From positions 1 to 35,417 of the IMG/VR virus record IMGVR_UViG_3300042261_001802: a stretch of DNA of 35,417 nt; one strand, 5' to 3'. The DNA is from a virus. The translations under genes and the position numbers were made by a program. Positions 1 to 35,417 of the stretch are shown piece by piece (positions within the stretch are counted from its first letter, which is position 1; each line of letters opens with the position of its first letter). A model generated the notes under the pieces. It did no database searches, was not told the origin of the DNA, and worked only from the letters and a program-made list of their open reading frames with translations.

Positions 1-113
1 TGATCTCCTTCGCAAACGACCTCAATCCTATCAGGATATTCAGTATAGCGACAGTCGGTCGCAAAAACCGGTGATGACACTAAACAGAGAAGCAAGACAA
101 ATAATGCCCTCAT
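1..113 (-). CDS. Small exported protein, 3' part beyond window edge
   Basis: Reading leftward from the ATG at 113, the frame is open to the window edge (37 codons). The first 18 residues form a signal peptide: basic start MRA, a Leu/Val-rich core, and an Ala-x-Ala-like end (PVFA). The mature part begins TDC and contains a second Cys. A good ribosome binding site (GGAGGTG on the minus strand, 121-127) lies 7 nt upstream. The gene starts 20 nt after the repressor stop and reads the same way, so it is probably co-transcribed with the repressor and expressed in the lysogen. I do not recognise the family. An envelope-located lysogenic-conversion role is an inference from position and the signal peptide. 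Confidence 0.6.
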   Translation of the reverse strand, partial: MRALFVLLLCLVSSPVFATDCRYTEYPDRIEVVCEGD

Positions 114-133
114 TTTTGCTCACCTCCAGGGCC

Positions 134-820
134 TCAAAACTCTTGTAGCACCCACTTCACCCTTCCCAGGATAAAGTGATCCCCTTCGATTTCAGATTTC
201 GGGATTTCGATGTCCGGGAAGCTGGGGTTGTCCGATTTTAAAATCACCTTGTCCGAGGCCATGTAGAGCCGCTTCACAACGGCACCTTCATACGGCAGCC
301 ACACCGCATAAATTTCCCCGCTGATAACCCGTTTTTCCTCTGTAGCAACACCCACGAACGCATTGTTGTAAATGACAGGCTCCATGCTGCGCCCGCTGAT
401 TTTTATGGGAACTATGGAAGGCTTCAGATATTGCTCCGGAAGGCATATCGAGCTGATGGGGTCGTATTCAGTCAACTCCTGGGGGACCCCTCCGCCTGCC
501 AGGTAGTAGACGCTGGCCCTTGCGTAACCGGGAGGGAGCGTGTCTTCTGGTGATGTCCGCGGGCGTAAATAGGCGATCTTCGAATCAGAGACCATGGGCG
601 GCGACTCCGGTAGCGTTTTCCCTGTTAAAAGCCATTCGTAGGACACTTTTCCGTATTCAACGATGTTGCTGAGTGTTTCGGGCTTCGGCCAAGCGTCGCC
701 GTTTTCGTACTTTGAAACCATACTTCGGCTTACCCCGACAAGATTCCCAAATTCGTCGAGAGTCAAAGTTCCCCGTAGGTGCTTTATTCGGCCACCAAGC
801 TCTTTTAAAACTATTTTCAT
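134..820 (-). CDS. CI/LexA-like prophage repressor (XRE HTH + S24 peptidase)
   Basis: This 228-aa protein would hold the prophage silent. Residues 8-65 are an XRE-type helix-turn-helix (LDEFGNLVGVSRSMVSKYENG). The C-terminal half is an S24 peptidase domain with the catalytic Ser in GRSMEP (S145) and the general-base Lys in VVKRL (K183). An Ala-Gly pair in the hinge (A108-G109, in YLAGGG) is where RecA-stimulated self-cleavage would occur in this family. All the parts needed for SOS induction are therefore present. The ATG at 818-820 has no ribosome binding site. The predicted promoter lies so close that the transcript may be nearly leaderless, as for lambda cI made from PRM. It is divergent from the early genes and followed by a small exported protein. 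Confidence 0.92.
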   Translation of the reverse strand: MKIVLKELGGRIKHLRGTLTLDEFGNLVGVSRSMVSKYENGDAWPKPETLSNIVEYGKVSYEWLLTGKTLPESPPMVSDSKIAYLRPRTSPEDTLPPGYARASVYYLAGGGVPQELTEYDPISSICLPEQYLKPSIVPIKISGRSMEPVIYNNAFVGVATEEKRVISGEIYAVWLPYEGAVVKRLYMASDKVILKSDNPSFPDIEIPKSEIEGDHFILGRVKWVLQEF

Positions 821-827
821 GTCACAT

Positions 828-855
828 ATTTAAAATGATTTTCTCGTGTTGTCAA
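828..855 (-). promoter_or_regulatory. Leftward promoter for the repressor
   Basis: On the minus strand there is a perfect -35 TTGACA (850-855), a 16-bp spacer and a -10 TTAAAT (828-833, four of six consensus bases). The expected start lies only a few bases before the ATG at 820, which suggests a leaderless or near-leaderless repressor mRNA. A palindromic operator (858-878) sits directly upstream of the -35. That position would allow the repressor to activate its own promoter, as lambda CI does from OR2. The last point is inference. Confidence 0.5.
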
Positions 856-857
856 AC

Positions 858-878
858 AATTCTCAAATTAAGAGAATT
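858..878. promoter_or_regulatory. Palindromic repressor operator (OL-like)
   Basis: This is a perfect inverted repeat: AATTCTC, 7 bp, GAGAATT. The same TTCTC-N7-GAGAA theme recurs at 985-1001 and, imperfectly, at 931-947 and 962-978. That repetition in the divergent control region marks it as the binding site of the adjacent XRE/S24 repressor. Confidence 0.6.
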
Positions 879-956
879 ATTAGGTTTTAGGGTAGAATGA
901 CCGGACTTTTTGTTCACTTTTTATAGCAATATCTCGTTATAGTAGAAATTATTTTG

Positions 957-985
957 TTGACATTTCTTATTATGAGAATTATAAA
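957..985 (+). promoter_or_regulatory. Early rightward promoter
   Basis: A consensus -35 TTGACA (957-962), an exact 17-bp spacer and a -10 TATAAA (980-985) drive transcription toward the gene at 1035. The expected start is near 992, leaving a leader of about 43 nt. Operator-like palindromes occupy both the spacer and the start site, so bound repressor would block RNA polymerase. Confidence 0.7.
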
Positions 986-1001
986 TCTCATCATATGAGA
1001 T
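964..1001. promoter_or_regulatory. Two operators overlapping the early promoter
   Basis: The first is TTCTTATTATGAGAA (964-978), which lies in the -35/-10 spacer and has one mismatch between the arms. The second is TCTCAT-CAT-ATGAGA (986-1000), a perfect palindrome covering the expected transcription start. Together with 858-878 and the weaker 931-947 site they form a multi-site operator region for the divergent repressor. Confidence 0.6.
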
Positions 1002-1034
1002 GCAGTTTGATTAGGCTCAACAAAGGAGGGGGAG

Positions 1035-1622
1035 ATGAAAGTGTGTGCGAGGTGGGAGAGGTTTCTTGAGGAGTCAATTGGCAACGCTGAGCAGATTGAA
1101 CAGCTACGTGAATTTATGAGAGTACATCTCACACCTGGTGGCCGCGTGGAAAAAGCCCTGCTGCTTTGCGGGTCCGGCGTCGGCAAAAGCACTCTGGTTG
1201 AGGTGATTGCCGCCCTCACCGGAGATAATTATGTAGTTCGACTGCAGTTTCATGAACTTGATAATGTGTTCACCTGGATTCGCCTCGTTCGTGACAGCAA
1301 CAAACCGATACTGGCGTATTGTCTGGAGCCTGATGTGTCGAGAGGCCGCGCCGCCTGCCATTTTAAGTCAATTATTCACGGTGATTCTATTTCCGTTGCC
1401 TATAAAGGCAAGCCACCCTTCCTCTACAGCCCGTTTGTAAATTTCATTTTTGAATTCAATGGACTTAAACCCGAGTATCTGTCTGTAGGTGTCCAGCGGC
1501 GGATGATACCAATCCAGTTTCAGGTCCATTTGGAAAACCCAAGGAATTCGTTATTGCTTATGGAGTTAATTGAGGAACTGGAAGCAATCAGGCAATGGGT
1601 TTTTCAATCTGAGTCACCATAA
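1035..1622 (+). CDS. Small stand-alone SF3/D5-like ATPase
   Basis: The protein has 195 aa, and its start is preceded by a strong AGGAGGGGG. It carries a Walker A GSGVGKST (residues 46-53). Toward the C-terminus, FIFEFNGL resembles the sensor-1 strand of phage primase-helicases and QRRMIPIQF resembles their arginine-finger segment. This is the arrangement of the C-terminal helicase domain of P4-alpha/D5-type proteins, but the primase half is missing and the ATPase domain is short. It is the first gene after the early promoter, where a Cro would normally be. It may assist the large primase-helicase at 3780 or be a reduced relative of it. Its 3' end overlaps the convergent gene at 1604-1861 by 19 bp. 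Confidence 0.6.
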   Translation: MKVCARWERFLEESIGNAEQIEQLREFMRVHLTPGGRVEKALLLCGSGVGKSTLVEVIAALTGDNYVVRLQFHELDNVFTWIRLVRDSNKPILAYCLEPDVSRGRAACHFKSIIHGDSISVAYKGKPPFLYSPFVNFIFEFNGLKPEYLSVGVQRRMIPIQFQVHLENPRNSLLLMELIEELEAIRQWVFQSESP

Positions 1623-1861
1623 TAACAGTGAGCAACTACATGGTCTTTGAGTTCTGGATTCTCCCTGAAGACCAAGTCGTCAAGCAAGTCCTGTAAGTCT
1701 GTGATTGCAGTTAATGCCAGTTTTGATTTTTTAGCTACCATACTTGCTTCACCGTAGGTTTTGGTAAGACAGCCGTGTAGAGACTTAAGCTTACGATGCA
1801 GCATTTTGAGTTCAGCGCCATGTGATTTGTGTTCTTCGTAGGTAAATTTCTTGGCTTTCAT
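1604..1861 (-). CDS. Hypothetical helical protein, convergent
   Basis: This 85-aa protein is read against its neighbours, with a good ribosome binding site (AAAGGAGG, minus strand, just right of 1861). It is rich in Lys and Leu, predicted almost wholly helical, and has two His near the acidic C-terminus (HVVAHCYYGDSD). I do not recognise the family. Its opposite orientation within the early region, with its own upstream region shared with the gene at 1954, suggests separate expression, possibly in the lysogen. Ribosome binding site quality and length support a real gene. Confidence 0.6.
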   Translation of the reverse strand: MKAKKFTYEEHKSHGAELKMLHRKLKSLHGCLTKTYGEASMVAKKSKLALTAITDLQDLLDDLVFRENPELKDHVVAHCYYGDSD

Positions 1862-1953
1862 CTTCCCTTCCTCCTTTGGTCTTGGTGTGACTTGGCGAAA
1901 GCATCATAACAGAGCGGGGAAGGGAGTTAAACCAAATTTAAGGAAGTGAGATT

Positions 1954-2523
1954 ATGACACAAGGAGAAATCGTAGCCGCAGCGCGTAAGCGGAAGGGCAT
2001 GACGCTGGACGAACTTGGGGAGCTCGTGGGTATGAGTCGCAGCAATCTGTCCATCATCGAGCGCAACGGGCTCAAGGGCGGTCCGGACTCCCGCACCTTA
2101 ATGCGTATCTCCGAAGCCCTTGACGCGCCCGAAGTCCTCATCCACCACTGTGAAACCTGTCCGATTCGTAACCAGATCCTTATCAAGTACTTTCCTGACC
2201 TCAACAACATAAGAACCGACCCCGCCGTTATTGCGGCCCGGTTGCGCAAGGAGATGGTGGAGGGGGCCGAAGCTCTGGACAGATTATCCGAGCGGTTTTC
2301 GGATAAGGAGTTCCGTTCCATGCCTGATTACCGAGAGGTTTTCGAACGTGAGATGGAGCAGGTTGTCGATGTGAAGCGGGGCATAGAGATCCTTGAGTTC
2401 CAGCTGGTACTGTCGGGCCTGCACACTTCTGATGACATCAGGGCCGTATACAACCGTCAGCAGGCGAAGTGCGAAGCTCACGGCCACCATAAGCCGGAAC
2501 TGAGGACCGGAACGGAGGGGTAA
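1954..2523 (+). CDS. XRE-family phage regulator
   Basis: This is a 189-aa protein with an N-terminal helix-turn-helix (residues 1-62; LDELGELVGMSRSNLSIIE is the HTH core). A linker carries HHCETCP, a CxxC pair, and the rest is a long charged helical region (residues 90-160) that could oligomerise. It lacks an S24 protease, so it is not a cleavable repressor. Position suggests a Cro- or CII-like regulator of early genes. GGAAGTGAG lies 4 nt before the ATG. It heads a run of very short, overlapping genes. Confidence 0.75.
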   Translation: MTQGEIVAAARKRKGMTLDELGELVGMSRSNLSIIERNGLKGGPDSRTLMRISEALDAPEVLIHHCETCPIRNQILIKYFPDLNNIRTDPAVIAARLRKEMVEGAEALDRLSERFSDKEFRSMPDYREVFEREMEQVVDVKRGIEILEFQLVLSGLHTSDDIRAVYNRQQAKCEAHGHHKPELRTGTEG

Positions 2524-2526
2524 GCA

Positions 2527-2652
2527 ATGGCAACCAAGGACCCGGGACCGTCCTGGGAACAGTTGACACCGGCCCAGCAGTATCGCCTCGACAAGGTGTT
2601 CAAGCTGTTCATGATGGCCAAACAGCGGATGCTGGAGGAGGCTGAAAAATGA
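2527..2652 (+). CDS. Small hypothetical protein (41 aa)
   Basis: ATG at 2527 is 3 nt after the previous stop, with GGAGGGGTAAG as ribosome binding site. The product begins MATKDPGPSWEQLTPAQQY and ends in a charged helix rich in Lys, Met and Glu. It overlaps the next gene by 4 nt (ATGA), which points to translational coupling. Family not recognised. Confidence 0.55.
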   Translation: MATKDPGPSWEQLTPAQQYRLDKVFKLFMMAKQRMLEEAEK

Positions 2653-2774
2653 AAACAACTCTTTCCGTGTGGCTGTTGTTGCTGTTTCTGCTACTCGCCA
2701 TGGGCGTGGCCGGGGATATGGACCGCCATGACAGGCAGTGCCTCGATGATGGGGTGGAGGTGGCGAGATGGTAG
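2649..2774 (+). CDS. Small membrane or exported protein (41 aa)
   Basis: ATG at 2649 overlaps the previous stop (ATGA). Residues 5-21 are a continuous hydrophobic stretch (VWLLLLFLLLAMGVAG), followed by a short charged tail with one Cys. This could be a signal peptide or a single transmembrane anchor. The next gene overlaps its 3' end. No family recognised. Confidence 0.5.
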   Translation: MKTTLSVWLLLLFLLLAMGVAGDMDRHDRQCLDDGVEVARW

Positions 2775-2965
2775 GCGAGGTTGTTCAGCGAACATTTGAG
2801 GATGCGAAGCAGTGTATTGAATCATCGGCAAAGATAACGCCGGACCAGGTGTTCTACTGGCGCGCGTATTTGTCCGCGCTCGAGACTGTGGCGCTCCGCG
2901 GTAAGGCAAGGGAACTGGCGGTTGAGATAATCGAATTCAGGGAAGGTCTCGACTACCGAAAATAA
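2768..2965 (+). CDS. Hypothetical protein (65 aa)
   Basis: The ATG at 2768 lies inside the previous gene, with GGAGGTGG upstream as ribosome binding site. The protein is mostly helical and mildly acidic (VVQRTFEDAKQCIESS, LETVALRGKARELAVEI). It closes the cluster of overlapping small early genes begun at 1954. No family recognised. Confidence 0.55.
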   Translation: MVGEVVQRTFEDAKQCIESSAKITPDQVFYWRAYLSALETVALRGKARELAVEIIEFREGLDYRK

Positions 2966-2979
2966 GAGTTTTCGTGCGG

Positions 2980-3044
2980 GCGGCGACCTTCCTCCATTCG
3001 CCGTGGGGCGGTGACCTTCCTCCATTCGCCGTGGGGCGGTGACC
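2980..3044. repeat. 28-bp tandem repeat (2.3 copies) with hairpin
   Basis: Unit GCGG(C/T)GACCTTCCTCCATTCGCCGTGGG occupies 2980-3007 and 3008-3035 with one difference, and a third partial copy starts at 3036. The last copy runs into a strong hairpin, GGGGCGG...CCGCCCC (3033-3055). The first unit boundary (2978-2989) reads GGGCGGCGACCT, identical to the 12-base lambda cohesive end. The block fills the gap between two genes. Confidence 0.75.
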
Positions 3045-3079
3045 ACCGCCGCCCCGTGCCGCATCTTAAGGGGGCTGGA

Positions 3080-3286
3080 ATGGGATTCCTCGCTGTTGTG
3101 GCTGTGATGCTGGCCGGTTTCTGGTGTCTATGGTGTTTCCTGGAGGCGAACTGCCCGGACTGCCCGCAAAGGGGTTTGTTCTGCCTGGCGGGTTGCCTGA
3201 AGGCTTCCGGGAGATCCCGGGTTAATGCAACCGCGGCGGCACGAAAGGCCGGCGCGGATGAAATCCTTGATGGTGAGCCGACCTAA
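3080..3286 (+). CDS. Small Cys-rich membrane protein (68 aa)
   Basis: The start is the ATG at 3080, with AAGGGGG 5-10 nt upstream; the frame is open further upstream, but only through the tandem repeat. Residues 2-20 are a transmembrane segment (FLAVVAVMLAGFWCLWCFL), followed by a Cys cluster (NCPDCP...FCLAGC) and a basic tail. Looks like a single-pass protein with a metal- or disulfide-bearing head. No family recognised. Confidence 0.5.
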   Translation: MGFLAVVAVMLAGFWCLWCFLEANCPDCPQRGLFCLAGCLKASGRSRVNATAAARKAGADEILDGEPT

Positions 3287-3338
3287 CCGTGACTGTTGAC
3301 AACGTAACCATCTAATGTTCTGAATTGAAGGAGTCCGT

Positions 3339-3779
3339 ATGGAGGCTCAAAAGAAACGTTTCATGGGTATCGGCGCTATCTCGCCTGCGCCGGTACCTCC
3401 CGCCCCCCCACATCGTTCCGCATCCACGGGACGCCCGGCCGCTATTCCATCCATACTCGCATCACAAAAATCCCTCATTTTCAAGGACTCTCTTGCCCGG
3501 CTGAATGCCGCTTATCAGGCGCTGCCGGGCCTTCGGACATATTTGATATCCGCCGGCGGCATCGGCTTCTGCGACCTGGCAAGGAAGTACGGGACGACGG
3601 AGCTGGTGGACAAGGCAACACTGGTGGAAACCCTGGGACAACGGGCTGATGCCGCATGTAATAATCCCGGCACCCTGGAGGCCGTGGACAGGGCGGTATG
3701 CGCATGGGAGACGGAATATCGCCGGCTCCTGGTGCTGCTCGATGCGGCAATCAAGGACCCGCAGGGACGGCTGCTATAG
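3339..3779 (+). CDS. Hypothetical protein upstream of primase
   Basis: This 146-aa protein has AAGGAG 7 nt before its ATG. The first 45 residues are Pro/Ala-rich and probably disordered. The rest is helical, with two Cys. Its stop codon directly abuts the primase start, so the two genes are certainly in one operon and probably translationally coupled. An accessory replication role is inferred from position only. Confidence 0.6.
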   Translation: MEAQKKRFMGIGAISPAPVPPAPPHRSASTGRPAAIPSILASQKSLIFKDSLARLNAAYQALPGLRTYLISAGGIGFCDLARKYGTTELVDKATLVETLGQRADAACNNPGTLEAVDRAVCAWETEYRRLLVLLDAAIKDPQGRLL

Positions 3780-6491
3780 ATGGCGGAACGGACGCGACAG
3801 ACATTTTGCCAGGAGCACCTGGACCAAGGCCAGCGGCAGGATATCGCCCAGGGCCTTTATGTGGTCAAGCAGCATTACGAGGGCCGCAATGAGCTGCATG
3901 GTCTTTGCCCGTTCCACGAGGACGGCAATCCTTCATTTTCATACAACTATGTCAAGGACGTTTACGGCTGCCAGGGATGCAGTGCGACCGGCGACCTGAT
4001 TGACCTCTGGTGTCACAAGGAAGGCCGGGACCGCAAGGAAGGCGGGTTCAAGGCCTTTTGTGAGGCGTTCGGGCTGAATACCAGGAGCAAGGCAGGCACG
4101 AAAAAACCCGTCAAGGGGCAATCTGCGAAGCCGAAAAAAGGGGATGTTCCGTCGGGCGACGTGATTGACGAGTCGGGGTGGACCCAGGCGCGGATACCGG
4201 TGGAGAGTGCGCCGGCAAAGGAGCCTGAGAAGCCCAAGGAGGAGCCGTCCATCCCGGAAGAGGTCTGGGCTGAATTTCCGCCATTGCCGGACGATATTAT
4301 CGAGGAGCTGGTGAAGCGCCGGTCCTGGACCAAGGAGGGCATCGAGCGCGCAGGCCTGCGGATGTATGTGCATACAAAGGAGCATGCCAAGCTGCGCCGC
4401 CTCCCGTTCGGTGAGAAGCGCGTCGCCATCCCTGTCCGGGATGAGGACGGCATCCTCCGGAACATTCGCCTGTATTCGCCGTTCGGCACCCGGGAAGGGT
4501 ATCCGAAGATTTGTTCCTGGGGCCAGGGCTATGGTTCGGCCCGACTCCTGCCTTCCCCCTCCTCTTGGGGTACCGGCCCCTTATGGTACTGCGAGGGCGA
4601 GCCGGACTGGATTTGCGCGATATCCCAGGGTCTGAACGCGATGACGAAGACGTCGGGTGCGAAAATTCACAAGAAGGAGTGGAACAGGCATTTCCGAGGT
4701 CGGGATGTGATTTTCTGCTATGACGCGGACAAGACCGGCCTGGCCGGCGCGGAGAAAGGGGCCGTGCTGCTTTCCCGGGAGGCTGAGAGCGTCCGGGTGG
4801 TGATGTGGCCCAGGTTCATGTACCTGGATAACCCGGCGCCCAAGCATGACGGCAAGAGCGATTTCACCCCGTTCGTGATGTCTGCCGGCGAGGAGTACCC
4901 GCAGGATCACGGCGAGGACCTGACCGATTTTATCACCAAGTACGGCAAGTCGGTCCGGGACCTGCGGGACCTGCTACCCTCGGCAAGGTCGTTTGCCAGG
5001 CCAAAGGGCGATGACGCGGAGATAGGCGGCGCGGCCCGGTTCTTCGGCGGCGCCCGGGGCACGACGTTCAAGCCAGTGCTGTTGGCTGAGGCGTTCCTGA
5101 AGGACCACGAGATAGTGACGGACCCGACCACGCAAAAACCTTTCCTGTGGAACAGCCGCCATTACGAGGAGTACGAGATTCAGCATATTCGTTCGGCCAC
5201 GACCAGGATGCTGGAGAAAGAAGCCAAGACGAACTATGTCAATGACGCGACGAGCATCATCCTGAACCTGTCGTCCCTGGAGCACGGCCGCAAGTTCAAT
5301 GATAAGCCTGAATGGGTTTGTCTGAAGAACGGGATGCTGAACCTGGAGACGGGCGAGATGGTGCCGCATGCGCGGGATTACTGCTCGACATACCAGTTGG
5401 GAGTTTCGTTTGACCCGAATGACGAGGACCCGGAGTGCCCTGATTGCAAAGGGACACCGGGGCACGTCGACTGTGATTTGTGCTGGGGCCGCGGCCGCAT
5501 ATACCGATGCGAGCGATGGATACAGTTTCTGCGTGAGACCATTCAGGTGCGTGAGACCATCATGCAGATTCAGGAATTTTTCGGGTTGTGTCTCACCCGG
5601 GAGACTCGTTTTGCCAAGTGTCTGCTGATGATTGGCCCGGGAAGCGACGGCAAATCCACGCTCCTGGACGTGCTGCAGGCTCTGATAGGCGAGGAGAACT
5701 GCTCGGCGGTCTCCATGTCCGACCTTGAAAAGGAGTTTTATCGGGCGAGCCTCTACAACAAGGCCCTGAACGTGTCCGCTGAGTTTGACAGCGGGGCGTT
5801 CCATTCGGACTGGTTCAAGCGTCTGGTGACCGGGGATATGGTTTCAGCGTCGTTCAAGCACCGCGATTTCTTCGAGTTCCGTTTCTGGGGCAAGATGGCC
5901 TTTGCGGCGAACCGGTATCCCAAGGCCCTGGACAATACGGACGGCTTTTTCCGGCGGTTGCTGGTGGTGAAGTTTAAGCGCCAGTTCCTGCGCAAGGAAG
6001 ACCGGGATTTGTTCCTGAAGGAGAAGCTGGCCAAGGAGCTGGACTGGGTGTTCGGCTGGGCGCTGGACGGCCTGGAACGGCTCTGGAGGCAGCAGGATTT
6101 CACGGAGTCGGCGGACAGCGCAGAGGCACTGATGGAGTACAAGCGGACCAACAACCCGGTGCTCATTTTCTTCGAGGAGAAGCTGCTCTATCGCCCTCTC
6201 AATGGGGAACTGCGGCTCGCGAAGGATGTGGCCTACAAGGCGTACTGTAAATTCTGCACTGAGTGGGGTTTCACTTCAGGGTCCAGGGTGCACTTCGGGC
6301 GCGAGCTGCGTATCGTGCTTCCCAGTCTCGCGGACGGCCGGCTTCTCACGGCCGATCGCGACAAATGTTATATGGGTTTGACTCTCGCCGACTCCGAGGA
6401 GGCGGCACGGGTGTTGAGGGATGAGGCGGCCGCTTCCTCCTCCCCTTCCCCCTCCACCGGCCGGGTCCCCCATAATAATGAGGGGTCTTGA
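3780..6491 (+). CDS. Primase-helicase (CHC2 zinc finger, TOPRIM, SF3 helicase)
   Basis: This 903-aa replication initiator resembles P4 alpha/D5-type proteins. Residues 43-67 are a CHC2 DNA-binding zinc finger (C43, H46, C64, C67). The TOPRIM primase core has the acidic motif EGEPD (272-276) and the metal-binding DAD (315-317). The helicase domain has Walker A GPGSDGKST (619-627). Residues 553-568 carry an extra pair of CxxC motifs (CPDCKG, CDLCWGRG) like a DnaJ zinc finger, inserted just before the helicase. The C-terminus is Ser/Pro-rich. The protein would synthesise primers and unwind DNA. An iteron cluster lies immediately downstream, as expected for an initiator that recognises short repeats. 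Confidence 0.9.
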   Translation: MAERTRQTFCQEHLDQGQRQDIAQGLYVVKQHYEGRNELHGLCPFHEDGNPSFSYNYVKDVYGCQGCSATGDLIDLWCHKEGRDRKEGGFKAFCEAFGLNTRSKAGTKKPVKGQSAKPKKGDVPSGDVIDESGWTQARIPVESAPAKEPEKPKEEPSIPEEVWAEFPPLPDDIIEELVKRRSWTKEGIERAGLRMYVHTKEHAKLRRLPFGEKRVAIPVRDEDGILRNIRLYSPFGTREGYPKICSWGQGYGSARLLPSPSSWGTGPLWYCEGEPDWICAISQGLNAMTKTSGAKIHKKEWNRHFRGRDVIFCYDADKTGLAGAEKGAVLLSREAESVRVVMWPRFMYLDNPAPKHDGKSDFTPFVMSAGEEYPQDHGEDLTDFITKYGKSVRDLRDLLPSARSFARPKGDDAEIGGAARFFGGARGTTFKPVLLAEAFLKDHEIVTDPTTQKPFLWNSRHYEEYEIQHIRSATTRMLEKEAKTNYVNDATSIILNLSSLEHGRKFNDKPEWVCLKNGMLNLETGEMVPHARDYCSTYQLGVSFDPNDEDPECPDCKGTPGHVDCDLCWGRGRIYRCERWIQFLRETIQVRETIMQIQEFFGLCLTRETRFAKCLLMIGPGSDGKSTLLDVLQALIGEENCSAVSMSDLEKEFYRASLYNKALNVSAEFDSGAFHSDWFKRLVTGDMVSASFKHRDFFEFRFWGKMAFAANRYPKALDNTDGFFRRLLVVKFKRQFLRKEDRDLFLKEKLAKELDWVFGWALDGLERLWRQQDFTESADSAEALMEYKRTNNPVLIFFEEKLLYRPLNGELRLAKDVAYKAYCKFCTEWGFTSGSRVHFGRELRIVLPSLADGRLLTADRDKCYMGLTLADSEEAARVLRDEAAASSSPSPSTGRVPHNNEGS

Positions 6492-6640
6492 TTATTGGTT
6501 ATTATTAATAATTCTGTCCCGGATGGAGGTTATCCGGGACACATCCGGGACAGAATCCGGGACAAGAAAACAAAAGCAATATCAGGTAGTTATAAATAAT
6601 TTTAAGTCTTGTCCCGGATATCCCAGATAGTTTCATAATA

Positions 6641-6661
6641 ATGCATATGCGCGCACGCGCG
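6641..6661. other. 21-bp alternating purine-pyrimidine tract
   Basis: Every step from 6641 to 6661 alternates purine and pyrimidine, starting ATGCATATGC and continuing as GC/AC dinucleotides. Such tracts can adopt Z-DNA or melt under negative supercoiling. It lies at the centre of the iteron region, between the two iteron blocks. Confidence 0.6.
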
Positions 6662-6667
6662 GGAATG

Positions 6668-6695
6668 TTTCAGGCTATTTTACAAAAACCTGAAA
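6668..6695. repeat. Inverted repeat followed by T-run
   Basis: TTTCAGG (6668-6674) and CCTGAAA (6689-6695) can pair across a 14-nt loop, and a T-run follows at about 6700-6706. The stem is short and AT-rich. It may be a weak terminator for the primase operon or part of the origin architecture. Confidence 0.35.
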
Positions 6696-6843
6696 GCAGT
6701 TTTTTTCTTTATAAAAGCAATATTTATCCGGGACATCCGGGACAAAAGAAAAAGTAATTGATTTTGAAAGGTTTTCTTGTCCCGGATGGTGATTGTATCC
6801 GGGACACATCCGGGACAATCCGGGACAGGAAAGGGGAGGCGGC

Positions 6844-7059
6844 ATGTGTGATGAAAAGGTTTCAGGTCTGGGGGCGGATTTGCTGGCCGCGTTCTTCTCA
6901 CGGATGCTCGACACCCTGGGGCAGTTCCAGAATTCGGATGCGCTGTATCTGGACTATGTGGACTTCTGTCGGGCCAGGGATGCGGAACCGGCTGCCATGG
7001 GCGTCTTCTGTGAGGAGATTACCCGCCTGGTTGTAAGGGTAAAGGAGGTGCTGCTCTGA
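6844..7059 (+). CDS. Hypothetical protein (71 aa)
   Basis: The start is the ATG at 6844, with AAAGGGGAGG 5 nt upstream. The frame is open upstream only through the iterons, which argues against the longer version. The product (begins MCDEKVSGLGADLL) is helical with a region of alternating acidic and aromatic residues. Its stop overlaps the start of the next gene (TGATG). No family recognised. Confidence 0.6.
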   Translation: MCDEKVSGLGADLLAAFFSRMLDTLGQFQNSDALYLDYVDFCRARDAEPAAMGVFCEEITRLVVRVKEVLL

Positions 7060-7661
7060 TGGTGGTGATTACGTGCACGGGATTCGAGAAGGCGATGAAG
7101 GCCGCGACTGATGAGACTAAGGGCGCTGTCAAGGCCGCTATCAGGAGTACGCTCAACAAGGTCATCAAGACAGCAAGGAGTATGACTAGCGGCGAGATTC
7201 GAAAGATATACGGCGTATCGAAAAAGACTCTTGATGAGCGCCTTGCCGTGGTTACTGCCCGCGCCGGGATCGCGGAAGCGGGGCTCACGATTGGAGGTAA
7301 GTCTGTTTCCTTATCGTATTTCAATGCCAAGCAGTTCGCTGGATCAACTGTCATAACCCGCAAGGGTGCTACCAAGCGCAAACGTATATCGAAGTTCCAG
7401 GGCGTTGAGGTCGAGGTTATTAAGGGCAAGCGTACCAGGTTGAAGAACGCATTCATGCAACGCTTCAAGAGTGGGCATCTCGGCATTCTCACCAGGGTAG
7501 GGAAGAAGCGGTATCCGGTCAGGGTGAAGAGCTCGATATCCATTGCCTCCATGTTCGAGAAGGCGGCCATCAATGACGCAGTGATTGCAAAGGTGGATGT
7601 CGAGCTGGAGAAGCAGTTCTGGCACGAGCTGGAGTATTACCTGTCGAAGGATGACCGATGA
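7059..7661 (+). CDS. Minor tail protein Z-like (GpZ family)
   Basis: This 200-aa basic protein has an N-terminal helical part with SGEIRKIYGVSKKTLDERL and a C-terminal part reading GHLGILTRVGKKRYPVR...SISIASMF. That layout is typical of lambda-like minor tail protein Z, which acts at the tail terminus during head joining. It is encoded far from the tail genes, between the origin region and the sliding clamp. It is coupled to its upstream neighbour by a 1-nt overlap. Assignment rests on remembered family patterns. Confidence 0.6.
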   Translation: MVVITCTGFEKAMKAATDETKGAVKAAIRSTLNKVIKTARSMTSGEIRKIYGVSKKTLDERLAVVTARAGIAEAGLTIGGKSVSLSYFNAKQFAGSTVITRKGATKRKRISKFQGVEVEVIKGKRTRLKNAFMQRFKSGHLGILTRVGKKRYPVRVKSSISIASMFEKAAINDAVIAKVDVELEKQFWHELEYYLSKDDR

Positions 7662-7691
7662 GGCCGGGTCAATCGCGGGTCCTTCCCGGTG

Positions 7692-7724
7692 GGGGTACCC
7701 CTTGCGGGCGAGCGAGCGCGCAAG
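7692..7724. other. GC-rich structured element
   Basis: A 10-bp perfect palindrome GGGGTACCCC (7692-7701) is followed by CTTGCG (7701-7706) pairing with CGCAAG (7719-7724). It lies in the stretch between the GpZ-like gene and the better-supported start of the next gene. Possible roles are an RNA hairpin or a packaging or cleavage site; neither is shown. Confidence 0.4.
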
Positions 7725-7777
7725 TTTCGCTCATGATTCAAAATTATCAGGTTCCGGAATTTCGGAAGGGACGGAAA

Positions 7778-8248
7778 ATGACGCAATCGGTTGAAAATAC
7801 AACCTCCATGACGGTTCGGGCGATCCGGGAATTCTCGACTGATGCCCTGGACGCGGACTGGTGCCGCTCCTGGGTATTGCAACACATCCATGGCAGCCTG
7901 GCCGGCTGCCCTCACTGTGACCAGGTCATCGGAGATGAGCGCCGCCAAGAGACGTTCTGGCGCCGGGGCCGGTTACGCTGCAATAAATGCGGCCGATACT
8001 TCGACGCCCACACCGGGACGATTCTGGCAGGCACGTCGCTCGACTATCGGGAGATATATCTCCTGGCGTTCTTGCTCGGCGCCGGCCTGCCGGTCCGTGA
8101 AGTCTCCAAGCGGCTCGGCATCAACGAGAGCACGGTCCGGGACTGGCGTGACCGGCTTACTCATGGGCAGCGGATGTCCACACACACCATAGGGGATAGG
8201 GGCCGCGCGGCGCGGGGGGAGGGGGGTCTTGATGTTATTGTCTGCTGA
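7778..8248 (+). CDS. Zinc-ribbon plus HTH protein, transposase-like DNA binder
   Basis: The start is the ATG at 7778 with GGAAGGGACGG upstream, giving 156 aa. The frame also opens at 7658 (196 aa, ATGA overlap with the GpZ-like gene), but the added 40 residues run through a GC-rich palindromic stretch and look non-coding. The protein carries a zinc ribbon (CPHC and CNKC pairs). After it comes an HTH (VREVSKRLGINESTVRDWRDRL). This pairing occurs in IS1595/InsA-type transposase N-termini and in stand-alone phage DNA-binding proteins. No catalytic DDE domain is present, so it is a regulator or DNA-binding factor rather than a transposase. Its end overlaps the clamp start. Confidence 0.65.
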   Translation: MTQSVENTTSMTVRAIREFSTDALDADWCRSWVLQHIHGSLAGCPHCDQVIGDERRQETFWRRGRLRCNKCGRYFDAHTGTILAGTSLDYREIYLLAFLLGAGLPVREVSKRLGINESTVRDWRDRLTHGQRMSTHTIGDRGRAARGEGGLDVIVC

Positions 8249-9335
8249 TCGCTCTGTTTTCTCGAAACTGCTAGGCCGGGTTATCGGGGTAACGAAAAAC
8301 AAATCCACCATTCCGGTGCTCTCGTGCTTACTCCTCGAAGCCGCTCCGGAAACGTTGACTTTTTCCGCAACTGACCTTGAAGTGTCTATCAAGATTGCCG
8401 GGAGCGAGGGGATCGCTGTCGACAAAACCGGCTCGGTTGTTGTGTCCGCCGGTAAGCTGAAGAATTGCATCGACTCAGTCCCCACCGATAGGGTCTCCCT
8501 CCGGCTGCTCGATAAAGGACGGCTGGAAATCTCCGCCGGAGAGTCCCTGTTCAAGCTGGTCTGCGAATCGTCCAATGATTTCCCAGCTATTCCCGACCCT
8601 TCCACCCGGCCGGAAAATTCTTTTTCACTACATCCTGACGACCTGCAGACGTTCATCAACGCCTGCCTCCATGCCGTATGCAGCGACGAGACAAAACACA
8701 CGCTCTGCGGCATGCTCTTCAAAATCGAAGATGAAGCTCTTGTTGCCTGCAGCACCGATGGACACCGCCTGTCATTGGCAGGCAAGCGGATCCCCAGCAT
8801 CACTATCGTCAACGCCGTCATTATCCCGCGTAAAGGCTTGGAAGAGCTCCGTAAGCTGCCACTGGAACCTCTAACGGTCCACCTCGGCGACAATAATATG
8901 GCCGCCGTCCAGGGTGGCACGCTCCTCTCTCTCCGCCTCATCGAGGGACATTACCCGGACTACCGGCGTGCCATCCCCACCGGCTATGAATTCCATACAA
9001 CCTGTAGCGGCTCCGCTCTTGTTGACGCTGTAAACCGAGTCAAGCTCATGTCGAGGAACAGCGGAATAATTCTGGAGATTCTCGATGGAGCGATCTTTCT
9101 GCGTGCGCAAAACGAGTCCGGAGATGAGGCCATCGACAGCATCCAGTGCAACCAACGGGGCGACGCGCTGCAGGTGCGGCTCAATGCACGTTATCTTCTG
9201 GATGCGCTCATCTCCCTGGGTGACGGAGACATCGTTATCAAATACAAGAGCGAGCTCAACCCTCTCGTGATTCTGCCCGCGAATTTCGGGCAATGGGATG
9301 AGCGGCTCGAAGTGCTGATGCCCATGCGGGTGTAA
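8232..9335 (+). CDS. dnaN: DNA polymerase III beta (sliding clamp) homologue
   Basis: This full-length 367-aa clamp has three repeated domains of about 120 residues. Recognisable features are the N-terminal KNKSTIPVLSCLLLEA, CSTDGHRLSLAGKRI in the middle domain, EGHYPDYRRAIPT, and the C-terminal LEVLMPMRV, which matches the usual bacterial MPM(R/K)(L/V) ending. A clamp tethers polymerase to DNA and recruits repair and exchange factors. The start chosen is the ATG at 8232, behind a GGGGAGGGGGG ribosome binding site; a TTG lies 3 nt earlier. A phage copy would let the phage recruit or retune host Pol III while its own primase-helicase opens the origin. Confidence 0.93.
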   Translation: MLLSADRSVFSKLLGRVIGVTKNKSTIPVLSCLLLEAAPETLTFSATDLEVSIKIAGSEGIAVDKTGSVVVSAGKLKNCIDSVPTDRVSLRLLDKGRLEISAGESLFKLVCESSNDFPAIPDPSTRPENSFSLHPDDLQTFINACLHAVCSDETKHTLCGMLFKIEDEALVACSTDGHRLSLAGKRIPSITIVNAVIIPRKGLEELRKLPLEPLTVHLGDNNMAAVQGGTLLSLRLIEGHYPDYRRAIPTGYEFHTTCSGSALVDAVNRVKLMSRNSGIILEILDGAIFLRAQNESGDEAIDSIQCNQRGDALQVRLNARYLLDALISLGDGDIVIKYKSELNPLVILPANFGQWDERLEVLMPMRV

Positions 9336-9344
9336 GGAGGCAAC

Positions 9345-9656
9345 ATGGCGGATATCTGTATCGACAGTGCTTTCATCCCAGCCCAAGTCGGGAAAATCTA
9401 TTCCAGGTGGTGTCACCTTTTTACCGATGAGCCGCGCAATCCCGAGGCTCTTGAATCGCTCCACCGTTTCGCTGCCTCCCTCGGATTGCGGCGGAGCTGG
9501 TACCAGGCAGGCTCCATCCTGCCGCATTACGATGTAACCGAAAACATGAGAATCAAGGCCGTCCGGTTCGGCGCGCGTGAAGTTACCCGGGAAGAGGTCA
9601 GGGAAGTCATGACGAAAATGTACGGCACCTGGAAATTTCTGCCGGACATGGGATGA
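9345..9656 (+). CDS. DUF4031-like protein
   Basis: This 103-aa protein has AAGGAGG 5 nt before its ATG. The segment YSRWCHLFTDE, then LHRFAASLGLRRSWYQ and HYDVT...RIKAVRFGAREVT, is the conserved pattern I associate with DUF4031, small proteins common in phages and of unknown function. It directly follows the clamp gene, probably in the same transcript. Confidence 0.65.
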   Translation: MADICIDSAFIPAQVGKIYSRWCHLFTDEPRNPEALESLHRFAASLGLRRSWYQAGSILPHYDVTENMRIKAVRFGAREVTREEVREVMTKMYGTWKFLPDMG

Positions 9657-9664
9657 GGTGACCC

Positions 9665-9931
9665 GTGGGATTAGTCATAGCAAGCATCAGCCCGAAAGTA
9701 GAGGCGATAATTCAGCAGCAAATCAGGGCTCTCCGTAACGGCGAGTTTCGCCTCAACGGTGCAATCCGGCTCTATCCCCGCTGGCCGGAGATCCCCGAGG
9801 CCGTTTTTATCGGCGAAGATGAGCTGCGCGCGCTGGAGCTCCACGGTTACGACCGCCGGACCGATCCGCTCATCACAAAAAACGCCGTCGTGCTCATCAT
9901 CCGGAATGGACGTGTGGAGTTTACAGCGTAA
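9665..9931 (+). CDS. Hypothetical protein (88 aa, GTG start)
   Basis: GTG at 9665 follows GAGGTGAC. The sequence (ISPKVEAIIQQQIRALRNGEFRLNG, then YPRWPEIPEAVFIGEDELRAL) suggests an N-terminal helix and a C-terminal beta sheet. It is in the same operon as the DUF4031 gene. No family recognised. Confidence 0.6.
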   Translation: MGLVIASISPKVEAIIQQQIRALRNGEFRLNGAIRLYPRWPEIPEAVFIGEDELRALELHGYDRRTDPLITKNAVVLIIRNGRVEFTA

Positions 9932-9946
9932 ACAAGAGGAGGCTGC

Positions 9947-10096
9947 ATGGAAAAGGTAACGTGTCCAATATGCAAGGGAAGCGGCAAGCGCGGCCACCAG
10001 CACCCAACTGAAGGGTGGCTGGAGTACCCCTGTTACAACTGCAACGGGAGCGGTAAGGTCATTAAACAGGATAGACCGGTAAGGGGAATTCGTTAA
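9947..10096 (+). CDS. DnaJ-type zinc-finger miniprotein (49 aa)
   Basis: ATG at 9947 is preceded by AGAGGAGG. The product contains CPICKGSGKRG and CYNCNGSGKV, the two CxxCxGxG halves of a DnaJ-type zinc finger, and little else. Such a stand-alone finger could bind one zinc or mediate protein contacts. The primase has a similar insertion at residues 553-568. It abuts the TTG start of the next gene. Confidence 0.65.
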   Translation: MEKVTCPICKGSGKRGHQHPTEGWLEYPCYNCNGSGKVIKQDRPVRGIR

Positions 10097-10813
10097 TTGG
10101 TCGCCACCGGTTCCACGATAACCGATCAGTTCGAATCGGACATCGCCCGGGAAGAGGCCCGGCTGCGCGCGGAAAAAGACGCGGCGTATGAGCTCGCCGT
10201 GCGCAGACCCACCATAACCAACCGCAAGGCCTATGCGGCGAAAGAGAAGGATCTCGCTGATTTCCTCAAGGCCCTCACCGAGCCGGAACCGGGTGAGCGG
10301 ATCTTTAAAGGAGTGCTTGAAGTCCTGGAGTACCTGGAGGGGGAGCACTGGAAAATAGGCAAGACAAAGCTCTATGACGATTTCAACCAGGGCCTGCTTG
10401 TTGCCCAGCCCGCCGGAACCATCCTCATGGGGGACGTGCTGGATTACGCCCGCCGGGAGCTGCATAAACAAGACGGCACTTCGGGCGTAACCGCCGGCGG
10501 TTCATCCCTCCAGGAACAGAAGATACTCGAAGAGATTGGCCGGATTCGCGCGGACCGTCTGCAGCGGGAGATGAAGCTCAAGGAGTCCACGGGCGAGCTC
10601 ATCAAGAAAAGCGAGGTGGAGATACAGTTCGCGAAGCGGATCATCTACCTCAAGAGCGACTTGAAGAACATATTTCGAGCCGGCGCGGTGGAGATTATCC
10701 GTATGGTAGACGGGGATCCCCAGAAGGCGGCGCTCCTGATTGGTTACGGGGTCCGGATCATCGATGAGGCCATGGACCGGTATGCACGCCCGATTCGGGT
10801 GGATGAGGAGTAG
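10097..10813 (+). CDS. Probable terminase small subunit (Nu1-like)
   Basis: This 238-aa protein begins at a TTG directly after the previous stop. Residues 60-120 look like a winged-helix DNA-binding part (WKIGKTKLYDDFNQGLL). The rest is a long helical region (QEQKILEEIGRIRADRLQREMKLKESTGELI...) ending in a compact helix bundle. Lambda Nu1 has the same plan: DNA-binding wing, charged linker helices, and a C-terminal part that contacts the large subunit. It would recognise cos and position the GpA-type large subunit encoded 2.6 kb downstream. Sequence identity to Nu1 is low, so the call is by plan and position. Confidence 0.55.
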   Translation: MVATGSTITDQFESDIAREEARLRAEKDAAYELAVRRPTITNRKAYAAKEKDLADFLKALTEPEPGERIFKGVLEVLEYLEGEHWKIGKTKLYDDFNQGLLVAQPAGTILMGDVLDYARRELHKQDGTSGVTAGGSSLQEQKILEEIGRIRADRLQREMKLKESTGELIKKSEVEIQFAKRIIYLKSDLKNIFRAGAVEIIRMVDGDPQKAALLIGYGVRIIDEAMDRYARPIRVDEE

Positions 10814-10815
10814 GT

Positions 10816-11031
10816 ATGGAAGTCACCCTGTCATGCGGATTCTGTGGGGATATTTTCTCCCTGGATGCGTTCTGTGAGGCCCCGGTTTATGGGACTCTGC
10901 CGAAAAATATCTATCAGTGCCCGGGATGCCGGCGGGCGATTGAGCGAAAGATGGACCCGCCGAAGGTGCTGTCGAGCGGGTTCGTGATGCCTGGAAAGAT
11001 ACGGATTATTGAGGTACCAGGGTACCTTTAA
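10816..11031 (+). CDS. Zinc-ribbon protein (71 aa)
   Basis: ATG at 10816 follows GGAGTAGG. Two CxxC pairs, CGFC and CPGC, are spaced as in a zinc ribbon and followed by a short beta-rich tail (GKIRIIEVPGYL). No further family assignment. It overlaps the next frame by 1 nt. Confidence 0.6.
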   Translation: MEVTLSCGFCGDIFSLDAFCEAPVYGTLPKNIYQCPGCRRAIERKMDPPKVLSSGFVMPGKIRIIEVPGYL

Positions 11032-11042
11032 TGGAGGTAGCA

Positions 11043-11282
11043 ATGAAAAACAAACTGATAGACCTGAACAACCACCTGTTTGCCCAACTGGAACGGCTGT
11101 CGGATGAAGAGACAGCCGGAGACAAGCTTAATGAAGAAATCGAACGATCGCGGGCCATCGGGGTCATTGCCCGAAATATCATCGATAACGCCAAACTGGC
11201 GCTCGATGCGCACAAGGCTATCAATGAAGGGCTCATCAAGTCGGCCCCGAAGATGATAGGCATAGCGGAGGCGGCGGAATGA
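11043..11282 (+). CDS. Conserved phage helical protein upstream of HNH gene
   Basis: The ATG at 11043 is chosen because GGAGG lies 6 nt before it; the earlier in-frame ATG at 11031 overlaps the previous stop codon and would place this ribosome binding site inside the coding region. The 79-aa product (KNKLIDLNNHLFAQLERLSDE, then GVIARNIIDNAKLALDAHKA) is all helical and matches a small protein often seen next to phage HNH nucleases. It overlaps the HNH gene by 4 nt. Function unknown. Confidence 0.65.
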   Translation: MKNKLIDLNNHLFAQLERLSDEETAGDKLNEEIERSRAIGVIARNIIDNAKLALDAHKAINEGLIKSAPKMIGIAEAAE

Positions 11283-12094
11283 GGTTGCGGTATTCTCCGG
11301 AACAACTGGATTTCATCCGCGCGGCTTACGCGACTATGCCGATCTCCGACTTGGCGCCGGCATTCAACGCCCGATTCGGTACCGACGCCACTGCAAAAAA
11401 ACTCCGGTCCACCATCAAAAACCACAAAATCACCTGCGGTCGAAAACCGAAAGAGCGGATTAAGCCCTGCCGCCTCTACACAAAGGAACAGGCGGCGTTT
11501 TTGACGGAGAATTACACCGGGCGGAGCGTAGCGGACCTGACCGCGGTATTCAATGACCGCTTCCACCTGGACCGGACCCAGCAGCAGATCAAGACATTTG
11601 TCCATAACCGGGGAATAACATCCGGAAGGACGGGGCGTTTTGAGAAGGGTCAAACGCCGTGGAACCTGAGAAAGAAGGGATACATGGGCGCGAACGTCAC
11701 CAGTTTCAAAAAGGGCAATATTCCGCACACAAAGAAACGGCTCTGGTCGGAGAGGATAAACCGAGATGGATTCATAGAAATCAGTATACCGGCGCGTAAC
11801 CCCTGGACCGGTGCTCCGACGCGGTACCGACACAAGCACGTATGGTTGTGGGAAACCGAGCACGGCCCGGTACCGAAAGGTCACGCCGTGGCGTTTATCG
11901 ACAGCGACAAACTTAATTGTGTATTGGAGAATCTCATGCTGGTCACCCGGCCGGAGTTGTTGAGCATGAATCTGCACGGCTATCGGGAAGCGTCGCCGGA
12001 GCTGAAACCCACAATACTGGCCCTGGCGAGAATGGAGGCAAAGGCAGGCATCAGGACGCGACCAGGGGTCGGCCGCGGACCACGGGGAGGATAG
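11279..12094 (+). CDS. HNH homing-type endonuclease
   Basis: This 271-aa protein has two N-terminal repeats of a HTH-like unit. Their shared pattern is YSPEQLDFIRAAYATMPISD near residue 5 and YTKEQAAFLTENYTGRSVAD near residue 66. A basic linker (GRFEKGQTPWNLRKKG) follows, then a C-terminal HNH domain (HKHVWLWETEHGPVPKGHAV, then DKLNCVLENLMLV, with the His-Asn-His core). HNH nucleases beside terminase genes assist cos cleavage in several lambdoid phages, and others act as homing nucleases. The position between small and large terminase favours packaging, but either role is possible. Confidence 0.85.
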   Translation: MRLRYSPEQLDFIRAAYATMPISDLAPAFNARFGTDATAKKLRSTIKNHKITCGRKPKERIKPCRLYTKEQAAFLTENYTGRSVADLTAVFNDRFHLDRTQQQIKTFVHNRGITSGRTGRFEKGQTPWNLRKKGYMGANVTSFKKGNIPHTKKRLWSERINRDGFIEISIPARNPWTGAPTRYRHKHVWLWETEHGPVPKGHAVAFIDSDKLNCVLENLMLVTRPELLSMNLHGYREASPELKPTILALARMEAKAGIRTRPGVGRGPRGG

Positions 12095-12096
12095 TC

Positions 12097-12297
12097 ATGA
12101 AACCACCCTACGCAATCATTACCGGCAACTGCAGCAGACACGGAAACTTTACAGTGGAGAGAAAGCCGAACACAAAGGCCGGACAACCGGACCCGACCGG
12201 TTCCGGCGGGTTGATTCGGAAGTACCCTCACGCCGCGGTTGTTTGTCCGAAGTGCCGTATGTGGGGGGAGATTGTGAAGGTTGAAGAAGTTATATAA
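12097..12297 (+). CDS. Small zinc-binding protein (66 aa)
   Basis: ATG at 12097 lies 5-10 nt after GGGGAGG. It has an N-terminal GNCSRHGNFTVE and a C-terminal VCPKCRMWGEIV, giving a Cys/His set suited to one zinc. Its TAA stop is embedded in ATAAC, which begins a palindromic element (12294-12350). No family recognised. Confidence 0.6.
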   Translation: MKPPYAIITGNCSRHGNFTVERKPNTKAGQPDPTGSGGLIRKYPHAAVVCPKCRMWGEIVKVEEVI

Positions 12298-12350
12298 CGG
12301 TTTGAATTGAAGCGCAAGCGAAGCGCAGCCGCCTTCCAATGTTTGGTTAT
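12294..12350. repeat. attC-like palindrome 1
   Basis: The element begins ATAAC (12294-12298, containing the stop codon of the preceding gene) and ends GTTAT (12346-12350). Inside, ATTGAAGCG (12306-12314) pairs with CGCCTTCCAAT (12330-12340), leaving two unpaired C residues. Integron attC sites have this plan of inverted R boxes, spacers and an inner stem with extrahelical bases. The bulges are on the arm opposite to that expected for the gene orientation, and GTTAT does not fit the canonical GTTRRRY. Confidence 0.4.
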
Positions 12351-12378
12351 GGTGCGCTGCTGATCGGAGCGGAAGACG

Positions 12379-12633
12379 ATGGCAGAACGAATGTTGAGCA
12401 AAGAGGCGCAGGCGTTACTAACTCCATGCCCAAAGTGCGAGGGTCGGGACCAGTTGCAGGCGGTGTCTGACCGTTGCGCTGAAGACTGTTTCGGGGTGTT
12501 CATTGCCTGTAAGCGGTGCGAAAACTATTTCCCTGGAACTTTCATGGACCACGTTGAAACCGTGTGGGGTATGGAAGAATGGGCGGTCCGTGCGGCAATG
12601 GACATCTGGAACGAACAACTGGTAGCACCATAA
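12379..12633 (+). CDS. Lar-like zinc-ribbon protein (84 aa)
   Basis: ATG at 12379 follows GCGGAAGACG. Residues 16-50 carry two CxxC pairs (CPKC, CKRC) and the C-terminus reads AMDIWNEQL. The CPxC...CxxC...A..WN pattern resembles the Lar (restriction alleviation) family of phage and prophage zinc-ribbon proteins, which protect against type I restriction in the Rac prophage. The match is by pattern only. The gene is bounded on both sides by attC-like palindromes, like a cassette. Confidence 0.5.
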   Translation: MAERMLSKEAQALLTPCPKCEGRDQLQAVSDRCAEDCFGVFIACKRCENYFPGTFMDHVETVWGMEEWAVRAAMDIWNEQLVAP

Positions 12634-12678
12634 CGGGCTGCATTTTGAGCGGCCCTGGACGCTCAAAATGCTGGTTAT
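12630..12678. repeat. attC-like palindrome 2
   Basis: ATAAC (12630-12634, containing the TAA stop of the preceding gene) and GTTAT (12674-12678) bracket a perfect 12-bp stem. The arms are GCATTTTGAGCG (12640-12651) and CGCTCAAAATGC (12660-12671), with an 8-nt loop. It could act as a terminator hairpin, but no T-run follows. The shared ATAAC/GTTAT ends with palindrome 1 suggest a recombination site. Confidence 0.55.
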
Positions 12679-12711
12679 CTCATTCCGGGTAGCCAGCGGG
12701 GAGGAGTTGAC

Positions 12712-12891
12712 ATGGTATGCAAACACTGCGGCGGGGAGGTCATCTGGATGGGACCGCTTACGGCGCTGACTCACACACAATGCCGACAGTGCGGGGGCAT
12801 CAACTGCCAAGAAACGGAATTCGCTCCATGCGGGGCTATAGAGTGCGACAAGTGCGGAGATTGCAAGGTGGTCGAAAATGCCGAGGTGTGA
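12712..12891 (+). CDS. Cys-rich zinc-binding protein (59 aa)
   Basis: ATG at 12712 follows GGGGAGGAG. The protein contains CKHCGGEV, CRQCGGINC and CDKCGDC, enough Cys for two zinc sites. No family recognised. It lies within the cassette-like block. Confidence 0.6.
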   Translation: MVCKHCGGEVIWMGPLTALTHTQCRQCGGINCQETEFAPCGAIECDKCGDCKVVENAEV

Positions 12892-12896
12892 TTGTT

Positions 12897-13082
12897 ATGA
12901 TGAGGAAGAAGGAGAAGGAAATAAAAGAGGCCGATTGCGCTTGTTGCGGGAAACGGCACTACTTCGACCAGCCCGTTAAATCCTTTGTCTGCAAGCAGTG
13001 CGGAGTAGGTCAAAGCGTAACGCCACCAAAGGCAATCGGCTATTCCAGCAAGAGGAACTACCCAGAAGGGTTCTGGGCATAA
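12897..13082 (+). CDS. Zinc-ribbon protein (61 aa)
   Basis: ATG at 12897 (MM start), with GAGGTG upstream inside the previous gene. It has a basic N-terminus, then CACCGKRHYF and CKQCGVGQ, a rubredoxin-like pair of knuckles. The stop codon is again inside ATAAC (13079-13083), as for the two genes that precede the palindromes. No family recognised. Confidence 0.6.
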   Translation: MMRKKEKEIKEADCACCGKRHYFDQPVKSFVCKQCGVGQSVTPPKAIGYSSKRNYPEGFWA

Positions 13083-13112
13083 CAAGGCATTATCCCAAAA
13101 CAGGAATTTTCC

Positions 13113-13439
13113 ATGAGATGCTACAGCCGTTATAACTCAGCGGAAGAAAAGAGGAAACGCAGCGAAAAGGCCAGCCGTGCCGCTCAAGCGCGTTGGGACG
13201 CCTATCACGCGTTGCTTGCCGAGTCCGGCGAACCAATCATAACAGACCCGCCGGCAGACATGTACCGCATCACGTTCGAAAACCTCATGACCGGTAAAGC
13301 CGAAATTCTCACCTTCCACCCCGGGCCGCGGTTAAACAACTACCGCATCGAGGTAAACGGCAAGCCCTGGCGCGTCTGCGGTTTTGTCGATGCTATGGAT
13401 AGATTGGTAAAGAGTTGCTATAGATTGGCCCGGATATAA
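13113..13439 (+). CDS. Hypothetical protein upstream of terminase
   Basis: This 108-aa protein has a strongly basic N-terminus (EEKRKRSEKASRAAQARW) and a C-terminal beta-rich domain (YRITFENLMTGKAEILTF...). It ends 3 nt before the terminase start, so it belongs to the packaging operon. The ribosome binding site is weak. No family recognised. Confidence 0.6.
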   Translation: MRCYSRYNSAEEKRKRSEKASRAAQARWDAYHALLAESGEPIITDPPADMYRITFENLMTGKAEILTFHPGPRLNNYRIEVNGKPWRVCGFVDAMDRLVKSCYRLARI

Positions 13440-13442
13440 CCC

Positions 13443-15509
13443 ATGACCAACCTCGCCTACAACCTCGACACCTCCTTCTCCCACCTCCCCGAGCCCCCCC
13501 TGCGGGACTTCGAATTCTTCCCGGGAGAGCTGGAGGTCTGTCGGAAAAAGGAGCCCATGGACTGTGCCGACTGGGCGGAACGGTTCCGGGAGATCCGCGT
13601 CTCCTCTGTCCCAGGCCTCTGGCGGCACACCAACGCCCCCTACTTCGAGGAGCCCATGCGCTGGATCTCACTCCCCTGGGTGCGCGAAATCCGCATCTGC
13701 GCAGGCTCCCAGCTCGGCAAAACCGAATTCCAGTACAACGCCCTTGGATTTATTACCGATTACGACCCCGGCCCGGCCCTCTGCGTCATGCCGTCAAAAG
13801 ACACTGTTCAGCGCGCATCCCTGGACCGTATCCAGCCCATGTTCGAAGACTGCGAGCCGCTGCGCCGGCTCAAGTCCAGGAACCCGGACGATACCGCCAC
13901 CACGCGCATCAAGCTGCGGAACGGGACCTTCATCTATTTCGGCTGGGCCGGCTCCGACGCCATCCTCGCCTCTAATCCGATACGGCTCCTCATCATAGAT
14001 GAAGCCGACCTGGTCGGCCGGCGCTCTATCAACCTGGCCCGCGCGCGCTTCCGGACCTATCGGCTCGAATATAAAATGCTGGAGGTTTCAAAACCCAGTA
14101 TTGAAGACGGTCCGATATGGGAGGATCTGGGCAGTTCCCATGTCATCTATGATTATCACATCCCCTGCCCCCTGTGCGGTCATGAACAGGTCATGCACTT
14201 CGGGCAGTTCCGCTGGACCGAAGGCGTTACCGACCCCAGGCGGATCGAGATGACGGGCGACGCCTGGTATGAGTGCGAGGCCTGCACCAAGCGATGGGAT
14301 GAAACCCTTCGCGACCAGGCTGTTCGCGCCGGCCGGTGGCGTCCCCGTCGTTTTTGTGCCACTTGTCACGACCAGCAGCTCCGCGATGGCACGTGCCCCA
14401 GGTGCGGCAATGATGAGCCTGCCCCTCTGCCGGAATATCCGGAGACACTCGGCGCGCATCTCCCTGCGTTCAATAGCCGCTTCGTGCGCTTCTCCGACGT
14501 GGTCGCCGATTACCTCCGCTACCAGCAGGACCCCTTTGCCAAGGAAGGAGACGCCCCGTCCAATGCCGAGAAATTCTGGTGCGACGACTGCGCCCTCCCC
14601 ATGCCGACCGGCATCGAGGGCGAGACCCTCGATGAGCAGGCCCTCTATGACCGCCGCGAGGACTACGCCCCACCGGGCGCGGAGTGGGAAATCCCCATGA
14701 CTGCGTCTCTGGTCACGGCATTCGTGGATGTCCAGGGGAACCGCCTTGAAATCCTGGTCGAGGCATGGGGGCAGAAGAAAGAAAACTGGGGCGTCATCCA
14801 CGAAGTCATTCCCGGATCCCCGTCGCTGGCCGCCACTTGGAAGGAACTGGAGGACAAATACCTCGACAAGGTCTACCTGCATGAGTCCGGAGTCGGCCTG
14901 CGCATCACCGCCCTGGGAATCGACAGCGGCGGCCACCACACCGATGAGGTCTACAAGTTCGTCAAGAAATGGCGGCGCCGGCGCAAGGTCTACGCCACCA
15001 AGGGGTGGCAGCAGCCGGGAAAGCCCATCAAGGGCAAGCCCTCCCTGAACAACGCGCAAAAGGTCCCGCTCTACATGATCGGCACCGAGGCCGCCAAGGA
15101 CACCATGGCCGGCTGGCTCTCCTCGACTGAGCCGGGACCGTATTACCAACACTTTCCTCGCACCTTCGGCTTTGAGTTCTTCCGCCAGCTCTGCGCCGAG
15201 GAGCCCCACTGGAAGAAGGACGCCCAGGGCCGCCCGGTCAAGGTCTGGCGGATTCGCAAGGGGTACAAGCGCAACGAAGGCCTCGACCTCAAAGTCGGCA
15301 ACCTGGCGGTCTATGAGATACTCAATCCCAGTATGGAGGCCCTGGCGCGCAACATTCGCCTGCAGATGCTGGAGATGATGCTCCCGAAAATTGAAGAGGG
15401 TGCCGATGAAACTCCGGTTGAGCAGCAGGAAGGCCCGCCGCTGGCGCGTAAGAGGAAAAAGACCGTCCGGAAAAAGCGTTCCGGATTCGCATCTAAACTG
15501 AAAGGATAG
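13443..15509 (+). CDS. Terminase large subunit (GpA family)
   Basis: This 688-aa packaging motor and nuclease is of the lambda GpA type. The ATPase has Walker A GSQLGKTE (88-95) and Walker B LLIIDEAD (182-189). A zinc ribbon follows (C242, C245, C278, C281), then a second Cys cluster (C305, C308 and CPRC). The nuclease part begins near TAFVDVQGNRLEILVEAWG, and IDSGGHHTDEVY supplies acidic metal ligands. A Lys/Arg-rich tail (RKRKKTVRKKRSG) ends the protein. GpA terminases cut at cos, so this phage probably packages cos-ended genomes. It pairs with the Nu1-like protein at 10097 and the portal at 16431. Confidence 0.95.
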   Translation: MTNLAYNLDTSFSHLPEPPLRDFEFFPGELEVCRKKEPMDCADWAERFREIRVSSVPGLWRHTNAPYFEEPMRWISLPWVREIRICAGSQLGKTEFQYNALGFITDYDPGPALCVMPSKDTVQRASLDRIQPMFEDCEPLRRLKSRNPDDTATTRIKLRNGTFIYFGWAGSDAILASNPIRLLIIDEADLVGRRSINLARARFRTYRLEYKMLEVSKPSIEDGPIWEDLGSSHVIYDYHIPCPLCGHEQVMHFGQFRWTEGVTDPRRIEMTGDAWYECEACTKRWDETLRDQAVRAGRWRPRRFCATCHDQQLRDGTCPRCGNDEPAPLPEYPETLGAHLPAFNSRFVRFSDVVADYLRYQQDPFAKEGDAPSNAEKFWCDDCALPMPTGIEGETLDEQALYDRREDYAPPGAEWEIPMTASLVTAFVDVQGNRLEILVEAWGQKKENWGVIHEVIPGSPSLAATWKELEDKYLDKVYLHESGVGLRITALGIDSGGHHTDEVYKFVKKWRRRRKVYATKGWQQPGKPIKGKPSLNNAQKVPLYMIGTEAAKDTMAGWLSSTEPGPYYQHFPRTFGFEFFRQLCAEEPHWKKDAQGRPVKVWRIRKGYKRNEGLDLKVGNLAVYEILNPSMEALARNIRLQMLEMMLPKIEEGADETPVEQQEGPPLARKRKKTVRKKRSGFASKLKG

Positions 15510-15520
15510 GGGTGAGATGT

Positions 15521-15772
15521 ATGGAGGCACTCGAAAGCTGGATTGAAGAGATGAAGGGCAGGTACGGCAACAAGCCTTTTTTCAACTTCCAGGAGACGAT
15601 GGAAATCACCGGATTGAAGAAAGACGCTCTTTATGATCTCCTGGCGGAAGGGCATCTCCTCGCGCATAACCCGAAACAGGCGCCCAGCGGCAAGGGGACT
15701 CGGATTATCTCGTGCTCCGTTTGGGACTATATCCGCAAGGGCGTCATTCCGTCCGAAAAGTTTGCGGAGTAA
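15521..15772 (+). CDS. Excisionase/AlpA-like winged-helix protein (83 aa)
   Basis: The start is the ATG at 15521 behind GGGGTGAG; a GTG lies 9 nt earlier. The sequence FNFQETMEITGLKKDALYDL is a helix-turn-helix, and SGKGTRIISCSVWDYIRKG is the wing, as in MerR-like excisionase/DNA-binding domains. Position between terminase and connector genes is usual for a small phage DNA-binding protein of unknown role. It might serve as excisionase or a late regulator; nothing in the sequence decides between them. Confidence 0.55.
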   Translation: MEALESWIEEMKGRYGNKPFFNFQETMEITGLKKDALYDLLAEGHLLAHNPKQAPSGKGTRIISCSVWDYIRKGVIPSEKFAE

Positions 15773-15885
15773 ACAGACACCACCTGTAGAAAAAAATCAC
15801 TTCAACACAAAATACTGTCGGTTTCCGTCGGAAAGCGTCGGAAAGCGATCTGTTTTTCCTTCCTAAAATTCTCTATTTTCCCCCC
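15773..15885. other. Intergenic gap with short repeats
   Basis: This 113-bp gap contains GTCGGAAAGC twice in tandem (starting at 15828 and 15838) and a small TTTCC-GTC-GGAAA hairpin (15822-15834). The last 35 bases are T/C-rich and contain no Shine-Dalgarno sequence before the next ATG. I see no convincing promoter. Confidence 0.4.
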
Positions 15886-16428
15886 ATGTTGTACGAGCCA
15901 TTGGAAATCACCGCAGGGGATCACCTTACATGGACGCGCTACCTGTCCGACTACCTCCCCTCTGCCGGCTGGACCCTGAAATACGCACTGCGCGGTTCCG
16001 TGGCCATCAACATCGCTTCCACGGCTGATGGTGAATCGCATCTGGTCGACGTTCCCGGTACCACGAGCAAGGATTACCCTGCCGGTACCTACTCCTGGGC
16101 CGGCTACGTGGAGCATACCGATGGCCGGCGCGTCACCCTCTATACCGGCCGGATGAAAATCAATCCCGACCTGGTCGCGCAGGCGGCCGGGTATGACGGC
16201 CGCTCCCATGCCGAGAAGGTCCTGGAATCCATCGAGCGTGTCATCGAAGGACGCGCCACCCGGGGAGACCAGGAGCTGGTCTTCGACGGCAAGCGCATCA
16301 CCAAGATGACCGTGGCCGAGCTGATACAGCTCCGCCAGCAGTACCGCAACGAAGTGCGCGCTGAGCAGGCGAAACGGAATGTCAAAAACGGCCGCAAGAC
16401 CGGCCGCATCATCAAGTTCAGGATGTGA
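15886..16428 (+). CDS. Head-tail connector, gpW-like, with beta N-terminal domain
   Basis: This protein has 180 aa. The C-terminal half (residues 100-175: SHAEKVLESIERVIEGR..., VFDGKRITKMTVAELIQLRQQYRNEV, then a Lys/Arg-rich tail) matches lambda gpW, which seals the portal and prepares for tail joining. The first 100 residues form an extra beta domain (WTLKYALRGSVAINIAS...). Fusion of this domain to gpW is known in Gram-negative phages. Position before the portal fits. No Shine-Dalgarno is visible, so the start is less certain. Confidence 0.75.
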   Translation: MLYEPLEITAGDHLTWTRYLSDYLPSAGWTLKYALRGSVAINIASTADGESHLVDVPGTTSKDYPAGTYSWAGYVEHTDGRRVTLYTGRMKINPDLVAQAAGYDGRSHAEKVLESIERVIEGRATRGDQELVFDGKRITKMTVAELIQLRQQYRNEVRAEQAKRNVKNGRKTGRIIKFRM

Positions 16429-16430
16429 CG

Positions 16431-17969
16431 ATGTTCGAGCGGATAGCAAAATACCTCCCATCACTCCCCGGCGCCCGGCAAATAGCGGCAACAGGCTCCG
16501 CCCTGGCCGGGACCGCTCGGCGTTCCATCCTGCCCCGCCAGAGTGGTTTCCGCATGTTCAAGGCCGGCACGGTCGATCGTCTGCAGGAGTCCTGGAATCC
16601 GTCCGGTTACAACTGCGATTCCGCTGTCCGTCTGGGGCTGCGACGGATGCGCAACCGTTCCCGGGAACAGTTCTTCAACAACGAGTATGCAAAACGCTTC
16701 TATTACCTGCTCAAGGCCAATGTGGTCGGGCACACCGGCGTATCCCTCCAGGTCAAGGCCCTCGATATCCGTACCGGCAAGCTGGACACCGCAGGCAATA
16801 CCAAGGTGGAAAAGGGATGGAAGAAGTTCTGCAAGCGCGGCAACTGTGATGTTACCCGCAAGCTCTCCATGATTGACCTGTTGAAGATTGCCCTGGAGAC
16901 CTGCGCTCGTGACGGCGAGGTCTTCATCCGCAAAGTACCGGGCTACAAAAATGCTTTCCGCTTCGCCCTCCAACTCCTCGATGCGGACCTGGTCGATGAA
17001 ACGCTCAACACGGTCCTGGCCAACGGTAACATCATTCGCATGGGGATTGAGTTCGATTCCTGGGACGCCCCGGTCGCCTACTGGTTTCTCCGCCGTCACC
17101 CCGGCGATTATCTCTATGGCCATATTTCGGGGCTCACCCACGAGCGGGTGGACGCCTCCGAGGTAATCCACCTCTTTGCTCCGGAGTTCATCCGCCAGTC
17201 CAGGGGGTTTCCCTGGGGCCATGCGGCCATGTCCCGGCTGCGCAAAATCGATCGCTACGAGGAGGCCGAAGTCTCCGCCGCCTACGGGGCATCCGCCAAG
17301 ATGGGCTTCTACGAGGTTGACCCCAACGCGGAGGATGACGAGCCGTACGAGGGCGAGGACGAAGAAGGAGATGAACTCCTCGCCGAATTCGACCCGTTCA
17401 CCATCGAGAAGCTTCCCCCGGGCTACAAGTTCAAACCGTGGGACCCCCAGCATCCGGCCGGCAACTATGACCCGTTCATGTCCCGCATGCTGCGGGCCGT
17501 GGCCTCCGGTTTCATGATGAGCTACCACTCCCTGGCCAACGACCGTTCCGATGCAAACTACGGCTCACAACGCGGCGGTACGCTCGAAGACCGGGACGTA
17601 TGGAAGATGATCCAGACCTGGCTCATCGAAGGCCTGCTCGACAACATTTTCCCTGAGTGGCTGCCGTATGCCGTTGTCACCGGCAACTGCAACATCTCGC
17701 CTCTCGACATTCCCCGTTTCGAGGCGGCTGCTAACTGGAAGCCGCGCCGCTGGGACTGGATCGACCCGCTCAAGGACGTCACCGCCAAAATCAAGGAAAA
17801 GGACGCTGGCCTTACCACGGCTACCTCAATCGTGGCGGAAAAAGGAGAAGACATCGAGGACCTCTATCAGGAGACAAAGCAGGAAGAGGACCTCAAACAG
17901 GTTTACGGCGTAACTCTTGGAACGGGAACACAGAAAGGAGGCGACATTGCCATCACCACTGAAGCTTAG
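16431..17969 (+). CDS. Portal protein (lambda gpB family)
   Basis: This portal protein of 512 aa has its ATG at 16431 about 7 nt after AGGA (a GTG 6 nt earlier is also in frame). The core RNRSREQFFNNEYAKRFYYL, VVGHTGVSLQVKA and CARDGEVFIRKV is the lambda-type portal signature. It would form the dodecameric ring through which DNA enters. The C-terminus (LYQETKQEEDLKQVYG) is acidic and overlaps the start of the protease-capsid gene. Confidence 0.93.
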   Translation: MFERIAKYLPSLPGARQIAATGSALAGTARRSILPRQSGFRMFKAGTVDRLQESWNPSGYNCDSAVRLGLRRMRNRSREQFFNNEYAKRFYYLLKANVVGHTGVSLQVKALDIRTGKLDTAGNTKVEKGWKKFCKRGNCDVTRKLSMIDLLKIALETCARDGEVFIRKVPGYKNAFRFALQLLDADLVDETLNTVLANGNIIRMGIEFDSWDAPVAYWFLRRHPGDYLYGHISGLTHERVDASEVIHLFAPEFIRQSRGFPWGHAAMSRLRKIDRYEEAEVSAAYGASAKMGFYEVDPNAEDDEPYEGEDEEGDELLAEFDPFTIEKLPPGYKFKPWDPQHPAGNYDPFMSRMLRAVASGFMMSYHSLANDRSDANYGSQRGGTLEDRDVWKMIQTWLIEGLLDNIFPEWLPYAVVTGNCNISPLDIPRFEAAANWKPRRWDWIDPLKDVTAKIKEKDAGLTTATSIVAEKGEDIEDLYQETKQEEDLKQVYGVTLGTGTQKGGDIAITTEA

Positions 17970-19971
17970 AAAGATTGCCCGGACGGTCAAGACCCAGGGG
18001 CCGCAGATTCGCGAATTCCGATTCGACCGTGCGACGCTCAACGAGGAGGCGCGCACCATCGAACTGTCGTTCTCCTCCGAAACCCGGGACGTGTGTCGCT
18101 GGTTCGGTATTGAAGTACTGGGGCACAATCCGGAAGAGGTCCGGCTCGATCGCATCAATGCCGCCGGGCCGGTGCTGGTGGACCATCGCGGCGACCAGGT
18201 AGGCGTGGTGGAAAAAGCCTGGATAGACGGCGAAACCCGCAAGGGCCGGGCCGTCATTCGCTTCAGCAAAAGCGCCCGTGGCGAGGAGGTATACCAGGAT
18301 GTGAAAGACGGCATCCGCCAGAACGTCTCCTTTGCCTACGACGTGTACCGCTACATGCTCGAAGAGGAAGGCAAGAACGGCGCTCCCGACGTGCTCAGGG
18401 CCATCGACTGGGAGCCCCTGGAGATATCCATCGTTTCCATGCCGGCGGACACATCTGTCGGCATCGGCCGCTCACGCGAGTATGAGCCGCGCGAAATTGA
18501 AATATACGAGGTGATGCCTGACAACAATGACAACGACAGGGACAAAGGAGGTAACACAGCAATGAAATGTTCGGTATGCGGTAGAGATTTGGTAAACGGC
18601 GTGTGTCCGGATGAGCAGTGCCGGTCGCGCGCGGCAGGCGGCGGGGGTCTCCCTGCCCCGGCGGGCAGGACTTCGGAACAGGAACGTAACGCGGAGCGCA
18701 CCAGAATTCAGGAAATCCAGGCCCTGGCCTCTCCGTTCCGCGGCAGGGTCGAAGGGCTTGATGAACTGGAGCGGCAGTTCATCGACAACGGACAGGATGT
18801 GAACGCGTTCTCCCGGGCGGTCCTTGACCGGTTTAACGTCGCCCCCGAAAACGTCATCCCCACGGCCGCGGATATCGTGCTCAACGACCGGGAAACGGCC
18901 CAGTATTCCATCCTGCGCGGCATCATGACCGCCCTTGACGGCGGTACCTGTTTCGAGATGGAAGTCTCCGCTGAAATCGGGCGCAAGCTCGGCCGTTCCA
19001 CCTCCGGGATGTTCGTTCCCACCTCGCTCCGGAGTGCGGTCCACGGCATGCGCGCGCCGATTGCGACCGCTGCTGATACCCTGACTTCGGCCGCCGGCGG
19101 CGCAACCGTGCCCAGCTACCTCATGCCGCTCATCGAAATCCTGAGGGCCAAGATGCTGGTGCGGGCCATGGGCGCTCAGGTCCTCTCCGGGTTGTCCGGC
19201 CTGGTGAGTTTTCCCAAACAGCTGGCCACCGCAACCCTTACCTGGGTAGCGGAAAACTCCGGCGCGGACGTGGGTGAAACCGACCTGGCCAATTATTTCG
19301 GCCTCATCGGGCTCACCCCCAAGCAGGCCATGGCAACCCTGGCCTATTCCCGCACCTTCCTGATGCAGACCTCGCTGGATGCCGAAGGGTTCTTCCGCAA
19401 CGACCTGGGCAGGGTCAACGCGCTCGGTCTCGACCAGGTTGCCATCGCCGGTTCCGGCGTGGGCAGCGAACCGCGCGGAGTGCTCAATACCACCGGTATC
19501 GGCCTCGTGGTCTGCGGCGATCCTGACGGCGCCTTGCCGGACTGGGGCGACATCGTGGCGCTCGAAACCGACGTCGCGGTCGACAATGCGGATTTCGGTT
19601 CTCTCGGCTACCTGACCAACCCCAAGATTCGCGGCTACCTCAAAACGGTCACCAAGTTCGCCAACACCGACACGCCGATCTGGGAGAAGGGTTCCAACGG
19701 TTTCGGCGAGCTCAACGGCTACCGGGCCGGAGCAACCACTCAGGTGCCGTCCAACCTCTCCAAGGGCGCCAGCAACGCCATCCTCTCAGCCGCCCTGTTC
19801 GGCAACTGGAATGACCTGGTCATCGGCGAGTACGGCGCGCTGGAGCTCATCGTTGACCCGTACCGGCTCAAGAAGCAGGGTATGGTTGAGATCACTTCCA
19901 ACCTCCTGGCGGACGTCCTGGTCCTCCGGGCTCAATCGTTCGCGGCCATCAAGGACGCCAAGTCGTCATAA
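17947..19971 (+). CDS. Fused prohead protease (U35) and HK97-type major capsid protein
   Basis: This is a 674-aa fusion. The TTG at 17947 is chosen because AAAGGAGG lies 5 nt before it. Residues 1-200 are a U35-type prohead protease (VLVDHRGD with the His, NVSFAYDV with the Ser, SIVSMPADTSVGIGR). A linker carries a small zinc knuckle (CSVCGRDLVNGVCPDEQC), then a scaffold-like helical region. From about residue 370 the HK97 capsid fold follows (MTALDGGTCFEMEVSAEIGR, ATVPSYLMPLIEILRAKMLV, AEGFFRNDLGRVNALGL). Self-cleavage would release mature capsid. An internal Shine-Dalgarno and ATG (18544-18564) may also make the capsid part alone. Confidence 0.93.
   Translation: MPSPLKLRKIARTVKTQGPQIREFRFDRATLNEEARTIELSFSSETRDVCRWFGIEVLGHNPEEVRLDRINAAGPVLVDHRGDQVGVVEKAWIDGETRKGRAVIRFSKSARGEEVYQDVKDGIRQNVSFAYDVYRYMLEEEGKNGAPDVLRAIDWEPLEISIVSMPADTSVGIGRSREYEPREIEIYEVMPDNNDNDRDKGGNTAMKCSVCGRDLVNGVCPDEQCRSRAAGGGGLPAPAGRTSEQERNAERTRIQEIQALASPFRGRVEGLDELERQFIDNGQDVNAFSRAVLDRFNVAPENVIPTAADIVLNDRETAQYSILRGIMTALDGGTCFEMEVSAEIGRKLGRSTSGMFVPTSLRSAVHGMRAPIATAADTLTSAAGGATVPSYLMPLIEILRAKMLVRAMGAQVLSGLSGLVSFPKQLATATLTWVAENSGADVGETDLANYFGLIGLTPKQAMATLAYSRTFLMQTSLDAEGFFRNDLGRVNALGLDQVAIAGSGVGSEPRGVLNTTGIGLVVCGDPDGALPDWGDIVALETDVAVDNADFGSLGYLTNPKIRGYLKTVTKFANTDTPIWEKGSNGFGELNGYRAGATTQVPSNLSKGASNAILSAALFGNWNDLVIGEYGALELIVDPYRLKKQGMVEITSNLLADVLVLRAQSFAAIKDAKSS
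18544..18564 (+). promoter_or_regulatory. Internal ribosome binding site and start for capsid part
   Basis: AAAGGAGG (18544-18551) lies 10 nt before an in-frame ATG (18562-18564, MKCSVCGRD) at the end of the protease domain. Translation from here would give a 469-aa protein of scaffold plus capsid. Lambda uses the same device for Nu3 inside gene C, so this is probably functional. Confidence 0.6.
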
Positions 19972-19976
19972 CAACG

Positions 19977-19994
19977 GGGCGGCCTGGGCCGCCC
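19977..19994. terminator. Hairpin after capsid gene
   Basis: GGGCGGCC and GGCCGCCC form a perfect 8-bp GC stem with a 2-nt loop (or 7 bp with 4 nt), 6 nt after the capsid stop. No T-run follows, so it is more likely an attenuator or mRNA-stabilising hairpin that keeps capsid mRNA abundant than a full terminator. Confidence 0.45.
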
Positions 19995-20027
19995 GCATCA
20001 ACATCACAACGTGGGAGGTAATCAGCA

Positions 20028-20261
20028 ATGGCAACAGGCGCAATCAAAATCACCAAGCCGTCCATCGTGGGACTTCAGGGCGGCGGTTCCAGGGATGTCT
20101 TCCCCGGCGAAGTGCTCTATGTCGGAAAAGGCCAGGAACTGTCCGAGGATGACGGCCGATACATGATCGGAGTCGGCCGGGCCGTGGAGTGCGAGCGCTC
20201 CGAAAAAGGCAAGGCCAAGAAGGCGGAAGAGGGCAAGAAGGGTGAAGAGGGCAAGAAATAA
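20028..20261 (+). CDS. Small protein after capsid (77 aa)
   Basis: ATG at 20028 follows GGGAGG. The first 55 residues are beta-rich (AIKITKPSIVGLQGGGSRDV, GEVLYVGKGQEL). The last 20 are a Lys/Glu repeat (KKAEEGKKGEEGKK). Small proteins in this position are often head decoration or head-tail proteins. No family recognised. Confidence 0.55.
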   Translation: MATGAIKITKPSIVGLQGGGSRDVFPGEVLYVGKGQELSEDDGRYMIGVGRAVECERSEKGKAKKAEEGKKGEEGKK

Positions 20262-20566
20262 TGTTCAGCGAGGGGGATCTCGATCTCTTCCTTGAGGAGT
20301 TCGGCATAGACATTCCGGTCACGCTCAACGGCGTGGCGGTTGAGCCCGTCAGGGGGATTGTCCAGTCCGAGGTGATTACCGACTCTCCCAATGAGGCGGA
20401 GATCGGAACCTCCCTGTTGACCATGCAAATCAAGGCCTCGGCGTACGCCGCCCTGGACAGGACGAAAAAATATGTATTCGTGGTTGACAGTGTAAACAAC
20501 ATTACCTATGGCCCGGGAGAGAAAGACGGCTCCGGATTCATCAAGTTCAAGCTGAAAAAGGTCTGA
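20261..20566 (+). CDS. Head-tail joining protein (gpFII-like)
   Basis: This 101-aa, mostly beta protein (IDIPVTLNGVAVEPVRGIV, then SLLTMQIKASAYAAL and YVFVVDSVNNITYGPG) matches the plan of lambda FII-type attachment proteins. These contain a loop-rich beta barrel and complete the head for tail binding. It overlaps the previous stop (ATAATG) and is coupled to the next gene. Confidence 0.55.
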   Translation: MFSEGDLDLFLEEFGIDIPVTLNGVAVEPVRGIVQSEVITDSPNEAEIGTSLLTMQIKASAYAALDRTKKYVFVVDSVNNITYGPGEKDGSGFIKFKLKKV

Positions 20567-20567
20567 C

Positions 20568-21026
20568 ATGAGCGTCGAGTCCAACATCCTGGATAACCTG
20601 GAAACCGCACTGCGTGGCATCCTCATCGCCAACGGCTACCAGACTGACGCCGGAGTGAATGTCTTCGTCAATCTGGAGTACGAGACCGCTCCGGATGCCG
20701 AGCTTTTTCCCTGCATCATCATGTTTCCCGGGCAGCTTTCCAGCGGCGAAGACGGGGATGTCCCGCCCTGCATGGGCGAGCAGAACAATTTCCTGCCCGT
20801 GCACATCGAGGCCTATGCTCTGGATGACGAGCGGGGCACCGAGGGCCGCAAGATCAAAGAGGACCTGCGGAAACGCGTTACCGCCGCCGGAAGCTTCGGC
20901 GGGCTGGTGGAGCTGGTCAAGGATTACAAATCCGCGGCAGAGGTTCAATCGGCGGCGGACAGTTTCCGTAGTTACGTTGATGCTGATTTCACCTTTTTCT
21001 ATGTCACGCCCTGGGGGGAGAGCTGA
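20568..21026 (+). CDS. Tail terminator or minor tail protein (gpU/Z-like position)
   Basis: The protein has 152 aa. An N-terminal helix (NILDNLETALRGILIANGY) precedes beta strands (FPCIIMFPGQ, NFLPVHIEAYALDDE) and a C-terminal strand VDADFTFFYVTPWGE. Tail-completion proteins of lambda gpU type have this plan and position after FII. The assignment is by shape and order. Confidence 0.5.
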   Translation: MSVESNILDNLETALRGILIANGYQTDAGVNVFVNLEYETAPDAELFPCIIMFPGQLSSGEDGDVPPCMGEQNNFLPVHIEAYALDDERGTEGRKIKEDLRKRVTAAGSFGGLVELVKDYKSAAEVQSAADSFRSYVDADFTFFYVTPWGES

Positions 21027-21235
21027 TGCAGCCGCCGAATCCGAGCTGGTACGAGCATGTAGACCTGATGCAGGTAATCCTCACTGCCAGCATTGGGTAT
21101 TTCGTCTACTCCTGGCGACAGGGCATGCAGGATTTCAGGACCAACATCAAGGATCTGTATGAGAAATACAACGACCTGAACGCCGGGCTGAACGAACTGC
21201 GCGGCGAACACAAGAGCAACCACAAGGGAGCTTGA
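21026..21235 (+). CDS. Small membrane protein with coiled coil (69 aa)
   Basis: TGATG overlap with the previous gene, with a GGGGGGAG ribosome binding site. Residues 13-30 are a transmembrane helix (LMQVILTASIGYFVYSW), followed by a charged coiled coil (FRTNIKDLYEKYNDLNAGLNEL). This is the plan of a small holin-like or inner-membrane spanin-like protein. It opens the lysis region. Confidence 0.55.
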   Translation: MQPPNPSWYEHVDLMQVILTASIGYFVYSWRQGMQDFRTNIKDLYEKYNDLNAGLNELRGEHKSNHKGA

Positions 21236-21241
21236 AACAGG

Positions 21242-21376
21242 ATGACCTGCTTTATCTGCCGGGAGACCGGCGCGAAAACCTGCGATGGTCATTGCGGACT
21301 TTGCCCGGACCAAGAAGAAGGACCGATAAATGATCACCAAACCGAGCGAAAGGATGTGGATGATGAGGGAAATTGA
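21242..21376 (+). CDS. Cys-rich miniprotein (44 aa), tentative
   Basis: ATG at 21242 opens a 44-codon frame with Cys at 3, 6, 14, 18 and 21 (CFICRE, CDGHCGLC), suited to metal binding. It overlaps the amidase start in another frame, and the ribosome binding site is weak (ACAGG). It may be real because it fills a gap that would otherwise be empty. Confidence 0.35.
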   Translation: MTCFICRETGAKTCDGHCGLCPDQEEGPINDHQTERKDVDDEGN

Positions 21377-21830
21377 ACTGCTGGTAATCCATTGTGCCGC
21401 GACACCCAACGGTAGGCCGCACACCGTTCAGGACATTGACTCCTGGCACAGGGCCAACGGCTGGCAGCGCAAAAGCAAGGACATGCAGACATTTAACCCC
21501 CGGCTATCTGCCATAGGCTATCACTATGTAATCTACGTCGACGGGACCGTTCACACCGGCAGAAGGCCCGAGGAAATAGGCGCCCATGTGGCTGGACATA
21601 ATTCCAACAGCCTCGGCATCTGCCTTGTGGGAACCGATAAATTTACCCCGCGGCAATGGGCCGCCCTGAGTAATCTGGTGCACGACCTACGCATCGAATA
21701 TTCCGGCGCGAAGATATGCGGGCACAGGGATCTGCCGGGCGTCCACAAAAGCTGCCCGGGGTTTTCCGTGGCCGATTGGATGAAAGACGGTCTCCCGCTG
21801 CCCGAGCATACGTTGTCGGTGGCGGAATAA
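21330..21830 (+). CDS. N-acetylmuramoyl-L-alanine amidase endolysin (T7 lysozyme type)
   Basis: This 166-aa protein is an Amidase_2-type zinc enzyme that cuts the amide bond between the glycan and the stem peptide. Zinc ligands are H21 (LVIHCAAT), H132 (CGHRD) and C142 (KSCPGF), with the catalytic-type K140 two residues before the Cys as in T7 lysozyme. IGYHYVIYVDGTVHTGR is the conserved substrate-groove segment. There is no signal peptide, so it needs a holin to reach the wall. The ATG at 21330 has AAGGA upstream. ATGs at 21357/21360, behind AAAGGA, would give a start closer to the usual family length. Confidence 0.92.
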   Translation: MITKPSERMWMMREIELLVIHCAATPNGRPHTVQDIDSWHRANGWQRKSKDMQTFNPRLSAIGYHYVIYVDGTVHTGRRPEEIGAHVAGHNSNSLGICLVGTDKFTPRQWAALSNLVHDLRIEYSGAKICGHRDLPGVHKSCPGFSVADWMKDGLPLPEHTLSVAE

Positions 21831-21859
21831 CTCGACCCACAAAAGAAAGGAGTTCCACC

Positions 21860-22144
21860 GTGAAAATGTTTCGTAAGTTCTTCGCCTTTATTCTTGTTTT
21901 GTTTGTTCTATCTCTCCAGCTCATTGGTGTCGCTGTCGCCGCAACTGTCGCACCGCCCGGCGTCGCTGTCGCCGCGGAACCGACCGCTATGCAGTGGGTA
22001 ACCGCCAACCTGGCCACCATCTTCCTGGTGCTGCTGGGAATATCGGAGTCTCTGGCGCTCCTCCCCTGGTTCAAGGGCAACGGCATCATGGACATGATTA
22101 TCAAGGCCCTGCGCACCCTGGCCGGAAAACCTCCGGCTGCATGA
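21860..22144 (+). CDS. Putative holin-like membrane protein (94 aa)
   Basis: The start is a GTG at 21860, 6 nt after AAAGGAG; the frame is open further upstream but only inside the amidase gene. Residues 4-25 form a first hydrophobic segment (signal-like, ending AVAA). A second lies at about 45-65 (NLATIFLVLLGISESLALLPW). A small two-segment membrane protein next to the endolysin is a good holin candidate. No sequence motif proves this. Confidence 0.55.
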   Translation: MKMFRKFFAFILVLFVLSLQLIGVAVAATVAPPGVAVAAEPTAMQWVTANLATIFLVLLGISESLALLPWFKGNGIMDMIIKALRTLAGKPPAA

Positions 22145-22145
22145 C

Positions 22146-22385
22146 ATGGCGATCGTCGGCCTCATTACGGCTATTCTGACCATTCTCGCGCCGATCCTGG
22201 CGGCCATCGCTAAAGAGGTGGCCGCCAGGCGGGAGAAGACCTTTGAAAATGACGCGGCAAAATTCGATGTTGCCCTTGCTGGTTGTGACACTGATGCTCT
22301 CAGCGCTGCTTTTAACGAGCTGCGGCCACCGCCAGGTTACGGTGATACCGGCGGACAAGATGATCCGGACGTTGCCCAACGGTAA
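22146..22385 (+). CDS. Putative inner-membrane spanin-like protein (79 aa)
   Basis: ATG at 22146 is 2 nt after the previous stop. It has an N-terminal transmembrane helix (IVGLITAILTILAPILAAIA), then a charged helix and a Pro/Gly-rich tail. It overlaps a lipoprotein gene in another frame, like Rz and Rz1. It is shorter than a usual Rz, so the call is tentative. Confidence 0.5.
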   Translation: MAIVGLITAILTILAPILAAIAKEVAARREKTFENDAAKFDVALAGCDTDALSAAFNELRPPPGYGDTGGQDDPDVAQR

Positions 22386-22476
22386 CTACGAGGTCACTCC
22401 TGCCTGGCTGCAGGAAAGATATAAATTCGAACGCTGGTGCTCGGAGCAGCTTAAAGGGTGCCGAACTACAAAATGA
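22249..22476 (+). CDS. Rz1-like outer-membrane lipoprotein
   Basis: It starts at ATG 22249 (a TTG lies 6 nt earlier), embedded in the preceding gene in a different frame, and has 75 aa. The signal peptide ends in a lipobox LLTSC, after which a mature chain of about 48 residues remains. Such an overlapping lipoprotein is the hallmark of the outer spanin that bridges to the inner spanin and disrupts the outer membrane. It implies a diderm host. Confidence 0.6.
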   Translation: MTRQNSMLPLLVVTLMLSALLLTSCGHRQVTVIPADKMIRTLPNGNYEVTPAWLQERYKFERWCSEQLKGCRTTK

Positions 22477-22500
22477 TTCGTGCCAGGAGAACTAAATAAT

Positions 22501-22827
22501 ATGAGACAGATTGTATCGACAACCGCACCACTCGCGGCGGGGATAGCATACATAAGTCCTTCAATGTCTAGTGACAACATTCCCGGAATGGGAGGGATTC
22601 AGTCCTTCCGTGGATACGTTTTCAGTGACCAAGCGTTCACGGTTAATATTTTTCAGTCACAGGATGGTGTTAATTTTGACTTCAAATCCACATTTGCTTC
22701 CGGTGTGAGCGGGGCAAATCAGCAATGTGGATTCATGGTGGAGCGGTTGGCGGAACACTGTAAATTCGAGATTGTCTGTGGGGCGGTCGATATGACCGTT
22801 TTGCGCGGATATCTCAACGGATTATAG
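22501..22827 (+). CDS. Beta-rich protein upstream of DGR target
   Basis: The start is the ATG at 22501, 11 nt after AGGAG, giving 108 aa; a GTG at 22480 is the alternative. The sequence is beta-rich with Ser/Gly/Phe strands (YVFSDQAFTVNIFQSQDGVNFDF). Its codons look more AT-rich than those of its neighbours. It lies directly before the DGR target and may be its partner on the virion. Family not recognised. Confidence 0.55.
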   Translation: MRQIVSTTAPLAAGIAYISPSMSSDNIPGMGGIQSFRGYVFSDQAFTVNIFQSQDGVNFDFKSTFASGVSGANQQCGFMVERLAEHCKFEIVCGAVDMTVLRGYLNGL

Positions 22828-22836
22828 GGGGGTCTC

Positions 22837-24351
22837 ATGATAGAGACTAGTTTAATTCAGAAGGATCCGCCGAATAGTCCTTCCATCGCCACCCTCCCGG
22901 CCCACTACAGCCGCGACACCGCCTGGGGCATCAAGGGCCGCGGCGTGGCAGCCGACCGCTACACACTCCTGTCTCCCTCCGCCCTGGCGGTCAACATCGG
23001 CGACATGGGTTTCGTGCTGCCGACGCAGGCCTCGCTCGTCCTCTCCGCCGCGGCGTCCTGGGACACTATTGCCGGCACCGATTACACCGTGGCAGCCACC
23101 CGGGCAGGTAAGGATTTCTATGTCTACGCCTGCCAACAGGGAGGCGTGGCCCCGAAGTTGGTCGTCTCCGCTAACTCCACCGTGCCGACCGGGTACACAG
23201 CCGACAATAGCCGCAAAGTTGCCGGGTTCCACTGTCTGTGCGTGGCAGTCGGCACTATCGCCGGCCATGCCCTGACCGGCTTCGTCGTCGGAGATATCCT
23301 GCCGGAATCAGTCTGGGACCTGTCGTTCCGGCCTACCTGCTCGCCCGAGGGAATGTCCTACGATGCCAAGTCCGGCATCTGGGTGGACATCTACCTCACC
23401 TCCGGCACCGGCACCAGTACCCGCAGTGCCTACAACGCCACTATCTCCGACAACCGCAACTGGATGGATTTTGTTGATGACCTGGGCGCGGTCGGCAAAC
23501 GGCTCTTGACTGACCCTGAATTCCAGCTGGCGGCTGCGGGTTCCAACGAGGAAACCAACATCACCGGCTCTGCCGACCCGGTCACCACCGGCGGCCACGT
23601 GGACACCGCGGCCCGGCGCATGATCTCCAGCATCGGCCTGGAGGATTGCTGCGGCGTCATGAACCAATGGCTCCAGGACCAGTCATTCCGCTGCGACCCG
23701 GACGGTACCGTGCAGGCCGCAGGGCTTACCTTCACGGTCTATTATGTGGCCGCTCCGGGCGGCAACCCAATTTACCTGAAACAGAGTACCGACGGCCAGT
23801 ATTACCTGGCCTGCAACATGGCCACCGCCCTGGCCGACAAGCAGATAGGCCCGACGAACTTTAAAATTCCGGTGAAACACGAAGCAGCCGCGGCCACCGG
23901 CGCCATCGGCCAGGTGTATTACAACTCCGGGGGTACCGCTCCGGCAAAGATACTCTGCAACATCGCCACCATCACAAAAGACGTGTTTTTGCCGAGCAAC
24001 AATCCGACCTACTTCCTGCAGATTAAACACGACGCAGCCGCAGCTACAAACGGCCGGGCTCTCAACTATGACGACGGCGCCGATAACAGGCTGGAATGTA
24101 ACACCGCATCGGCCGCCAACGACTCCGCCGACCTCGCCCTCAACAGTCAGTCATTCAGCTACTATGACCTCCCCGGCTCCAAGGGCAGCCTCTACAAACA
24201 GGGCACTCAGGGGGATGTCAAGTTGCTGGCCGGCGGTTATTGGAGTAATGGGACGAATGCCGGTTCGCGCTACCGTGCTGCGAATTTCTCTCGCTGGTAT
24301 GCGGCTTCGATTCTCGGTGCGCGCGGGTGCGCCCGGAGCCGGGAGACGTAA
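22837..24351 (+). CDS. DGR target (variable adhesin, C-type-lectin-like end)
   Basis: This protein has 504 aa. The N-terminal three-quarters is a virion-type beta protein (SVWDLSFRPTCSPEGMS, GIWVDIYLTSGTGTSTRS). A middle section has two copies of a unit beginning KH(E/D)AAAAT. The last 45 residues are the variable region (GGYWSNGTNAGSRYRAAN...), whose GxWxNGxNAGxRxR pattern is that of DGR C-type-lectin folds. Codons 468, 481, 484, 485, 488-490, 492, 493, 495 and 499 differ from the template. It is likely a receptor-binding protein whose ligand-contact residues are rewritten by the downstream RT. The start has GGGGGG upstream. Confidence 0.88.
   Translation: MIETSLIQKDPPNSPSIATLPAHYSRDTAWGIKGRGVAADRYTLLSPSALAVNIGDMGFVLPTQASLVLSAAASWDTIAGTDYTVAATRAGKDFYVYACQQGGVAPKLVVSANSTVPTGYTADNSRKVAGFHCLCVAVGTIAGHALTGFVVGDILPESVWDLSFRPTCSPEGMSYDAKSGIWVDIYLTSGTGTSTRSAYNATISDNRNWMDFVDDLGAVGKRLLTDPEFQLAAAGSNEETNITGSADPVTTGGHVDTAARRMISSIGLEDCCGVMNQWLQDQSFRCDPDGTVQAAGLTFTVYYVAAPGGNPIYLKQSTDGQYYLACNMATALADKQIGPTNFKIPVKHEAAAATGAIGQVYYNSGGTAPAKILCNIATITKDVFLPSNNPTYFLQIKHDAAAATNGRALNYDDGADNRLECNTASAANDSADLALNSQSFSYYDLPGSKGSLYKQGTQGDVKLLAGGYWSNGTNAGSRYRAANFSRWYAASILGARGCARSRET
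24222..24337 (+). repeat. DGR variable repeat (VR)
   Basis: This is 116 bp at the 3' end of the target gene. It aligns without gaps to the template repeat (offset 189). Fourteen positions differ, and every one is an A in the template: 24238, 24277, 24278, 24286, 24287, 24290, 24298, 24301, 24304, 24305, 24311, 24313, 24319 and 24331. The GC-rich end (24320-24336) is the likely IMH, the initiation site of homing. Confidence 0.95.
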
Positions 24352-24368
24352 TTCGTTAAACGTTCTTC

Positions 24369-24383
24369 GCGCACGTCATGCGC
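24369..24383. other. Hairpin between VR and TR
   Basis: GCGCA (24369-24373) pairs perfectly with TGCGC (24379-24383) across a 5-nt loop, 32 bp after the VR end. DGRs often carry a short hairpin or cruciform just past the IMH that enhances homing. Here the stem is only 5 bp, so the call is tentative. Confidence 0.4.
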
Positions 24384-24410
24384 ACTGTAGAAATGGTTGT
24401 GGCGCCGATG

Positions 24411-24526
24411 GTTGCTGGCCGGCGGTAATTGGAGTAATGGGACGAATGCCGGTTCGCGCTACCGTAATGCGAATAACTATCGCTGGAATACGAATTCGAA
24501 TATCGGTACGCGCGGGTGCACCCGGA
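24411..24526 (+). repeat. DGR template repeat (TR)
   Basis: This 116-bp donor copy of the VR has 27 adenines, 14 of which are changed in the present VR. Most lie in the first two bases of AAT/AAC codons. When mutated these cannot yield stop codons, which is the usual DGR design. Read in the VR frame it encodes NWSNGTNAGSRYRNANNYRW and onward and stays open to 24579, but it lacks a plausible start and is a template RNA rather than a gene. Confidence 0.95.
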
Positions 24527-24656
24527 TACAGACGAGTCAAACTCCCTGGCTGGGAGCCATGACCTTGTCCGGTAGGTGAGAACCGAAAGGCAAAACACAA
24601 AACGGAGCACGGGCCGGGCCAGTAGGGAAACCGGACGTCAGGCCCGGAACTAAACC
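24527..24656 (+). ncRNA. DGR RNA spacer with GC stem
   Basis: The 130 nt between TR and the RT gene contain no gene. CCGGGCC (24614-24620) pairs with GGCCCGG (24641-24647) around a 20-nt loop, ending 9 nt before the RT start. In Bordetella BPP-1 the region after TR is part of the structured RNA on which reverse transcription starts. The same role is proposed here, and the stem may also limit translation of the RT. Confidence 0.5.
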
Positions 24657-25667
24657 ATGAAACGACACGGCAATCTTTTCGACAAAATCACCAGCAGCGA
24701 GAACCTGCGGCTCGCCTATGAAAAGGCCCGCCGCGGCAAGTCCCGCATGCACAACGTCCAGCGCTTCGAGCGTGACGTGGACGGAAACCTGGAGCGGATC
24801 CGCCAGAGCCTGGTGGACCAGACCTTCACCACCTCCGGCTACCAGGTGAAAAAGATTATCGTGCCCAAGGAGCGCGACATCTACGTTCTGCCCTTCGCGC
24901 CCGACCGTATCGTACAGCACGCCATCATGAACATCCTGGAGCCCCTCTGGGACGCCCTTTTCATCGCCGACTCCTATGCCTGCCGCGTTGGCAAGGGCAT
25001 CCACGCCGGCAGCCTCCGGACCATGCAGTTTGTCCGGCAATACCGCTACGTGCTCAAGTGCGACATCGCCAAGTTTTACCCGAGCATCGACCACGATGTC
25101 CTCTATGGCATCGTGCAGCGGAAAATCAAATGCCCTGATACGCTCCGGCTGCTGCGCGACATCATCTACTCCGCACCGGGCGGCAAGAACGCGCCCATCG
25201 GCAACTATACTAGCCAGTGGTTCTGCAATATCTACCTCAACGAGCTGGACCAGCTGGTGAAGCATCACTACAAGGTCAAGGGGTATCTCCGCTACTGTGA
25301 CGACTTTTGCCTGTTCAGCGATGACAAGAAATACCTGCGGCAGCTGGCTGCCGAGCTGAAAGTATTCCTGGCCGACCGGCTGAAGCTGACCTTCAGTAAA
25401 TGCGAGCTGTTCCCTGTTTCACAGGGAGTGGACTTCCTCGGCTACAGGCATTTCAGAAACTACATCCTGGTGCGCAAGAGCACCGCCGCCAGGGTCAAAC
25501 GCCGACTGGCCAACCTTCCCCGCCTCCTGGCCGCCGGGGAGATAACAGAGGAGCAGTATCGATCATCAATTGCCTCCACCAGGGGGTGGCTCAAATGGGC
25601 GAACACGCATAACCTATCCGTTGCGCTGGAGCTGGACCGCCTGACGGAGACGAGGGATGCCGCATAA
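24657..25667 (+). CDS. DGR reverse transcriptase
   Basis: This protein has 336 aa. Motifs in order: the N-terminal KKIIVPKERDIYVLPF, motif A KCDIAKFYPSID with D136, the DGR-specific motif 4 IGNYTSQ (181-187, where group II introns have QGxxxSP), motif C YCDD (213-216), and DFLGYR near the thumb. There is no maturase or endonuclease domain, as is normal for DGR enzymes. It would copy TR RNA into cDNA with errors at adenines, and the cDNA then replaces VR. The ribosome binding site is weak and partly in a hairpin. The end overlaps the next gene by 11 bp. Confidence 0.96.
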   Translation: MKRHGNLFDKITSSENLRLAYEKARRGKSRMHNVQRFERDVDGNLERIRQSLVDQTFTTSGYQVKKIIVPKERDIYVLPFAPDRIVQHAIMNILEPLWDALFIADSYACRVGKGIHAGSLRTMQFVRQYRYVLKCDIAKFYPSIDHDVLYGIVQRKIKCPDTLRLLRDIIYSAPGGKNAPIGNYTSQWFCNIYLNELDQLVKHHYKVKGYLRYCDDFCLFSDDKKYLRQLAAELKVFLADRLKLTFSKCELFPVSQGVDFLGYRHFRNYILVRKSTAARVKRRLANLPRLLAAGEITEEQYRSSIASTRGWLKWANTHNLSVALELDRLTETRDAA

Positions 25668-25956
25668 ACGTTTCAGCGATTTTGCCCGCGAGAGGATCCC
25701 TCTCGATGGAGAGAAAACCAGGCTCGATGACATCATCAACCGCGAGATACTGATAATCGGCCACTCCATCAAGAAGAGCCGCTATGACAAGAACAACAGC
25801 GGCAAGTTCCTGACCCTGCAGTTCGAGCTCGACGGCGACCGCCGGGTCCTCTTCACCGGCAGCGACGTGCTGATAGAACAGGTAGAGAAATACGGCGACC
25901 AGATACCGTTCGCCGCCATCATCAAGAAAATCGACAGGTTTTACACCCTGTCATGA
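25657..25956 (+). CDS. DGR-linked small protein, possible nucleic-acid-binding accessory
   Basis: This protein has 99 aa, overlaps the RT stop by 11 bp and must be co-translated with it. RBS-like GGAG and GAGGG lie upstream. The first 25 residues are basic and charged. The rest is a compact beta domain (REILIIGHSIKKSRYD, KFLTLQFELDGDRRVLFTGS, PFAAIIKKIDRFYTL) that looks OB-fold-like. No Avd gene is present between VR and RT, so this is the best candidate accessory factor of the DGR. A nucleic-acid-binding role is inference from its charge, apparent fold and linkage. Confidence 0.6.
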   Translation: MPHKRFSDFARERIPLDGEKTRLDDIINREILIIGHSIKKSRYDKNNSGKFLTLQFELDGDRRVLFTGSDVLIEQVEKYGDQIPFAAIIKKIDRFYTLS

Positions 25957-25965
25957 GGAGTATCC

Positions 25966-26274
25966 ATGAAAGGCTTTCCGAAGCATCTGAACACCAGGGC
26001 TGATTATCTCTACATCAAAGAGCATTCCTCTCCGGAGTTATGGCGGCCACGCTTTCAGGCGCTGCTGAACGAGCGGTTTTCCTGGCTGCCGGCCGGGCCG
26101 CTGGCTGATGGCGAACCGGGCAACGATGACGAGTCCCACCGGGTGGTGGAGATGCGGGACGAGACCGGGCAGACGGTCGTTTCGCGGGTACAGGAGGAAT
26201 ACCGCGAGGACCCGAACGCGGTGATTTTTCGGCTGGGGTTTACGGTGGAGGAGGTTGAGAAGGCGCTGGCGTAA
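25966..26274 (+). CDS. Hypothetical tail-region protein (102 aa)
   Basis: ATG at 25966 follows GAGGAG. The protein (FPKHLNTRADYLYIKEH, WRPRFQALLNERFSW, then an acidic loop and a C-terminal VIFRLGFTVEEVEKAL) is conserved-looking but not recognised. It starts the gene run that leads into the tail tube gene. Confidence 0.6.
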   Translation: MKGFPKHLNTRADYLYIKEHSSPELWRPRFQALLNERFSWLPAGPLADGEPGNDDESHRVVEMRDETGQTVVSRVQEEYREDPNAVIFRLGFTVEEVEKALA

Positions 26275-26301
26275 CTCTATCGATGGAGACCGGGAGGCTA
26301 T

Positions 26302-26460
26302 ATGGCAGCCATAATCGTAATCGGCAAGGGCGATCTGGGGTACTCGCCGAAATTCGGCGCTATCATCCAGGGGCAGGAGTACACAATCGAGGAGGAGGAC
26401 TTCGCGCCTGAGCTCTTCGAACGCAAAAGAAAAAAAGAACCGAAAGGAGGGGATAACTGA
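26302..26460 (+). CDS. Small protein before tail tube (52 aa)
   Basis: ATG at 26302 follows CGGGAGG. The product begins MAAIIVIGKGDLGYSPKFGA and ends in a Lys-rich tail (RKRKKEPKGGDN). Its stop overlaps the tail tube start, and that gene's ribosome binding site (AAAGGAGGGG) is inside this one. No family recognised. Confidence 0.55.
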   Translation: MAAIIVIGKGDLGYSPKFGAIIQGQEYTIEEEDFAPELFERKRKKEPKGGDN

Positions 26461-27518
26461 TGGGGCTCACTGGAGAGGAAATTGTATATGCGTGGAAGAA
26501 AGGGGCAACCTGGGGCACGGCTGCGGCCTGCGGGGTCGGTAACGGTTTTCTCGGCCTGCCGATATCGGCGGATCCTGATAATGAGTTGGTGGTTGATGAC
26601 TCACTCGGGCAGTTTTTCGCCGTGGACGCCAGCCCCGGCAAAACCTCCCTTGCGCCCTCAGTGCCGGGGTACCTGCGGTTTAATGACGCGGTTGTCCTTA
26701 CCATGCTCGCCCAGTTCTTCGGCACGGCCGGAGTGCCGGCCAACCATGCCGGCGGCACGTTGTCGAAAGACCATGTCCTGAAGATGGCCAAACAGGTGGA
26801 CGGAAAATTCGGCACTCTCTGCGCCATGCTGGGCACCGGCTTCGTGGAGGAGATTCCCAGCTGGAAGATTGCCAAAGTAGTCGTTACCTGGGAGACCGGA
26901 CAGCCGGTCAAATTCGCGTTCTCCGGCCCGGGCTTCGACCTGGTGACCAACAGCGCAGTCAACACCCTGGCGACCATGGCGAACGTCACCATCCTGGAGC
27001 GGGCCAACCGTGCGTACATGGGCCAGACCGTATTCCGCATCAACGACCAGAGCGGCATTGCCCTGGCGGTTGGCGACAAGCTGGGCGTGTCGAAAATCGA
27101 GCTTACCCTGGAGCGAAAATTGACCGGGGTATACGGCACCTATGTGGATTCGGGCGCGGGCCGAGACCTCATCGATGAGCCGACCAACGACGGCCAACCG
27201 TCCGGGAGCCTGAGCATCACCCAGTCCCGGCTGCAGAACGCCAATGGCCGGGCCGATATCCGGGCTAACACTGCCAAGAAGGCGGACATCACTATTACCG
27301 GCCCAATCATCGAGGGTGCTATTCCGTACAGTATCACGTTCCAGCTCCCGCACCTGAAGCCCAAGAAGAACGCCAATCCGCATAAGCACGGCATCCTTGA
27401 AAACTCCAGGGAATACGAGGTCCTGGGGGCAACAGCGGCGCCTGCCGGGATGACCGGCAATACCGACCCGTGCTGGGTGAATTTGACGAATCAGATTGCC
27501 ACGGATTTGCTGGCATAA
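26460..27518 (+). CDS. Major tail tube protein
   Basis: This 352-aa protein has alternating beta strands and polar loops (DHVLKMAKQVDGKFGTLCAM, ITGPIIEGAIPYSITFQLPH). Its place directly before the G/GT chaperones and tape measure is that of the tail tube subunit of siphoviruses. It polymerises around the tape measure protein. The length is larger than a minimal tube subunit, leaving room for an extra surface domain. Confidence 0.75.
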   Translation: MGLTGEEIVYAWKKGATWGTAAACGVGNGFLGLPISADPDNELVVDDSLGQFFAVDASPGKTSLAPSVPGYLRFNDAVVLTMLAQFFGTAGVPANHAGGTLSKDHVLKMAKQVDGKFGTLCAMLGTGFVEEIPSWKIAKVVVTWETGQPVKFAFSGPGFDLVTNSAVNTLATMANVTILERANRAYMGQTVFRINDQSGIALAVGDKLGVSKIELTLERKLTGVYGTYVDSGAGRDLIDEPTNDGQPSGSLSITQSRLQNANGRADIRANTAKKADITITGPIIEGAIPYSITFQLPHLKPKKNANPHKHGILENSREYEVLGATAAPAGMTGNTDPCWVNLTNQIATDLLA

Positions 27519-27541
27519 AATTTAGTTAAAGGAGTTTACGG

Positions 27542-27934
27542 ATGGATATTTCCGCCCTGAAAAAGGATCTTATTGTGGGGGTCCGATTCGATGATGATGT
27601 GGTGGTCAAGGTGCGACACATTAACCGTGCTGAATTGCGCGATATATACAAAAAGGCCACCGTTTCCAAATTTATTGATCACAAGAAAAGGGATGAGTTT
27701 GACGCGGCCATGGCCGATTGCCTGCTTGGCCGGGCCGCCATAATCGATTGGGACGGGTTCATGGACGGCTCCGCCCCGTTTCCATGCAGTCCTGACAACA
27801 TCGATTATCTCATGAAAAACTACACCGCATTCGCGAAGTTCATCAATGATACGGTTTCCGATTTGGATTGTCTGCTCGCAGCGGAAAGGGATGCAGAAAG
27901 AAAAAACTGCGGGACTACATCCTCGCCCGGTTAG
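27542..27934 (+). CDS. Tail assembly chaperone G (frame 0 product)
   Basis: This protein has 130 aa and its ATG follows AAAGGAG. It lies between tail tube and tape measure, where siphoviruses encode the G chaperone that coats the tape measure during assembly. Its coding frame runs through a perfect slippery heptamer at 27901-27907. Most ribosomes would end at 27934. Confidence 0.75.
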   Translation: MDISALKKDLIVGVRFDDDVVVKVRHINRAELRDIYKKATVSKFIDHKKRDEFDAAMADCLLGRAAIIDWDGFMDGSAPFPCSPDNIDYLMKNYTAFAKFINDTVSDLDCLLAAERDAERKNCGTTSSPG

Positions 27935-28212
27935 AGTGCCCGAAGCTGAACTGCGGCGCGTGCGAGGATGCACGAGAGCTGGACGGGATTATCCCGGAGT
28001 GTGAAACGGACTCTGGTTGCCCTGTGCCATCATTGTTGCCTGGGTCTGCGCGGGCTGTGGAGATTCATGAAAAACTAGCCTGTCTGCATCGGCTCAATAT
28101 CGGATCAGCCATACTGGAGATGTACGGCGCGACGGTCGAAGATCTGGAGTTGATAGTTGTAATCGAACAATTGGCGGGCGGAAAGGACGGAAACGGTGGC
28201 GAAGGATGTTAA
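27542..28212 (+). CDS. Tail assembly chaperone GT (programmed -1 frameshift product)
   Basis: After slippage at 27901-27907 the reading continues in the -1 frame from CTG at 27907 to 28212, giving a fusion of about 223 aa. The T part contains RDYILARLECPKLNCGACED and a Cys cluster. In lambda the G:GT ratio controls tail assembly. The -1 frame has no plausible start of its own that would explain this conserved layout, and it overlaps the tape measure start. Confidence 0.75.
27901..27907 (+). other. Programmed -1 frameshift site (A AAA AAC)
   Basis: The heptamer is phased exactly as X XXY YYZ relative to the G gene (codons AGA AAA AAC). A Shine-Dalgarno-like GGAAAGG lies about 12 nt upstream, as in dnaX-type stimulated frameshifting. 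I could not find a clear downstream hairpin. Confidence 0.8.
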
Positions 28213-30652
28213 GTTCATCATAAAGGCTCAAGACAGTGCGTCGAGTGTGCTGGATAAAGTCGCCGCGTCTGGAAAGAAAGCGGCCTCTGACATCAATGGC
28301 GCATTCGGCGGATTGCGCGGCGTATTCAGCAGCCTGACCGGAGTGGTCGGCACCCTCGCTGCCGTGGCCGGTGGAATGGCGTTCCAGAACATAGTGGAGA
28401 CCACTGTCAACTGGGCGCTGGAGTCCAACAAATTGGCCCAGGCACTGGGGTCAACCGTTGAACAGGCGAGTATCTACAAGGTCGCCATGGAGACGCTGGG
28501 TATCGACCAGGAGACCATGGAGAAAGCTGCCCTGCGGCTGGGCAAGACTCTCGGTACCAATGAGGATGCGTTCAAGCGGCTGGGGATCGCCACCCGCGAT
28601 TCAACCGGGCACCTCAGGGCCACGACCGAGATTATGCCCGAGGTAAACCGGGCGCTGGCGGACATGAAGGCCGGCACCGACCGGAACATTGCCGCCCAGG
28701 AGATATACGGCAAAAGCTGGTCGGAAATCAGGGAGCTGCTGAAACTCACCCCCGCGGCCATGGATGAAGCCAAGGAAGCGGCGGAACGCCTGCACCTGGT
28801 CGTCGGCGCCGAGGGAGTGCAACAGGCCAGGGAATACAAGAAGAACATGAATGAGCTCGGCCTGGTGGCCAAATCGCTGGAGGTGCAGTTCGGCAATGTG
28901 CTCCTTCCCATGCTGGTGAAATTCGGCTCCTATATTGGCGAGAATGCTCCTGTCCTGGTCAGCGCGTTCAGCTATTCGCTCCAGTTCGTTGTCAAGGTTG
29001 CGCAAACAGTCGGCGAATATGTAGGCCTGGTTGCGTACCGCATTTACTCCCTAGGAGCAATTGCTAAGGATATCGTCACCGGCAATTGGGCGGAAGCAAA
29101 GGCCGACTGGAGAAACATGGCCAATGCTGAAATTGATTATCTTAAAAAACAGAAAGAGCGGTGGAGCACCTGGGATGATTCCTCGAAAAAGCCTAAATCA
29201 ACCGAACCCGCCGGAAACCGTCTTGAGCCCGATACCACGGCTGAGGCGGAGGCAGAGGAAAAGAAATACCTTGATAACATCAAGAATACCATCGCGGGTG
29301 TTAAGGAATGCACGTCCGCGGTAAGGGACCTGGGCAAGGAGCGCCTGCAGGCGGCAAACGAGATATTCAGCGAGAAATTGAAGGATGAAATCGACCTGTA
29401 TAAAGAAGGCGCCCGCGCCGCCGGAGATCTGATAAAGCCTTTGAGACGCTATAATGTCGAGGCAAACAATATATTCAACCAGCGTCTTGCCGATGAAAAG
29501 AGCGCCTTGGGTAAACTAGGGTCACTGTATGAGGAGTTTAAAAAGAAGGTCTCTCTAACTGCGCAGACCAAGGAAGCGCGGGTCGCCGGCGTCGATATCC
29601 TGAAAGCGTACAAGGACACGGCGCTCGGCATTATCTCGGTCGAGCAGGAACGATACAAGACACTCCTGGCGGGTGAGCGGCAATATGCGAATATCGTCAG
29701 GGGGCTCATCATGGAAAAGAGGCAGGAAATAAAGGACCTGCAGAAGTCCATAGATGACGCAAACAAGGTGTTTGATGAGAACAGGCGATCCGCCCTTCAG
29801 GGCTCGCACGTTTCCGGGCAATTCCGTTATCTGGATAACAGCCTGGACCCGTATGAAAAGCGTGCGGCGCTGATAGATGAACTGAGGCGCAAGGAATTGG
29901 AGTACAACGCCATTTCCGACCCGGCCGAAAGAAAAACGAAACTCATGTCGCTGGTCGCGGAATGGGAAAAACTGGGTGAAGCGGTAGAGATTACAACGAA
30001 AAAGACAAAAACGCATGCTGACTTCCAGGGGTTTTCCCTGGACGGCTTTATCCCCGAGATTACTGAGGTTACAGAATCAACACAGACACTGATAACCAAG
30101 GAAGAGTCCCTGGCGCAAGTGGCCCGGGAACGTGAGCGTATCCAGAAAGAGGTGATGTCCGGCGCGCAGGGGGAATTACAGGCTCTGGAAGCCGCGCATC
30201 AAAGCTCGCTTGAGAAGATGGAGGGGTATAAGGCCAAACTTCAGGAGCTCGATGGCGTGCTGAAAAATATGACACAGACCATCACAATCGACCTGAAAGT
30301 GAACGGCATGGAGCAGATTCAGGCGATTCAGAACCTTCTGGCTGGGGCAGGAGGAGCTGTGGCCGATTCATCCCAGGCAAGGCTTCCGTTCGATGGTCCT
30401 AAAGCCAGCGGCGGACCGGTCAGGCCGAATAGTTTATACGTTGTGGGCGAGCGCGGTCCTGAAATCCTGCGGATGGGTTCACAGGGCGGGACCATAATCC
30501 CGAATAATCAGCTGGGCGGCTCATCCATCACCATCGGTAGTGTCTCCGTCGTTGTCCAGGGCGGCGATACCGGTCAGGCAACGGCCCGTGAAATTGCCCG
30601 CAAGTTATGGCCAGAGTTCAAGAAACTCGCCGCCAACGAACGATCCGGATAA
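28196..30652 (+). CDS. Tail tape measure protein
   Basis: This 818-aa protein starts at GTG 28196 behind AAAGGA. Long helical regions dominate, with two hydrophobic parts (residues 42-70 and about 255-290) suited to entering the host membrane. The C-terminus has the typical tape-measure ending GGPVRPNSLYVVGERGPEIL followed by GGTIIPNNQ. At the usual 1.5 Angstrom per residue, it predicts a tail of roughly 120 nm. It begins inside the GT chaperone gene, as in lambda. Confidence 0.93.
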   Translation: MAKDVKFIIKAQDSASSVLDKVAASGKKAASDINGAFGGLRGVFSSLTGVVGTLAAVAGGMAFQNIVETTVNWALESNKLAQALGSTVEQASIYKVAMETLGIDQETMEKAALRLGKTLGTNEDAFKRLGIATRDSTGHLRATTEIMPEVNRALADMKAGTDRNIAAQEIYGKSWSEIRELLKLTPAAMDEAKEAAERLHLVVGAEGVQQAREYKKNMNELGLVAKSLEVQFGNVLLPMLVKFGSYIGENAPVLVSAFSYSLQFVVKVAQTVGEYVGLVAYRIYSLGAIAKDIVTGNWAEAKADWRNMANAEIDYLKKQKERWSTWDDSSKKPKSTEPAGNRLEPDTTAEAEAEEKKYLDNIKNTIAGVKECTSAVRDLGKERLQAANEIFSEKLKDEIDLYKEGARAAGDLIKPLRRYNVEANNIFNQRLADEKSALGKLGSLYEEFKKKVSLTAQTKEARVAGVDILKAYKDTALGIISVEQERYKTLLAGERQYANIVRGLIMEKRQEIKDLQKSIDDANKVFDENRRSALQGSHVSGQFRYLDNSLDPYEKRAALIDELRRKELEYNAISDPAERKTKLMSLVAEWEKLGEAVEITTKKTKTHADFQGFSLDGFIPEITEVTESTQTLITKEESLAQVARERERIQKEVMSGAQGELQALEAAHQSSLEKMEGYKAKLQELDGVLKNMTQTITIDLKVNGMEQIQAIQNLLAGAGGAVADSSQARLPFDGPKASGGPVRPNSLYVVGERGPEILRMGSQGGTIIPNNQLGGSSITIGSVSVVVQGGDTGQATAREIARKLWPEFKKLAANERSG

Positions 30653-30663
30653 AGGGGGTTACC

Positions 30664-30849
30664 ATGTGGAGCGGAGACGCGCGCTGCAGTCAGTGCGCAA
30701 AAAAAAAGGATTGCCGGGACCGGGTCAAAATCATGCAGACGATATCGCCGCTCATCAACGAGCTGAATACCCTGCCGGAGCACGTGGACGGTCCCGGTGA
30801 CGGGATGCTGATAATCGCCTGCCAGGATTTCACTCTGGGAGCCGGGTAG
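30664..30849 (+). CDS. Small Cys-containing protein (61 aa)
   Basis: The start is the ATG at 30664, with AAAGGGGG upstream. It contains CSQCAKKKDC and a later Cys, possibly binding zinc or an Fe-S cluster. A run of nine A bases encodes its three Lys, so it is a potential slippage site. It sits between tape measure and tail tip genes. Family not recognised. Confidence 0.55.
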   Translation: MWSGDARCSQCAKKKDCRDRVKIMQTISPLINELNTLPEHVDGPGDGMLIIACQDFTLGAG

Positions 30850-30851
30850 CG

Positions 30852-31211
30852 ATGTCCGTCTCGTTTACTCACGCGGGTGGGAGCGTGTCGTTTTCGCGCA
30901 ATCCGGCCCGGCCGTCCCGGTCGTTGGGGTTTGTCCAGCCGATGGAGGAGTCCACGGGCGGCGCCCGCTACGGTTATGCCCTGTACGTAAAACACGACCT
31001 TTTGAACCTGCCGCTGCGCATGACGGCCGCGGAAAAAACGCAGCTTCTGACGTTCTTCCGCACCGTGGCCCGGGGCATGGCCAACGTGTTCACCTACACC
31101 GACCCGCTCGGCATTGCCGTTTCCGTCCGTTTCGCGGGCTCCAGCCTGCCGGAAATCCCTGAAAATGCCTTTGATGCTTTTGTTGCCACGATCCCCCTGA
31201 GGCTCGCATGA
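30852..31211 (+). CDS. Minor tail protein (119 aa)
   Basis: It starts 2 nt after the previous stop. The chain is beta-rich (SVSFTHAGGSVSFSRNPARP, VRFAGSSLPEIPENAFDAFV). Its length and position after the tape measure match lambda gpM-type minor tail or distal tail proteins that cap the tube end. It overlaps the next start by 4 nt. Confidence 0.55.
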   Translation: MSVSFTHAGGSVSFSRNPARPSRSLGFVQPMEESTGGARYGYALYVKHDLLNLPLRMTAAEKTQLLTFFRTVARGMANVFTYTDPLGIAVSVRFAGSSLPEIPENAFDAFVATIPLRLA

Positions 31212-34090
31212 TTAATGCCCTGACCAACATTGCCGGGACGGTCATTGTCCAGCTCAATACGCCGCCGGATCGCGCCGGCGGAGACCAGCCGTCCCTGCTT
31301 CAGGCCAGCGCCTATGATTCCGCCGGCGACCTGTATTGCTACGATAAGGGGTTGATCTGCCGGGTAGCGGATCGGCTGGTGTTTCCCCGGGTGACAGGTG
31401 CCATTCTGGCGAGCCTGCGGACGTTCCTGGAGGTGACAGCCGCTGGGGTACGCAACGAGTTTCTTTGGTGGGACCACCTGGCGGCGTCCCATACGGTCCG
31501 GTTTGTGTCCCCTGAGTTGACTCACCAGCAGGTGGGGCCGGACCGTCATCGGGTCGAGTTCGGGATCGAGGAAGACCTCGCGCTCACCATACCGGCAGTT
31601 GCAAACTGGGATACCGCCAAAAACGCGAAGACCGGCGCGGCGCCGGTGTGGATCCTGAAAATCACCGTGAATGCGGTTGATTATTACCTGTCGGACAGCG
31701 CGTTTACCCTCACCGGCTGGGGTGGGCAGAACATCACCACTCGGGCCTGGATTAAGGGCTGGGGAGCGGTTCAGGCCGGAGCGACCAACGGCCTGCGCGA
31801 GTACCGGGTATCCTCGTTTTCCGCCGACGTGCTGGTGGACCCGGACGCGGCAACCAGCATCAAAACCCTGGCTGACACCTACGAGCTGGAGCAGAATCCG
31901 GCCATCCTGTACCTCTGGTTTCATGGTCTCAACCCTGTCACCGACCCGCCGCGCGAGAAATGGCGCGGTCATATCGTTGACCACCCGCAGCCGGACGAAA
32001 CCACCATCTCGCTCGAAATGGAGGATGAATCCAGCCGCCTGAAAAAGCAGATAGGCACGCTGCTGGATTCCGAGACCTATCCCAACGCTGACCCGCAGGC
32101 AGTCGGGAAACTGATCCCGATACCCTACGGCGTGGTAAAGCGCCTGCCAGCCCTGGGCGCGGACGTGGGCATCCGTACAACCCTGGCGCTGCCCATATCA
32201 GCGGCCTCCAGTACCCTGATATTTTCATCCGCGGATAAATTTTCACCCGGCATGACGGTTGCCATTGACGATGAAGAACTGCGCATCGACACCATTGTCG
32301 GGGACACCGTGACCGTTGCCCGCGGGGTCAATTCCACCCTGCCGGCGGAGCACTCCCAGGGCGCGGTCATCTGGGAGCGCCGCACGGAATATGTGTACCT
32401 CGCATCCGCCGTGGCGATCGCTGCGATTAACCGGGTATACGCCATCATGGGAGAGGCTATCGAGGTCAACATCGCCTCACTCTGCACCCTGTACACCGGG
32501 CAGCCGGGCAGTGAGCATCCGAGTGGCCGCTATCCCGGGATGGCGGTCGTGAGCGTGCCGGGCCTGATTACGGCGGCGCAACTGGCCGGTCTGGCCCTGG
32601 TGGACGGCATAGGTGTGGTGGACTCCATCCTCGTGAACGATACCATCAATGTTTCCGACACGATCGGAGTCTCGGACAGCATCGGTGTTTCGGATACCAT
32701 CGCCACCGATGCGCAACTGCAATATTGCAGCATTGATTTGGATAATTACAGCTACACGGGAACAGTTGAGTATGCGATAGCGATCATCAACGGTAACCTG
32801 AATGACGGCTGTAAAATGTGGCTCTCATCATCGATAACGCTGCAGAAAGTGAAGTTGATATCGGCTACCGGCCAGACGAAACGGGTGCGTGTCTGTGTAC
32901 AGGCCGGCAGTTCAACGTCATCGGGCTCGACTTCGTTCAATCTGTACGTCAACGGCACCCTGAAGGGTTCAATCTCCGCGGGCGGTTCCTCACCGGACAC
33001 GTTCCGTTCGTCATGGTTTACGCTGGCCGCCTGGTCGGACCTGAACGCGGATAACACCTATGTCCGGGCCACCGTTGCCTCATCCGGTAGCACCGTCTGG
33101 GTTTGGGAGGTCTGGCTAGAGGTCGAGTATGACCCCTCGGCTGCATCTGTCGCTACGCCAGGCGTGGCCAAGACCGGCAGCGCAACCAAAACCGGCAGCG
33201 CGGTGAAGACCGGCCTGGCGGCGAAAACCGGCGGCGCCAGCAAATCGGGCTCCGCGTCAAAATCAGGCACGGTCTGGCTGAGCGGCAATAATTCGTTCAC
33301 GATTGTCAGTAACGGCATCCTGGTCGACCTTACCCGCGATGTGTATACCCCCGCCGCGGTCATCGGGGACATTTTGACCCGGTATTTTACCGATAGCACA
33401 TTGACCCAGGTTGGCACGTTCCCAGCTAGTTACCGGTTCGACGGGGCCATCAACGAGCAACAAGACGGCCGGTATTGGCTGGACTATCTGGCGTTCCAGG
33501 CCCGGGCGTGGTTCTGCCGCGAGAAAGGCGTATCAAGGCTGATTGTCCGGCCCGACACCCCGACACCGGTCAAGACCATCAGCGCGTGCAAGCTCAATGG
33601 AGACCGCCGGTCGCACAGTATTACCAAGGTGGCCCTCACGGACGTTATCAACCGGATAAATCTGCGCTATGACCGCGACTGGAGCATGCAGGCAGGCAAC
33701 GATGCCTATCAGGGACTGATTTCGGGCGGGGCAGCCGGGGAGTCCGTTGCGTATTATGGTGAGCAGGGCCAGGACGAGCTGTTTCGGTTTGATTTCGTCA
33801 CATCGCCCGACATGGCCGTCAGTGTGAAAAATTATTATTTGTCCCGTCATGGCCGCCGCTGCCGACAACATACGGTGGAGCTGTTCCTGGATAATGAAGA
33901 ACTGGGATTCGCCGATTGTGTAACCGTCAATCTGGAGGGGACACCGGTCAATTGCCTGGTCATAGCTCCGGAGATTCAGCCCGGCGACAAGAGCCGGATC
34001 GACACTATTACAGTGATAGCGCTGGACCAGTTCCGGGAGTGGCCATACCTCGGCGCTGATTACGTGGGCACGGATTACGTACAAACCTAA
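31208..34090 (+). CDS. Tail tip/hub protein with inserted beta domain
   Basis: This 960-aa protein has an N-terminal part of about 320 residues resembling tail tip proteins (FLWWDHLAASHTVRFVSPEL, YELEQNPAILYLWFHGLN). It is followed by a beta domain with PISAASSTLIFSSADKF. Two hexapeptide minisatellites (residues 470-499 and 653-688) bracket a beta domain of about 150 residues that looks inserted. The remaining C-terminal part (YWLDYLAFQARAWFCREKG, INRINLRYDRDWSMQAGND) resembles phage hub proteins. It would sit at the tail end with the DGR target and fibre proteins. Confidence 0.7.
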   Translation: MINALTNIAGTVIVQLNTPPDRAGGDQPSLLQASAYDSAGDLYCYDKGLICRVADRLVFPRVTGAILASLRTFLEVTAAGVRNEFLWWDHLAASHTVRFVSPELTHQQVGPDRHRVEFGIEEDLALTIPAVANWDTAKNAKTGAAPVWILKITVNAVDYYLSDSAFTLTGWGGQNITTRAWIKGWGAVQAGATNGLREYRVSSFSADVLVDPDAATSIKTLADTYELEQNPAILYLWFHGLNPVTDPPREKWRGHIVDHPQPDETTISLEMEDESSRLKKQIGTLLDSETYPNADPQAVGKLIPIPYGVVKRLPALGADVGIRTTLALPISAASSTLIFSSADKFSPGMTVAIDDEELRIDTIVGDTVTVARGVNSTLPAEHSQGAVIWERRTEYVYLASAVAIAAINRVYAIMGEAIEVNIASLCTLYTGQPGSEHPSGRYPGMAVVSVPGLITAAQLAGLALVDGIGVVDSILVNDTINVSDTIGVSDSIGVSDTIATDAQLQYCSIDLDNYSYTGTVEYAIAIINGNLNDGCKMWLSSSITLQKVKLISATGQTKRVRVCVQAGSSTSSGSTSFNLYVNGTLKGSISAGGSSPDTFRSSWFTLAAWSDLNADNTYVRATVASSGSTVWVWEVWLEVEYDPSAASVATPGVAKTGSATKTGSAVKTGLAAKTGGASKSGSASKSGTVWLSGNNSFTIVSNGILVDLTRDVYTPAAVIGDILTRYFTDSTLTQVGTFPASYRFDGAINEQQDGRYWLDYLAFQARAWFCREKGVSRLIVRPDTPTPVKTISACKLNGDRRSHSITKVALTDVINRINLRYDRDWSMQAGNDAYQGLISGGAAGESVAYYGEQGQDELFRFDFVTSPDMAVSVKNYYLSRHGRRCRQHTVELFLDNEELGFADCVTVNLEGTPVNCLVIAPEIQPGDKSRIDTITVIALDQFREWPYLGADYVGTDYVQT
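32615..32704 (+). repeat. Hexapeptide minisatellite VxDxIx (5 copies)
   Basis: There are five in-frame 18-bp units encoding VVDSIL, VNDTIN, VSDTIG, VSDSIG and VSDTIA in the tail hub gene. The spacing and hydrophobic pattern suggest a beta-solenoid or flexible stalk. Confidence 0.75.
33164..33271 (+). repeat. Hexapeptide minisatellite AxK(T/S)Gx (6 copies)
   Basis: There are six in-frame 18-bp units encoding VAKTGS, ATKTGS, AVKTGL, AAKTGG, ASKSGS and ASKSGT in the tail hub gene. They are basic and probably disordered. Together with the repeat at 32615 they flank a beta domain. Confidence 0.75.
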
Positions 34091-34099
34091 GGAGTCGTC

Positions 34100-34606
34100 A
34101 TGTCGATATTATCTCAAATGGTGCTGCGGGCAAATTTGACCCGCATCCTCACCAACCCGGAAATGGACGGTAATCTCTCGCTCCTGGCCCAGACGCTGGA
34201 TAATCTGATAGCGGGTACAACCCAGGCAGGAGACGCCGCTGAATTGGCAGGGGAGACAAAGGCGGAATTGTTGGCACTTCCCTCGTGGATAGCTCCGACG
34301 TTGATTAATGGTTATACCAATTACGGCAACGGCTACCGAGCAGCCGGGTATCTGAAGGACAGAAACGGTCGAGTTAAGCTGCGTGGCGCCGTTACCGGCG
34401 GTTCGGGATCAATGGCTCGTCCGTTCACGCTGCCGGGCGGTTACGTGCCGACCGGGTCGTTAATTGTGCCGTTCGCGTATTTTAACGGGTCGCTGTGGAC
34501 GATTGGTGACATATCAATTGCATCGAATGGTTACATCGAACCAATCCTGACCGTTTCGAGCAACTACATTATCATGCTGGATAGCATAATGTTTGAGACC
34601 ACATAA
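34100..34606 (+). CDS. Tail fibre-like protein (168 aa)
   Basis: ATG at 34100 follows AAGGAG. The N-terminal helix (residues 1-65) could attach to the tail. The C-terminal beta part (GYLKDRNGRVKLRGAVTGGSG, FTLPGGYVPTGSLIVPFAYF) resembles the head domain of short phage receptor-binding or collar fibres. It is not under the DGR, as no copy of the VR/TR core was seen in it. Confidence 0.6.
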   Translation: MSILSQMVLRANLTRILTNPEMDGNLSLLAQTLDNLIAGTTQAGDAAELAGETKAELLALPSWIAPTLINGYTNYGNGYRAAGYLKDRNGRVKLRGAVTGGSGSMARPFTLPGGYVPTGSLIVPFAYFNGSLWTIGDISIASNGYIEPILTVSSNYIIMLDSIMFETT

Positions 34607-34617
34607 AGGAAGGTACC

Positions 34618-35148
34618 ATGAGAGTTTGGGAGATTGACCCGGAGTCCGGCCTGTTCGTCGCTGATGTCCTCGATGTGGACCCTGACGAGTGCGGTCCACA
34701 CCATATCACTATTGCCCCGCCTGATGGGCTTCGCTGGCCGAAATGGGAGGGCAAGGCGCCTGACCAAGGAAAATGGGTGGAGGGCAAACCCCTAACCCTG
34801 GAGGAGGCTCGTGCGGCCCTGGAAAGAGAAATTCGCGCAGAGGGCCAGCGGCGGCTCCTCGTAATCGCCGCTCCGTATGAGCCTGCCGAACGTGAGTCCT
34901 GGTGGCTGCAATTGGCCGAGTCCGAACAGCTGCAGGCGGATCCTGCCGCGTCGACGCCGTTGCTCGATGCCATGGCTACACATCGGGGACTCGAAAAAAA
35001 AGACCTCGCGACGCGAGTTATCGCTAATGCCGCTGCGTTCCGCGTTGCCTGCGGTGCGGTATTGGGCCAGCAGCAGGCCCTGCTGGACCGGTTATTCGTG
35101 GCGGGGACCATTGAGGAAGCGCAGGCAATTATCTGGAAACCAAGTTAG
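34618..35148 (+). CDS. Tail fibre assembly-like protein
   Basis: This 176-aa protein has an N-terminal beta portion (WEIDPESGLFVADVLDVDPD, WPKWEGKAPDQGKWVEGKPL) and a C-terminal helical bundle rich in Ala/Glu/Arg (EEARAALEREIRAEGQRRLL). Fibre assembly proteins of phage tails have such an N-terminal WPxW/GKW pattern and helical tail. Position after the fibre gene fits. Confidence 0.55.
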   Translation: MRVWEIDPESGLFVADVLDVDPDECGPHHITIAPPDGLRWPKWEGKAPDQGKWVEGKPLTLEEARAALEREIRAEGQRRLLVIAAPYEPAERESWWLQLAESEQLQADPAASTPLLDAMATHRGLEKKDLATRVIANAAAFRVACGAVLGQQQALLDRLFVAGTIEEAQAIIWKPS

Positions 35149-35187
35149 GAGAGTTGACAACATAAATATCTCCCTTTGATGGAAAAC

Positions 35188-35229
35188 GAAAAGGCGCTGG
35201 AGGGATAACTTGACACCCTCTCCCTTTTC
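35188..35229. terminator. Putative terminator of the late operon
   Basis: GAAAAGG (35188-35194) pairs with CCTTTTC (35223-35229), and GAGGG (35200-35204) pairs with CCCTC (35216-35220), giving a two-part stem with a small internal loop. A TTGACA (35210-35215) and TAAAAA (35233-35238) with 17-bp spacing also lie here and could be a promoter for the tRNA instead. Confidence 0.4.
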
Positions 35230-35244
35230 AGGTAAAAAACATCT

Positions 35245-35292
35245 TGCACTACAACGGATTTATGCGGCTTCATAGGCCTTGCTTGTAGTGCA
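35245..35292. repeat. 10-bp inverted repeat before tRNA
   Basis: TGCACTACAA (35245-35254) and TTGTAGTGCA (35283-35292) are perfect complements separated by 28 bp. The stretch holds no gene. It may be a terminator-like hairpin or a recombinase binding site; the sequence does not decide. Confidence 0.5.
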
Positions 35293-35340
35293 GAATAGAT
35301 AAAAATCCTTCCAAATTAGGGAGTTAGATAATAATTCCTT

Positions 35341-35416
35341 GCCACCTTAGCTCAGATGGTAGAGCAATTGATTCGTAATCAATAGGTCGCCGGTTCGATT
35401 CCGGCAGGTGGCTCCA
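35341..35416 (+). tRNA. tRNA-Thr (anticodon CGT)
   Basis: A complete cloverleaf can be drawn. It has acceptor stem GCCACCT/AGGTGGC, D-stem GCTC/GAGC, anticodon stem ATTGA/TCAAT with loop TTCGTAA (anticodon CGT), and T-stem GCCGG/CCGGC with loop TTCGATT. The discriminator base and an encoded CCA end it at 35416. It may be the host tRNA at the edge of the prophage or a phage-borne tRNA. Confidence 0.95.
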
Positions 35417-35417
35417 G

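Follow-up and report, generated by a model that had tools for sequence, protein, structure and literature searches.

A diversity-generating retroelement without detectable Avd and with a candidate OB-fold partner on an Mtd-like phage adhesin

The viral DNA analysed here, a stretch of 35,417 nucleotides (the window), carries a diversity-generating retroelement (DGR) on a phage adhesin. Most likely, the element represents a class of DGRs devoid of the accessory protein Avd and equipped with an OB-fold protein as putative partner of the reverse transcriptase (RT). The best overall explanation, with a probability of roughly three in four, is that the DGR rewrites the tip of an Mtd-like adhesin with the OB protein in Avd's part, and that the adhesin and its mutator travel as a cassette. 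As a DGR, the element belongs to a known kind; what would be new is an OB-fold partner in place of Avd, for which gene fusions provide evidence, together with the travelling cassette. A DGR on a phage adhesin had already been proposed in a preliminary description of the sequence, and this is confirmed by the RT motif, the restriction of all repeat differences to template adenines, and the variation seen in relatives. The features are collected in Table 1.

Table 1. Features of the adhesin-DGR region (coordinates in the window)
Feature	Position	Strand	Basis or remark
Target gene, 504 aa, Mtd-homologous adhesin	22837..24351	+	Pfam, phmmer, AlphaFold with VIA-align
Variable repeat (VR)	24222..24337	+	11 codons altered relative to TR
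VR 3' boundary, IMH-like	24319..24350	+	TGCGCCCGGAGCC in VR, TGCACCCGGATAC in TR; contrast recurs in relatives
Template repeat (TR)	24411..24526	+	27 adenines
TR-RT spacer, conserved non-coding RNA element	24527..24656	+	Conservation among relatives, covariation
DGR reverse transcriptase, 336 aa	24657..25667	+	IGNYTSQ, YCDD; PF00078 5e-19; phrog_1423 3e-118
99-aa predicted OB-fold protein, candidate accessory	25657..25956	+	Start overlaps RT end
102-aa acidic protein, pI 5.0, last cassette gene	25966..26274	+	Travels with the cassette in relatives
Shared adhesin-DGR cassette	22885..26260	+	82-84% nucleotide identity to L001, L002 and L024

Repeat pair and reverse transcriptase

VR closes the 504-aa target gene, and TR starts 189 nt after the start of VR. 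The two repeats, each of 116 nt, are 88% identical, and all of their 14 mismatches fall on adenines of TR (P ~5e-11 by chance), VR carrying T at five of these positions, G at five and C at four. The repeat lengths, the distance and the 14 differences at 14 of 27 TR adenines had been given in the preliminary description and are exact to the base. All 11 altered codons change the amino acid, which bears out the earlier count of diversified codons. Within the repeat or on its border lie 18 adenine-containing codons, and an A-to-N change in the adenine-containing TR codons creates a stop in none of them. The window holds no third copy of the repeat, the next best match reaching 44 of 89 non-A positions.

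The earlier reading of the 14 differences needs one correction. All are indeed TR adenines, but VR position 24331 (TR adenine 24520) is G in each of the 14 VRs compared and thus looks like a fixed IMH/IMH* difference, so that 13 of the 14 fall in the freely varying zone. The 3' ends of the repeats show an IMH/IMH*-like contrast (a GGAGCC-like against a GGATAC boundary) that recurs in relatives. A clear stem-loop after VR, as in Bordetella phage BPP-1, was not found in the window, where the only candidate is a 5-bp stem (CCCGG-AG-CCGGG) that L062 has not preserved; the same search recovered the 8-bp stem of BPP-1.

The RT contains both sequence motifs attributed to it earlier, in the reading frame 24657-25667, and IGNYTSQ fits the DGR-type pattern (I/V/L)GxxxSQ. 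It matches the BPP-1 RT structure 8ub7 at 5e-61 and is 38% identical to the BPP-1 enzyme over 96% of the length.

Adenine-specific variation in related phages

RT scans yielded 61 viral and 9 genomic related loci, the majority of which have a comparable VR/TR pair. Among 89 distinct pairs from these relatives, 1455 of 1523 mismatches (96%) lie at TR adenines, and 60% of the TR adenines are altered in VR. Near-identical phages from different samples were used as a natural experiment. In the best pair, L006 and L007, VR differs at 20 of 29 adenine sites, at none of 83 other sites, and at none of 1211 flanking bases. Similarly, comparisons among L012, L013 and L014 show differences at 15-17 of 30 adenine sites against 0-1 of 85 others, and L026 and L059 differ at 15 of 24 adenine sites against 1 of 84 others. 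The same adenine-biased behaviour is found in L018/L022, L041/L042 and L048/L049. Alignment of VR across related genomes, which had been suggested as a check, therefore reveals differences almost solely at TR-adenine positions, and these near-identical pairs show that the process is at work in related phages.

Could the cassette of the window be a frozen DGR, with its machinery intact in sequence and its VR last rewritten long ago? No identical phage that might reveal variation of the window copy was found in other samples, and in one relative, L124, a VR of the adenine-mutated type persists although TR, spacer, RT and part of the OB gene are gone. This reading is nonetheless improbable, as the RT and OB reading frames are uninterrupted and strongly constrained by purifying selection, and the VR of the window differs from those of its three nearest relatives (L001, L002 and L024) at 12-16 of 26 adenine sites and only 1-2 of 88 other sites, even though the VR and TR flanks diverge by 14-18% in these comparisons.

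The target adhesin

The target is a homologue of Mtd, the adhesin of BPP-1, over most of its length, as judged from sequence and a predicted model, minus the N-terminal prism and plus an insertion. Its layout comprises a phage-specific start (residues 1-15), an Mtd-like part (15-281), an inserted domain (about 282-434) and a lectin end that includes VR (435-504). Pfam family PF21916 (mtd_2nd) matches residues 82-161 at 2.9e-19, and a phmmer search with the target finds Mtd at 5e-16. The AlphaFold model (pLDDT 85, 27 sequences) aligns with Mtd in VIA-align at Z 29 over target residues 15-504, with about 300 residues aligned. The next folds, a Treponema variable protein, FGE-like proteins and TaqVP, reach Z 11-13. 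Thus, the middle and lectin domains of Mtd are both recognisable, the C-type lectin fold being predicted by the model. An adhesin with a lectin-like C terminus had been expected and is supported; the accompanying claim that its N-terminal part is unlike Mtd is not supported, given these matches.

The model alignment begins at Mtd residue 48 and target residue 15, which leaves no room for the N-terminal beta-prism of Mtd (residues 1 to ~48). Each phage has its own version of the first ~16 adhesin residues, which probably attach the protein to the virion. In BLASTP comparisons with relatives, the insertion of ~150 residues directly precedes the VR-bearing portion of the lectin domain; it is common to the relatives that align full-length and missing in others.

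Spacer RNA

The spacer between TR and RT, 130 nt long, ends in a hairpin with arms at 24610-24619 and 24637-24646. All 12 pairs show two-sided changes, and 87% of the hairpin cells are paired, compared with 48% after shuffling and 33-45% when the arms are slid. A covariance model made for the spacer element matches just upstream of the RT in most held-out main-clade loci and finds no match in BPP-1. Conversely, the Rfam family Phage_DGR (RF03022), which scores 104.7 bits in the BPP-1 control, yields nothing at E values up to 1 in window positions 21500-27000, nor in the OB-bearing loci tested. Rfam RT-17 (RF03020) reaches its threshold in three OB-bearing relatives (L045, L068 and L108), coinciding in L045 and L108 with the site of our covariance model, but does not match the window spacer even at E 1. 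Rfam RT-3 matches the Bacteroides phages p00 and BKO1-TP3. The spacer RNA thus follows the RT clade.

A predicted OB-fold protein as candidate accessory in place of Avd

Avd is a four-helix bundle essential for homing in BPP-1. Neither the window nor any of 43 related virus records matches the bAvd profile (PF22296), which gives 2e-37 in the BPP-1 control. The claim of a complete DGR as in BPP-1 consequently fails on Avd, none being detectable. The 99-aa gene that follows the RT, with which the interval described earlier closes although the description passes over it, is not Avd, given the missing bAvd match and an hhalign probability of 0.1% between OB and Avd profiles, which are unrelated. 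Among 83 dereplicated related DGR RTs, Avd accompanies 5 and the OB gene 65, and none has both; a supported branch (95/94) sets the Avd clade apart.

The 99-aa protein is predicted to adopt an OB fold and is a putative nucleic-acid binder. Its AlphaFold model (pLDDT 88.5) has the topology b-b-b-a-b-b, and its best structural matches in VIA are mostly OB domains (RuvBL2, SSB, PriB, RPA-like and HIN proteins; Z 5-7). Foldseek returned nothing below 1e-3, and sequence comparison with solved structures gave chance matches only. The window protein has no match in Pfam, NCBIfam or PHROG; phrog_19665, of unknown function, matches 29 of 42 family members.

The association of this family with DGR RTs is close. 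In the 65 loci, the OB gene lies downstream of the RT in 55, upstream in 8, and within the same reading frame in 2. It occupies the slot of Avd, between VR and TR, in one clade and in L107, and this move took place on two branches of the RT tree. Moreover, the RT of L045 ends in an OB domain (6.6e-16, fusions having been kept out of the profile), as do the RTs of the Bacteroides phages p00 and BKO1-TP3 (8e-14 and 2e-13). A further fusion in L061 is weak, being seen only with iterated or enlarged profiles, and was left out of the strong fusion evidence. In a search with the OB protein of L068, among the best 20 of 24 phage records, the match lay under an RT feature or was unannotated. When loci were sought with single OB proteins as the only queries, 35 of 39 adjoined a DGR RT, the remainder being contig edges or partial matches; the one match among 199 genomes of one phylum likewise stands beside an RT. 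The OB gene neighbours DGR RTs with Mtd-like targets as well as RTs with quite different ones, and its dN/dS (0.04-0.08) is as low as that of the RT (0.09-0.12). Taken together, presence, position, fusion and constraint make a functional link between OB and RT very likely. That the OB protein takes Avd's part in the DGR is what we infer.

Alternatively, OB might be a phage gene, for assembly or single-stranded DNA binding, that merely travels along, the RT acting by itself or helped by a host factor. No OB gene is present in the records of six loci from the main RT clade (L012-L015, L017 and L063). Three of them, L012-L014 (records of 9-26 kb), still vary in VR at adenines, so either OB is not strictly needed there or it lies outside these fragments. 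Furthermore, both Avd and a detectable OB domain are missing from some crAss-like DGRs, as in LMMB and cr55, in which no significant OB domain was found. However, a mere passenger would hardly join the C-terminal end of the RT in separate lineages, shift into the Avd slot on two branches, accompany DGRs with such different targets and be as constrained as the RT, and this alternative is considered unlikely. The RTs of LMMB and cr55 have C-terminal extensions.

Another candidate for the functional accessory is the 102-aa gene after OB. It adjoins the RT in all six main-clade loci without OB, and it moves with the cassette. However, 41 loci that carry OB, among them the ones where it occupies Avd's slot, yielded no such gene, and no fusion to the RT was seen among the loci studied here. 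Moreover, its product is acidic and evolves faster, and an accessory role for it in place of OB is very doubtful. The 102-aa protein may serve the adhesin as chaperone or adaptor. No homology to Bbp4 of BPP-1 was found for either the OB protein or the 102-aa protein.

Retrohoming is proposed here by homology with BPP-1. The RT would copy the TR-spacer RNA and err at template adenines, and the mutated cDNA would then replace the VR with which the adhesin gene ends. In this way, up to 17-18 codons of the Mtd-like C-type lectin tip could be altered, never to a stop. The target presumably binds a receptor, and rewriting of the codons in its tip is therefore proposed to vary receptor binding. The OB protein may bind the RT together with TR-RNA or cDNA and thus allow efficient copying and homing.

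A probable travelling cassette

The similarity between the window and its three nearest relatives starts at codon 17 of the target and stops where the 102-aa gene ends. Beyond these limits, no similarity was found, at nucleotide or protein level, in the ~3-5 kb flanks of L001, L002 and L024. The surroundings of the cassette vary accordingly: contractile tail sheath, tape measure and baseplate hub genes in L002, portal and head-protease genes on either side in L024, and a head protease and a minor tail gene in L001. The simplest reading of these sequence comparisons is an exchanged adhesin-plus-mutator module, the recipient keeping the first ~16 residues of its own adhesin; adhesin and mutator would then pass between phages as a single cassette.

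In the window, an amidase (lysis) gene at 21330-21830 lies upstream of the target, in support of the position between lysis and tail genes given earlier. The designation as a prophage is not proven: the window encodes an S24 repressor, yet none of its genes tested was recognised as an integrase, and the sequence comes from a virus contig of 35 kb.

Comparison with known systems

The DGR of BPP-1 (mtd-avd-TR-brt) shares with the window an Mtd-type target with VR at its 3' end, a TR upstream of the RT, the adenine-specific pattern and the boundary contrast. It differs in having Avd and not a 99-aa OB gene after the RT, in a spacer of the Phage_DGR family, in a clear stem-loop after VR, and in a target with the N-terminal prism and without the domain inserted in the lectin part.

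The archaeal virus ANMV-1 also has an Mtd-like target (AdtA), a TR beside VR, and the same OB gene directly after the RT (AJP62065), although its RT is distant. Its authors mark an 'Avd' ORF in a figure (PMC4372165). AJP62063, the ORF between target and RT, is largely translated TR. The Methanosarcinales phage vir525 combines a phrog_11262 tail-protein target and an RT 62% identical to that of the window with OB after the RT, where the gene is annotated merely as a hypothetical protein.

Bacteroides phage p00 (Hankyvirus) likewise lacks Avd by profile and has the OB domain; it differs in the fusion of OB to the RT, in its RT-3 RNA, and in a VR located in a far larger lectin-domain ORF. A small ORF nearby was called Avd-like by its authors from charge and mass (PMC6199706), and the published Avd-like ORFs of Nanoarchaeota DGRs likewise rest on size and charge.

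Conclusions

Roughly one DGR in four is reported to lack an accessory homologue (PMC7290462), and HRDC and MSL are given as other DGR accessories (PMC10053308). No description of an OB-fold accessory was found in the literature covered, which did not extend to a main accessory-gene survey (Wu et al. 2018, NAR). On balance, it seems probable that phage DGRs comprise at least two machineries, one of RT with Avd and the other of RT with an unrelated OB protein. The latter, partly represented by phrog_19665, would occur stand-alone, in the Avd slot or as an RT C-terminal fusion, with spacer RNAs unlike that of BPP-1, in viruses of both bacteria and archaea, and some of its cassettes would have spread whole between phages of different virion types. 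The OB-fold partner is thus a concrete candidate for how DGRs without an accessory homologue work. OB-RT fusions occur in Bacteroides phages with named hosts, and the candidate suits the existing reconstitution assay in E. coli (PMC12875486). Additionally, the exchange of cassettes suggests that a phage can gain an adhesin plus its own mutator in one step.

Candidate accessory genes and a possible loss of the DGR machinery

In the related diversity-generating retroelement (DGR) loci L012-L014, variation of the variable repeat (VR) is adenine-specific even though the gene of the predicted OB-fold protein is absent from their records, where the 102-aa gene is the only one after the reverse transcriptase (RT); no Avd was detected in these loci. 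The DGR of crAssphage LMMB is described as lacking avd, and its RT bears a C-terminal extension of ~95 residues that on visual inspection looks like a highly diverged OB domain, a resemblance that no profile confirmed. In L124, a clean deletion takes out the template repeat (TR), spacer, RT and much of the OB gene, and despite this a VR altered at TR adenines is still present. The locus seems to be a DGR whose engine has been lost, or the gap may be an assembly skip rather than a true deletion.

Features in the window and related loci
Feature	Location	Equivalent in window
DNA polymerase III beta clamp	window 8229-9335	
LMMB RT	L076:3001-4296	
Deletion, IMGVR_UViG_3300022666_000010	L124:7912-8190	~24388-25842
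AJP62063, archaeal virus ANMV-1	L123:3717-3911	
TR differences, first contig	L018:3677-3793	
TR differences, second contig	L019:4514-4630	

Template repeats and base changes

In ANMV-1, the ORF annotated between AdtA and the RT consists mostly of TR and spacer in translation, and is therefore probably not a protein gene. L018 and L019, contigs 99.9% identical across 8.4 kb with identical VRs, differ at six positions within TR, for the most part adenines, reflecting either cDNA writing into TR itself or assembly chimeras. The phage in the window encodes its own beta clamp with three DnaN domains, a gene that appeared out of the ordinary on a phage contig of 35 kb. Across 89 VR/TR pairs of the family, 810 of the altered adenines became G, 318 became C and 327 became T, a 2.5-fold excess of G over either other base that is probably due in part to fixed boundary positions.
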